The notes under the pieces: generated by a model
Told to the model about the DNA's origin: nothing
What the model saw: the letters and a program-made list of their open reading frames with translations, nothing else
Database searches by the model: none
In this document: one piece after another, positions 1 to 64,000 of the stretch
How the letters are laid out: the number at the start of each line of letters is the position of its first letter
Numbering within the stretch: position 1 is the stretch's first letter
NCBI GenBank assembly: GCA_033439295.1
Contig: JAVTLE010000021.1
Coordinates: forward strand, 2,976,009-3,040,008
Direction of reading: 5' to 3'
DNA length: 64,000 bases
Origin: Deuterostichococcus epilithicus
Lineage: Eukaryota > Chlorophyta > Trebouxiophyceae > Prasiolales > Stichococcaceae
Position numbers and translations under genes: made by a program

Positions 1-1644
1 GGTGCAAGGGCGGAGTCATGCCACACCTGCAGCGTTGCGCCGCTGTAGTCACCCTGGCACCGAGGCTCGTTGGCCAAGCTCCATGCCATGATAGTGGGGT
101 CGTCCCTGTGACATTTCAGTGTAGTAGGAAAACTTGACACATCGGCAAGTTCTGGCATGTTGGCAAACTCTGACTCGGTATTCGCGAACCGAGTCAGAAT
201 TTTGAGGTGTCAGCTGAGTGAAACTGTTCAGGATGCCAACTGCCAGACAAGCATGAAGGCTTGGTCATGACCAGTGGCCTGGCTTCGAGGCCGTGCAGCT
301 TTGGCTGCCACACATGCCAGGCACCTGTAGGGTATGCCGGTGAAGCTGTTGACACGCGAAGTCAGCATGGCCACATAGTTTCTGAAGATGTTCTGAGCCC
401 ACTGGTCCGTGTAAAAGTCCTCTGCGCGCGCCTTGGCGGCTTCGGCACCCCTGGCCGCGGCGCTCCATGCTGCATACTGCGGTTGTGAGGAGTCAGGGAG
501 ATGAGGGTATGGTTTGGTGCTCATCGCCAGACTCCGCCGCTGGCGTTCGGCTGCTGCTGCTGAGCCCAAGGGTGCGGCAGGTACGAAGCTGCCGTGGGAG
601 TCCGTTTCGAGGTGACATCGGTGACATCACATCGACAGGTGTGCTTCCCCAGGGCGCAGCGGTGCCGGCCTGAGCAGAGCCCTGCAGCAGCAACCGCTTG
701 GCGGATCATGCCAGCCGCTTATCAGACGACGGGGCGCCTCCCACCTGAGGCATGCCGCCGTACTCGCCCCAGTAGTTGACCAGCGTCAGGATGACGAGCA
801 GGCGCCGCCGTCGCGCCTCCGCCAGCACAAAGTCCAGTCCCACAAACACGTGGTCGTTGAACTCCCCTGCACGAACGCCGTGAATTGGCTGCTAGTCGTG
901 GCTGTCGGGCTGTCGGTTTCGGGTCACCTGGCAGCCTTTGCGATGACACCGCATCTGGCAGCGACCTCGCTAAAGCGGGGCCTTGTCTGCACTGCCTGTC
1001 TCCTCTGGTGGCAAGAACAACAGCACAGGATCAACTGATCAGAGGGACGGTGTCGACGCCAACTGCGCGCCAGTCGCCAAGCGGCAGCGGGCCAGCCATG
1101 CCATGCAGCTGTCAATCCCAACCTGGGCGTGGCTGCAGCGCGTTCCACTGCGATTCGCCGTCATTGAAGGCCCAAGTTCGCAGCACCGTCAGCCCGGTGG
1201 CCACCATGGAGTCCATGACCTCGGTCACCTCATGCCGCAGCGGTGGCTCCGCCGCCCGGGTCTGGACAGTGCCGGCACAGCATTCACTATTTGCGACACT
1301 TCAAATTGCCTTTATACGTAATGATGCAGGACGCACAGGTTGTGTGCTGCAGCGCCCGCTGCGCGGCGGCGGGGAGTGAACGACAGCGGCAAGGACCGCA
1401 CACCCAAATGTCTGTTGCTGCGCTGATGGATAGCACAGTCGTCAGGGTGTGTGCCCACCATCATGTAGTAGCAGTTGGCTCCGCAGAAGTAGAAGGGCGA
1501 GCCTTGCAGGGTGAAGCCCCGGCCATCGGGTGCAACTCGCACGAAGTCCGGCGTTGCCATGCCGGCAGTCGGAGTTGCTGACTCCTCAAGCCATTCAGCA
1601 GTTGCTACAGAGAAGCGCTCATGCCGGCTGGTGCACCCGTGCAA
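1..1644 (-). CDS. Endo-1,4-beta-mannanase (GH5), 3' end outside window
   Basis: Probably hydrolyses beta-1,4-mannan in the cell wall or storage polysaccharide. Five exons close in phase on the minus strand: 1644-1459, 1261-1123, 866-745, 476-325 and 105-1 (continuing left). The conceptual protein shows the family in order: an N-terminal strand with [15 protein letters not shown], then [64 protein letters not shown] and SRVNSFTG. The acid/base segment [15 protein letters not shown] follows, whose NEP glutamate is the expected proton donor. The nucleophile glutamate would lie beyond the left edge. The start is uncertain: ATG at 1644 or an in-frame ATG at 1560 just before DFVRVAPDG. No clear signal peptide is visible, which is odd for a wall enzyme. 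It is divergent with the EEP gene at 2085. Family assignment is secure from motifs; substrate is family knowledge. Confidence 0.9.
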
Positions 1645-2084
1645 TTTTTATATGGGTTGCCCGAGAGTACGATCTCGACTGCTCCTAGCTGAGTGCGACA
1701 ACTTGTCACCGACACGATACCATGGCAAGCAGGCAGAAGGCAACGCTGATCACAAATTGCTCTGGGTCTGGCGCAACTGCAGTCGCTCGTCCGGATCTGA
1801 GATTCGCCATGCATGAGCTCATGGGACGTGGTGGACTGCAGCAACATTTGCACACTGCTGCTTGCAGATTGCCTTGGTATCGAATTTACATTTTGAGCTC
1901 ATTCAGAGCGCTGGACGATCCGTCTCATTTGCTGTGCCACGAATGCGCTGCCTAAGACACGCACCCTGCGGCACTGCGACCGCAGCGCCAGCCATGCGCC
2001 TTGTGCAGCAGCAACACTGTGGCCGTGCACTGAGCACTCAGCACGTCTTGACGCAGCTTGCAAACCAGCCTTGTGCTGCCGCAG

Positions 2085-3430
2085 GGAGCACCCAGTCGAC
2101 TGGGAGAACCCGACGCATGCGCTGGCGCAGCGCGAGCCGCGGCGGGGCCGCCGCGCCGTGTTGGCTGCCACCGTGCACACGCTGCAGGGACCGCTGCTGG
2201 TGTACAACCTCCATCTGGAGGTGAGACGAAAATATTAGCCTGGTCAATCGTGCATGCGTTGCCTGCAGCGCGAGTCAATGAACCTGTGCAGCTTTTGCTG
2301 GCGGCATCAGGCCTGGCCCCTCTCGTTTCCAAGCAAACTGGCGCCAACGTGCAGGTATTTTGTGGCATACTGGCCCGCATCGCGCAATTTGCGGACGTCA
2401 TGCGTGACAGCCGGGACCAGCTGCGGAAGGTGTGTGCGCCTCCGAGTTGAGAAAGCAAATCGGCGACCCCACGGCCGCATGGATGAAAAAAGTGCTTAGT
2501 GCGACCATCTTTGTGCAGCCGGCGCACGTTTTGCACGTTCGTAGCTGATGTCGCGGATGCCAATGCAGCCGCTGATGCAGACGCGGTCACGAAATTCAAT
2601 GCAGGGTGCCTTTCACCAGGCCATCCTTGCGGACTTGAACACCATGGCCCACGGCATCGCACGGCTTTCGCCGCACTATTGCTGCGACGTGATGCGCTTC
2701 CGAAGCCTCGGGCAGGCAGAGGCTGAGTGGTAAGTCGCTGGGTTCCTTATCAGGGGAAATTTCTTGCATGAGCAGCCGGGCTAAATGCTGCAGAACCCCC
2801 CTTGACGGCAATTTGGTAGTTCAGCAGGCAGGGTTATGATAAGAGACCTGTCCAGCTTGTCTTCTGTGGATACTGCCTGCGTGCCTTGCACAGGTGGCAC
2901 CACAATGTACTAACGGTGGCGGACCCAGCGTTCCAGCCGGCGTTGGACGCCGAGATGCCAGAAGCAGCGGCGGCGAGCGCGTCCAATGAACGGCTGCTGC
3001 GATTGGGCGTGAGGGAGGACGTCTGCCAGGATGCTCTCAACACAGGTGTACATCCATCCGTATTGCATTCCTGAAAATGCACGCCATACTGCAGCCATTT
3101 TGTTTGACTAAGCGCCGCCGCCCGACGTGGCTGCTCGTTGTCGGCTCATAGGTGATGCCTCGCCTGCTGAGCACATGCACGAGGTGGAAGCACGCTCAAG
3201 CATTTCTCGGAATGTGAACTGCAGGGTTCTGCGACCCATTTGACGTGCGTAAGGATGTCACCCTGGACAACCCGACATACCGATTTTGGGGCGTCTCGCT
3301 CATGGCAGGCAAGCTCGACTGGCTGCTATTGCGGCGCCTGGCCGTGCAGCGGCAGGAGATGGGTAATCAGGATTATGCCGCATCAGACCACAAGTGGCTG
3401 AGCGTGGACGTGACCTTTGCTGACGTTTGA
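2085..3430 (+). CDS. Endonuclease/exonuclease/phosphatase-family protein, C-terminal part
   Basis: Five exons join in phase: 2085-2220, 2355-2429, 2605-2729, 2894-3045 and 3225-3430 (TGA). The protein has HPVDWENPTHALAQREPR, LLVYNLHLE (the N-x-H motif of the EEP fold), VFCGILARIAQFADVMRDSR, an ILADLNTMAHG segment with the D-x-N motif, and a C-terminal SDHKWLSVDVTF with the catalytic D-H pair. This matches the plant/algal EEP-superfamily group of unknown substrate. The N-terminal half of such proteins, with the first strands and the glutamate metal ligand, should precede residue 1. I could not find it in the 440 bp between this exon and the mannanase start. The gene may have a diverged first exon, be 5'-truncated, or be broken. 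A metal-dependent phosphodiesterase or phosphatase role is inference from the family. Confidence 0.75.
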
Positions 3431-3782
3431 CCTCACTTTGCACGATGGCTGTACAAATAGGGGTGACACACCTAAGGTATTTCAGGGACCCTGAAATTAA
3501 TCCTTGAGGACAGTGCACGTGCCTTCTGCTGATGCAGCCGTACATCGCCACCTTTCACGTGTACGAGCTTCGTCCAATCTCGCCGTGAAGAGTTGAAGAG
3601 GGTGTATACAGTAACGTGTCGCTGCGGGCGGGGGGCGGCTGTCTCGGTCCGTTGTCTGCGATTACACCGGCGATAGACGCGTGCTGATCCGCTGATAGCC
3701 GCGGTCCACGAAGAGCGGATCCATTAACGTTTGAGTCATTGCGAATAGCTCGACATGGCGTGATGCGAGTCCTTTGAGTAGC

Positions 3783-6640
3783 ATGGCTCCAGCCAAGGCT
3801 CGATCAGCTTCAGAGAGAGTTGTGCAGTTTGGGAGGCCTGTAGCCTTGCTAGCCTGCAGTTTATTTGGCTTGCTGCTGGGCTATATCCTGTTCGGCGGCG
3901 ATGGCGCTCACTCTGGCGGTAACGGGCTGTCGACGATCAGGCAGGCCGCAGCAAAGTCCGTCCTGCCGTCGGCTGTCAATTTCGGCGGCGGCGGTACCCG
4001 CAGCACGCCAGGTAGCGCACCCAGCGACAACTACGGCACGATACTGGACAGAGTGCTGGCTCTGTCGGGCCTGACAGGTGAGTTCCAGCTGCCTGTTTGC
4101 TTGTCCTTCCGACTTGGCTCCACCTGCAGCGACATCATGGCAACCACGCGACGGATTCAAGCTTGGTGAAATCACTGGTGTTGCAGAGGTGGAAGTGCCG
4201 CAGGAAGAGGGAGCCCAGCATGGACAACCGGTGCGTGCAAGAGGCATCGGTGTCACTCGAGTCGGCACATCTATGCCCGCCCAAAGAGACGCGCAATAAC
4301 ACAAAGCCGGCAGCGACTGGAAACCGTGTGCCGTGAAACTTATATATGCAGCAACAGACTCTGACTGTGTGCTGATGCCCTAGGATGGCACTTTCAACAT
4401 CATCAAGCCGCTGAGCTTCCAGCGGATGACGTCCGAGCCGGACCCGCCGTTCTGCGCGCAGCAGTGGGCCTGCCACGGCGCAATCCCCAGGATCATGCAC
4501 CACATCTACCTAGGGGTGAGTGCCCTTCACAAAACGCCCGTTGCCATCGGCGAGTGCCCCATGCGCCTCGAAAACACAGCATCTGAGCTGACTGCACACG
4601 CATTTTACCTGGCGTCATGCGGGACACCACAGCTCAGAACCCAGACGGAGTCTCGGTATCACAGCTCTGAGCCAAAGTCTGCATCTGCCAGGGGCTGGAT
4701 AAGTACAGGGAGGACGTTGTGGCGGAGGCCCCGCCGTTCAGGCGGCAGTGGCGCGACACTTGCCGTGCCTTTTACCCCTCCTGGGACTTCAGGTTCTGGG
4801 ACGAGGTGCTGCAGTTTGCCGGCAAAATGCTGGCGAGGAGGAAGGAGTTTGATCTCAAAAATGGGCTTTGCATGATGCATGGATTTGCCTCTCATGGCAA
4901 TGCCCAACAAGCCTTGCAGGTCATCGGCGAGCACATCCGTGAGAGCTCCGTCAATGCTCGCTACAGGGTGAGGCGGAGCGACTGCTGAGCGACCGGTATC
5001 CCTGGCTGCTGCCGACCTGGCACGGCGCGCCGCACTGGGCCGTGCGCACGAATCTGCTCAAGTGCGTTCGCCGCCACTATTGAGCGGTTTCCAGCTCAGC
5101 CGTCCATCTATAACGCACCGCTTATGGCGTCAAGCCAACGAAGCATGTTATTTCACCTGGTCCAAAGTGTTCCCGCGGGATTGAAAACATTCACGTGGCC
5201 TGCCACTGGTATACATGGTGTCGCAGCGGCCACTGGCGCGTGTATCCTCTGCTGTGCAGGTATGTGCTCATGCATGCATACGGCGGGCTGTACCTGGACC
5301 TGGATGCGGAGTGCCTGCGCAATGCGGAGGAGGGGCTAGCGGGATTTGACCTCGTGCTGCAGCGCGAGCGGAGCGCAGACGCCGTGGGCACCGCCGTGTT
5401 GGCCAGCGCGCCCAAACTGCCGCTGGTGGGCTTCCTGTCACGTTCTAACCTCTTTCGCAGGGAACCTGAGACGCGGGACAGCACGCATGAATTTCCAGCC
5501 CCACTGGAGAGTGTCGCCGCTGGCCCTGTGCGCCAGTCGCAACAGCCGGTCGCAGCTGACTGCCCAGCAGCAGCGCAGCAACCCCTGCGCAGGGGCGCGG
5601 ATGGCCAGCCTTGTGTGTTGGCGACGGCTCTTGGGTGCACTGCACCTACTCGGCAAGGCACTGCCAACCGAACAGTGCATGCATACAACTTTGTACGGCT
5701 GCTCTTTTGTCTGCAGTGGGAGGCAGTACTGCGCAGCATCGCAGCGGCGCCGCCCGCAGCGCTGGATGGCCTTGCGCCAGCGAACGTTTCGGCGACGAGC
5801 GGCCCCACCCGCCTGTCGGTGGAGCTGCGGGCGGCCGTCCCAAGGGGGGCAGGGAGCCTGGTGGGCGAGCACACGGCGCCGGGCCTGGTGCGGATTTGTC
5901 CGTCCATCTGGACATCAGGATTTGCATCTTGTCCCCGTCCCCTTGGACATCAGGGTCTGCGTGTTCCATGTGGCCGGCCACAGCAGGGCCGCTCTCAGCA
6001 CATCCATCCCCAGCTACGATCTGGCGCCATGGAGAATCTGACGCCGGCATGCAGCGCCCCAAGCCGCACCACGCAACTCTGAGCCGGCAGCTGTCCATTT
6101 GCCCTGCTGTGGGCCACGCGTCGAGTATTAATACACAGCGCCCTCCTCCTCCGGCTGCGTGTTTGCTTCTCGTCACGTGCCCCAGTCAGACACAACATCT
6201 CATGGTGCAGGGGGCAGTGAAAGTGTACGACATCGGCACCTGGTTTCAGCCTTGCGCGGAATTCGACCAGGTGCTCTGCTCGAAGCATGCCTCTGACTGC
6301 ATTCGAACAATTTAAATGAGTCTCACAAAACAGTCAGCTGCAGGGTTCATGGCTGTGCTGCTGCGACGCGGCCTTCGCCTGCATTCAGCAGCCTTCGCCT
6401 GCATGCACATCGCATTGCATTGCTGCCGGAGCCCCTCCTCGCCTGCTCGTGACGTAGCCTCGCCAACAGGACTCTTCATATCACGTCCAGGAGTGTTTCA
6501 GGGACGTGGCCTGGAAGCGCTCCAGCGGCGAGGTGCCAGGCGCCGCATGGGCCGGGGTGCACCACTTTGCGGGAGCATGGAAGGAGCACACCGGTCGTGC
6601 CACCGCGGTGAGGCCGCGTCGGCAATTCGAGCTGCCCTGC
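3783..6640 (+). CDS. GT32-like glycosyltransferase, copy 1 (type II membrane)
   Basis: Probable Golgi type II glycosyltransferase of the OCH1/capsular-sugar (GT32, DXD) group. The chosen ATG (3783) is followed by a basic stretch and one hydrophobic anchor (about residues 20-40, VALLACSLFGLLLGYILF). Clear exons are 3783-4077, 4384-4515, 4692-4805, 4967-5061 and from 5260. They encode AIPRIMHHIYLG, FRRQWRDTCRAFYPSW, RYPWLLPTWHGAPHW and the catalytic AYGGLYLDLDAECLRN with its DXD metal site. Later pieces are WEAVLRSIAAAPP (5717 on), a GPT turn, VYDIGTWFQPC (about 6215-6265) and GVHHFAGAWKE (about 6560-6600), the usual C-terminal HH motif. The junction between exons 1 and 2 does not close in phase as drawn, so a small exon may be missing. 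The open frame continues past 6600 toward copy 2, so the two domains could be one bidomain protein; I keep them separate. Confidence 0.75.
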
Positions 6641-6899
6641 GCCACGCCTCCAATGTTGCCGGAGTCCTCCGGCAGCAGAGCTGTGACCGGCGCGTGTTTG
6701 CCGGCACAGCCAGCGAGCGCCTTTTACGTACTGCGTATGAGCCAGCAGGAGCAGTGCGGGCCGCACGCTTTGGGTACAGATGCTCACGTCCTGCGGTCCA
6801 AGGTTGGCAATACTGCCGCCCGCTCGCTGGCTCGCACGGCACAGCCAGCTGCAGCGGCTGCGCTCCCCATCTCCTTGCCATGCTATCGAGCTCGTGCGG

Positions 6900-9878
6900 C
6901 GGGCGTACCACTGGCAAGCACGGACTCGGTGTGTGCCTCCGGAGCCACGAGCCAAAACCAGACCGCCACAGGGATGCTGCTGTCGCGCTCGCAGGTGGAC
7001 ACTGCGCTGCTGGTGCCCTGCTGTGGAAAGGATGCCAAGCCAGAGCCCTACACGTTTCCAGCGCTTCCGGAGGAAGTGGCAGCAGAGAACATCACGGCGC
7101 TGCAGCCCATCGAATACAGCGTGCCAGAGGTGGGTCGCTCCCCGGAAAATTGTACGGCTGGCATGTGGCAGCCTCCTGCATTCGCGTTTGGTGTATGGCA
7201 GCAGCTGCAAGAGCGACATTCGCGCAGGCGGCAGCAGCGGCGGCGGTGGCGGCGGATGCGGTGGCGGCAGCAGCAGCGGCAGGCAGTCCCAACTCCATCT
7301 CGAGGGGCGATGTGCCTGTGGCACACGAACCTTGCACGCTGGCGTCGCACACCGCCTCCAGTATGCAGGAGCTGTCCGGTGCAGCGCCCTCCCTGCAGCT
7401 GCTCCAGCGCCGCTTGTTCACTGAGGCCTGCCCTGCCGAACCCCCACTCTGGGCAAGCCGCAGTCGCTCTTCTCCTGGCGCTGCAGATGCTGAACGTCAC
7501 TGCCGGGCAGCACTGCCGGGAAGACCAGGCCTGCGCCGGCGCGCGCATCCCGCACGTCATGCACCACATCTTCCTGAGCGGCTGGGAGGCGTACCTGGAG
7601 GGTGCCTCACAGGCGGCGCCGTTTTTCCGCAAGGGCTGGCGCGACGCCTGCCTGGCGCACCACCCGCACTGGCGCCACATGTTTTGGGACGAGGTGTGTG
7701 TGTTCGGCTCCTCCGGGTTGCAATTCGCTGTTGAGCAAGTTTCGACACCTGGGGAAGGGGCTCAGGCTGGACACCACTCCTCGTGACAGGCATCCGCAGA
7801 TGGATCTGTGGCATGCCCTGCCATGGAGAACAGGGTGGTCAGCACATCGCTGTTGCTGCTTGCCTCATGGCTTCACATGACTCGGCGAGCAGCAAGGTAC
7901 TACGCTGCTGGATTTTTGATTGGCCGGGGACAATTCTGCTGACTGAAAGGCTGCTGCTGCTGGCTGACCCGCCGGCACTGCTCTGCACGCCACAACCTAA
8001 CACATGCGTTCTTCCAGCAGCTGCATCATGTCAGTCCCGTCCGATACTGCAGGCGGCAGCGCTGGAGCTGCTAAGGGATTCATACCCATGGTTCCTGGAA
8101 ACCTTCCAAAGCTACACAAAAGTCGTGTCAAAGGTGCGGCCGAGTGACAGGTATGCTACTGGCCAACTCCAAGCTGCCGGCGCTGCCGGCGCCCACGGCG
8201 GGCACCTACTTGCTGCTTTGCGTCTGCTCCCCTGAACGAGATGACACTTCGAAACACTGTTGACTACTCTCGGGCCTCGTTTGCAGAGTGCCTGCTGTGC
8301 TTGCAGCTGCCACTCCACTGCTCCTTGGCTTGGAGTCAACCATGCAGTTCGCTGTGGTTTTCACTACTCCCCACCCTGCAGGGCGACGCCATCCGCTACT
8401 TCGTGCTGCACAAGCACGGCGGCGTGTACCTGGACATGGACGTCGAGTGCTTCCGCAACATGGAGCACACGCTGCTGGGCGCCGACCTAGTACTGCAGGT
8501 GGGATGTGCCTGTGCATTCACAAACGACTGACTGGCTTGACACCCGTGCACTGCTGGGCGACCTGGCACTACAGGTGTGGCAGCCGAGCTGTTTCTGCTT
8601 ACTGGAGGGGGATCATGCAGAGGAATTTGCCACGCGCACTCAGAACCACTACAATGTGTTTCGGATGACCAGGCAGATGACCGCCGTCGTGGGAAGGCGA
8701 AGCAAAGTACATGGTAGGATCTTGGCTTTGCGCCAGCATCCAGAAGCGCTGCCGCGCTGCACGGCATGCGCGTGATGCGTCACTGCTTGCAAGCGCAGGG
8801 CACGGACGGCTTCGAGACGACAACCAACTTCGCGATGGCAGCGGTGTCGGGGCTGGCGCTGCTTGATGGGATGCTGCGGCAACTGGTGATCCACAAAAAC
8901 AGCACCGACCCGGACGAGAATGAGCCGGTGCAGCACACCGGCCCCATGCTCGTCCGCGATATGATCGTGCACAGGCGCGTCGCAGGCTCCTCGTCAGATG
9001 GTTGACTGGGTGACTGGTGGCATGGTATCTATGAGTTCTTAGCCTTCTGCAACTTAAACACTTAGCCTATGCAGAGGCAGCATTTGTTGATTAGCCATTG
9101 CCTGGCCGCGAGCGACTTTGGAGACAGCATAAGGGGGTGCATCATGTGCAGCGCCGCCTGTGGCTTGCAAAGGCACCAAGCCAGGGCCAGAGCCCTGTGG
9201 TTACCACGCCGTGTGGAGGGTTCAGCCCCGGTTCTGCCATGGTTTCTGCAGTCAGCAGCGGCATTGGTCGGATGCGCAGTCCAGTCGCAGGCCCCACCCT
9301 GCCTGCGCAGGTACGTGAACGAGTCACGCCGTGAGCTGCCGGCGTTCATCGGCACGCATGAGGTGCGGGATGAGGCCGGAAACCCCTACGTGCTGCGGGC
9401 GTACCCGCTGCGGCAGTGGCTGATGCCCTGCTGGTGGAGCTACATCGAGTGCCACCGCGAGGTGGGCCTGAATTTGCTTGCCCATTGCACATTCACATGA
9501 AACACTCAGCCCTCATTTTGGTAGGAATCGAAGTGCTTGTCATTGAGGGTGTGACCGACAACAATCGTCAATTTCAGACCAGAAACAGGGCGCTGTCTAG
9601 CCGTGCTCAGTTCGAGAAAGCCTTGCCCGTCAGATGCTTAGGGGCTGTGCTCTGTACAACAGCCAGTAAGGGCACCTTCATCAGGCTGCGGCCGGCTTGC
9701 GGGACGTCGCAGGTCATGATAGAGTTGCATGATGTCACCTGTGCAGATGGCAGTGAGGAAGGCGCAGGGCACCGTACCGCTGAGCCTGGTAGGACAGCAT
9801 CACTATTCCGGCTCCTGGTGGGGCCGCCGCCGCCGCCGGCGGCGGTTCATGCGGCAGCGTGCACTGTTGCAAACTTGA
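6900..9878 (+). CDS. GT32-like glycosyltransferase, copy 2 (tandem duplicate)
   Basis: Second domain in the same orientation and with the same order of motifs as copy 1: IPHVMHHIFLSGWEAYLEG, FFRKGWRDACLAHHPHW, LRDSYPWFLETFQSY, the DXD loop HGGVYLDMDVECFRNME, a TNFAMAA / QHTGPML region, LRQWLMPCWWSYIECHRE and a terminal HHYSGSWWGRRRRRRRR tail. Exons that close in phase are: to 7693, 8053-8133, 8382-8498, 8799-8974, 9311-9461 and 9747-9878 (TGA at 9876). The intron 8975-9310 needs a GC donor. The start is not determined. No separate membrane anchor was seen, which favours either fusion to copy 1 or a missed first exon. The tail of eight arginines after the last motif is not present in copy 1. 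The function, sugar transfer with a divalent metal in the secretory pathway, is family inference. Confidence 0.72.
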
Positions 9879-10657
9879 CCCCGGAGCCACGCCGGCTGAA
9901 TTTAGTTTCAGTAGGATGAAAGAGAGCGGGGAGACGATGCTGATGTGCGCAGCTGCGCAGCGCCATTGGGGCATCGCGTCTTGATCAAATTCCAGAGTTG
10001 CCTCGAGTATTACGGCCCCAGTATTTTCCTCAGCAGTTCAGTCGTCAGAGTGTGTGCGAATTTGTTTCGTCAGGAAACGGTCGCGAATGTATGATGACAG
10101 GCAGCAAGCTCTGAAGCTGGGGCGTGCAGCTTGCCGCCTGCCCAGTTTCATGCTCATGCTTCTAGCCTCTCCTAGCGGAATCAACTTGGTATTGGATCGT
10201 TTTGTCAGGTGGTGCTACGCGGTGCGTGCTCATAACACCCTGCGCGGAACTCCTGTGAGTGCGCAGCACCGCCAGACGCACGACCTTCAGGCGCATGCTC
10301 CTCGGGAACTCTCACAGTTTCACCGTCTTTCAAACGCAGACACGGTTTCTCTGACACCTTAACTAATGAGTAATGAAGACAGCAACAACCATCTTGCTGA
10401 TGCCCGTTGATGCAGCATCCTCATGACCGTTTAGTCAAAGTCAGCCTCGCGCAAGTCAGACCTCAGTTGCATCTCTCAAGCCCATCCTAATGCCTTTCAG
10501 ATAGTCGCTGCTTGCTACTGAACCTACCCGGCCAACGTTTGGCCGGTCTATAAACGCACTGCACCTGCAGGATTAGCACGTCAGCACGAGACATTGGGTC
10601 AAACCTGCGGTATCCAAGGAGCAAACGGGCATTGCGGCATCGCAGCCAGAGCGTGCA
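9879..10657 (+). other. Intergenic, nothing recognised
   Basis: This spacer separates the glycosyltransferase stop from the homogentisate dioxygenase start. I see no coding exon with homology, no repeat of note and no RNA gene. It presumably holds the 3' end of one gene and the promoter of the next. Confidence 0.5.
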
Positions 10658-13600
10658 ATGCCATCGGAGGAGGGGGGGTTCAAGGACGACCTTGTGTACT
10701 TGAGTGGGTTTGGTGAGGTCCTCGCGCCTACTACACATGCTTCCGCCGGGCTGTCCCTCTGCATGCACGGAATCAACAATGGTGGTCGCCACCTTGTCGC
10801 CACCCTTGACCTTCGCGTTGCAGGCAATGAATTCGCATCGGAAGCCTGCAACAGCGCATTGCCGCCGCGGCAGAATAACCCGCGGGTGCGCTGCGGTGCC
10901 CGATCAAAGTCCTTCTATTGGGCAGCTGTTGCAAGCAGAAACATACATAACACAAGTACCATGCCTTCCAGGTGTGCCCCTATGGTTTGTATGCGGAGCA
11001 GCTGTCCGGCACGGCATTCACAGTCCCCCGGAGGTGTGCCGCGCAGCTGCTGCTGCTTGCATACACAGTGTGCCATCTCTTGCAACCTTCGACGAAGAAA
11101 GCTGCAAATGTCGCCCAGCGCGAGTGTCCAGTCACTCTCGCCGCCGGTTCAATATGTATGGAGCTGACAGCGCGAACAAATCCCGATTCTGCTGCCAGGC
11201 ACAACCAGCGCAGCTGGCTGTACCGGATACGGCCGTCTGTGACGCATGAGCCGTTCCACCCGCTGGACTTTCCAGCGGAGACGCTGACTGCAGATTTCAG
11301 CAAGGGTGTCGTCACCCCCAACCAGCTGGTGCGGTTGATTCGATGCACAAACGAGCAGGATGAGCAGGGAACCCACATGTATGCCGCTTGTCACGGCGGG
11401 AATGGGTGAGAAACTGGTGCAAGCCATGTGTGCACCTGATCTGCAGCGCCCCATGTCTGAGGCACCTGTGCTGGGCTGCAGCGATGGCGGCCCTTCAGCA
11501 TCCCGGAGGACTCGTCAGACTTTGTGCGTGGTCTCTTCACCATCTGCGGCGCCGGCAGGTCCGTTTTCCTTTGTCTTCTTTCTTTGCCCTTATTTCGGTG
11601 TTTCTTGTGTCGAGCGCCGCCATCTGTCATTCGAAGGCGGACGATGTCATTTGTGCAAGTGCGGCGCTCACCACACAGTTGGTCGCCCTTGGAGACGAGT
11701 GTGCCTCACGGTCGCAGCCCAGCAACGAAGGACGGCTATGCGATCCATGTGTACACGGCCAGCACCTCGATGGACGACAGCTGCCTGGCGAACGCAGACG
11801 GCGACTTTCTCATCGTGCCGCAGCAGGGTGCGCCGCCTGGGCTGTATCTTTACAGGTGCCTTACGATAATGCAGTATCGATGGCGGATCCGCCACTCAGG
11901 CAGCCGCCTGGCTCAGGGCCCTCCTCCTGTTGGGTCGAACATGTACTCTTCCATCTTGATGGGATGAGCAGATTGGCGTGCCTACTAAACGGCGCACAAG
12001 GGGCCGAGCTCGCGAGGAGCCACCTCGAGGCCCTGAAGCAGCAGCCCCCTTGGCACGCACTTTTGCTGATCATTGCTGATCCTGAGGTGGACCACTCTCC
12101 GGATCGCAGGCGTGCTGCGCATCACGACCGAGTTTGGCGTCATGAATGTGCCGCCGGGGCAAATAGCGGTGGTGCAGCGCGGCATGCGGTTTTCTGTCGC
12201 GCTGCTCTCGGGCGTCGCCCGCGGGTACGTGCTGGAGGTCTTCAGCGGCCACTTCGCGCTGCCCGACCTGGGCCCCATCGGTGAGCTGGGACATGCCATG
12301 CACCACACGGGGCTGGCGGCCTCCCATTGCCGGCACACACCGTCAAAGATTCTGTTGGGCGGAATAGGACCCTTCAACACATAGAGTCAAATGTGTCCTC
12401 AGATCATCCTTGCCGACTCATCTCGAACCCTTGAACTATGTGCTGCCCCGCAGGCGCCAATGGGCTGGCCAACCCGCGTGACTTCCAGACGCCGGTGGCA
12501 GCCTTCGAGGAGGCGCCCCGCCCCTTCACCGTGCTCCACAAGTTCGAGGGCGAGCTGTTCTCCGCGTCGCAGCCCTTCGCCCCCTTCAATGTCGTTGCCT
12601 GGCACGGCAACTACGCGCCCTACAAGTGCGCCTGTCGACCAGTCCCGTTTCCAGTTGAGACAATCATGTTGACATCTCTTGTCGATGTCTGCTTGGGCAA
12701 GTTTACCTAGCCTGGACGCCGCCGGGTAATGCCCGCTTCTTGGACTCAGCGCACAGCTGTCACGGGAAATCTGCCGGCGCAGTCGCCACCCAGACTGCCG
12801 CTGTCGCCGCAGGTACGACCTGGCCAACTTCAGCCCGGTCAACTCGGTGGCGTTCGACCACCCGGACCCCAGCATCTTCACCGTGCTCACGTGCCCCTCC
12901 ACGACCCCAGGTGCCTGCTGCATACCCAAGTCACCATCAACACCATTTCCTGAGACCTACAAGGTCCACGGCTGAAACTCTCACAGGAAGATGCCTTCAG
13001 CACACACGCCCAATGTTCGCTGGCTCAGCGAGTGCCTACATTTAGAAGGAAGTCTCCGGGCTTGGTTCGCCGAGCGACTGCACATGTCCCGGTCACGGCA
13101 GGCGTTGCGGTGGCGGACTTCGTGGTCTTCCCGCCACGCTGGACGGTGGCGGACCACACTTTCCGGCCGCCCTACTACCACCGCAACTGGTGCTCCTTTC
13201 AACATTTGAGCCAAAAAATAGCCACAGTCGTTTTGGCTGAGAAAAGGGGGTTGCACGGTACTTATGGTGGTGCATGTGAATTTTAGTTGCGTTAGCACAT
13301 TGCATTATGCGCCAGTCGAGGCCTGTTGGAGGTCGTCATCTGTCCGAATTGGGCGCTTTGCGCACGAGTAGTGCCAGCCTTCCAGCTGGAATTTAGGCAA
13401 GTGGCTGGTGACACTGTTGCCATCCCTCCTGCGCAGCATGAACGAGTTCATGGGCCTGATCCGCGGTCAGTACGAGGCCAAGCAGGGCGGCTTCCTGCCA
13501 GGAGGTGGGCACAATGTCCTGACCAACAGATGCAAACTATCTTGGCCCTTGGTCGATCATCGTTTAGACAATGTGACGTGCAATCTCGCAAAGGGGGTTT

Positions 13601-14334
13601 GCTGTTGCTTTCCCCTGCATGCCGCAAACCGCCCACGGATTCTCGTTTGCACTGCTGTAGTGGCATGCAGCAGCACGCTGCTCATGCTGCGCAGCTCCAG
13701 TGCCCGAAACCTGGCTGCATCGTAAGGTTCATGACCGGCAGGCGCGAGCCTGCACCTGTGCATGACGCCGCACGGGCCGGACGCGGCAACCTTCGAGGCG
13801 GCGGTTGGCGATGCTGGGCAGCAGCAGCAGCCGGCGCACCTGCCACCTGACACGCTGGCATTTATGTTTGAGGTCAACTTCACGCCGCGCGTCACCATGT
13901 CGGTGAGTGTAGTCTGGGACTTATACTCCTAGCTGGCTGGCTCTGAAGATGCTTGATCCGATCTGACAAGTCGTGCACATGCATCATTTCCGTGGCCGCA
14001 TGGTGCATTGGCATTCAAATGCTGATCAGATACTGCTGCTCGATTGCTAATGCCGCAGGCCTTGGGGTCGCCGCATATAGATCGCGGCTACTACAAGTGC
14101 TGGGCGTCGCTGCGCAGCCACTTCGACCGAGAATGGCATCAGAAGGCAGGCAGCCAAACAGCGCCGCAGCAGAATCACGCCTCGTCCGCCGCTGCGGAAG
14201 CAGGGGCAGATGGCTCAACGGCAGAGCAGGCAGGCGGCGGCGGGGAGGGGGAATCTCCGCCGGCAGACAGCGGTGGCCATTTGGCGGCAGGGCCGCTCTC
14301 TGCACAGGCTGTCCAGACAATGGGCAGAGCATGA
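10658..14334 (+). CDS. HGO: Homogentisate 1,2-dioxygenase
   Basis: Fe(II) enzyme that opens homogentisate to maleylacetoacetate in tyrosine breakdown (cytosol). The start ATG 10658 gives [19 protein letters not shown] and runs into the NEFASEA motif in the next exon. Then follow [117 protein letters not shown] and [31 protein letters not shown] and [12 protein letters not shown] come next. The iron ligands (His of YYHRN, Glu of NEF, His of TPHGP) and the catalytic His of AWHGNY are all visible. About thirteen exons span 3.7 kb. The last exon (14059-14334) ends in a Gln/Ala/Gly-rich tail of about 60 residues after [11 protein letters not shown] that ordinary HGOs lack. The gene looks whole. 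It is followed 420 bp later by the homocysteine methyltransferase on the same strand. Confidence 0.95.
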
Positions 14335-14751
14335 AACCGCTGTTGCGCGCTGTCTCTTTACAGTAAGGGCTCCTCTGCTTCAGGTGTACAACATGTGTAC
14401 ATCACTGCACCTTGGGTCTGCGGATTGTGCGGCGGTGTACGTGCCGGCAGGAGTTTGCCCGAGACCGCTTGGCTGTGTATGTTCACAGAAGCCGAGATTT
14501 GAGGCACGATTCGAGTACCTGGACTGCTATTCAAGAGCTACCAGCTATGACACGAGCGAGAAGCTGTCAGAAGCTGCATTGCCAGATTTGCATTTTCCTC
14601 AGCTTTCAGAATTCAACCAAGCCCATGCAAAACTCGTTTTTCAAGGGCTGGCAGGACTGCTTGTGGCTGTGTGCTTTCGTCGAGCCATGACCTTGTCATC
14701 GGACACTGTATCTGCTGTGGTGATCTGATCTGCCCCGTCAGCCATCGGTAG

Positions 14752-16987
14752 ATGACCATGGCAGCACACCGGATCACCATACTTGACGGAGGGCTGGGCC
14801 ATCTGTTGAAGGAGCGCAAGGTGGAGACCAGCGCTGCAGGCACAGACTGGAGCAGCAGCTTCCTTGTGCCAGCGCTGGCGAACGTGGAGGCGCCTGGCGC
14901 CGTGCAGCAGGTGCAGCAGCAGCCTCGAAGTCTCGTCGCTGGAAATATAGCTGGAAAGCACGGACCTGAGTGGCTCAGCACAGCCTCCGTGTGCAGGTAC
15001 ACGAGGACTACATTGACGCAGGCGCAGACGTCATCACCGTCAACAACTTTCCTGTCACGCCCTGGAGCCTGGGTCGCGTCGGCCGCCAGGACGCCTTCGT
15101 CGCGCTGACTCAGGCAAGAACTGATTGCAGGTGGGGCCAGAACGGAGCACGACATGCGCAAACACTCTGAAACCTAGTCCTTAAGCATGCCGTCACTGGC
15201 ATGCACGCCCTTGACGCTTCTGCACTATTGTCCCCTGAACGACCGCGGCGTTGTCTCGCCAGGCCGCAGCCAACCTGGCTCGAGTAGCGGCGGATCAGGC
15301 GAACCACGGCGGCGGCGGGGGACGGCAGAAAGTCCAGGTAGCCGGCAGCCTGCCGCCTCTGGGGGAGAGCTACTCCACAGAAGGCGGCCAGCGCGCCGCT
15401 GAGTTGGCTCAGCCGTTGTATACCGAGGTAAGAGATTTTCGTACGAGGGACATGCATGGCCCTGCTCTCAGGCCTAGAAGATTGCACAATATTCACAGGC
15501 TCTGCAATGTCCCCTGCGGCAGGTATACAGAAGTTGGAGTCGCTGCTGCTGCTGCAGCGCTGGATGCCCGCCAAAGGCCAGCGCCTGGCAAACTATACAT
15601 GACACCCACGCGACAGCACGTTCTCAAAGCTGCCTCTGCGTTGCAGATTGCCGCGACACTGGCGCCGGCAGTGGACATCCTGCTGTGCGAGACAATGGCG
15701 TCTAGCCATGAGGCTTGGGCCGCAGCGTCCGCTGCGGCGGCGACCGGCCTGCCCACCTGGTGAGGAGCGGCTGGCGACACATCTCGTGTGTCCGCTCTGA
15801 ACCAGCCTTACTGGGCCGCTGATGACACTAACCTCGACCACCCTGAGGGATACGGGGCGGCGCGCCTAGGGGAGCTCGTGACGCACTGCTTCGCAGCAGC
15901 GGTGCATTTTTATTTCGAGGCAGAAGGCGATTTATAAAGGATCGTACCTGCGCCTGCCGCAGCCGCCACGCCGCCTGCGCAGGCCAGCATTCGCACAGCT
16001 TCCCAAAGCCCTCCCAGTCGCATCGCTGCCTGACTCTGCTGCAGGGTGGCCCTCACGCTGGAGGACTCTGAGGCGGGCCTGCTGCGCAGCGGGGAGCCGG
16101 TGGCCGACGTCGCCGCCCGGCTGGCCGCGCTGCCTGGCGTGGAGGCGGTGCTGCTCAACTGCAGCGCGCCGCAGGTGCCTGCCCACCTGGGGTGCAGTGA
16201 TACAAAACCTCCAGGGGCTGTGCTGCGCGGCTGCGCAGGTGCCGCTCGCCCTGGCATGATGTGTCTCGAAACCTGAGACCTCGAGGCGCCGGAGCAGCCC
16301 TGTGCAGCTGTTTCGGGTCGCATCTGACACAGCAGATGCAGTGCGGGCGTCGCTCTCAACGGGGTCGCAAGGATTTCGGCGCCGTCAGAGGCGGGAGTGC
16401 TTTCATGCACAGGGTCGCGCTGCCAGCTTTTGAGCCGGTGCCGACCTCGTCTCTGTGTGCGGTCCACCTAGGCCATCAGCGCGGCGTTGCCGCGGCTGCG
16501 GGCGGCGCTGCCCAATGCGGTGCGAATTGGCGCCTATGGCAATGGCTTCCGCGGCACGACCTCCGAGTGGCTGACGCAGGGCCGCCGGGCACACCTGCCG
16601 GAGCTGCCCCGAGAACCAGGTGAGCGTTCGTTGATATCATTTGATTGCTGCAACAACTGCTGCAGCTGCGTACGTGGTGGCAAAGCTGTCCACGCAACAG
16701 AGGCTGGTGAGGCGCCTCGCTGCCGTCGCTGCCGCCGCCAGACACGCAAAGCAAAGCCTTGCTTGGTTGCATCCTGCAGCAAGCAGTGAATGGCGTGTCT
16801 TGCAGGCGACTACCAGGCCGAGACCATCACGCCAGAAGCGTATGCTCGCTTTGCCAAGTCGTGGGCGGACGCCGGCGCCACCATCATTGGCGGCTGCTGC
16901 GGGGTCGGGCCGGAGCACATTGCGGCGTTGCGCGCAGCGCTCGCGCCTGCTGGCAGCAGCAGTCAGCAGCCGCAAGGAGGTTCATGA
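14752..16987 (+). CDS. HMT: Homocysteine S-methyltransferase
   Basis: Zinc enzyme that methylates homocysteine to methionine, probably from S-methylmethionine or SAM. Seven exons give a closed 337-residue frame: 14752-14910, 14997-15113, 15263-15427, 15647-15759, 16045-16174, 16472-16619 and 16806-16987. Motifs in order are ITILDGGLGHLL, DYIDAGADVITVNNF, KVQVAGSLPPLGESY, APAVDILLCETMASSHEA, VALTLEDSEAG, VEAVLLNCSAPQ (first Zn cysteine) and ATIIGGCCGVGPEHI, whose two cysteines complete the site. GGCC is followed by G where most relatives have R. Two in-frame ATGs (14752, 14758) start the protein and either may be used. Intron 15114-15262 begins GCAAGA, so it is a GC-AG intron. Length is close to plant HMTs. 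No transit peptide is seen, so it is probably cytosolic. Confidence 0.93.
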
Positions 16988-19900
16988 CTCAGCATGACCT
17001 TACGTTGTAGGCGGCTGAGACCTGTCCACCCATTGTACATTATGGCTCATCTGAGCCTGTTTTTGGGCACTGTGCATGTTTGTATGCTCAATGCACAGCA
17101 AGGCAATGAGCCTGCCAGTTTGCGCGGTTTTTCAGACACTAGGTCCTCCTCGTCGAGTACGGCACCTCCTCTGAGAAGCATCGGCTCTCGTCCGATGTTT
17201 AGGTTAGGTACCTAGCCGATGGCAGCCTGCAAGCTTTCAAGCACTTCGGTTGGTGACAAGTACGAACACCTGGTATGTCAGAGGCGTCATGCACAGCCGA
17301 CAAGATGGGCGGACCCAGAAGAGACAGCATCCAACAAACCGGTCGTGTCTAAAGACACGGGTTTTGGAACTGACTGCCAAAGCAGACAGCTTCGGGAGTA
17401 GGGCGCTTCCAAATTGGCATATCACCATGTGATCAGATGGGCGTGCCACCGCCCCAATGTTTGTGACCTGCACGCGCAATTATGCATGAGGATTGCAGAG
17501 GGTGAAGCCCCGAATACCTGGCGAGGGGAGCTTCTCCACCCCCAGGCATCAGCGCCAAGCATGCATCCAGCTCCAGGCGCAACCTGACTGGCAGCGGTTC
17601 AAGGCCGCTGCCGGCTGTGCGCCAGCCCCCCACGTTGTCCCAGCAGCTTATCGCGCAGCCGCCAAGGGCACTCGCCTCCGCCTCCGGGCTCTGTCGCGAA
17701 GCACTACCATTATATACGACAACATCGCAGAGCAGGCTACGTTTTGAATAACCTGGAAGCGATGCTCGAGCTCGGGAAGGTTGCATACTTTGAATATTGA
17801 ACGGCTGACACAGCGCAGGAGGAGCACCATGCTTCAGACTGCAGTTGGCAGGGGTGCACTACATTTCGTGCATTGCCACGGGGATTTTGAGCGCTGCTCA
17901 TGAACCCAATGACGGGGTCTGCTCGTCTCGGCCCCTGAGGGACTGTCTTAGCGGGACTGCCTGCAGAACAGTACTGTTTGCGTTCGCGACCCGCACCGGC
18001 ACATGCCAGGCAGCCTGGAGCTGCACGCGACCATCGGACTAGTGACGTCCGATGCAAATTCGGGAGGTTGCCACATACAGGTTAACACACACGCACCCGA
18101 GGAGCTCCCCTGAGGTGGGGCGACCGCGGTGCGCCCCCAGCGGCGGCGGGCCGCCTTTGCGTGGCGTGGCCCTGCGCATGGTGCCGCCCTTCTGCGCTGG
18201 GCTTGGATGAGTGGGGCTCGTCCTCAGTAAACGCTCCAACTACCTGCATCAGCAGACTGGGGCTTCCCGGTCGCACACGCGAGGCTTGGCTGCACGAGGC
18301 CTGCAGGCCGGTCCCGCGCGACGCAACATGCCACAGCAGTGTCCACGTACCGGCAGCGGGGCACAGCCGCGGGCGGCCGCCATTTGGCAGGCCCCTAGCC
18401 CCCGAGGACGACCAAAAAAAGGCAGGTGGCGATTTCTGGCGTCCTCAAGCGCATGGGGGCATGCAGTCTGCCCGAGGTTCGCACCATGCTGTTCGGGGGC
18501 GGGCAGGCCGGGACCGAGGGGCATAGCCGCAGCCTCCCTGCAGTGGTCCTCCGGGCAAAGGGCTCAACCCATGAGCGCGCCGCTTCATCGAGCTTTCCGC
18601 GGCGGCCCGCACTGCCCGCACTGCCCGAATCGGCGGGGAACCTGCGCAGCGGAAACACACAACCTGGACCAATGACACACTGCACGGCTTGCAGACCGGC
18701 ATCTGGGCGGCCTTCCTGGCGCACTGCTCCCTGCGACTATCGCCCAGCCCGTGCGGCAAAACAATGTGTTTGTACGTGCATGTGCGCCCAGGTGTGGCGC
18801 TCGACCGCATGGCTGCCAAGATGCCACTCAGGCTTTGTACCCCGGAACCCCCAGGCCGAGCTTCAGCTAGCAGCATGTCGCACACCTTCTGGTTCATACA
18901 CGCCAAACGCGCGGTTACCACTCCAGTCTCGTGGGTCCGGAGTCAGCCGACGACGCCGGTTGGCGCCGGCGCAGCTCGGCTGCCGAGGACGCCAGCGTCG
19001 CTTCCGCCGCAGGTTTGCGCGGCTCAACGCCCACGCCGCCGCAGGCATGGTGCACACGCATGGGCGGCGTAGGTTTCCACCTCAACCCGCCTGCAGAGGC
19101 AGCCGGCGCGTGCGTGGCGCGACAGGCGCCTGCTCCGGGCACTGGCGCCGCCAGCCGACACGACCTCAACTGCTCACGTGCGGGGCAGCGCGGCGGACGC
19201 AGGCATGGCCTGCACCTGCCCAGCGAGTTGTCAACACAAGAAATTGTCGTGTACCAGCGCCCAATGGCGTTTGCCGCGCCATTTGTGAGAGTTGCTGTGT
19301 GGATGCGCAGCCTAACATGACATCAGTCGGGACATGGCAGCTGATGCCGGAACGGCAGCATCCGTGAGCAGCCCCGAAGCAGCGCGGTGCTCGGGGGAGA
19401 CCAGCAGCTGAGGAGCACCAGCCACTAATGGACTGGGTGCTCGCGTTGAGAAGCCCTCAACAGGGTGAACTTCCAGCAGTGCCGACAGACCTTGAGGAGG
19501 CCGCTTCCGCGCCCAGCCGGCACCGGCCAACCGGCTGGAACAACCTTCCGTACTGCTTCTCTGCTGCTGCTGTTGTCTGCTGCTGCTGGCCCCATGCAAC
19601 CGGCGGGCCGGGCCGGGACCTGCGTCCGCACCGCTGACCGGAGTCTCGTGGTGATGGCGGTGCGGGCGGGGACTTGAAGCCCAGCCCGACCATCTGTGGC
19701 AGCAGGTGAAAGCCGATCAGACCAGGGGTGCGTGCGACACCACATGTCACGCAGCTGCTTGATCTGCCATGGTGCATCCTAATGCTGTCGGCGGCTCCTG
19801 GGGGTCGAAGTTTCAAGAACGGCTGTCATGAGATGCAGTGGAAAGCAGAACACCACAGCGTGCATTGCTGAAAGCCTCGTTTTTCTCAGCCACTAGGTGG

Positions 19901-20900
19901 TGGACAGTCTGGGAACTCGGCGGACGCACAGCGGCCTGAGTGGGTGGGGCGCCAGAGGTCTGGGCAGGATGACGTGTCTGCAGCAGGAGAAAATGTGCTT
20001 GTCTTCGTCAGCTCGAAGAGGAAGCCGTCTAACATGCAGACTTCGTGGAGTAAGATGCGAGGAGACTGTGACTGACTGGTGATGCCGCACATTTCGACCA
20101 TGTATGCACGCAAGCACGGCCTTGCTTCTGTGCACGCGGCAGTGACCTTGCAAGAGGGATGCCAAAGGACTCACGAGATACTGGCAGGATACACAATACA
20201 CAACGCTCTGCATGTAGGCACAACGATGCGCTGCTCAACGCCGTTAGCTTTCAGGTTTTGAACATTCAAGCACAGCTTCTGCAATGCACAGCCGGAGGCC
20301 ATCAACGGCAACCTCGCAGAAGTTTCAAGCAGAACAGGTGTGAAGAGACGGATGTACCAGGTTGTCCAACACAGGTGACATCTTCCGGACCAACGGACGG
20401 GAGGCACTGCATCGCGCAGCTCCGCCCATATCGTATCGGGCGAATCATATACCCCGATCCCTGCATGTCAAATGAGTGCAATGTCTCAGATAATGCTGTG
20501 GCACATGATCTGTCAGGACACTTGAGGTAGTGCACCGTGTGCAAACTGCTTGCAGGGGACGGTGGCACGCCAGTATGCACTGGAGTGATCCGAAAGTTTG
20601 TGTGATAGTATCTGCATGCAAAGGAAGAAGTGAACGCCTGGGGCTGCATTGTTCCAACTCTTCAGAACTCTTCAGAACTCTTCAGGTCGCGAGGGACTTT
20701 CGCTACGGGGCTGGATCGTGCACTGGGGTGCAAGTCGCCATGCCGCGCGCCGCATACCACAGCGACTGATCACAAGACGGTGTTGCTTCGTCACTTGCAG
20801 CTGCCCGAGCCACGGCAAGGCGCCGAACAGACACCTCTTTGGCCCCATCAGCTTGCCGCCAGCGGCGCGGCAGCAAGCTTCTCTTTCAAGGTCGCTGCGC
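16988..20900 (+). other. Long stretch without a supported gene
   Basis: Nearly 4 kb with no exon that I can tie to a family. Open frames of up to 313 codons occur around 18430-19370 on both strands, but they lie in GC-rich DNA where stops are scarce. They lack matching splice signals and recognisable motifs. Part of 18780-18890 reads plausibly on the minus strand (a short Ser/Gly/Ala helix-like segment), but nothing continues it. A triple 10-11 bp direct repeat (TTCAGAACTC type) lies at about 20655-20690. The start of the Kelch gene may lie within the right end. Confidence 0.4.
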
Positions 20901-23900
20901 CGGATCGCAAGCAGGATGTTATCAGGTCAGAGCGACGTGGCGGAGCTGCTGCGGGAGCAGGCGCCGGGGGACAGCGGATCAAATATGCCCTGCCCGCGCA
21001 GTGCCGCCAGCCTGCTCAGGTGATATGCTTTCAGATTATGCACCAGTGGAACGCGACGAAGGGAGGCGAGCACATCCCTGATCCACCCCGGGATGCAGGA
21101 ATGGATCCGATGGCGTCTGCCCGCAGACATGCCGCAATGATGCGCCGTGTCTGGCAGCGTCTTGCTTGAGCTTCCCATCCGGCTGCAATGGTTTCCGCTG
21201 CAGTGCGCCAGACGGGCAGGGGCTGCTGCTGATGGGCGGGGACGCGGGGCTGGCGGGGCGTCGGCTGGCTGATGTCTGGCGCTTCGACCCGCGGCAGCAG
21301 CCTTCCTGGTCCCTGCTGGCCGGTGCGGACGCCGGAGGCGCCATGCAGGCCAGGTGACGGCCATGCTGTGCATGTGTCAATGCTGTTGCGCCTGGGCGTC
21401 GAGTGAATAATATCTGCGAGGGCCTGGCGCCTCAAAGTCCCACTCCTACCCTGCAGGAGCAATGCGGCAGCGGCAGTTGCGGGGCAGTGTGTCGCGGTCT
21501 TCGGCGGCTGGCACGCATCGGGCCTGGCGCCGCTGGCCGACCTGGCGGTTTTCGACCTGCAGCGCAGCTCTTGGGTGGACCTGAACGGCAGCTGCAGCGG
21601 CGGCTCGAGCGACGGCAGCCACGGTCGCGACGGCGGCGCCATCAGCCCTCATGCCAACAGCAATGGCAGCGCTGTGGTTATCGGCCAGGGTCCGGATGCA
21701 GCTGCCAATGGCGCGCCCTGCAGCTCAAAGAATGGCGCGCCCTGCAGCACGGGGACTGCCTATGCCAGCGCCGATGGCGGCGGTCAGGGCCCATCAGCAC
21801 AGCTGCCGGCAGGCGTGGGCCCCTGCGCCCGCGGGCAGCCCAGCCTGGCGGCTCAGACCGATGGCGCCGCCATGCTGCTGTTTGGCGGGTACACCCCCCT
21901 GCATTCCCTCGACCGCCCTGCCAACTCCTGGACGGGCTGCTCCGTGCCGGCTTCCTGCTGCGTCATCTTTGGTTGAAATGGTGGATGGAAGACTTCTCAA
22001 ACTCCTCAGAGAGCCTTGGGAGCTGCCACCCAACGGATGCATCTGCTGGGCAGTCTGGCACAAAATCTCCATTCTCACCCTGCTACAATATGCAGATGGG
22101 ACGGCAAGCAGCGGTTCAACGACCTCTGGCGGCTCGACACCAGCACTTGGACCTGGACACAACTGCAGCCAGCAGGCACGGCCCTGTCTTGTTGGGATGG
22201 GCTGGTGAACACGAATTCAAGGCCGCCAGCTGGAGGCAGACACACTTGTATCCTGGGTTTATGCAACTGGTCTTTGATCGGGCCATCAGGTGTTGACCCT
22301 CATGGTAGAGCATGGCAGGATGCGTCCCGCAGGTGTGAGAGATGTGAAGGTGGTAAAAGCTGCCGCAACGACTTTTAAACTGCCTTGCGATGCAGGCTCG
22401 CCGCCGCCGGCACGCGCCGACCACACCGGCTTGATGTGGCGCTACTGCGACTGCGGCCACTGGAAGGACATCCTGGTCGTCTTCGGCGGCTCATCAGCGG
22501 CCGGTCTGCTGGACGACGTGTGGACGTACGACCTGGACACCAACACGTGCGAGGGCACGCGTGAAATATCTGGAACTTCCCCGCAGACCTACCCCATCCG
22601 CCTGAAATCAGGGTTTCCAGCTGCTGGCTATCAAGTCATCGCCGAGCTAAGAAGTGCATGTTCGGGGTGGTCGGCCAGACGGCGGTCTGCTCTGTGCAAC
22701 TGAGCACCAGAGCAGACGAATACACCGACACGGTCAGACCACGCTCACTGCTTTGCTGCAGGTGGCGGCAGGCGCACTGCGGCGGTGCAGCGCCGAGCGC
22801 CCGCAGCTCACATGCAGCAGCCGTTGTCGGGGGCGCCATGCTCGTCTCAGGTGGGCTGCAAGCCTCAGCCGTGATCCTGATGCAAACCTGAGTGCGGTGC
22901 CTGTGCTTGCAGCCCATATTGCAGCCAATTCCATGCACCTGGCTGTCGGTTTATCTCATCCTGTTCGTGTTTCGTCGTATAGCAGTTTCAAATATTTGCA
23001 TCTGCTCAATGCTCTCTGCACAGGCGGACAAAGCAAGGGGTGCGTCCTGGCCGACCTGCACGTGCTGGAACTGACCACCCTCACATGGCGGCCGACGCCG
23101 ATGACGCAGCCGGCGCTGCCGCCGCTGTGCCGGCACAGCCTGGCGGTCGTGCCGGCACAGCCGACGGCGCATGCAAGAGAGTCGCCGGCATGTGGCCAGC
23201 CAGGCGCAGCGGCTGAGGCGAGCCTCAGCAGCCTGCGGATTAGAGATGCACCCGCGGGGGCAGCGAGCAGTGCAACTGACGGCACCGCTCCAGCGCCAGC
23301 CGACAGCTTCACCGCAATTGGCACCAGTCCAGCAGAGGCAGCGGGGCAACGGTTTGAGGCGTGGGTTTATGGCGGATTTGACGGCAGCAAGACGCGCGGC
23401 GACGTGTTCGGCTTCCTGCTTCCGGCCGGCCTCGGCAGCGAGGCGGCTGCCGCCGCACCACACGATGATGCCGAGGTGGGCATTGTACTCGAGCGCACAT
23501 TGCGTGGCTGGTGAAGAGCGCCCTTGTAAAGCCTGGACACCCTTCTTCCACGTTTGCTGCCACACTCATAGCAAAGTTGCGCCCTGTCAGCCCTTGAAAC
23601 GCGCATCAAGGTCAGACAGCAACCAGAGCGGATGAGCAGGCCGTGAGTCTGCATGCTTACATTGCAGGCCGCGGCGCCGCAGACGGTGCTGTCGCTGGAC
23701 GACATGGAGGACGCCGTCAAAGCAATGCCGTCATGGAAACAGATCCGCCGGCTGCACGCGGCGGCCGTGGAGCAGCAGCTGAATCAGTATATCGACCCTC
23801 CTTCAGGGTACAGCGTATGGACCGCGCACTACCTGAAACAACGGCCCTGCTGCGGCAATGCATGCCGGCACTGCCCGTGGGGCCATGCAAATGTAGTCAA

Positions 23901-23913
23901 GACCGAGGACTGA
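20900..23913 (+). CDS. Kelch-repeat protein with C-terminal DUF5522 domain
   Basis: At least six Kelch blades are readable: MGGDAGLAGRRLADVWRFD (about 21230), AVFGGWHASGLAPLADLAV (about 21500), LLFGGYTPLHS (about 21880), RFNDLWRLDTSTWTWTQL (about 22115), DILVVFGGSSAAGLLDDVWT (about 22465) and a blade at 22760-22850 with SSHAAAVVGGAMLVSGG. Further ones follow at 23030-23100 (LADLHVLELTTLTWRPT) and 23360-23430 (WVYGGFDGSKTRGDVFGF). The final exon, about 23668-23913, carries PPSGYSVWTAHYLKQR followed by CCGNACRHCPWGHANV, the signature of DUF5522. This small Cys-rich domain may bind metal. Between blades there are Ala/Gly/Ser-rich linkers. The N-terminus is unclear; a start near 20900 is a guess. 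The beta-propeller suggests a protein-interaction role. Partner and location are unknown. Confidence 0.8.
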
Positions 23914-24308
23914 AGCGGTCATATCGGGTCTGACCTCCCTCCTGGCAAAATCACAGCTAGGCCCACAGCGTAGAGTAGCCGCGCGTAAGGCTCAGGCATC
24001 AACATGCGTAATGCTCAGGCATCAACATGCATGTTGAAATCTTAGCATTGATGTAGTTTGAAGTCTGTAAAGCAACCTCACATTCGAAACCTCAAAAACA
24101 CCGTTTAGTAGATTAGTGCCGAAGCTGACGTTCTCTCAATCTCACCACCTAGTGGCACATCCATCTGGGCAACTGGGCAATAGCGAAGATGCCCTGCAAC
24201 AGCCATGCCAAGGCCCTGCATCCAGTCTTCTGTTCAAGCGCCTGCCGGCCTGCGGGCCCAATCCCTGATGTGCCCGACACGAGCCCATGGCTTACACCCG
24301 CCATCACT
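23914..24308. other. Convergent intergenic spacer with a short direct repeat
   Basis: Lies between the ends of the Kelch gene (+) and the TPR-hydrolase gene (-), so it should hold both transcript ends. A near-perfect direct repeat of about 22 bp (GCTCAGGCATCAACATGC core) occurs at about 23990-24031. No gene is seen. Confidence 0.5.
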
Positions 24309-27300
24309 TCACCTGGCCACCTCCACGATTTCCTCCCCGGGCGCACTCGGCGGCGGCGCCGCGCCGAGGTGCTGCCCCCAGAACGCCATGCAGACACGCG
24401 CCTCTACTGGGCCGCTGATCATCTGGTGCCCCTTCTGGAACGTCTCCAGCTTCGCAGGCTTGTCTGCAGGAGGTAGCACACAGCACCAGTCACCACTTAC
24501 CACTGCATGAGTTTGGAGGGCTGAAGTTAACGACAGCCACAAGCTTGTTTGGCAGGCTGGCGTGCGCGCTGTCAAGGCGTGCAATACGCTCTTGCCAGTT
24601 CCTGCTCTGTCGTGAATGCCGGCCACTTCACTTCCGCTGGCTGCCGTGGCGCCCTTAAAGGGATGCAAGCTCGCATAGTTCAGCTGCCAGTCAGCGGGGT
24701 CATGAATATCATACAGGATTAGCAGATTCTTCCACAGCCCTCACCTTTGTGCGCATTCAGCAGCTTGACGGTCATCTCCACATCTGCGCGTGGCACCCTG
24801 TCATCAGTGTCGCCATGCGTGATGAGGACCGGCGTTGCCCGCCCGTGCTGTGGCGGCGGCGGCGCAGGGATACCTGACGTCCCGGCTGCGCCCGGCAGCA
24901 GGGACGCTGCGATGGCGAGGCAGCTGCCTAGGGCCTGGTTGACCCTGCGCCAGGCATGCTGTGGCATCGGCAGTTGCCAGGCGACGACGACGCTGTGCAT
25001 CGGCGACAATCCACCGTATGCAAGGTCATGGCAATGTGCGTGTGAAGTGCATGCCCACTACGAGACGACAGCCAGGGCAACTGAGTTCGGACTTCCTCTG
25101 CCGCTGTAATGCATGCATGTAAACTGCATGTCTGCGATGACATTGCAGCAGAAGGTTCCGCATGCTGCACAAACAGGTGCATGGTCTTCAGAGTCACCCC
25201 CTTGACCTGAAACCCTACACAATCAGGGATGATATAAATGAAGGACATAATATCCTACCGGAGTCCGGACGCCAAGTGCAGCGCGACAGTGCCGCCCTGC
25301 GAGAAGCCCAGCAGATGCAGCCTGCGGGCCGGCCAGCCGCCGTCCGCCTGCAGGCATTGTAGCGCTGCTTCCATCAGCTGCAGGGTGGCCGCCAGGCTGG
25401 CTGCACGGCGTGCTGCAACACAATCCTGCGGGCGCCACTGTGGCGGCACACATGGTTGTCAAGCACCTGGTTTCCAAGGTCACATCCTTGGCAGAGGAAT
25501 CGTCAGGGCACAATTGTAAGGTGTACACAGCCTGCGCGGGGCAGACAAATAGAACGCTCAAACCCGGCGACAGGAGTGACAATGGTGTGTGCACTCCTCG
25601 CTCAGGAGAAGGTTCATGGCACAACGCATGCAGAACTTGAGCCTCAGCCGGAATCGCTGGTTGTGCTTTCCTCACCGGCAGCAGCGCGCCCTCCGAATCG
25701 AAGGCATCAAACCACATGCCGCCTGATGGCAACCCTGGAATCGGCAGTGGCGCAGGCAGCGCCAGTGACGCCGTCTGCGGTAGCGCCAGCTGCTTCGCCA
25801 GCTTCGCAAAGGGCTCTGCGCGATGACAGCCACATGCTCAGGTAGTAGCAGAACCCTTCTCGTTCGGATCGCCAACTTGCGCGGCTACCTTGCAAGCCAG
25901 AAGCCTGGCAGGGGGCCAGGAAAGGTTGTGTCCATACACCGAGATGCCCTGGAAGACGGCTGGTGGCTGAATCGACCTCAATGCATCTCTTCTTCAGGAA
26001 GCAACTGTGCGGAGCGATGCCTACTGCGTCACCATGTGACATGACACTTGCGGACCCCGTTGTCACATGCTCCTCAGCACAAGCGTGCTGTAGACCACCG
26101 TCCCGAACCCAAACCTCACACCCTGTTGTGCGCCCACCTGGCGTGTCGCCCAGGCCATGTAGCAGGACCAACAGATTCTCGTCGCTGCCGTCTATCGAGT
26201 GCTGGAAGCTGTGACCCGTGCGCAGCTCACGCGGCAGCCGCTCCGCCACATCACCCGCGCTCAGCCGTCGCCTGCCTGCGCTGAGGCATGTCAGGAGGAT
26301 ATGCATTATGTGGCTGAGCTGCAACGAGTGCATGCTGACACCAATGAGATGATGACCCCCGTTTTTCATTGCAGGGTGAAACACAGGTTAGCAGCACTAA
26401 GACATGAATGACCCACCCACCCGAGCGACTGGTCGCGAGGAGGCTGCCAGGGTCCTGTGAGGCCTGCGCGATGGCGGCTCGTGCCGCGGCAGATGGCTCT
26501 GCACGGCGCTGGGCTGTGGAAGTGTGGGCGGCAGTGGCTGCCGTAGGGGCACCGTCCCCAGATGCTGCACACAGTCAGGCTGGCTCAGGCGGAGCACTCG
26601 GGGGGCCAGATCGAAAGACAGGGTGTCGTGCCCAGTCTGCGACATGCTTCATACAGCGGGCAAGTGCCCTGCTCCTGTGCTCTATGGTGCCTAGTTTGAG
26701 TCTGCCTTCGTGCACCTGCATGCTGCTGCTCTAGCCGCTGCGCCAGCCGGGCAGCGGCCCTCGCACCATCGCTGCCTGCACAGACCACAGAGCGCTCCGC
26801 TGCAGCCAGAGCATCCTTGCTGCGCCCCAGAGCGTCGAGCGCTGCCGCCCGACGGAACCACCCTTTGTCCCACCTGCAGCACGGGCAATTGCGATCAGGC
26901 TAGGTAGAATGGCGCTGCTGTGTGCTTTCCAGCCACTTCGGCCGCTGGAGCAGGTGGGCTCAGGTGTGTCCTCCCTGCATCGCATCGTCCTATGAGGCGC
27001 CTCGCTAGAGCGATGCGCTGGCTGCTGGGTGTCACAGATTCACCTGGGGACCAATGCCAGCGCTGCGTCCGCATCCTCAAGCGCGCTGGCGGCATTGCCA
27101 AGCTTCAACCGCGCTGCAGCCCTGCAACGATTCAGCACTGCTGAATCAATGGTTCAGACCGGTTCAGAGGCGACTCAAGCAGATGAACGGATGCAAGGCA
27201 GCAAGGCCGTGCCAGTACCCCCGCGCCGGCATATGCAGCGAGGAGGCGGTGCAGACATACCTGTTGCCGAGCAGCAGGTGCTTTCCGTCCGCGACGCTCC

Positions 27301-27409
27301 AAGATTCCAACGCCGATGTGTAATATCTCTCCGCTTCCTCAAAGTTTCCCAGTCTGAACGCTGCATTGCCTTGCTCCTTGAGTTCCTGAGCGGCGCTGGA
27401 TGCGGCCAT
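24309..27409 (-). CDS. TPR domain fused to acyl-protein thioesterase-type hydrolase
   Basis: The first exon (27409-27261) reads ELKEQGNAAFRLGNFEEAER, a TPR helix pair. Exons 27121-27044 (ARLKLGNAASALEDADAAL) and 26873-26716 (GWFRRAAALDALGRSKDAL) complete a three-TPR unit of the clamp type. An Ala/Ser-rich linker exon (about 26555-26430) and the next exon (about 26285-26140, DENLLVLLHGLGDTP) follow in phase. The hydrolase half then has PFAKLAKQLALPQTASLALP, GGMWFDAFDSEG, the nucleophile elbow LHLLGFSQGGTVAL, VLITHGDTDDRVPR (catalytic Asp) and FQKGHQMISGPVEAR (catalytic His), ending at 24309. The triad Ser-Asp-His is intact. The family removes palmitoyl or other acyl groups from proteins or lysophospholipids. 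The phases from TPR through linker to hydrolase agree, so this is one gene rather than two neighbours. Chaperone docking through the TPR is inference. Confidence 0.85.
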
Positions 27410-28354
27410 TGCGTTATGGGTGCACCATTCTCAAGCTACTGTGGGTCTACCCACACCCACGCAGCTGAAGTGTACCAATACAACGATGTGACCATGAAGT
27501 AGACCCAACACGCTAGCAACGATGATAGTTGCCTGCCCGAGATCGACTGCAGGTATGAACCTGAACGCAACAGCTATAACGCGGAAACAGGCCACCACGG
27601 TCGCAAACACAGCAGGATCTTGCGCATGCACCACGCGATCTCTTCATACATCGACAAGGCAGTAGTATTTCAGCATTGGCCATTGGTTGTACAGATTGCC
27701 AGCTGGCACAGGCACAAGATTGCAGGTGCAGCAGCACATCATCTCGCTTTTCTGCTGTTCGCGCTCAATGAGACCTCTCACGAGCGTTTTGCTTCATTTG
27801 TGCATCAGTCCCGCTCGTCCAAGGCAGCAGATACGCGTGGACAACTGGTCGAGCTCTAGTTCTGAATGCCGGCAACCTAGTGCACTTCTGCTCACTGAGC
27901 AAGAGGGGTGGAAGCTTGTATAGAGAGTCACCTTGTCCTTAAACCGAGCCAGCTCCACTGACAGGCGTTGTCACGGACAATGCTCCTGCCTCTGCGACTG
28001 CGCACAGGCCGTTTGCCGTTCTTTAAGAAGCTTCGTCGAACTCGCAGCGTACCAACTGATTTTGTGAGCACCTAGACGCAATTCACCAGCATCCAACTGG
28101 CAGCGGCACAGGCGCAGAGCGAGCTGCAGCCTGACCACCCGGATCGGCCCACTGCCGGCTCTCGCCTGAAGCAGCGCACGCACCTGCAGGCAGCACCACT
28201 GCTATCGCGTTGTATTTGCGCCGGCTGCGCACCGCACCAATGCGACGAGCCCGCCCCTGAGGCGGTGACCAATCCAAGGCGGTGTCGGCGCTCAGCCTGA
28301 CTTGTTGGAGCTCGAACAAGACCGACCCGACCGGCGCCCCGGCACAACACCATC
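27410..28354. promoter_or_regulatory. Shared upstream region of TPR-hydrolase and WASHC5 genes
   Basis: A 945 bp spacer between two divergent start codons. No exon with homology was found. No TATA box or known motif stands out; it is called regulatory only from its position. Confidence 0.35.
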
Positions 28355-31300
28355 ATGGCGTCGTTCGCCAGCCTGGACACGCCGCGCTCCATGTGGAGCC
28401 GCGCGCCGTCGACGGCGCGGCGTGCCTCCGCGGCAGCGGCTGCGGCCTCGTATGACAGCGTCAACAGCGCGCCCAGTGAGGCGCTGCTGCTCCTGGTGCG
28501 CAACTTACTCAAACCCTAAATCCCAAACTTGTATCATGGGCCAGGCTGCTCATTGTCTTCGCATCAAATGCTGCATCGATTGGGTCCTGGCGCGCTGCTG
28601 TGGAGTGAGTGGCACAGCGTCGCAGGTCGCAGTCCACGCCAAGGCAGGCGGTCACTTGCAGCTGGAAAGAGGGTTGTCGGATGGTTCTGGCCGCCGCAAG
28701 TGCAGGTCGCGCAAGGCAACGTGCTGACGGCAGAGCTGCTGCGGCTGAGCGGCAGCCTGCCAGCGGGGCTGCGCGATGACGGCTCCCGCTTCGGCCCTGT
28801 GCTGCCCGACTTCAAGTATCTCAAGGAGCCGGCTGCCGCTGAGCGCCGCATTGAGGCCTCGCCGGCGCTGGTGGCCCTGGACGATGAGTTTCGGGAGGTG
28901 GGAAGGCGTTCAATTCCTGTCACAGATGTTCTTCTCATGTCTTCAGGTGCTTTGCGGCCATTGCACACCGCCTGCCGCAGCGTGACATGTGGCCGTCCGG
29001 GGGCACCGGCCGCTCGATGGCGCAGCCACAGGGAGACTGCGCTGTAGTGACTGCCGCCTGGTTCTGCTGCCAATGACACAGGCTTTCAACCCACCCCCTG
29101 GCCGCCGCAGAAGCACACGCCGCAGCTTGACGCGCTGCACTGGCCGCTGCGCAGTCGCGATGTCCCAAAAGAGCACACACGTTCCGGTCTGCCGCCCGGC
29201 GTAGTCAAGCCAGGCTCTGGATGGTCCCCAGTCATCCTGCTCCTCACACCGCTGCCTCATCTGGCCACCGCAGAAGCACATGGGCCTGCTGGAGGCCCTG
29301 TACCGACTGTACGAGCGCATTGTGGGCTACCATGCGGGGCTGACCGCCTTCCTGTGCCGCTTGCGGGATGGCGCCTACATCCAGGCCTCCGTGGAGAGCA
29401 TGCTGCTGGTGCGGCTGACTGCAGTTGCGGATGTGGATGAGCATTCGGGCACCTGTCTATGGATGTGGTCTCTTCCTTCGGGCCTCGAGGGCAAGCAGCT
29501 GATGTGGGGGAGGAGCTGCTGGCTCCAGGGGCTTCTGTTTGTTAGAGTCTCCGCCCGCTGGCGACAGGGACCCGAGGGCAAGCAGCTCATGGTGGAGGCG
29601 GTGGCGCTGCTGGGGGCGCTGCTGCTGCTGCTGGACCGCCGCATCCCGGGCCCTGCCCGGGAGCGCTCCGTGGTCGCCTACTTCCGCGCCCGCGGTGGCG
29701 CGCAGGCCGTGGGCCCCTCCATCAACTCCGTCATCGCGCTGACGGCGGGCACCGGCTTTTCGGTTTCGGCGCGCTGGCTGCCCTCGGGTGCGTTACCTTT
29801 ATGATGAACACGAATGCATCCTTGTGCTCACAATGACATGGCCAACACCTCGCCGGCTACCCTGAGCATGCTTGGCTGCGCGCTGCTGCGCTAACATTGA
29901 GAAGCATCCATTTCCACACTGCGCAGGCTACCCGGAAACCTACCTGGCACGGCTGCCAGTGCCGCGCGACGTGGTAGGCGCACTGCTGAGCCGCCTGCGC
30001 TCAGACGACATCTACTCCCAGATCCTGCACTACCCCTCCCCCGAGCACCGCTCCACCGCGCTCGCGCAGCAGGCGCATTTCCTTCTCTTGTTTCCTTTCG
30101 CATCAAAAGCAACGACACCATCGCGCTCCAGCGATGTCTACCCCCAGATGCTGCATCACCTCTCCCCCAAGCACTGATCCCGCCGCGCTCGCGCAGCAAA
30201 CGCGCTGTCAATGTTGCGGCCAGCGGCAGTGCCCGCTGCAGCTGCTCCGGCAGGGTGTCAGGCCGGTGTCGCGCCACTCGAACCAATCCGAATCCGAGCA
30301 GGCTGGATGTGGATGTACCCCCTTGATGACTGCCTTGGTGCAGCACTGTCGGGTGCTGCCGCATGCTGCGGCCCTTGCCTGCAACCATGCCTGCGGCGTG
30401 CTCGTGCAAACCGGACTGCCGAAGCCCCCATGTTGCCAAACAGCATGCGGCTGCTGGAGAAGTTGAAGGTCCTTGCCGCTGGCACAACCTCATGCATGCA
30501 AGGACGGCTAGAGCCTCAGCCATACCTTCAACAAAGACACTTGTCTGGCATCGACTGCTGACGTTCTTGATGAAAGCGGCGCAGCTGTCTGAGCTGCTGT
30601 TTGACACCCGAGGTGCAGGGCGGCAGCAGCGGTGTTCCATGTACTGCACAGCGGCCCATTGGATGACGTCTGGTGCACTCTCACGCAGGCGGCGCAGCTG
30701 TACGTGCTGCTGTTCAGCGCGCCCGAGGTGCTGCACAACGACGCGGCGCTCATGCGCGTGCTCGTCGACAAGCACTTCGTGGATAACTGGGTAGTGGCGT
30801 GGGCGCCTGGCGTCTGCGCCGACCTGGCCTGGGAGTGGGCCAACTACAAGGTGCACGTTGCAACAACCCTTTGTTGCAGAGCGCTTTGCGTCCTTCGTTG
30901 GATGCACCTCCTGGCTCGTCTGGTGCTGGGTCATGGGTTCGACGGCTCGTCGGAAACAGCGGTGCAGACGGCCGGGACGGCCCTGCGAGCGCTCGGCACC
31001 CTCAGCGCTCCTGCAGATGCTTCCTGGTCACTGCGATAAGCAGTGCCGGCTCAGCGTTCCCGGCTCAGCACCCCCAGCACAGGTGGGGAGGATGGCTCTA
31101 GATCGCGGCGCCCCTGCGGCGTGGCAATGCCAGTGTCCAATTATGGATAGAAGTCTTGTTATGTATGTAGATATAATCCTTCTAGAAGGTAATAACATTA
31201 TCACTCATAAATGCCAATCCCTACAGCTCTGTTTAACCCAGCGCTCAACGCCCGCAGAACTTGGTGTACGGACCGCTGTGGTCCGTTTGCGCAGGCGGCA

Positions 31301-34300
31301 CGGACGGCACAAAGCACTGAGGCGATGCAGGGGCACGCGGGCAGCTGATGGACATAAAGCATGACTCAGAATGCCGAGGTTCGAGTGCTGACGCAGGCGG
31401 CGCGGACGGCACTGGGCACGGCGGCGGCAGACTACGCTGCTTTTTAAAACCATCATATCTGGAAACTCTTATCAACTCTGGAGCTTTCATCTATACATCT
31501 CCCATTCTGGGATGTGTCGCAGCCTTCGAATCAGTGCTCTGTGCATGTTGCATGTGCAGGCGGCGCGGGCGGCGCTGGGCGCAGTAGCGACGCCGGCGCG
31601 TGCGGGCCAGCTGGCGGCAGACTATGCTGCCGCGCTGCCGGCGCTGTCTCGCCAGCTGGGCGCCTTCCTGGTGGAGGGACTCGTGCGCGAGGAGTACGTC
31701 TTGCAGGTGCCTCTCAGCTCTGGAAACCCGTGTAGGGGTACTTCTGAAACCAAGCCAAGTCGGGCGCCTGCGCAGTGGGAGCGCCGGTATGTTAGGCCAC
31801 GGCCAGCCGGCACGCAACCGGGATGGCCCAACTTGCAGGGGTTGGCTGCAGGAGCCATTTTGGTATTTACCAAGTGACGTCAGCGATTTGCTGTGCAATT
31901 GTCTGGCAGGCCAGCAGAGTTGGAGACCTGTCAGATGCAAAGTGTCCTGAAAGAATGCGCATGCCAGCGTCAGCCCTGTCGCAGCGCGCCATGCTGCAGG
32001 ACAGACGAAGCATTGCCGTCAGGCAACAGACGTCTGTCCTGCCTTGCGGCGGAAGTGCTAGCCAATCTGATCGCATGGCAAAGACCGCATGTGCGCACTG
32101 ACCCTTCACCTGGATGAGCCTTCTGAGGTCTCGACTTGGCACGTACCATCACAGGCATGGCTCACCCGCTCCATGCAGCTCCACAGAGTCCAACCGTTTC
32201 CAGAGTCGGGCGGCAACACCAGATCTCTGACAGAGAACCCACCAGCTGAGACCTCCCCTGAACACGGTCCTACATGTGCCGCAGAACACGGAGGAGGTGC
32301 TGGACTGCCTGCGGGAGTGTTTATCATCATTGAATGTAGAAAACACGTACAGAAAAAACATGTGCCGCAGAACACGGAGGAGGTGCTGGACTGCCTGCGC
32401 AGCGCCAACGTCGCGGCGCGGTGGCTCATGCTGCACGCGACCGCGCGGCACCCGCGGCTAGGCCCCGCGGTGGCGGCGACCGCGCCGCGCCCCACCGCCA
32501 TCGTCTCCTTCGTCATGGACACCGCGCTGCTGGAGTTTGAGGTGGGGGGACACGTCATTCTGCTTACCTGTTGCTGAGATTCCTAGTAATAGCAGGTGCG
32601 CGGCCCCCGTCGTGTCTCCATCGTCATGGACACCGCACTGCTGGAGTTTGAGGTGTGGAGACTCATCACACTGGTCTCACCCGGTCGCCTGCTGCAGCTG
32701 CTGCTTGTGTGACTTGGCAGCAGGCGCGCAGCCGCCATTGTCGCCTTCGGTATGGATACCGCACTGCAGGAACCTGAGGTGGGACGATAAGTGCTTGAGT
32801 TCCAGTTTGTATTGTGGGCAATGAGCTAAGCCGCAAAGAAAGACAGCCGGCAGGGTGTGCCGGAAAGCTGAGCTCTGGTCTCCGCACAGCTGTGTGCGCC
32901 CCAGTGGAGGGGCTTGCACACCCTGGGCAGCATGCGCTGCGATTATGTTTACCTCAAGCACTGCAGGTCTAGCCACTTCCTCCTCCCTGGCAGTGTTGGC
33001 CCGAACCACCTGTGCGCAGCCCGAGCGCCTCTCAGGATGTCAATTGGAGTGCTACATTGCGCCATTTTGTGCCCTCAAAAGGGCAAAATGGCGTAGGTGG
33101 ACACTAAGGATTGACATTCGTCGACAAAGCGGTACCAACGTATCACTTGACGATAATCACAGCAACCAGAGTATCTGTTCAAACAATCTGTCGGAAAACG
33201 AATGAATGTTATGACGGCAGGTCAAGCGCGTGTACAGCGAGCTGCTGGACACGCGGGAGGAGCGGTGGACGCAGGCGCGCGGCGGCGTTGCAGACACGCT
33301 GACGGAGCTGTCGGAGTTCTACAGCAGCGGCGGCCCCCTGTCGCGGCGGCTGGCGGACGAGAGCCTCGCGCACTGGTTCGCGCACCTGGCCGACCAGGTG
33401 TGCTGCAGGGTCAAACTATGTGTGCTATGCAGGATCAAATTCCTTCTCAACATGCCTGGTTTACATTTTCCTTGAAGCACTGCTGCCGCAGAAAGACATG
33501 AATAACATATGACAAAGCATCAGCGTTATGAAGCCACCCACAACAGAGCGCCGCGGATGCGCCAGGTGGAGCACCTGGTGCTGGGCAAGGACGCGGGGCG
33601 GAGGGTGCGCTCCCTGGCCGCGGCGCTCGACGAGGCGGAGGGCCACCACGCCGTGGAGGCGTCTGCACAGGCGCTACAGCACCTGGCGGCAGCGCGAGCG
33701 GGGCTGGCCACCATGGTCCGCGTTGACCACGTCAGGTCAGTGCCTTCTGTTGCCTGTTCTTGGCGGCGGCAGGAGGGCTGTGCCGGGCTCGGATGAGTGA
33801 CACTGCACATGTGTCACACTGCATGTGTGTGCGTTGCCCCCGCTGCTTTCGCCCCCCGCGCCTTTCCCCGACGCCTGCTGACCCGCCCTGCTGCGCCGGC
33901 CGTGGTCGGGGCCGCTGCAGGCTGGAGGAGCGTGCCTGTGCTGTCAGGCGCGGCGGGGATGTGCTGTCGATGGCTGCTTGTAGCGCCAACCTCCAGACCC
34001 ACTCTGCTAGAGATGGTGATGCATTGGCTGCGCTCTGTCGATACAGGGAGGAGGTGCTGGCGACGCTGGGCGCGGTGTCAGACTTCTCCTTCTCCTGGGG
34101 CCTCATGGACACCTACACAGCAGCCCTGCAGAACCAGGTGCGGCGCATGTCTCCAAACCCCTAAAGCTAATATCCGCATGGTACCGTGGGTATCGCAGCC
34201 ATGTGCCTGCCGTGCACGCGGTGGCGACGCCTCCGTCAATCGACGGGCATGACTCGACATGTGCCCCTAGTGCACCTGTGCAGAGTCGCTGCAGCCTGAT

Positions 34301-37300
34301 GCCGAGACACACAGAGCTGCTGCACAGAATGCTCTCCGAGCCAGTCGCCAAGCATGGAGACGGGTCCGGCACTCCCCCGGCTGGGTGGGCAGATGCCGCA
34401 CTGGTGTCTGCATTGTTGATGAAGCAGATATCTGCCCACCCACGGGGATGTGTCTCACTTGAATACACCACCAGGGCATGGGTGTTCAGAATCCGCAAAA
34501 AAAAAACAGGCTGCGGACTGCCCAGGCGCTGCACCTCTGAGCGTCCTTGTCATGGTATGGCACGTCCAAGGCGCCACCGCGCTGAGCGCGGAGCGGACAT
34601 TCCTACATCCTCATCAAAAACAACAACCATCTTTGCACCGGGTCCCGCAGGTGCGCAGCGACCCGCGGGCGGTGCTGAAGCTGCGCTGCGTGTTCCTGAA
34701 GCTGCGCTCGGGGCTGGAGCTGCCGCTGCTGCGGGTGGCGCAGGCCGCCGACCCTGCCGCGCCTGCCCTGACTCGCTACTACTCCTCTGCGCTGCTCGCC
34801 TACGTGCGCAAGGTCCTGGAGGTGCGGCATCCACCTTTCAAATCAAGCAAAGAAATCACTCTTGATCATTCACTTTGTCAATGTTGTTTCCCTCTTGTGA
34901 CGTGCGCGAGGCCCTGAATGCGCGGCATCGTCACGGTCGAAAGTGTCCGACACTCTTGCGTGCTGCGTCGCCGCCGGCCTTCCGCACTGCTGCGCTTCAA
35001 CGCTGCTTGCCGATGTGCGCAAGGTCCTGGGGGTGAAGCTTGCAAATCGGAAGCTTCTCTTGTTCCAGCCCCTCTGACTGGAAAACAGACGCCAGAGGGT
35101 TGCAGCGCCGGAAGGCGCTCACAGGGCACCATGACCTCCATCTAAGTCACACTCCACTGCCGCCTCCGGCTCAGCTCCAGCTGACCATCAGAGCAAAGCA
35201 AAAGTGGATGCCGGCGACGGCGCTGCCAAGAGGCTGCACGACAGCAATAGGGAAAGCCGCTCCCTGTTGCTGTCGGCGGCTCTCTCGACTACGACATTGT
35301 TGGCATACACGCTTGTGTTCCGGAGACTCGGCTGTGGTCGAGCCGGAGGCGGCAACGGAGGGTGACACTGAGAATGCGCCCGCCCTGCTGCATGCCCTGC
35401 GACAGCTCTGCGGGCGCCAAAATGGCGCCCAAGGCACTCTCTGCTGCCGACTCGTTCGAAGCGCCACTCTCCACTCCGACGGTGCTCTGCTTGACACGCA
35501 GGCCCGCTGCACGTGCTGCTCCGCCAGACTAGTCTCTTGCTGCAGGTGGCGCCGGTGACGGGCACGAAAGCTGGTGGACTGCACAGTGGCGCTGCAGTCT
35601 CCCTGCGAAGGTTACCAGAAAGCTCCCCAAACATGCAAGGAGCCTTGGGCTCCCTTGATTCCTGCTTCTTGGGGAAGCCAATGTCTTCCAATGGCGGTCT
35701 CCTTCAGGTGGTGCCGGCGACCGTCATGGAGCTGGTGGATCGGGTCGTGGCGCTGCGCGCGGGCGGGTTGACGCCGCCGCCCGGGCGGCTGCCGGCTGCG
35801 GAGCTCAGGGCCCACGCGCGGCTGCCGGCGCGGGCGGAGGTTGCGGCGCTAACGCGGCGCGTCGCTGCCCTTGCTCAGGGCATCCTGGCGATGGAGAGGT
35901 GCACGCGGCCTGCCGTCCGACTTGTGCTGCGGCCCCTGGACGACTGTACCATGATCATGCTGGATGCACCCTGCGCCGTGTGGCTGCGAGACACCTCGAA
36001 TGCGCCGCACCGCAGGGGACATCCGTGGCATGAGGCATCGACAGCTCTGATCTCTGGTATCTGATCTCTGCTCAGATGAGAGCAGACTTCTTCTACTCTT
36101 GAAGGCCTCAGAGCCAAGTCGGAGTCCCCACCCTGGCACCATCGACAAATCGTCGACAGATGGTGGTGGCCCCGCAGGACCTTCATGGGCGTCATCGAGA
36201 TCGACCCGGTGCAGCTGCTGGAGGACGGCCTGCGCTCGGGCGTCGCCCGCCGCATCGCCGGCGCGCTCGCGGCGCACCTGCAGTTTGCGTCGCACCAGGG
36301 GCCGCCCCTGGCGGTCGGAAGCAGGAAGTCGGACGGCCGGCCGCCGTCGCTGTGGTCCAGCCTTGGCAGCGGCGGCGGTGGCGGCGGCGAGAAGCAGCTG
36401 CCCGGCAGGTACGCATGAGCCTGCTGTGAGATCTGGATCTTGTGGCGAACAGCCTGGCGCCTCCACCATCAGTCAGCTGCGCTCATCTACAACTCATGCC
36501 CTTCCGCCCAGCAGCCATCACCCATGGTGTGTTCCGGTGTCAGGGCGCGCTGCTGATTGTGGTTGCTGACTCTTCGGCGCAAAAGGAAGCTGAAACAACT
36601 GCCTTTTCGCACCCACGCAGGGGCGAGCTGCTGCGGCGGCTGCAGCTGCTGGGCGCCGCGCTGGCGGGTTTCCGTGCCGGCTTCGAGGCCTGCCAGGACT
36701 ACGCAGCCGTGCGCGGGCTGCGCCTCTGGCATCAGGAGTTTGGGCTGATAGTCAGGTGCGCCGGCGAGCCCTGCGAGCCGCCTGTTGGTCGTGCGCCACA
36801 TTCGCTAATTGCAGCAAAAGCGGGCCGTCTGCGTGTGCTGTTGCTGCTGATAGACACGGAGAGCGCTGGCAGCATGGCGTCAGCACCGGGTAATCAGCAA
36901 CATTGCTTGCTTGTGACGCCTGATCGGCATCGCATCAATTACCGGCACTCGCCTGTGTGGGCTGCTTACATCTGCATCCAGAGCAGGTTGTAGCATCTGC
37001 GTCCAGGTCGGCTCAGTAGGGTGTTTCACAAAATGGCTCAGACGCATCAAGCGGCAACAGTTATTCAACATGCTGTACCCGGAACTGAGCTTTCCGCCAC
37101 GATACAGCGCCTGTTTGAACCGCAAAGCAGCATGAGGATGCCCCTTCGAGACATCGCCGGAGTCGCTTGGGTTTGAAAGGCTGAAGCACCTGCTCTACTG
37201 GGAGTTGTCTCGTTAATCTGCACGCTGGTGCATGCTTGCGAGACGCATCTGCAGCCTCGATGCTGCGAAAATCTCCTCCTGTCTGGTCAAGGTTCATCAG

Positions 37301-40300
37301 GTTGACCACTCCTATGCGCCGATACGTAGGAACGCTCTGGACAAAGAGGTTGCCGCGTCCTTTCCGCATGCGCCGCAGCCGGCCACGCCCGCTGGCCGCG
37401 GCTCCTCAGCCGCCACAGCCGCCAAGGTGCGGGAAGGTCATTCGCACCTTGCACTCGGCAGGAGCTCTGCCGCTACACGACCGGGTCTGGCGGGACACAC
37501 CGACATGTATCATAACAACTGGTGTCCGATGCTGCCTGCGACCAGGCGCACCTGTCTCTGGCTGCCGGCTTGCCTCGGTGCTCCCGACAGATGCTGAGCC
37601 GAGGCAGCTGCTTGGAGCGTTTTGTACGTTGCCGCCCGCCCAGAACACACCGACCTAGGTCTGCTCGAGCTGTGCCGCCGTGCCATGCATGCCCAGCAAG
37701 CTGTGGGACTTTGTGCTGGGATCCTCATCGCCCACACACTCACTAAACCCTGTGCTGCGCAGCCGCCGGCGCCTCCTCCCACCTTCCTGGGCCGCGTCGC
37801 CTCCCAGCTGCTGCGCCTGTCCGACCCACAGCGCATGCGCTACTCCCCCGGCGCCTGTGCCTGGGCCGATGCCGGCGGCGGCGAGGCGCTGGGTCTGCCA
37901 GCGTTCCGCGCAGCGGCTACCGCCCTAGGCGCCCCAGGCCTCATGGCAGTCGACCAGCTGCTCGGCATGCGCGTGCGCCAGGTGGGTCGCGGTGCCCCCG
38001 ACTCTATAGGCGTCTTTGCATTCTTCCACTCAGGAGGTCTGAAGCCAGCATGCGTTGTCGTGACAGCTAGGCAAACGCTTGGTGACGGCGGCAGCACGGC
38101 GCCACCTGTGTTGCGGGCTTGGCACTACCACTCGCTGCCGCTTGGCGCACACAGGCGGCAGGCGGCGAGGGTCGCTTTCAGGTGACTGCAGGAGAAAGGC
38201 GCAAGTGCTCCTGGGCGCTTTTATTTGGGGTTGACGCAGGTGCAGCCGCTGCGAGGGTGCCGCAGCCCTGCAGAACTGCACAGGCGGCGATGAACTAAAG
38301 ATCGTGAAGCTGCAGCATGCTTTACATAGTGCGAGTGAGTCCGACAGCAAGTGAACTTGCGCCGTGCAGGGTCTGCAGCGGGTGCTGGCAGGGGCCGCCG
38401 CGGGTCTGGACAGTGGTGCACGAGCTGCGCTGGACGAATACTCTGCAGCGGCCGCGGTGCCGTTCGTCGACGGCGGCGGCGGCGGCGGCGGCGCGGAGGC
38501 GGCTGCGCGGCGCCCGGTGACGTTCGCTGCGGCGACCACCGCCGGGAAGCTGCAGCGGCAGCTGGAAGGCCTGGCGGAGGGCCTGGCGGCAGTGGGCCAG
38601 GCGCAGTTGCTGCGGCGGCGGCTCGCCCTGGAGCTGCGCCTGCTGTCCACGTGAGTGTGCCTTGTGTGTCATATGTTGTCATTTCAGGTTTGGCGACCGC
38701 ATGCCCGCTTGCGGCTCTGAAGATCTTACCCCGTGCACAAGCAGCAACCAAAGGAAACTGGGTGGAGGCCCCTGGAGTCGGACGCTGCAAGGGCCGTCCT
38801 CAGATGCTAACCCATGGCACTGCGCCCACTTTTCAGTGGAGGGCGAGGCCGCTATCGCCGGCTGAGCAGGATTGTTACAAAGACAGCACGCTGCTGCTTC
38901 GCCGCAGGCTGGAGGCCTCGGAGGCGGCGGCCGACGCGCTGCAGGCGGTGGGCGCTGCCGCCGCCGCCGCGGCGCGGGCGGCGCTTGCGCAGGCGGGGCC
39001 GCCGCCGGCGCGCGCCGCCGGCGCTGCTGGAGGGCGACTTCCTGCCCCACCTCACCGCCATGCTGGACCGTGCAGGTGGCCCCGTGTAATCTTTTTGCCC
39101 GCAAACCCTAAACCTTCACACTGGAACACCCCCTTTGCCTGCCCATGCTCTCAGAGCGACTTATGGTCCTGGACACCGCATGCCGGAGGGCGACCTCACC
39201 AGGTCAGGTGCTGCTCGTAGCCCAGGAAAAGCATGAGCACATCGTCTATATCGATGATCTGGTCGTATGTTGCCCAGGGCTACGAGCAGCGCTTGCAGCA
39301 CATCGTGCTGAGCCGGCTGCACGAATCAATAAACATGAGACCTCGCCCAAGCAGTGCGTCTTTGCAGCAACGTTGGTGAATCACCTTGAGCACCTGGTGG
39401 ATGCAGATGGTGTGAGGCCAGATGAGTACAAGCTTGTTTTCAGTAATCGGAAGCTACGGCGGTCAGACACACTCGTGCACGCCTGTATAGCAATCGGAAT
39501 GTGCTGTGTTGAACATCCCGCACTTCCTGGCGCACCGTTGTGCTGGACCCTGCTGCAGATGTGAGTCGGGCTGCGCGGACGAACACTCGGCGAGCTGCGG
39601 TCTGCTGTCTGTTCACTTGTCTGGATTCAGCCCATGAATGCAGGCGATCAGCACCTGTGCAGCTGCTGGATTGACCTCAAAGTGACCTCAGACGACCGGA
39701 TTTACCTTTGAAAACGGCTTCCTGTGCCCAGGCCTCGGGGATGCGGACGAGAAGGTGTATGTGCGCCCGGCGCCGGCGCCGGCGCTGCCGCCGCTGCTGT
39801 TCCTGGCGCTGCACTCGCTGCTGCCGGCGTACGAGCTGGACGCTGGGGACGGCACGCTGACGAGACGGAAGGGTGCGGCCGCGCCCGATGCGGCCGCATT
39901 GGCGGCAGGCGCCGCGACGCTGCTGCGCCAGCTGCCGCCCGCCTACACGCAGGTAGCCCTGGCTTCGTAAATGTCAGATGTGGAACGTCAGACGTGTCGT
40001 CTGTGACTGGCATGACATACGAGCTGCACGGCTGTGCGGTCGAGCATCAACGCCATGGCGTGCAGGTGGACACTGGCAGCCCACACGAGCTTTTGCACTG
40101 CCGCACGCAGCGCTGCATGCGCGGCAAAACAGCCTGGAAAAGCTGTGAAGGCTGCTCAGAACTGATTCCTGCATCGACCGACTGCGCAGGCGCTGCTGCA
40201 GCACTGCGGCGGGGCTATGCGGGCACACGTGTGCGCGGCGACGGGCGCCGCCGCAGCGAGCCTCGCCTCCGCCGGCGTGGAAGTGGGTCTGCCGCCGGTG

Positions 40301-40637
40301 CGGCTCTGCTGCCGCTGTCGCGTCTCTTGCACTCTGGAATGCCTCCCGAACCAGTCCTGCTGCTGCATGTCAGCAAGCCAGTGTCTTCTGTTTCATCAAG
40401 ACAGACGATCCGCGTGCTGTGCCAGCTTGCTGTGACACGGCAGCTTAGGACGCCGTCCTGCAGGAGCCGACTTCGATAGTGCGGTTCGAAAACTGTCGAT
40501 CTCGTCCCTCTCAGGAGGTGGCGCTGCTGGCGGCGTTCCTGCAGCAGCTGGAGGCGGCAGGTGGCGTGCCACCGGGGGCTCTGGCGCAGCACGTGCCGGG
40601 CCTGGTCCTTGAGGCTCACCACCTGGCAGCCCTGTAG
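28355..40637 (+). CDS. WASHC5: Strumpellin, WASH complex subunit 5
   Basis: Large helical subunit of the WASH complex, which drives Arp2/3 actin assembly on endosomes. About twenty short exons spread over 12.3 kb follow the animal protein from end to end. Examples: LPDFKYLKEPAAAERRIEA (28805), GKQLMVEAVALLGALLLLLD (29575), RLRSDDIYSQILHYPSPEHR (29995), LVDKHFVDNWVVAW (30760), VLDCLRSANVAARWLMLHA (32380), FSFSWGLMDTYTAAL (34085), VFLKLRSGLELPLLRVAQA (34690), YYSSALLAYVRKVLEV (34780), MGVIEIDPVQLLEDGLRSGV (36185) and LFLALHSLLPAYELD (39800). The start at 28355 gives a short Ser/Ala-rich leader (exon to 28495). The stop is TAG 40635-40637. The intron after 30072 needs a GC donor. Poly-Gly and Ala-rich insertions occur at about 36370 and 38470. 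Introns carry repeated copies of exon edges (see repeat entries). The protein looks complete. Confidence 0.93.
29485..29605 (+). repeat. Exon echo: upstream copy of a WASHC5 exon start
   Basis: The segment at about 29485-29515 (core GAGGGCAAGCAGCTGATG) is a diverged copy of the exon start at about 29575-29605 (core GAGGGCAAGCAGCTCATG). The period is about 88 bp. The upstream copy reads GGG AGG where the exon has GAG GCG. Confidence 0.7.
30010..30200 (+). repeat. Exon echo: copy of the WASHC5 RSDDIY exon in its following intron
   Basis: The exon segment 30013-30072 reappears, diverged, at about 30134-30196, with CCCAGAT/TGCA/CCCCCxAGCAC and CGCGCTCGCGCAGCA blocks aligned. The second copy contains an in-frame stop and is not needed for the protein, so it is intronic. 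It repeats the exon end and its GC-type donor region. Confidence 0.75.
30950..31640 (+). repeat. Exon echoes: several copies ahead of a WASHC5 exon
   Basis: The exon starting at 31559 (acceptor plus GCGGCGCGGGCGGCGCTGGG) has diverged copies upstream at about 31394-31440 (including GGCGGCAGACTACGCTGC), at about 31287-31320 and possibly at about 30960-31000. Each copy keeps the CAG-GCGGC acceptor context. Confidence 0.65.
32272..32399 (+). repeat. Exact 42 bp exon-edge duplication in WASHC5
   Basis: Two identical 42 bp copies, 32272-32313 and 32358-32399, begin ACATGTGCCGCAG and run through the acceptor into the exon coding NTEEVLDCLR. They are 86 bp apart. The second continues into the true exon. 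The first is followed by AT-rich intron-like DNA. Identity suggests a recent duplication. Confidence 0.92.
32490..32785 (+). repeat. Triple exon-end echo in WASHC5
   Basis: The exon end with donor (ATGGACACCGCGCTGCTGGA then GTTTGAG and GTGGGG) at 32515-32547 is repeated at about 32627-32659 with few changes. It appears again, more diverged, at about 32751-32786. All three copies retain GAG-GTG at the donor position, so the intron contains two decoy donors. Confidence 0.88.
34765..35040 (+). repeat. Exon echo of the WASHC5 YVRKVLEV exon end
   Basis: The exon end at 34780-34822 (core GTGCGCAAGGTCCTGGAGGTG) recurs at about 34990-35037 (core TGTGCGCAAGGTCCTGGGGG) in the following intron, with the preceding GCTGCGC/CTGCT blocks also matched. 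Confidence 0.8.
35536..35750 (+). repeat. Exon echo ahead of the WASHC5 VVPATVMELVDR exon
   Basis: The acceptor and exon start at about 35705-35748 (CAGGTGGTGCCGGCGACC, then AGCTGGTGGAT) have a diverged copy at about 35543-35582 (CAGGTGGCGCCGGTGACG, then AGCTGGTGGAC). Confidence 0.7.
39210..39290. repeat. 14 bp inverted repeat forming an about 80 nt hairpin
   Basis: GCTGCTCGTAGCCC at 39210-39223 is exactly inverted at 39277-39290. A smaller CATCG/CGATG stem lies inside the loop. It sits in a WASHC5 intron. Confidence 0.75.
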
Positions 40638-42452
40638 CGCAACAGTCCGTTGCCGAAAGCTTAGCGGCTAGATGTATTTGTGCAAGGCAGCGCGGCTGCA
40701 TTCATCTGGCGGCAGGGATTCTGCGGATCCTATGCAGAAAGGGCTGTTCGAACAGTTGGGAAGCTCTGGATACCGCGAGGTGCTGAGGTGGTGCATTGTA
40801 GATGGTTTGAGAGGCATCGGACAGTTGACGAACAGTTGACGGTCGCTCAGCGCCCTCTGACAGTCTTGGAGCGGTCTTCCGCGCAGGACCTGAGGCCTGT
40901 CATGCCTGGCACAGCTGCGCGCATGGCGGCAGCTTTCGCCACGTCAGGGATGCCGGTCACCAATTTGGTGACGTGTTGCAGTTCCGAAAGCGCCAAGAGC
41001 GGAAAGAACTTGTCACCCCTGCAGCGGTTGGATGCTGGTTATCACGGATGCATGTCAGAGCAGATGCGTCGTGCGCAATAAGAAGAACAGGGACTGCAGG
41101 TGTGGGAGGCGCGGATTGACCGGCACATGATAGAAAGCGCGTAGCATCAAAGCGGCAGAGCATCGTGCTCACTGCAGCATCAGACTGGAGAGTTGTGGCA
41201 CTGCATTCAGCTCTGTCAGCTGCCAGTCTCCGAAAACGCCTGTCAACCAGTCTCCGAAAACGTGTTCGCCTGTCAGGATCAGTTTTTTGACGCCTGCACA
41301 GCAGGGGTCAGCATTGCGGGATGCTGTGAGAATTTTTGATGCAGGGATCAACAGCAAGGCTCATGCATGCTCAACATATCGGTGTGTGCTGCAAGGTGCT
41401 GGCGCTATCAGCTCAAATTGGTGTGGCATGCATGCATCTCTTGCCTGTGAACGTGCGCAGCAGATGCCGCAGCTGAAAGCCGTCGGCGTGTTTTGCGGGG
41501 GTGAGCACCTCCACAGCCTCGTCAACAAACCTGCATGGGATTTAGGTGGATGGCTTTACAGGTCAAGCAGATCATGCTGCGTGTGCTGCACTACTGCTGC
41601 GAATACCACGCAAGGTGGCCGCACAATGGCAGCATCCTACTGCGGGAAGGCCGGGTCTTTCACCTTTTGCAGAGCTTGGAGACCAGGCGCAGCCTGAACA
41701 CACAAGAACAGGCTTGGCAGCAGCTTGATCTTCATGATTATTGCACGGAATTGCACGATTGCACCGTCACCGTCATCCCTTAAGGAGGAGTACCACCGTC
41801 ATCCCTGAGGAGGAGAAGCACGTCAACATGTTCTCTCACTCTCAGACACGTTGTCGTGGGGCTGGGCGTGGGCACATCGATGTTGTCGGACGGGAACGGT
41901 AGCGGCCAGAAGTCCGACGCAATCAGCTGCCTGAAGATGGAGCTATCGAGTCACGTCTCCAGGAAGGGAGAGCAGCGATGGGCCGGGCTGCTCTTCGGCG
42001 GTGCCAGTGTGCTCGTGCTGCCCCATGAGTGCTGCTAGTTTCTTGGCGAGTTTATTTCGGGTGTCACACATGGCTTGGGGTTGCCTCCAAGAGCTGTGAA
42101 ACAACAATAAACGCAGATCAGATCTTCACCAGATTCCGCCACCAAAACCGCCGGATCCCTCTCGGACGCGGTGTACATGCCTCATGGTATCGCCATCTCT
42201 CATCTTGCTAGTTGTCCCCGGCGAGAGACAGCCAAAATCGGGTTCCGTTTGCATATTGGTCAGATCCGGGACGAAACGGCTGCGCTTTCCAAGCTGCAGT
42301 CGTACTGTGGGGGTGGCCATCGAGGGCGTCGACTAGTCCATCACTGAGCTGCTGCCAAAGCATCCGGCTTCTTACACTAGGCGATAGAGTCGCTATTTTC
42401 CTACCGAGCATCCACTCTAGACTTGCTGGCTGCCTACGGACTCATGTGACAA
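40638..42452 (+). other. Intergenic region, no supported gene; two short tandem repeats
   Basis: I found no exon with homology. A direct repeat with core CAGTCTCCGAAAACG lies at about 41223-41266. A second, with core ACCGTCATCCCT followed by AGGAGGAG, lies at about 41766-41818. An open frame at about 41535-41783 could encode 82 residues but has no recognised motif. Confidence 0.45.
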
Positions 42453-43200
42453 ATGCGCCAGCTCAACCTGGGAGCACCGCACAGGTGAGCTGCTGGGACC
42501 GCGTCGGCTTCGGTTGCTGCGCTTGTTGACGCTGGTCGCACAATGCTGATTTAATTCCTGCCAGGTTGTGCAGCGACCAGTGCATGGTGAGTGCAGGGTG
42601 TTGGGCCACGGCGTTGCCGCCGGGCAGGTGGTGCCGCCACAGCGCGGCCTCGCCACGTCGATCAGAAGCGTCCAGCACCCCGTCGCAGTCAGATCCAGCC
42701 TTTCGTGCCCAGCGCAAGCATTGGCGGAACCCGCAGGTGCCGCAGCAGCCGCAGCGCAACCACCAACCGCTGGGATTCTGGCGCTCAAGGAGTGGGCAGT
42801 GACGTGCGCCGCGCTGGGCACCGGGCAGCAGACGGTGGGCAGTCGACGGCCAGTCCTTTTGCTTTACCTGTGCAGGATGTACTTTGAGCCTGTCAGCCAC
42901 CAGGCTGTCTGGATTTGCAGCGCACAAGCCTTCGAGAACACATCGTGTACACACCCTCATGGTCCATATTGCTGCTGGGAGAAGTATAAAAGGCGTGCTG
43001 TGTCTCAAATTCAAACCTGAAGCCACACTGCCGATCACCAGGTGGTGCTGCGGAAGGGCGGCATCGACGAGCCGGCCTTCGCGCTGCCAGCCGCCCGCTT
43101 CCTGCTGTTTCCCACCTCCTTCCATTCCGGAGCGGATCTGGTCAAGCCCCTCGCCGCCACCCGCTACTCAGAGGTGCGCCCGAGAGGCAAAATTCCTTGG

Positions 43201-43266
<66 letters not shown>

Positions 43267-44293
43267 ATGCTGCCGCCTGGCCATTCCTTCCACTCTCGCG
43301 CTAACCTGGTCGAGCCCCTCACCGCCGCCGCCTTTGGAAGTTGCGTTCAGAAGATTGCTGTTTCCACTGTCTGCCGCCCTGTTTAAAGGGTTCATGCCTC
43401 CGGTCACCCACCCAGGGATTTGAAAGCCATGCATGGCTTGTGGAGCTCTTCTTATTGCTGGCACTTAGACTGCACGCGCACCAGGGCAGAAGCTGATGAT
43501 AATGCCGGCGTCCCCGGCCCCTGTGTGCGTCGCGCACGCTGGATTGCCACCCGCAAGGTCTCAGCGCCGGCGCTGGGCACACCCCATGCCGCAGGAGCTA
43601 CAGGCAGAGCCCAATTAGCAAGCTGCTGGTCTTCAGCGTGGGGTGGGAGGACACCTGCGCCTGAGCTGGTAGGCATGTGCCGCAGGAGTTGCAGGCAGAG
43701 CCCAAGGAACAGTCAGTGCTGAGCGTCGGCGTGGCGGCGGAGGTGACTGGCGCGTGGACCACAGCCGATCCGGGGGTGGTGGCTGCGCTGAACGCGCTCC
43801 ATGTGTGGACGCCGCAGTATCTAGAGAAGAGGTGGGTCGATGGCGGGGCGTCTGGAATTGCTGTGGGGGAGCGGCACAGGCTGGCTGCTGTAGCGCCACG
43901 CGGCGCAGCCTGCCATAACCGAATGCCTTGCATATGAGCACATCGATGCTGCTTCTTGCTTTTCTTGTGGTACGAAGTCCCTTGCAACAAAAGGAATTTA
44001 GTGAAGGACAACAGGCTGCTCAATGTTTGCAAAGGATGCGATGGCGGCAGAAGCAGCCCATCACGGTGTTGGAGCTGCACTGCCGGCGGCTGGCGGTACC
44101 GCTGACACTGCAGAACGCCCCACAACTTTGGGGCTGCTTCAGCTGGGTGACGCTACCGGCACCGGAGGGGGCGGACTTTGAAATGCTGTGGGCGGACGGC
44201 ACGGCTGCGCTGACGGACGTGGACTACATGCAGCAGCAGTCGGCTTGCAGGCAGGCTCTGGAGCAGCTTGATGGAGTCAGCTGTTGGAAGTGA
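42453..44293 (+). CDS. DUF1802 family protein, probably plastid-targeted
   Basis: Six exons close in phase to 260 residues: 42453-42484, 42565-42586, 42643-42834, 43042-43173, 43686-43831 and 44035-44293 (TGA). Family motifs are ILALKEWAVTCAALGTGQQT, VVLRKGGIDEPAF, FLLFPTSFHSGADL, AAEVTGAWTTADP, LNALHVWTPQYLEKR, RMRWRQKQPITVLELHC and LAVPLTLQNAPQLWGCFSW. DUF1802 occurs in cyanobacteria and photosynthetic eukaryotes; its biochemical role is not known to me. The first 50 or so residues are rich in Ser, Ala, Gln and Arg with few acidic residues, as in a transit peptide. That and the cyanobacterial link suggest the chloroplast. The first two tiny exons are my choice by phase and are the least certain part. 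The intron after 43173 contains a (CTG)21 tract and copies of the exon on both sides of it. Confidence 0.88.
43100..43335 (+). repeat. Exon echo of the DUF1802 SFHSGADLVKP exon end
   Basis: The exon end at 43118-43165 is repeated, diverged, at about 43279-43332 in the next intron: the echo would read SFHSRANLVEPLTA against SFHSGADLVKPLAA in the exon. The (CTG)21 tract lies between the two copies. Confidence 0.85.
43204..43266 (+). repeat. (CTG)21 triplet tract in intron
   Basis: Twenty-one uninterrupted CTG units, then ATG CTG. The tract is in the DUF1802 intron 31 bp after the donor. On the other strand it is (CAG)21. Confidence 0.97.
43575..43740 (+). repeat. Exon echo ahead of the DUF1802 ELQAEPKE exon
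   Basis: The acceptor and start of the exon at 43679-43740 (GCCGCAGGAGTTGCAGGCAG, continuing AGCCCAA) has a copy at about 43588-43645 (GCCGCAGGAGCTACAGGCAG, continuing AGCCCAA). The following GTGCTGAGCGT part is also echoed as CTGGTCTTCAGCGT. The upstream copy meets a stop (TAG) soon after. Confidence 0.85.
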
Positions 44294-45050
44294 GATACCT
44301 TTGACTTCCTGAAAGGGAAGTGCCTGTCGATGAGCTGCTCGGAGCGAGGAGGTACCTTTTGTGCGATGCCTGCGCCGTTCGCTTACTTCTCAAGAGGCAG
44401 TTCTTTACAGGGAAAATTCACGCCAGCACAGTGACTTTACAGGCCAAGCAATCAGCGTCTGACACTGAATGCACTCGACAGATTGATTCGCAACAAAGCG
44501 CACAGAAGCGGACAAGTGCTAACTGACCCAGTGACGGCTAGGACCTACATGCAATACTCTATAATTCCAGGAATACCTTGTGTACCGTACATGGCTGACA
44601 TGCATCATGATCAGGTCAGAAGGACCAAATCACAAACTGGTAGGAAGGCGACCCACATCATCGCCTCATCACGAAAACCATGCTAATGGCGGCGCAGGGC
44701 CGCAGGCACCGATCAAGAACTGACCGTATGCCGACTGGCCGACGCCGACGCCTCATCTCACTGCACCAACGCCCCACAACGCCCACACAAGGCCAGTCGA
44801 GACGACGGCAACCGCCAGCGTGTATAGGGGCGTGTACCTCCGGTTTGAAAGGCAAACGTGAAAGCTGAAAACAACTCACTGAAGGACTTAGGTAGAAGCC
44901 ACAGAGATGAGATGGGAGTGCTCACCAGAAACACGACCACTTAAAACTCGTGGACTATGGTACGACGGGGCTCAGGACCAGTGGATATGTGGATACTCAG
45001 CGCTGCTCCCGCTTCGCTTGGCCTGATTTCAAATTTCGGGTTGGCTTAAT
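44294..45050 (+). other. Intergenic, nothing recognised
   Basis: No exon, repeat or RNA gene could be supported between the DUF1802 stop and the first plausible exon of the thioredoxin-like gene. Confidence 0.4.
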
Positions 45051-46111
45051 CATCATCATGGGTGGCAGATTAGGCCGAGTCTCGCGCGCGGCCAAACACC
45101 GACATGAATATTTCCCCATTGCCTCCGTCCTGCAGGACAACCCCACCCTGCGTGCATCTGTAGTGCAATTTGGAGCAGCTGCAGCAATCGCAACAGCTTG
45201 CGCAGCCTCCACAGCCGCCGGAAGTGCAGCAGACGATCGACACTGACGAGGAGCTGGAACAGGAGCCAGCACAGCCGGGAGTCAAAGGTGCCACGATTTT
45301 ACGTTGTCTGAAAGCTAAAATCCGGCTCGTTCCGTGTGTTGCGTCCGCCTCAGGTGCGGCAAAGTCATTGTGGGGTGTGCGCAGTTGTGGAGCTCTTCAC
45401 CGCAGCCGGGCCGTGCCGTGCGTGATGTCCGAGTTTAAGGGTGTTTCGCCAGGAGCACGACGACGAGGCTGCGCTGCAGATCTTCAAGGCGAGCGCGATA
45501 GACGCAAAAATGCATGCGGCGCGCCTCCCTCAATGCCAATGGACTCATGAAAGGGTGTTACATGGACTGGGTGCAGGTCAACGCAGCCAAGTGCATGCTC
45601 CTTGAGGAGGCGAGGCAGCACGCGAGGCACTGCGCCCCGAAGTTCTTGATCTACAAAGTGCGTGCATTGTTCAGCGCCCGCAGTCAACGCGACCCGACCT
45701 GCGCCAGCATGATGCGCAATTGATGCAACAAGTCACTATACTGTTGATTTCGACCGCTTGTCACGCACGCAGGATGGCATACTAAAGCAGATTGTCAATG
45801 GCGCAAGGTTCCCCGCCATTTCAGAGACAGCAAGATATTGCTGCAGCCGGATCCAGTCGCGACCTTGCGGGTGCGCCTCCGAGCGCCTCTCAAGGCGATG
45901 CTAAGCTTGGACTCTGTTTCGAGGTCGTACTCCTTGCGGCAAGTGGTGCCATTCCTGTCTTGCCCAGGAACCTCAAGAGAACCCCTTTGCAGCCGCGATT
46001 GCGGCAAGTCCCGCGGCGGCGGCGCCAGTGCAACGACTTGAGGAACCGCAGGGAGAATACAACCAGCTGCTGGCGGCATTGTCGTCGACGGGAGCAGCAC
46101 TGGGGTTTTAA
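45050..46111 (+). CDS. Thioredoxin-fold protein, possibly axonemal NME8/light-chain type
   Basis: The readable core is an exon at 45578-45659 (CMLLEEARQHARHCAPKFLI, then YK) joined in phase to the exon at about 45773 (DGILKQIVNGARFPAI). The block C-x-P-x-FLIYK-DG...NGA is the C-terminal half of a thioredoxin fold, as in ciliary thioredoxin/NDK proteins. Upstream pieces are a Gln/Pro-rich acidic exon with QQTIDTDEELEQEP (about 45170-45290) and EHDDEAALQIFK (about 45455-45490). A possible last exon (about 45972-46111) reads PQENPFAAAIAASPAAAAPV and ends TAA, but its phase does not join the previous exon as I drew it. I did not find a W-C-x-x-C active site. Start and exon set are unresolved; an axonemal role is speculation. 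Confidence 0.4.
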
Positions 46112-46462
46112 ATCTGAGGCGGGCTTCGGGCACTCCTAAATTGCTGGCACCGGCTCACTGCAATTGAGAGTGATCAAAGTGCCACGGATGGCGACATTGG
46201 ATCCGCACATCCGACTGCTCGTTCCGCATCTTCATCAATTGTTCTGAACAATGCAGCTGCACAAGCATTGCAGTCTTGCAGCTCCACATCATTTTGCAAG
46301 CCCCTCTCATCACCACTGCACCCGCCACACTGCTCCTGCTCAAACATGTGGCCATACTGCACGGCAGCGCAGGCCCGACGGCTGTTGACTGCCCTACCTA
46401 ATTTTGTGGAAAGCCACTGCTGCTGCCATCACTTCTGATGATCCCCATCGTTCGATAGACTT
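46112..46462. other. Convergent intergenic spacer
   Basis: Lies between the likely ends of the thioredoxin-like gene (+) and the lumenal protein gene (-). Nothing is recognised. Confidence 0.4.
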
Positions 46463-47567
46463 CTACGGCCGGTATGGAATCGAAAAGTCGTACGCCTTGC
46501 CCGGCTTGGCGCACTCGTAGGCGCACTGCCGCCGGCAGCCGCGCAGCACCTTCTCCTGGGCCTTCCCGCTGACCTTGAACCCTAGCTCCTGCCGGCTCTC
46601 TGAGGTGTAGGCTGCGAGGCCGTCCTGGCAGGCATCGCGGCACGACGCCGCGCACGCCGGTTTGAGCTCGGCATCCGTCGCGCCGCGGCACGTGCGGTCG
46701 CCGATTGCATTTACCTGCGTGGGTTCGAACCTGAGTCAATTTGCGGGGTGCGGACAGCAGCAAGGGTTCAGAGAATGCGGCGCAGGGTGTGGCGGAGCGG
46801 CGACGTGGCACGCATGCTGCACGCATTTTCGCCAGCACCGTGCCATTGGCGGTGGCCAGTTGCGGCCAGGCCCGCGCCTTCACTGGGCCACAAGGACAGG
46901 GAGTGCCCTCATCAGAGCTCACCCGAGCGCCAGTGGGGAGGCCCTGGAAGCTGGGGGTTTCCTGGCCAGCCGCAATGGCCGCTGTGCATGTCTCCACGGT
47001 GAAGCCCCGTCGCCGCGACACGATCTGCACAGCAGTTTCGGCTGTATCAAGACCCAGCGCTCGTATGAGTTGGGACACGGTCAAGACATTGGGCAGCGGT
47101 CAGATTGACGACCATCGCAGCAGACAACCCACCTTCTCGCCGTCCATTTTGTCTATGAAGAACCGCTTGAACGTTGTGCCGTACAGCGTGAAGGGATCAA
47201 CAGGCTCTTCGAGGTCGTCTCCTCCCCCGAAAAGTCCTGCCAGCTCTGACACGGGATTCGGCAGGCTGCTGCCGCCGCCGCCGCCGCGATGCTGCTGGTC
47301 GGCGGCTGCTCGGTCCGCCATTCCGCCTTGCGGCGGCGGCACTGTAGCGGCGGCGCTGCACGCCTCTGCACGTTCGGGCGACAGAGCTAGTGATGCTGCG
47401 GAGGCAGGGCAGCCGGCGATGAGCATGCACGCCGCTGCGGCGGCGGCGGCGGATTGACTGAGCATCTGGCGCCATGCGGCGGCTGGCGGCGCAGCGGTGG
47501 CAACCCCTTTCGAGACATGCGCATCAGCTCGGCTTGCGCCCAAGGCGTGCCGTTCCCGGTGCGACAT
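46463..47567 (-). CDS. Cys-rich protein, probably thylakoid lumen; function unknown
   Basis: Two exons close in phase to 228 residues: 47567-47133 and 46714-46463 (TAG). The first about 60 residues resemble a bipartite plastid leader. They comprise a basic, Ser/Ala-rich part followed by a hydrophobic AAAAACMLIAG stretch and an ASA-A cleavage-like site. A Gly/Ser spacer follows, then DPFTLYGTTFKRFFIDKMDG. The second exon carries CRGATDAELKPACAASCRDA, then CQDG, EKVLRGCRRQCAYECAKPG and a terminal YDFSIPYRP. Eight or so cysteines in C-x3-C and C-x3-C-x3-C spacing suggest disulphides or metal binding. I recognise the KPGK-x-FxxPYR ending as conserved in plants and algae but cannot name the protein. 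It is divergent with the gene at 48317, which also appears plastid-targeted. Confidence 0.75.
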
Positions 47568-48316
47568 CCGCCTGCATATAACCCCAAAGCATGAGCGCCG
47601 AAGGAGTTGGGCACTGCAATTGCACACAAAGCAACGTTGAGCAATCAGTCGACCTGGTAGATGGTCGAGGTCTGCTGCACGGTGGATGGTCACGAGCGCC
47701 TGTTGACTGCTGCATCTGCCGCCACCTGAGGCCGGTTGCACTGTGCTTTGTGCACTGCAGTCTGCGATCCATGTTGGGTGCAGCTACAGGGTGGCTGCAA
47801 AGTGATGTATGGGGTACCACAGCTCTGCCTGCGAAGTTGCGGTGCAATTCTGGCTGGATACTTCTGAAACAGTCTCAGCTGCAGCTGGCAATCCGAGCTG
47901 CAGATGGCCAGGAAGGTGAGAAGGTTGATCGAGACCAGCGGCAATCAGTGTTGGACAACACAGCTGTGTCTCATTGTCACGTGCACTCCACAGTCAAGTG
48001 AGTGCAAAACTTGCCAAAATTGCATGCAATGTTTGCTGCAGATCAACTTTGCCACGTCATCAGCGGAAGCACGGCGTGTTGTTGGAGAAGGATGTGATGC
48101 AGCATGGAGACAAGGATGTAGACGTTGACACAGCAACTATGCAGTCGGGCTAGGACAGCTGAGCACTTGCGTCGTTCGTATCGAGAAACATCCGCGAGAC
48201 TGGCAGACTGCTCACCCTGCGATCACAGGGCCTGCCTGAGAGTTGAGGCGGATCCCGACATCAGCACATTTCCGGAACGCTCCTCAGCCCCACGGCAGCA
48301 TTCGCAGCCTGCCGCC
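47568..48316. promoter_or_regulatory. Shared upstream region of two plastid-protein genes
   Basis: A 749 bp spacer between divergent starts. No exon or clear motif is seen. It is called regulatory by position only; both flanking genes appear to encode plastid proteins, so co-regulation is plausible. Confidence 0.35.
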
Positions 48317-50130
48317 ATGATGTTTACCCCCACAACTAGCATGCTGCCGTCAGTTTGCCACTGCACGCCCAGGCAAGCTCGCGCCGCTCCGTTGCACAAC
48401 GCTGGCGGCCATGGCACGTCGCTGCGGGTTGCACACCGCCCGCGGCAGGTACAGCGGTGCGCAGCTCAGCGGCAGACCATCTGCAGCGCGCAGACCGCGC
48501 AGGTGCTGCCCCACAGGACGTTCCAAACGCATTTTCTAAATTTCCTCTGGACTGCATCAGCCTCTATCGACAGCACCCGTGTATGTCGGTTGCAGCCTGC
48601 GTTTGGCCTGACAGCAACGGACCTTGCGACTTCCCCATTTCCGTAGGAGGGAAAGCTGATCAGTCAGGTGGAAATTCCCGCCTTCATCCCGCGGCAGGAC
48701 CTCATGGAGCAGCTCACCCGCTGGGCGCAGACAGCCGCGCAGGACGACGGCCACGCCAACTTCGGGTGAGCAGGTCAAACTTACAGCAAGCTGTGCTACG
48801 CTATTTCAACTTCGGCCTCGAATGGAGGTGGAGTGAGGCAGATATTTCGATGTGAATATCTGACGCGGCATACCGCACGCAGCCCATCCTGCTGGACCAT
48901 TACGCCGGCGGTACCCTCCCACGCTGATCCGTGTGCCGGGCGCGCAGGCTGCCAATGCGCGTGCTGAAGCTGGAGGACGACAGCGGCGTGCCGAGCGGTT
49001 TCGTCGTCGAGATTGTGCGCGACGGTATCACGGAGTCCAAAATCGGCATCGTGTTCGACGGCGAGGTGCGGCCTCCTGCCACCTGCAGCGCTTCCTTCCC
49101 TGTCGGGCAACCCAATCTCGCCGTGCCACGCCGCCTGGTCCATGCACATCGGCATGGAGTCACAGTCCAATCGCCCTTGCAGCAGAGCGGATCCATGGAC
49201 CACGACAGCGCGTCGCCAAGCCTGCCGGAAGCTGTCAGAAGCTCGATGATGAGTTGCTGGACCATGCGCTGCGCACAGGTCACGTCCAAGTACGAGTGGG
49301 TGGGCCGCGGAGCGGACGGCTTCCCCAGCCTGGAAGGCAAGGTCACTGAGATTCGGGGCAAGCACCTCATGATCAGGTGCGCCTCGCCGTGGGTGTCAAC
49401 TCTGCGCCCGCGACCCTAACTCGCCCGTGTTGCCGCCGGCGGCGGCGGCGCGGCGGCGAGCAGGCCCAGCAGCGGCGGCGGTTGCGGCCGCGGCGACAGC
49501 AGCCGCTGTGCGGTGGCAACGGCGGCTGTGGCAGTGGCCGGGGCGTTGGCAGGCCACGGCGTTGTCCATCGGCTGCGGCAGTGCCTGTGCAGGAGCGCCT
49601 GGCATGTGGGCTGTGCCAGCCCCAGCAGCCATGGGACATGCCCACAGCACACAGCAACACTGCAGCAGCTGACCTGCTGGCGCCGGGCGTCCCCCATGCT
49701 CCAGAAGCTGCCGGTGTCGATGCGTCAGCCATACAGAACGCTGTCTGTCCCCCCCAGCGGCCCGGGGGCCAGCGAGCCGCAAGCGCAGTGGCGGGATCAG
49801 CACCGCAGCACACGCCGTGATCTTGAACCCCTGCTGGAATGCAGGAAGCTGGACGACAACAAGGTCGACGAGCAGCTGCGCTCGGCAATTCGCGGCTTCT
49901 GCGAGGCTCTGGTGTCAGCACTCAACAAGTGCGCCACGCTTCATCCAACAGCCAATATGGATGCGCAAATGGATGCGCAATCTTGCGTAAGCACCCGCGT
50001 GCCGCAGCATGTGAACGCGCCCCTTGCCCAATATGCAGTCATGTATGGGGGCAGCAGAGCGAAAGTGTGCACACTTCTTCGGTGCAGGTACTACGCCTTC
50101 GGATCTGCATTCACAGACGACACGACATAG
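48317..50130 (+). CDS. Conserved plastid protein of unknown function
   Basis: Six exons give a closed frame of 215 residues: 48317-48502, 48647-48765, 48948-49065, 49279-49376, 49845-49928 and 50088-50130 (TAG). The start codon sits in GCCGCCATGATG, a strong context. The first exon codes 62 residues rich in Ser, Thr, Arg, Ala and His with no acidic residue, typical of a chloroplast transit peptide. The mature part reads QVEIPAFIPRQDLMEQLTRW, HANFGLPMRVLKLEDD, VVEIVRDGITESKIGIVFDG, KYEWVGRGADGFPSLEGK, KLDDNKVDEQLRSAIRGFCE and ends YYAFGSAFTDDTT. These blocks look strongly conserved with plant and algal plastid proteins I cannot name; no catalytic motif is evident. There is no membrane segment, so stroma or lumen are both possible. 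Confidence 0.82.
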
Positions 50131-50707
50131 AGCCGCTGACGATCTCAATCCTCATACGCCACTCAGAGGGTCCTGAGTCCAATGATCAACCGTGGTCCGG
50201 CTGACAGCGGAAGTGCAGTGTCGGGAACTGGTGAGGAGGGATGGACGCTGCTCACCGCTGTGAGGCTCGTCCTGCCTGCGTGCCACCATCGAACGCCAGT
50301 GCTGATTGACTGGAGTGGGAGCTTGTCGTACGCCAGCCCTGCGTCGTGCTTGCTGACGGCGAGATCTTCTTCTGTAAAAACTGCAATAGTTTCACACAGC
50401 TTTGCACCGCCAAACGTCCTTCCATACAGGTCCTCCGCAAACGAACCCTTTCGCTTTATGCTCTCACCCTCCAGCCTGAACATCAATCCATGATACCTGC
50501 TGTGCTTCCTCAATATCAGGTGACAACAGGTGCGCTGCCTCAGAACTGCCACGATAACCTATATTACACGGATGACAGCTGTGCTGCCGCCCAAACAGAG
50601 CACAGTGTCACCTGGCAACGATGTCATGCGATGCGCTCAAATTTTTTGCGAGCCACCAGAGGCTCTGTGTCCGTGCCCTCTGAGGACACTCTATGGCCGC
50701 TCTCACT
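50131..50707. other. Convergent intergenic spacer
   Basis: Lies between the ends of the plastid-protein gene (+) and the ATPase gene (-). No gene or repeat is recognised. Confidence 0.45.
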
Positions 50708-53700
50708 TCATTGCGACTCTGTCGCGGGTGCCTTACGGACCCGCACCTTCACCCGTTTCCTGCTGCCGCTGCCGCCAGCGGCGCCAGCGCCGCCGCTGCG
50801 GTGATCCGGTAGCCTCACTTCCTCCCAGTCGGAGTTCCCCTCGCTCGCCTCGCCGCTGCCGTCTGCCCTGTGCTCGCCGCTGTCGCTTTTGCCGCCATCA
50901 GTGCCCGTCTCGCCGCCGCCATCCGCAACCCCGCTGCCGTGTGCTGCGCCACCACTGCCTGCTACTCCGCCGGCGCCGCCTGCCGCCTTGCTCCCGCTCT
51001 CTGACCTATCGCTGCCAGGACCCGCTGCCTCGCGGCCGTTTCCGCCCCGGTGTGCTGCCTCCTCTGCTGCGTCGTGCTGGCTGCCCATGCCGGTGCTGCT
51101 GTGGCGGCCCATGACTCCACTGGCTGCCTCTGGCGACGAGTCGTTGCGAGCCGACTCTGACGCTGCGCCCTGGGCAGTGGCGCCGGCCACTCCAGCGGCG
51201 CGCGTGCCGTTGCGCCAGCCCCGCGGCCGGATGTGACTGCTGCCATTTGCCAGATACTGCGCATACAGCGCCGATGGCTTCGAACCGAACATGACCTCCT
51301 GCAGACAAGCACCGTGGCATGTTGAGGAGTGCCAGCCCAGATGTGGGCAGTGCATGCAAGACTGGCTGTCCAACGCCGCAGCCCATCTGCTGTCAGTCTC
51401 ACGCCCATGCGGGAACGGCTGAGCAAACCACAGGACGGCGCCGCGGCCGCCTCCCAGCCACTGCTGCCTTCAGTGTCACCAGCCTAGACAGGCATCTGCT
51501 CTGTGAGCCGCCCCCTGCAACATGCAATCCACAAAAAAATCCGAACCCAAACCCACCTGGTGCGGGTAGTGGCGGACGAAAACGCGCGAGGCCAGCAGCG
51601 CCTTCTGGTGTCCCGGCTGCGGCACCGCGGCGGTCCACGCCGAGACGCTGATGCCCGCCCACTCGTCCCGCCCGCCGCCCGCCGCCAGCAGCTCCTTGAT
51701 GGCCGCCAGGCCGCCGTCACGCCGGGCGCCCTTGCACATGTGGCAGGAGGTTCTCGAGGTTAGGGTTTAGGGTTTGCCGTGGCAGCCCTGGGACGGACTT
51801 CGTGTAGGCGCCGGCGGTGCTGCCAGCTGGCATCTTGGAATGCGACAGCTGGCCATGTCACATCGACGGAAGCATGCACAGACCAGAACGTGAGCTACGC
51901 CGCTGTGCATTTGAAAGTGTTGGGTGAGGGCCGCTGAAGGACGTTGTCAGGGGAGCTCACCTTATCCAGCAAGCCCGCCACCTGGCACCCAGCATAATTG
52001 ATAATCAGTGCACAGCAAGCGTCCAGGACCAGCAATCACTTGCGGCAAGAGAACCAAAACATCAGCTGAGTAACGCCAAATCATCCATTAGCTAAGTAAT
52101 CCCAACCATTTGGTACCTTGAACTCGTCGGCTGCCGCCTCTACCACCGAGTGCAGCGCATCTGCGGGCAGCAGACCATGTATGAGCCAGATCGTGCAGCC
52201 CCCGCTCTTTGGCAACAACACATTATGCAACGCCTGCACCATTCACCAGCCCGCTGGTGTGAGGCAGCATGCAAGGGTGCGACGGCGGCTATGCGTCACG
52301 AGTGAGCACCGCGTGACACTCTGCAGGGTCTGTGCCAGGCATCTCCCGAACCCGCTGAAACGGACAGCCTCGCTGGGATGTGGTGCCTGCGCATGCGCCA
52401 TGCAATCGCTGTGCAAACGCAGCGCCTGAGGTCGCACCATGGCCTGGGCGGGCTGGGAGTTTAGAGTTTAGGCCCACCGTGGCAGTTGATGCCCATGTCG
52501 GCGATGCTGGTGGCCACGTGCGACAGCAGCCCGATGCGGCCGCCCGCGACGCCGTACACCGCCGCCGCGTCTGCCGGCGACACCCCGCGTCCTGTTAGGT
52601 ACTTCAGGGCCTCGTCTTCCGTCACGTCGTCCACCGTCACAAAGCCGCTGACGTTGGCGCGCGACCAGCTGGATCGGCCTGCAGAGCGAGTAGCGATACC
52701 CCTTTCAGGGTTTAGCCTGCCGGCACGGAGCCGGTGACATCGGCGCGCGGCCGACCGGAGCCGCCCCTTGCGCAGGGGCCGAGCCTTGACGTTCCACGGT
52801 CCTGCCGAGGCTGCTGTGCGCAGAGCAAGGAGTTCCTCGATCGTGCCGTGAGCTTGCGGCCCACATTGCATAGGAAGAGGCGACAGGGCACAGCAGCACG
52901 CAAGCCTACCGCGTCAGTCAGACGCGCCCGAGGGCACGCACAGCGCACAGGACACCGGAAGACACATCCCACTGCCGCAGCTGCTCGCATAGGCCTCGAA
53001 AGTAGCACAGGGTCGATAGTTTGATCTGTCTTGGTGTAGGCTTCAGGCGCATGAGACTGCGCGCAGGACTGAGCCACAGCAGGCTTGGGGGGCAGGACCG
53101 CACGCTTCATCTGGGACAGCGCCGGGCCGTCGGACAGCACGAACACGACGCGCAGCAGGCCCGCGTTGGACCATGCCTTGGCATGCCCCTGCAGCTCTTC
53201 CAGCAGCCCCGGCTGCTTCTCCGCCAGCCTGCGGAGCAGTCGGGCGGGAACCAAGGCATCAGAGTAGGGCCAAGGACCACGACTCAGGGGGATGATGTCA
53301 AGGGGCACCGCGCAGCCTGCAGCCGCTCCAGCAGCCCCGGCTGCTGTGGCACCAGCCTGCAGCAGGGGGCGGGAAGCGAGGTTCGGGGGCTGTTACCGCC
53401 CACAAGCCTCGCGAGGGAAACATACGCCGTCGCACGGTCCTTGGTGCGTTCCACCGAAGCCCTNGCTGCCCNGCCAAGNATGCAGCNGTGCGATNGCTTA
53501 GAACCCGCCCCCCTCAACCCCCCTCATCAAACCAAAACTCCAGGCCCGCCGCCTGTTGCCCGGGCGGCAAGGCCNACATGTTGTGAAACCTTGTCCCTGC
53601 TTAGATCTAGCTCACCTGTCGACATCATCAAAAACCAGCACCACCGGCCGTCGCGTGCGCAGCTGGTATGCGCGAGCCCCCCTGACCAGCGCGTCGATCG

Positions 53701-55125
53701 CGGTGTCAATCTGGTCCTTGCACTCGCCGCTGCCACCACCCGGGAATACTGCCTGCGCAGGGGACAACAACACTCCATGCCCTGCGTACTTCCTGCTCGC
53801 TCGACTCGCAGCTGTGGAGAGAGGCGGCAAAGCGTCCAGGACCAGAGTGCAAAACTGCAAGCGTGGATGCTGCACTGTGGCTTTTCCACCACTGTTTCGT
53901 GAGCGTACCTTGACCAGGTTGCTTTGCACCATGTTGATCACGTTGAGCGCCCCACCCTGGACTGGAAAGCACAGCCTGCCATCACGATGAGCGCTGCTGG
54001 CTGTCCTTCGTGCTCAGGGGGGGCACAATTGGCATTGGGAGTGGATTGTGTCGGCGTGTCTGCTGCCATGCAGAGTCGCGCACATGCATGACTCACAATC
54101 GATGGCCTGCGCCAGCTCCGAGCCGAACATATCAGGCACGGTAATCTGGACATAAATGACGCCCGCGCCGACCTGTAAGCGCCCGAAAGGTGCCACATTT
54201 TCGTTTGAGCATGTGCATGCGACCGGAGCAGAAACAGCAGCCTTGTAGCAGGCAAGGTGATCAACACTCTTCGACAGTCTTGCACACACCACAGTGGTGG
54301 GCTCACACGCAGCAGCAGTGGCACACACGTGGCGGGACACACCTCCTCACATGCAAGGCGCACAATGTGCGTCTTGCCGCTGCAGGGAGCAGAAAGTCTC
54401 GTAATTGCATGGTCATCGCATGGCTCGTTACACAGTGCTCCACGTGCCTGGCTGCCGCTCAGTCCAATCGTCAAGACGTTCCACCAGAGTGCACATAACA
54501 TGACCTGAAAGGGGGACTCAAGTTGTAGTAGTGACACGTCGCAGAGGGGCAATTCTCCTGCCAGTGTGTTGGCAAGAACTTCAAGGTGAGGAAGGAAAGG
54601 CAACGACTCAACGAGTTGGGGGCGCCGAGGATGCAGTAGTATGCATCGCTTGGCAGGTCGTCGCCGGGCTGCAGCAACCGCGAGACGCGCTTCATGAGGT
54701 CCGGCCGCCGCTGGAAGTGGCGGGCCTGCGTCCCCCGCGACACCAGCTGTGCAGATGCCGAGCAGAAGCCCCCCGAAATGCGCCTGCGTGGCCCGCTCGT
54801 ATAATATGAACAGGTGTTGCAGGACGACCGAAGCGACGTTGGAGGAGGATGGCGCAGGGAGACGCGGGCCATGCGATGATCCGCAACACAGGCATGCTCG
54901 CTCTGGGATCCATTCCAAATGGCCGTGTCCGTGCAAATGCGCAGTGTAACAATTGTGGTCTTGCAATCCTCACTGATAGACGCGGTGGCTGTTCCACCGG
55001 GTGCAAGCCCATGCGGAGAGGCCCTGAGCGCCAACGACCCCGCCGCCACCGACCACGATGCGCTTGAGCCAGCGCTGGATGTCGGCGCTGCTGCTATCGA
55101 AGATTTTCTGGAAGTTCATCGCCAT
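50708..55125 (-). CDS. P-loop ATPase (AAA+/STAND-like) with Gly/Ser-rich C-tail
   Basis: The start ATG at 55125 gives MAMNFQKIFDSSSADIQRWL and a glycine-rich turn. A later exon (about 54760-54617) has RPDLMKRVSRLLQPGDDLPS, then DAYYCILGAPNS, which splices in phase to GKTHIVRLACEE. This makes the Walker A GAPNSGKT. Then come GVIYVQITVPDMFGSELAQA, DQIDTAIDALVRGARAYQLR and Walker B PVVLVFDDVDR (about 53655-53620). ALVPARLLRRLAEKQPGLLE and LLRVVFVLSDGPALSQMK follow (a sensor-like strand). The C-terminal helical part is VTVDDVTEDEALKYLTGRG, DAAAVYGVAGGRIGLLSH and AAIKELLAAGGGRDEW. The last exon (51300-50708) is a tail of nearly 200 residues of Gly, Ser and Ala ending in basic KRVKVRVRKA. The order fits an AAA+/STAND NTPase; its target is unknown. 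Five isolated N bases lie in an intron at about 53464-53575. Confidence 0.78.
51758..51776 (-). repeat. Interstitial telomere-like motif in intron
   Basis: About two and a half TTTAGGG-type units on the + strand, thus CCCTAAA on the coding strand. It lies roughly 30-40 nt before the acceptor of the exon coding RRDGGLAAIKELL. Confidence 0.8.
52640..52765 (-). repeat. Exon echo in ATPase gene (VSGF exon)
   Basis: The exon edge at 52641-52680 (AAGCCGCTGACGTTGGCGCG, continuing CGACC) has a diverged copy at about 52731-52762 (AGCCGGTGACATCGGCGCGC, continuing GGCCGACCGGA) in the intron on its 5' side. Confidence 0.75.
53184..53373 (-). repeat. Exon echo in ATPase gene (QPGLLEEL exon)
   Basis: The exon block at 53187-53252 (with CCAGCAGCCCCGGCTGCT) recurs at about 53314-53372 with the same core and flanks. 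Translated, the copy reads VPQQPGLLERLQ against LAEKQPGLLEELQ in the exon. Period is about 120-125 bp. Confidence 0.88.
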
Positions 55126-56588
55126 GACTGCTTAGCACAGCCGGCCCGCCGCCGCTGCCGGCGCGGGCCTCACATCAGGCATCAAGGTGCCAATGACGTT
55201 CCAACTGCAGCAAGTTCTTGCAGAAGCAGTTAAACCTAGTGCGGCCTGAAGGCATCCTGCTAGCAGAGTTGAAAGCATGTTTAGTTTCCGGATCAGAAAT
55301 GATTGATGTACGACATACCAAGGCATCAAGAGATACTGCACAAGCCACGATACCGCAACAGCACTAGTATCATCTGTTTTGCCATCTGAGAACCGCGCGA
55401 CCCACGCCGGCGCAAGCCACACATCCTTATTCCTTTTCGGAACAAATGCCGAATGCTCCCCGTGTTTGTGCAATTGCTCACGCACCTTGAGAGGTTGAAG
55501 CAACTTTCGCACAGGCGCTGACCTTTCCCATCAGCAAGAACAGCCGATCTGAGCTGTCTGAGCGCTTTCACCAGCAGCTTATCATCAGCTGAAGTCGTTG
55601 TACTTGTCGGGGCGAACGATTCGACTCTGTGTGCGAGGGCGCTGGATGCGGTCGGTGACCGACAGCGTGAAGGAAGGGCGCGGTGGTCGAGGTGAGCGCT
55701 GCAGGCTTGCAAACCAGCACCTACTCGTTCGCATCGATCAGATGCTTCTCTGATACATCGGCGACGCGACTGCGTCAGCCCTGTATCGCTGTAGGCAACG
55801 GGTTTGACAACTGGCGCGCACACCGACGGGGTCGTGCTTGTGATGTTTCGCCCAGCGATCGGGCCGTCAGCCTAGGAGCAGCGCCACATTCATGTCGTAG
55901 CGATGGTGCATGACGGGCCATCCGGCGCCGTCGCTTCGTGGCGACATGCCCTGGTCGCCCTCCCATCACTCCTGCTGTGGTAGTTGCACCGCATAGGACA
56001 TAGGCTGCCATTCCGCGTCGCGCGTTTTGTGCGTAAGACGCGTGCAATGCCGTGCATGTGAGCTCTCTGACTTGCTCGCCGCTTTTCTCGGTAGCGAACA
56101 CGTGAGGGTGCTCGCACTGGTAAGGACTTGGTGACCTTTCTTGCGTCAGTTGCCCATGCGGGGTTCATACAAGCGCTACAGTGTTTTGAACGTCTCAGCG
56201 CGGGGACGCTAGCGCGCGTGTGGCCGTCAGTGCTGAGAAATTCCAGGTGATTAGCCAGGCTGTGATCGCCAGTTGAGACCTCCTCGGTGCGAACCTCGAC
56301 TGTCGTGCACCTTCACCCGCACGAGCTTGCTCGCAGAGTCAGGCCCTTGTGATGCTACCGACTTGCGCCTACACACTAAGCAGGCCGAGCCCGCGCAGCA
56401 CAGGGGTCAAGTCACAGCGCACCTGACTTGTGAACCGTTTCGTTTCAGCAGGGCTGTAGCAGCGCTTGCAGACCAGCTCGGTGGCGCGGCAATGTGCCAC
56501 ACGTCGCATTCCGAATGTATCACCTGATGTGACGGCGCATGCTGCCGCTTCCTGACGCTATGGTGGCGCTGCACAGGGACCCGCAGCC
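55126..56588. promoter_or_regulatory. Shared upstream region of ATPase and bromodomain genes
   Basis: A 1.46 kb divergent spacer. No exon with homology and no obvious repeat are seen, and the open frames in it are short and unmatched. It is called regulatory only from position. Confidence 0.35.
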
Positions 56589-59500
56589 ATGAGGCCGGAG
56601 GAGCCTCAGCCACCACGGCAGCAGGCGGCCGCAGGTGACACGGAGCAAGCAGCAGCAGCGTCTGCGGCGCTGACAGCGGCGGTCTCTGCGCCAGCAGCAC
56701 TGCCAAGCGCCATTGCGGCGGAGGCTGGCAGCCCGCCGGCGACGGGTGCTGCAGCAGGGGCAGGCGGCTTTGCCTTTGCCGCGGCGGCAGGCTGCGCGAC
56801 GCCCGCGCCGTTGGGCAAGCCGGTGCGGCCGCAGGCTGCCAGCAGTGGCGGCGGCGGCGGCAATCCGGCAGCAAAGCGGTCGCTTGCGCAGCTGCAGGCG
56901 GGCAGCGTGTCGGATGCGGGGCGGGGCGGCCCAGTGCAATCGGGAGCCTCCCAGCCCGGCGCACAGCAGACAAGCCAGCCAAACGGGCAGCATCAGCTTC
57001 AGCAGCTGCACCAGCCGCCGGCGAAGGCGGTGGCCTTCAGCAGCCCTAATGCGGGGCCGCCGCTCAGCCCAACAGGCGTACCGCCCTTCAGCCCGCTGAC
57101 GGCCAGCCCGGGCACGCCCATGGAGCTGCGTGCGGCATCTGTCGCACTGCTGACGGTCAGTAGCATGCTGGGCACGTATCTGACATGAGAGTGAGATGCA
57201 TGACCGGCGTGAGCGGCACCTGCGTGAATGACGTGGCGAACAGCTGCTGCACCGCTGCCGCCGTCCACGACACTCTCATTGCAGCTGCTCCTGCGGACGC
57301 GCCAGGGAGTTGACGAAGCGCTTCCGCCCGCCCTCTCTCGACGCGCTCCTCATGCCCTGTCGCTGGTGGCACCACCAGGCGGCGGGCGGCGGCAAACCGG
57401 GCGCCGCGCCGTCGCCGTCGGGCGCGCCGCTGCAGTACCTTGAGGCGCTGCTGGCGCGGCTGGGACAGCTGGACCGGGAGGGTTACTTCGAGGACCCCGT
57501 CGACGAGGACGAAGCGCCCGGGTGGGTGGCTGCCTGCGGGCCGGTCCGAGCGTACATGTCCAGGCCCGCCTGCCGATCCGTTCATTCCTGTGCCCGACAC
57601 CGCGTCCGGTGCCCCGCGGGAGGTTCCCAACCCCAGGACGACTGAAATCAACGGAGGACTGTGCAGGAACGGGTTGCCCCGCCCATCGCTTTGCTCCAGA
57701 AGCCCGCGAGCAGCGGATACTGCTGTGACGCGCGCACGTGCTGTGCTGTCCCAGACGGCTTGCCCCCCTGCATATGCGCCACATGCAATCCTGGGGCAGT
57801 GCGACACACACCATGACGATAAGCTCAGACCTTTCAAACCTCTTTCAATCTCGTCCTGCAGGTACTACAGCTTCATAAAGCAGCCGCTGTGCTTTCGCGA
57901 CATGCGCGAGCGGCTGCGGCGAGGGCAGTACCGCACCTGGGGCGGTCTCACGGACGACTTCGAGCTAATCTGCGCCAACGCGACTGCGTTCAACCAGAAG
58001 CGGTCGCAGGTGCACCGCGCGGCGGTCGCCATGCAGCGCGCCGGCCAGCTGCTGCTGCAGGTGGGTCGCTCTTCCTAGAGACATGTCTCCCTGCGGCATC
58101 TGCCGAAGTCCCTCACCCAAGCTCATCGTGCATGCGTGTTGATGTCACACATGCACTGCACTCACCGACAAGTTGCAGCGGTGCTCTGTGGAGCACAGCC
58201 ACCGTGAAAGCGCCGCATGCTGGACTGTGCGCGACACCGCAGCGTGCTGACCGCCAGATGAGCAAACCCTCTTTCACGCAGAACGCGGAGCCTTCAGGCC
58301 GCATTGCTATTGCGGCGCTCCACCCGGAGGGGCCACGCGGCGCTGCTGCTGATGCGCGCCGCGAGAGGTTTGACCCGCGCACTACAGGTGAGACCGCTCT
58401 CGTTTCTCTGCAATTTCTGCCGTCTATAAATAAAAATGTGCCCACTGCACCCCAGCACACAGACTGCAGAACCATTTGTTGTGGGCCAAGTGGACACGGC
58501 TGTGCGTGCAATCCAAAAGCAGCCTCGCTTCGGGGTCAGCGTTGTGTGCACGAACTCCGCCTGACTCGCACCGTCTGCATGCTCGTGCAGGCAGCCACGC
58601 CGGCGGCGTCGTGCTGCGTCTGGGCGGCAGCCCGGTTGTGNCGCCGCCCGCCTCGCCCGCCGCCGCACTCACGCCGCCCGGCGTGCTGCGCTCGACGTCG
58701 CTGGCGGACACCGCCACGACGCCGGACGCGTCGGGCGGCAGCGGCGGCCGCGGTGGAGGCCCGCTAAACCCTGGCGACCAGCTAAACCCTGGCGAGCCGC
58801 TGGACACCGAGGACGAGGGCTACAGCAGCTACTCCGACATGGAGCCCGACCCGGGGCCGGGGTACCTCGGCAGCGCCGTCGCCGCGCGGGCGGCAGACGG
58901 CAGCGGTGGCGCAGGCGGCGCGACGGGCGCGTCGGCGGGCGGCGGCGGCGGCGGCGGCGGCAGCGCTGCCCGACCTCGGCGCCGTGCTCGGCAGCATCTC
59001 GAGGGCGCGACGCGGGTGCCGTGGCCGGCGCCCGCGGCCGGTGGGCCCGCCGCCACCACTGCCGCCACCGCCGCCGCCGCCGCCGCCGCAGCAGCAGCAG
59101 GTGGTGCGGCCAGCGGCGGGGCGCCTTCCGATGCGGCAACCTCCGGCCCNTCGACGTCCGGCGCGGCGTCGGGCGGCGGCGCGGGCGGCGGCTCCGGCGG
59201 CGCGGCCGGCGGCGGCAAGGCGCAGCGGGCACGCAGCCACCGTGCCGTGGCGCGTCCGCCCGGGCGCTCGGTGCGGACGAGCGCCTGGAAGGAGGCGCGG
59301 CGCGGCATCGAGTGGCGCGCCCGCTGGCTGCAGCTGCGGCTGCGCGGGCTGGCACACCAGCGGGAGCGCCATGCAGCGGCGCTTGCCGAGCTGCAGGTGG
59401 GCTGTCCTGTCGTCTGGCGGCTGAACTGTTGTAGACCTTCTCTGGCCTGGTTGCACCTGGTTTGCCGTGTGTCACCCTGGCTGGCGGCAGGGTGTGCAGG

Positions 59501-61862
59501 CCCGCGGGCGTCATTTGCCGACACCTGCCTGCAGGCGCGCAATCGGGCGGCTGCACTTGCAGCGGTCGCGCAGCCGGCGCCACCAGCCGCTGCCTCAGCC
59601 AAAGACACCAAGCAGGCGGCTACCCGAGAGGCTTCGCCAGCTGCAGCGGCCACCGTGCCAGCTGGCAGCCCGCCAGCGGCGGCAGAGACGGCGCCGCGGG
59701 CGGCGCCACCTCGGCCGAGGCCGCAGCGGCCTCAGCGGCGCAGCCACGGAAGCTGCGACGGAGCCGCCTGCGCGTGCCCGACGTCGCGCCGCCGCAGCTG
59801 GCGGCCCACCCCTGGTTTGCGATGCACGCCGGGCCGGCCGGCCGGCGGCGGCGGGGCCGCCGGCGGCGGGGTCGGCGGCGGCGGGCGCGGACGGTGCCGA
59901 TGCGGCCTCGGAGGACGATGATGTCTGGTTTGCGGGGCGCTGCCACGCGATGCTGGACCTCATCGAGCGGCAGCGCATCATGACGCGCCGCATGGTCGCC
60001 TCCATGTGCCAGGTGCGCACGGCACGGGTGCGCACGGCACGGGTGCGCACACGGCTGCCGGGATGCTGCAGTGCCGAAGTGTTGCTTGTGTGACTCGCAG
60101 CTCCAGCGCGAGGAGCATGCTGGCAAGCCCACCACGTTCCTGACAGGCTTCCCCTGTCTGTGACTATGGCGGCCTGTCATGCCCTGTGCCTCGCGTCACA
60201 GCCTGATCTGCCAAGCAATTCCTGCATCCTAGTGCGATTCACCCATGCAGATGCAGGAGACCGGGCCGGCAGCGGAGGCCGCCGGCCGCAAGCCCGCCGC
60301 AGGCGCAGCCACCGGCAGCGGCGCCCTGCCGCGGGGCCGCGGCGGCGCCCGCCCGGCAGCGCGCGCGCCGCACCACCGGGCCGCCGGCGAAGCCCANCAA
60401 GCGGCGGCGGGAGGAGATGGCGGAGCCCGGGACGCCGCTGCTGACCTCTGGCATCGGCGCCCCCAAGTTCGTGGAGCGGCAGCAGGTGCGCACGGGGTTT
60501 AGGGTTTGGTTGTCCCCGCCGGGAGTGCCTCTAGAAGGCACGATGCTCGCATGTTTTGTTGCAAACCACAAGTCGGGACTGGGGTGTGACTTCCAGGATG
60601 GTCCGAACATCGCTGGACATGCGCACGGACCTGCTCGAGCGTGCGGCCCTCCGAGAGAGAAACGCAAGTCGCGTTGCCGTGGCCCACGAAGGCGGTCCCA
60701 GAAGGTTTGAACCTCCAGAGCGACTGCCGCGCAGGCGATGGAGATCCCGCTGCCGCAAGTGCGGCGGCTCACGCAGCAGGAGCTGTCCGTGCGACGCGCC
60801 GCGGTCGCCGCCTGGCGCGCCCGCCTCAAGTCGCAGCAGCAGGCCGCCGCCGCCGCCGCTGCCGTGGCGGTGCCCCTGACAGCACCCAGCCAACCGCCTC
60901 AGCAGCAGCAGCAGCAGCAGGGCGGGGGCGGCGGCAGGACGGCGGCGGCAGCGCAAGAGGGGGTAAGGCCTGCTGGCAGTGCCCCTGCCGCAGTGGCGGC
61001 GGCGGCGGCAGCGGCAGGGAGTAGCAGCGAGGAGGACAGTGGCGACGAGGCTTTCCTGCAGCGGCACCGCCCCCTGGAGATGGAGGAGCGCCAGCGCTTT
61101 CTGTCCTACGCCTCAGGTGGATCCCCCCCCTCTTTACATCTCAAAAGTCTCGCTGACAGCCTTGCGCCTTGAGCTGGCGGCTACCACAAGATGGGGCATT
61201 GCCGGCCTGCCTCTCGCCCTCTGGACACTTCTACTGCGTGGGACGTTCCGGGTCTCACAGAAGGGCAATCGTCTGTTGCAAAAGGCCATGCAACTAGCGA
61301 CTGGGCAACAATTTCAGCGTCATCATTCATTTCCACCTTCACGATTTGAACCTTCTCATAACTCCACGGCTACTGCATTCGTGCAGGCGGCGTGCCGGGC
61401 ACCATGAAGGCGCGGGCGAAGGGCGGCGGCTCCTCCAAAAAGCCCAAGCCGGGCGGCAACCCACGGTCGGCAGCTGGCGGCGGCCGCCCGGACTCTGCGC
61501 CCGCTCGCACCGCGACGGCGCCGCCCGCTATGATGGCGCCGCCNGCGGCCCGCGGCGGCGACGCTGACGCGAAGGCCGGCGGCGCGCCGGCCGGCGACGC
61601 CGGCACCACGNGCCGCAGCAGCGGCACGCGCCGCGGCAGCCGCGAGGTGGAGCGGCAGCGGAGCCGCAGCCGCGGCGGCGGGGCCGGTTCCGGCAGCAGG
61701 AGCCCCCTGCTCAACCTGCAGTCGGCCGGCGTGCCCGCGCAGCTGGCGGCTGAGGCCGTGGCCGCGGCGTGCGCACCCGCAGCTGCTGACAAGGCTTGTG
61801 CTGGCGGCGCGGCAGATGCCGCTGCCAAGGCACCAGCGACACAGCCGCCGAAGGGCAAGTGA
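56589..61862 (+). CDS. Bromodomain protein with PEHE-like region
   Basis: Probable chromatin protein. The ATG at 56589 opens a long low-complexity exon of about 197 codons (Ala, Gln, Pro, Gly). The bromodomain follows: QYLEALLARLGQLDREGYFE and DPVDEDEAPG splice to YYSFIKQPLCFRDMRERLRR, then TWGGLTDDFELICANATAFN and HRAAVAMQRAGQL. The P-V and the acetyl-lysine-binding Asn of NATAFN are present. Middle exons carry acidic EDEGYSSYSDMEPDPGPG, a helix WKEARRGIEWRARWLQLR and EDDDVWFAGRCHAMLDLIER. Near the end KRRREEMAEPGTPLLTSGIG and APKFVERQQ join EIPLPQVRRLTQQE, then SSEEDSGDEAFLQRHRPLEM and EERQRF. This order matches the PEHE region of MSL1/KANSL1 scaffolds that bind MOF-type acetyltransferases. 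The C-tail is Ala/Gly/Arg-rich, ending at 61862. Single N bases occur at 58641, 59150, 60397, 61544 and 61611, leaving single residues undefined. Confidence 0.8.
60012..60055 (+). repeat. Triplicated splice-donor repeat
   Basis: GTGCGCACGGCACGG is repeated almost three times in tandem (about 60015-60052) directly at the donor after the exon ending MVASMCQ in the bromodomain gene. This yields three possible GTGCGC donors 15 bp apart, so use of a later one would add five residues each time. Confidence 0.85.
60494..60509 (+). repeat. Interstitial telomere-like motif next to a donor
   Basis: GGGGTTTAGGGTTTGG lies 8 nt after the donor of the exon ending PKFVERQQ in the bromodomain gene. Confidence 0.8.
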
Positions 61863-62689
61863 AGGCGCTGGTGCGGCGCTGATGCGGAGGATGGTACAAG
61901 AGGGCGATGTACAAGGCAGCTTTCCGGCCCTCTGTAGTTCCATATGTGTGTTGCGACATGGGGTGGCTCAGCTTTGTATGCCGTGTAGCCAATGTTCTCG
62001 TAGTCGGCAGGTAGTGCCGCCAGAGCGCGGCAGCGCTGCAGGTTGTGTGTAGCATGCATGGCGTGCAGCAGAGGTTTGCTGTGCATGCAGCTTCCCTCCA
62101 CATGTATTGTGTTCTTGTTTCCAAAGTCACACCGATGAAAGGCGGAGCACGAGTCAAAAGCTAGTTTCCACAGTACAACAGCTTCCTGCCTCCAAGATGC
62201 AGAATTGCAGCCTGCGGCTGGCTGGCACTCCGGCACCATAGCCCGTCTGCGCGCCAGTGAACTCATCAGAGTCGCTTTCGTGAATGTCGCGGTGGGATGC
62301 CTCCCACCAGCAGCTGGTCTTCACCTGCATTCACTGATCCTAGGCGACCTTGGGGCTCTGAGCTGTGGAATCACCGTGCTTCTTTTTGAATTCCTCCAAC
62401 AGCAACAATCACGTCTAGGTAGCGCAAGGCGGCTCGAAAGAGGCTTGGCACTTGATCAAGGCGACGCCAAGGGAGCGTCATTCTCAAAGACACCTTGCAT
62501 GTCCGCTAGCCAGGTGACACCTCACAAACCATTCAACGCAGTAACGCGACCTCTCTATCGCTGCATCGGTCGTCTGCACCAGCCATGGCATGCCCCTGGC
62601 GCTCATCCACCGGCCTCAGCGATGGCCGACTTGCCTTAACTGCCACACCCTGCACCAGTCACATCCTCCAATTTGTCACCAAAAAGCCC
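61863..62689. other. Intergenic, nothing recognised
   Basis: Spacer between the bromodomain gene stop and the first clear ASCC2 exon. A leader for ASCC2 could start at ATG 62585 (in frame with the exon), but nothing shows this is used. Confidence 0.4.
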
Positions 62690-64000
62690 CAGACTGCGCA
62701 GGACACGGCCTACCTGCCCTTCCTACCGCAAGATGACACCGGCAGCGGCGCAGACCCGGCGGCGGAGGAGGTTGTGCAGCTGATCGGACAGGAGCTGGGG
62801 CAGCTGCTGGCGGCGCCCGACGCAGGGTTCTGGGCCACTGTGCGCGGCAACTCCTCGCTGCAGACGTGTCTGGACTCGTACCTCCAGAACTGCAGGCACG
62901 AAGTCGGTGGTGGCAGCGGTCGCGGCCTCCGATGCCTCGCATTGGGGTGCCACACTCGTACCCGCTGCCTCACACGACGCCCGTATGACAGCTTGATCCT
63001 TGCTGCAAGCATGTCTTGTCCTGCAAGCCGGATTCCGGGGATACCGTGAGACGCACAGCACAGCATGGTACCAAAGCGTGACACGCCGCGACCGGCTTCC
63101 GGCGTCCTGTTGAGGCGCCAGAGCTTTGAAAGCAATACCATGCCATGCAGGCGGCCACACGATGAGGGCCAGGAGGGGCCCCCCCCGTCAGCTGCGCGGC
63201 AGCTGCTCTCCCGCAATATCTTCATGGTCCTGCTCCGCATGTGAGCCGTACCAAATTCGGCAGAACACTGCACAATGCTGACGATGTATCTATATCTGAT
63301 GGCTTCCCCAGCAATCTGCTGCCATACCCTTTGGCCCGTCTGGATGTGCATCTCAGCCCACCGAATTTGGAGCGGGGCAATGTTCTCTGCTGCAGGGCGC
63401 AAACCGCAGGGCAGCAGCCGGAGAACGGCGTGGCACTCGTGCGCCGCGGGCTGCTGAACGTGCCAAAGCTGCTGGATGTTGCAGTGCTGTATGGCGAGGC
63501 CAACCCTGCCCTGACGCAGCAGCTCATCTACCAGGTCTGCCAACACAGCAGTAGGAGAGCATCACACTGCCGCGCATGATACCAGCGGGTTACGAGAGTA
63601 CAGATGCTGTCGTCCCGCATCCTACTGCATGCCTTGTTTCCTCCTGCTCGAACATCAGGTCCACAATCCGTCTGCGCCGTCGCAGCATGGCAGGCACCGG
63701 TAGCCGCTCCAATGACATGCGCCAGATGCGTGTGTGGTGTGCCGCGCCAGGCCCTTGCGGCGCAGCCGGGGACGGCGTCAGACCTACAGGGCCTGGCGGT
63801 GACCACCCAGCGCAACCTGGCGGACGTATGCGAGACGTGCTGCGGCCGCGTGAAGGGTGCCAAGGCGCTGCCGGCGGAGGTGCTGGAGGGGTTGACAGGT
63901 GCGGACGTGATTCAGGGTTTAGGACAGGCTGCACCGTGCGCGCAGCCGGTCAGCGAGCCAGACAGACTGCAAGGGGGAGCAACGAGGACGTCCGGCGTCG
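62690..64000 (+). CDS. ASCC2: ASCC2-like protein, N-terminal part; continues off window
   Basis: Homologue of activating signal cointegrator 1 complex subunit 2, which in animals binds ubiquitin and works with the ASCC3 helicase in alkylation repair and ribosome quality control. Exons that close in phase are about 62700-62895, 63152-63240, 63396-63534 and 63751-63898. They read DTAYLPFLPQDD, PDAGFWATVRGNSSLQTCLD plus SYLQNCRR, ARQLLSRNIFMVLLRM, RRGLLNVPKLLDVAVLYGEA and TQRNLADVCETCCGRVKGAK. These match the conserved N-terminal helical region, such as the FWxxV...LQxCLDSYL and LLxVPKLLDxxVLYG blocks. The CUE domain would lie further right, outside the window. Intron 62896-63151 requires a GC donor, because no GT in the area gives the right phase. 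The true start codon is not settled. Confidence 0.82.

Follow-up and report, generated by a model that had tools for sequence, protein, structure and literature searches.

Exon-edge echoes in the introns of a predicted WASHC5 gene and across a genome sample of Deuterostichococcus epilithicus: probable traces of old tandem duplications

How does an intron come to hold a second copy of the edge of the exon beside it? The question is raised by a predicted WASHC5 gene of the green alga Deuterostichococcus epilithicus (assembly GCA_033439295.1, contig JAVTLE010000021.1, positions 2,976,009 to 3,040,008; this 64,000-nt stretch is called the window below). A first-pass annotation had proposed that such copies lie in at least six introns of the gene, one of them exact, and that they form a series of intron births. 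Here, an echo is defined as a second copy of the adjacent exon's edge inside the intron.

The identity of the gene was predicted from its sequence and confirmed with Pfam. Ten exon pieces matched the Strumpellin family in collinear order, and nine of the ten passed the curated cut-off; the remaining piece scored 24.8 against a cut-off of 25. In the self-comparison of the gene, 12 echoes of an adjoining exon start or end were detected in seven of the 14 introns tested, in line with the annotation's "at least six", and their similarity ranges from 72% to an exact copy, so that the copies indeed differ in divergence (Table 1). Each intron was then compared with 500 order-1 Markov shuffles, which set a p floor of 0.002. 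The similarity exceeded that of the shuffled introns in nine of the 28 edge-to-intron tests at p ≤ 0.004 (range 0.002–0.004), with one further test at 0.036, and this agrees with the earlier expectation. With introns 1, 4, 9, 10, 11, 13, and 14, no edge-to-intron test fell below 0.05 in the shuffle test. The exon-edge echoes in the WASHC5 introns were thereby confirmed as real. The echo of the exon 3 start lies 5′ of the range first given for the phenomenon (29485–35750), and the copy at 34900 is the weakest edge copy in the gene, except for the far copy of exon 7. The echo of the exon 5 end contains a TGA in frame and has one inserted nucleotide. The exact echo of the exon 8 start is composed of 13 intron and 29 exon nucleotides.

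Table 1. Positions in the window of the predicted WASHC5 gene and of the exon-edge echoes (p, shuffle test)
Feature	Position	Strand	True copy	Similarity and remarks
WASHC5 (strumpellin), predicted; first 15 exons used, more predicted downstream	28355–36755	+		Pfam PF10266
Intron 2, echo of exon 3 start	29098–29140	+	29261–29303	77% over 43 nt; p = 0.004
Intron 3, echo of exon 4 start	29480–29522	+	29567–29613	79%; AG lost; p = 0.002
Intron 5, echo of exon 5 end	30123–30198	+	29997–30071	80% over 76 nt; p = 0.002
Intron 5, echo of exon 6 start	30576–30616	+	30689–30731	79%; p = 0.002
Intron 6, far echo of exon 7 start	31288–31347	+	31553–31613	72%
Intron 6, near echo of exon 7 start	31392–31440	+	31556–31630	92% over 25 nt, plus second block; intron p = 0.002
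Intron 7, exact 42-nt echo of exon 8 start	32272–32313	+	32358–32399	p = 0.002
Intron 8, first echo of exon 8 end, with donor	32614–32673	+	32503–32562	87% over 60 nt; p = 0.002
Intron 8, second echo of exon 8 end	32740–32799	+		72%
Intron 12, near echo of exon 12 end	34900–34929	+	34802–34831	83% over 30 nt
Intron 12, far echo of exon 12 end	35001–35035	+	34790–34824	89%; intron p = 0.002
Intron 12, echo of exon 13 start	35540–35595	+	35702–35756	75%; p = 0.002
Echo of predicted exon start, downstream of WASHC5	43587–43663	+	43678–43756	73%
Echo of predicted exon start, minus-strand gene 50564–55125	52720–52765	-	52634–52679	74%
Second echo of predicted exon start, same minus-strand gene	53316–53381	-	53188–53256	80%

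The echoes are not specific to WASHC5 and recur over the sampled genome. We analyzed 314 kb of the 46.8-Mb genome, with exon edges taken from a self-trained gene finder. The 39 chlorophyll a/b-binding matches are in accord with a green alga. Short-range direct repeats numbered 72 in this sample versus 0–3 across five shuffles, and only one inverted pair was found within 320 nt. Predicted exon edges host 51 of the 72 direct pairs, in keeping with the suggestion of duplication across splice junctions. In the set from an earlier stage, 43 of 62 pairs were at predicted edges (12.5 expected), and 8 of 10 pairs were at edges in five loci outside the gene-finder training. Neither copy lies in a predicted exon in eight pairs, some of which are members of echo arrays. 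When exon edges were compared with introns, a score of at least 40 was reached in 30 of 990 tests of an intron against its own flanking edge and in none of 13,186 other pairings. From 21 echo-bearing gene models, ten gene fragments were tested in Pfam, and all ten gave matches. The dense series claimed for one gene holds insofar as the density in WASHC5 is about 11 times that of the rest of the sample, in a post hoc comparison; its confinement to that gene does not.

In five of the 51 edge pairs the other copy was also predicted to be exonic. These were dropped from the codon, splice-retention and simulation comparisons, leaving 46 clean echoes, 33 at acceptors and 13 at donors (p = 0.0045). 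Gene finders may call echoes small exons, as the self-trained one did at several places. The spacing between the copies is 80–139 nt in 45 of the 72 pairs and below 60 nt in none. This floor is partly a detection effect, as detectability below 60 nt was low in the simulation; a minimum intron length was rejected as its cause for that reason. Outside WASHC5, the introns with echoes have a median length of 371 nt versus 235 nt and are about 135 nt longer. The distance from the echo to the far splice site is similar to the median, and the flanking exons are otherwise intact.

Do the echoes act as exons or as splice sites? In the clean echoes, the mismatch was 15.9, 15.9, and 20.3% at the three codon positions, and in 16 of the 19 alignments with gaps, the gap lengths were not divisible by three. 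Since the decay is nearly even over the codon positions and frame shifts are frequent, the echoes do not behave as exons. The dinucleotide AG is kept in 22 of the 33 acceptor echoes and GT or GC in 11 of the 13 donor echoes. Thus, the annotation's statement that every copy includes the splice site is correct for most copies and not for all. Decoy splice sites are present in the sequence, as it had supposed, and when scored with the matrix of the gene finder itself, 10 of the 46 clean echoes rank above the true site. The 33 of 46 echoes that keep their dinucleotide might suggest that the copies are functional exons, duplicated or mutually exclusive, or that they are maintained as decoy sites. 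However, the retention of AG is near the value of about 0.7 expected from the divergence without selection (an arithmetic estimate), and neither a conserved frame nor a predominance of third-position changes, the hallmarks of duplicated functional exons, was found in the clean echoes. We regard such a function as very unlikely.

The view that the echoes record intron births by tandem duplication, either of the AGGT type (Rogers-type) or as a boundary-crossing variant, draws on the potato case, in which a boundary-crossing duplication of similar configuration made a new intron (available text of PMC4974935). The AGGT signature, in which the intron start resembles the downstream exon start and the intron end the upstream exon end, was not in excess over re-paired introns among 532 predicted introns. 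The single strong outlier (L027, 5772–5889) scores higher in Pfam when read as an ordinary echo array (68.6 versus 64.4 bits) and is better taken as such. As the echoes lie within introns and the exons on either side are otherwise intact, the proposed series of intron births was not borne out, and we hold this origin to be highly improbable.

We consider it probable that the echoes are what remains of a wave of local tandem duplications, most of them about 80–140 nt long, that affected the whole genome long ago. The best reading is that they are relics of small duplications by which introns became longer, and not newly formed introns. The copied segment crosses the splice junction, as shown by the 51 pairs at predicted edges and by the anchored profile, in which similarity is elevated to either side of the junction but chiefly in the exon. 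A duplication over an acceptor would give the order intron-AG-X-intron-AG-X. If the exon-proximal AG remained in use, the mRNA would be the same, and the distal AG and X would become intronic and decay. A duplication over a donor would be the mirror image. At the DNA level, staggered breaks could have been filled in and then closed by end joining. According to the gene models, the exon-proximal site would be the one used, and the duplicated units were presumably contiguous. Direct orientation, spacing, restriction to the own edge, near-even decay and longer host introns are all observed features of the echoes.

The simulations, whose ages and indel ratios were picked after the data had been seen, reproduce the main features of the echoes and suggest that the wave is old, at about 0.3–0.4 substitutions per site. 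Duplications that cross a splice junction would remain visible since their exonic copy is kept constant by selection, and the location of the echoes at exon edges would be due to this preservation bias. Only 2 of 250 simulated wholly intronic duplications of the wave's age were detected. Of 250 young intron-only duplications simulated at each age, 249 were detected at 0.05 and 211 at 0.15 substitutions per site, yet only the eight non-exonic pairs were found in the sample; both this contrast and the old-wave simulations disfavour a steadily continuing process. The simulated detectability was 13–36%, so the 46 clean echoes would correspond, roughly, to 130–350 edge-crossing duplications in the 314 kb.

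The intron side of the copies was analyzed in 36 events, a set further restricted to pairs with a spacing of up to 190 nt and at least 15 exon columns. Intron-side homology was detected in 10 events and was absent in 26. A simple duplication model without ascertainment correction predicts it in about 23–32 of the 36. The old-wave simulation at 0.35 gave 29–36%, broader simulations gave 34–41%, and younger or ongoing processes gave 48–72%. A residue stands against the proposed wave. The divergence was 0.12 or less in 13 of the 36 events, whereas the old-wave simulations gave 16–23%; intron homology was seen in only 4 of these 13, versus 48–68% simulated. The exact 42-nt copy at 32272, with its unrelated 44-nt spacer, is not what a contiguous duplication of such age would leave. 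Moreover, the excess of acceptors is unpredicted by the duplication model.

The exact copy, together with the surplus of copies that look young yet lack intron homology, allows for a process specific to exon edges. Here a copy of the edge itself, about 30–75 nt with a few intron nucleotides, would enter the intron, separated from the original by unrelated filler, through break repair or in a splicing-linked manner, and the intron flank would not be copied. In the anchored profile, the identity is 0.80 at the exon start, drops to 0.43 at positions -12 to -7 and reaches background by about -20, as such copying would produce, and the 26 events without intron homology agree with it. The spacer of the exact copy (32314–32357) is unlike its flanks and was present as a single copy in the genome search. 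However, old contiguous duplications yield a very similar pattern when the detection bias is included in the simulation, and about a quarter of the events do have intron homology. Furthermore, the introns with echoes are longer by about the whole spacing, beyond the copied edge alone. The spacers were also compared with nearby sequence, in a list limited to spacings of up to 190 nt and gaps of at least 10 nt. On the direct strand, 5 of 34 exceeded the 99th percentile of the null, one of them strongly, which also speaks against unrelated filler. We judge edge-specific copying to be unlikely. There is a small chance that in this lineage such a process, past or still active, duplicates exon edges up to a limit near the junction and adds unrelated filler, so that introns lengthen by about 100 nt at a time; if so, the exact 42-nt copy in intron 7 would have arisen recently.

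Other sources of the spacers were rejected. Two WASHC5 spacers, of 35 listed, were searched genome-wide as candidate mobile elements; each was a single copy, and the near-identical intron sequence at many loci that is the hallmark of introners was not found for them. Hairpin stems were no longer than in the intron controls. As for inserts templated locally, inverted matches were near the null, with 1 of 34 clearly above it, beside the direct-strand matches given above.

The same residue would be explained if the tandem duplications were old and short gene conversion between edge and echo had afterwards renewed the copies derived from the exon: both the exact copy and the low exon divergence without intron homology would follow. 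Such conversion would be expected in the lengths of the perfect-match runs, where no sign of a general refresher was seen in 39 alignments. The runs were not longer than in shuffled mismatch orders (p < 0.05 in 1 of the 39; combined p = 0.64), and we find this account distinctly doubtful.

The lengthening of introns is usually inferred indirectly. Because the exon copy is a fixed reference, each duplication event is recognisable and can be roughly dated, and the echoes, read as remains of an old wave, make it possible to count the steps by which duplication has lengthened introns. They also provide a natural collection of duplicated splice sites; by the gene models, the exon-proximal site appears to win. 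In the open-access literature, including the available parts of PMC3446292, PMC12636532, PMC11797067, and PMC6972661, no description of exon-edge copies across an algal genome was found.

Several known systems are related, as far as the available parts of the sources describe them. In Drosophila, novel intron positions arose by sliding or by tandem duplication, with proto-splice sites (PMC2891723). Duplication is a source of changed exon-intron structure there as here; unlike the echoes, those cases are new intron positions. In repair-mediated capture of proximal DNA, the distances between donor and acceptor peak at about 1.2 kb, and an exon copy in the opposite orientation has been described (PMC2671141). 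The echoes resemble these captures in being short local duplicates with sequence in between, whereas their spacing is mostly 80–140 nt, and inserts in either orientation, which we take from that source to be a trait of capture, were not seen (72 direct pairs versus one inverted). Intron gain of the AGGT type likewise involves a small tandem duplication touching splice signals, but there the unit is exonic and the intron is new, and its signature is not in excess here. In mouse cells, CST-Pol alpha-primase produces small tandem duplications from staggered breaks (PMC8355091). Those are direct, short and local, as are the echoes, for which this activity may be a possible mutational source. The closest configuration is that of the potato RdRp gene, in which a boundary-crossing tandem duplication and a cryptic donor led to a new intron (PMC4974935). 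In both cases the 3′ side of an intron and the 5′ side of the next exon are directly duplicated, and the splice signals are doubled. The potato case concerns one gene and a new intron, whereas in D. epilithicus dozens of events were apparently absorbed into existing introns and are mostly heavily decayed.

Ten exon pieces of WASHC5 (strumpellin) were collinear with Pfam Strumpellin, and nine of the ten were over the cut-off. The first-pass annotation had claimed that at least six introns of this gene carry second copies of neighboring exon starts or ends (edges), one of them exact. Such a copy inside the adjacent intron is called an echo: an acceptor echo copies the exon start and a donor echo the exon end. 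Self-comparison of 14 introns detected 12 echoes, distributed over 7 of these introns and including one that is identical over 42 nt, in agreement with the claim. In 9 of 28 edge tests, similarity exceeded that of shuffled introns at p ≤ 0.004 (500 Markov shuffles per intron). Introns with more echoes were longer (Spearman 0.75, p = 0.002, n = 14 introns).

Features of the window and of two sampled loci
Feature	Location	Remark
WASHC5 gene	window 28355..36755 (+)	first 15 exons used
GC donor (CAG/GC)	window 30072/30073	3′ end of WASHC5 exon 5
AT-rich patch in GC-rich genome	window 31130-31230	WASHC5 intron 6; single copy (genome search)
Exact echo	window 32272-32313	WASHC5
GCT trinucleotide repeat	window 43200-43273	about 25 copies, within predicted gene
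Mur-ligase-like gene	L013 8827-9182	three-copy exon-start array; intron homology retained between copies
Pyruvate-decarboxylase-like gene	L027 5529-6286	one exon start in three copies (echo array)
Strongest AGGT outlier	L027 5772-5889	in the pyruvate-decarboxylase-like gene

The echo pattern is not restricted to WASHC5. The genome comprises 46.79 Mb in 21 contigs; it contains 39 matches to chlorophyll a/b-binding proteins, consistent with a green alga. In a first survey, similar pairs were found in most of sixteen 10-kb stretches (one arbitrary position on each of 16 contigs). The final sample consisted of the window and 25 ten-kb stretches at arbitrary positions (314 kb). Blastn self-comparison (spacing 25-320 nt, at least 30 bits) gave 72 direct pairs, whereas five shuffled controls preserving local composition gave 2, 1, 0, 3, and 2, and only one inverted pair was found at ≤320 nt. 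Seven of the 25 sampled loci had no direct pair. The spacing was 80-139 nt in 45 of the 72 pairs and never below 60 nt. This floor is partly methodological, because simulated old duplications shorter than 60 nt were scarcely detectable. The drop above 140 nt is not a detection artefact.

The gene finder used for exon prediction was first trained on WASHC5 and afterwards on its own predictions; the self-trained version recovered the WASHC5 exons. Fragments from all ten tested models (chosen by hand from 21 echo-bearing models) gave Pfam matches above the cut-off. The gene finder's calls in the 314-kb sample included 15 GC-AG and 739 GT-AG introns. A predicted exon edge with an intron-side partner copy was found in 51 of the 72 pairs: 33 acceptor, 13 donor, and five whose partner copy is also predicted exonic. 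The acceptor excess was significant in the whole sample (p = 0.0045). Twelve of the 51 edge pairs fall in WASHC5 within 8.5 kb, a density roughly 11 times that of the rest of the sample; since the gene was picked for standing out, the p-value of this density is post hoc. At an earlier stage of 62 pairs, 43 were at edges against 12.5 expected under random placement, and 8 of 10 pairs from five loci outside gene-finder training were located at edges. The clearest control was adjacency. An alignment score of at least 40 was reached with the own downstream exon start in 20 of 495 introns and with the own upstream exon end in 10 of 495, and never with non-adjacent exons (0/12,592 tests) or the wrong edge of the adjacent exon (0/594). 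At a laxer score of 32, the counts were 33/495 and 15/495 for own edges, and 112/12,592 and 7/594 for the controls.

Exon and echo differed at 15.9% of first, 15.9% of second, and 20.3% of third codon positions, and gap lengths were not multiples of three in 16 of 19 gapped alignments. These values match the expectation for non-coding copies next to a conserved exon. Of the 33 acceptor echoes, 22 retained the AG dinucleotide, and 11 of the 13 donor echoes retained GT/GC. The proposal that echoes supply decoy splice sites is tenable by score: their mean score was lower than that of true sites, yet 10 of the 46 echoes outscored the true site and could thus serve as decoys. Outside WASHC5, the median intron length was 371 nt with an echo (n = 31) and 235 nt without (n = 496).

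We favor the view that the echoes are remains of an old wave of contiguous tandem duplications. A duplication would span the acceptor or donor, the splice site nearest the exon would stay in use, and the distal copy would turn into intron. Because selection would hold the exon copy, an edge-crossing pair should be recognizable long after an intron-only duplication would vanish; at 0.05, 0.15, 0.25, and 0.35 substitutions per site, 249, 211, 34, and 2 of 250 simulated intron-only duplications were detected. Intron-side homology was seen in 10 of 36 events (spacing ≤190 nt, at least 15 exon columns). A naive model that assigns the exon-part divergence to the intron part as well predicts such homology in about 23-32 of 36. 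The old wave is favored because a simulation at 0.35 that includes detection lies near the observed values: intron homology of 29-36% (observed, 28%), divergence of 0.17-0.20 (0.16), and alignment length of 51-58 nt (44 nt). Simulated intron homology was 48-57% for waves at 0.25 and 69-72% for ages spread evenly from zero.

Some points do not fit the old wave, and for this reason a copying process specific to exon edges, though improbable, keeps a small share of our belief. The exact 42-nt copy is far too similar for the age of such a wave, and the 44-nt spacer between it and the true copy is unlike either flank and occurs once in a genome search. Divergence was ≤0.12 in 13 of the 36 events, against 16-23% in old-wave simulations. 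Among those 13, intron homology was present in only 4, against 48-68% simulated. The acceptor excess also belongs here. General gene conversion received no support from match-run lengths of exon-echo alignments.

The suggestion that the echoes form a series of intron births by tandem duplication was not upheld, as the AGGT signature showed no excess among 532 introns. The strongest outlier, an extra intron in the L027 gene, is more likely a gene-finder error, since the protein scores higher against TPP_enzyme_M when read as an echo array, by a small margin (68.6 vs 64.4 bits).

Tandem duplication is an accepted way for introns to be gained (PMC3443670), and staggered breaks can give short tandem duplications (PMC8355091). 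Single boundary-crossing tandem duplications are already known; in potato, one across an exon-intron boundary made a new intron (PMC4974935). In the open-access literature searched, no earlier account of exon-edge echoes across a whole genome was found.
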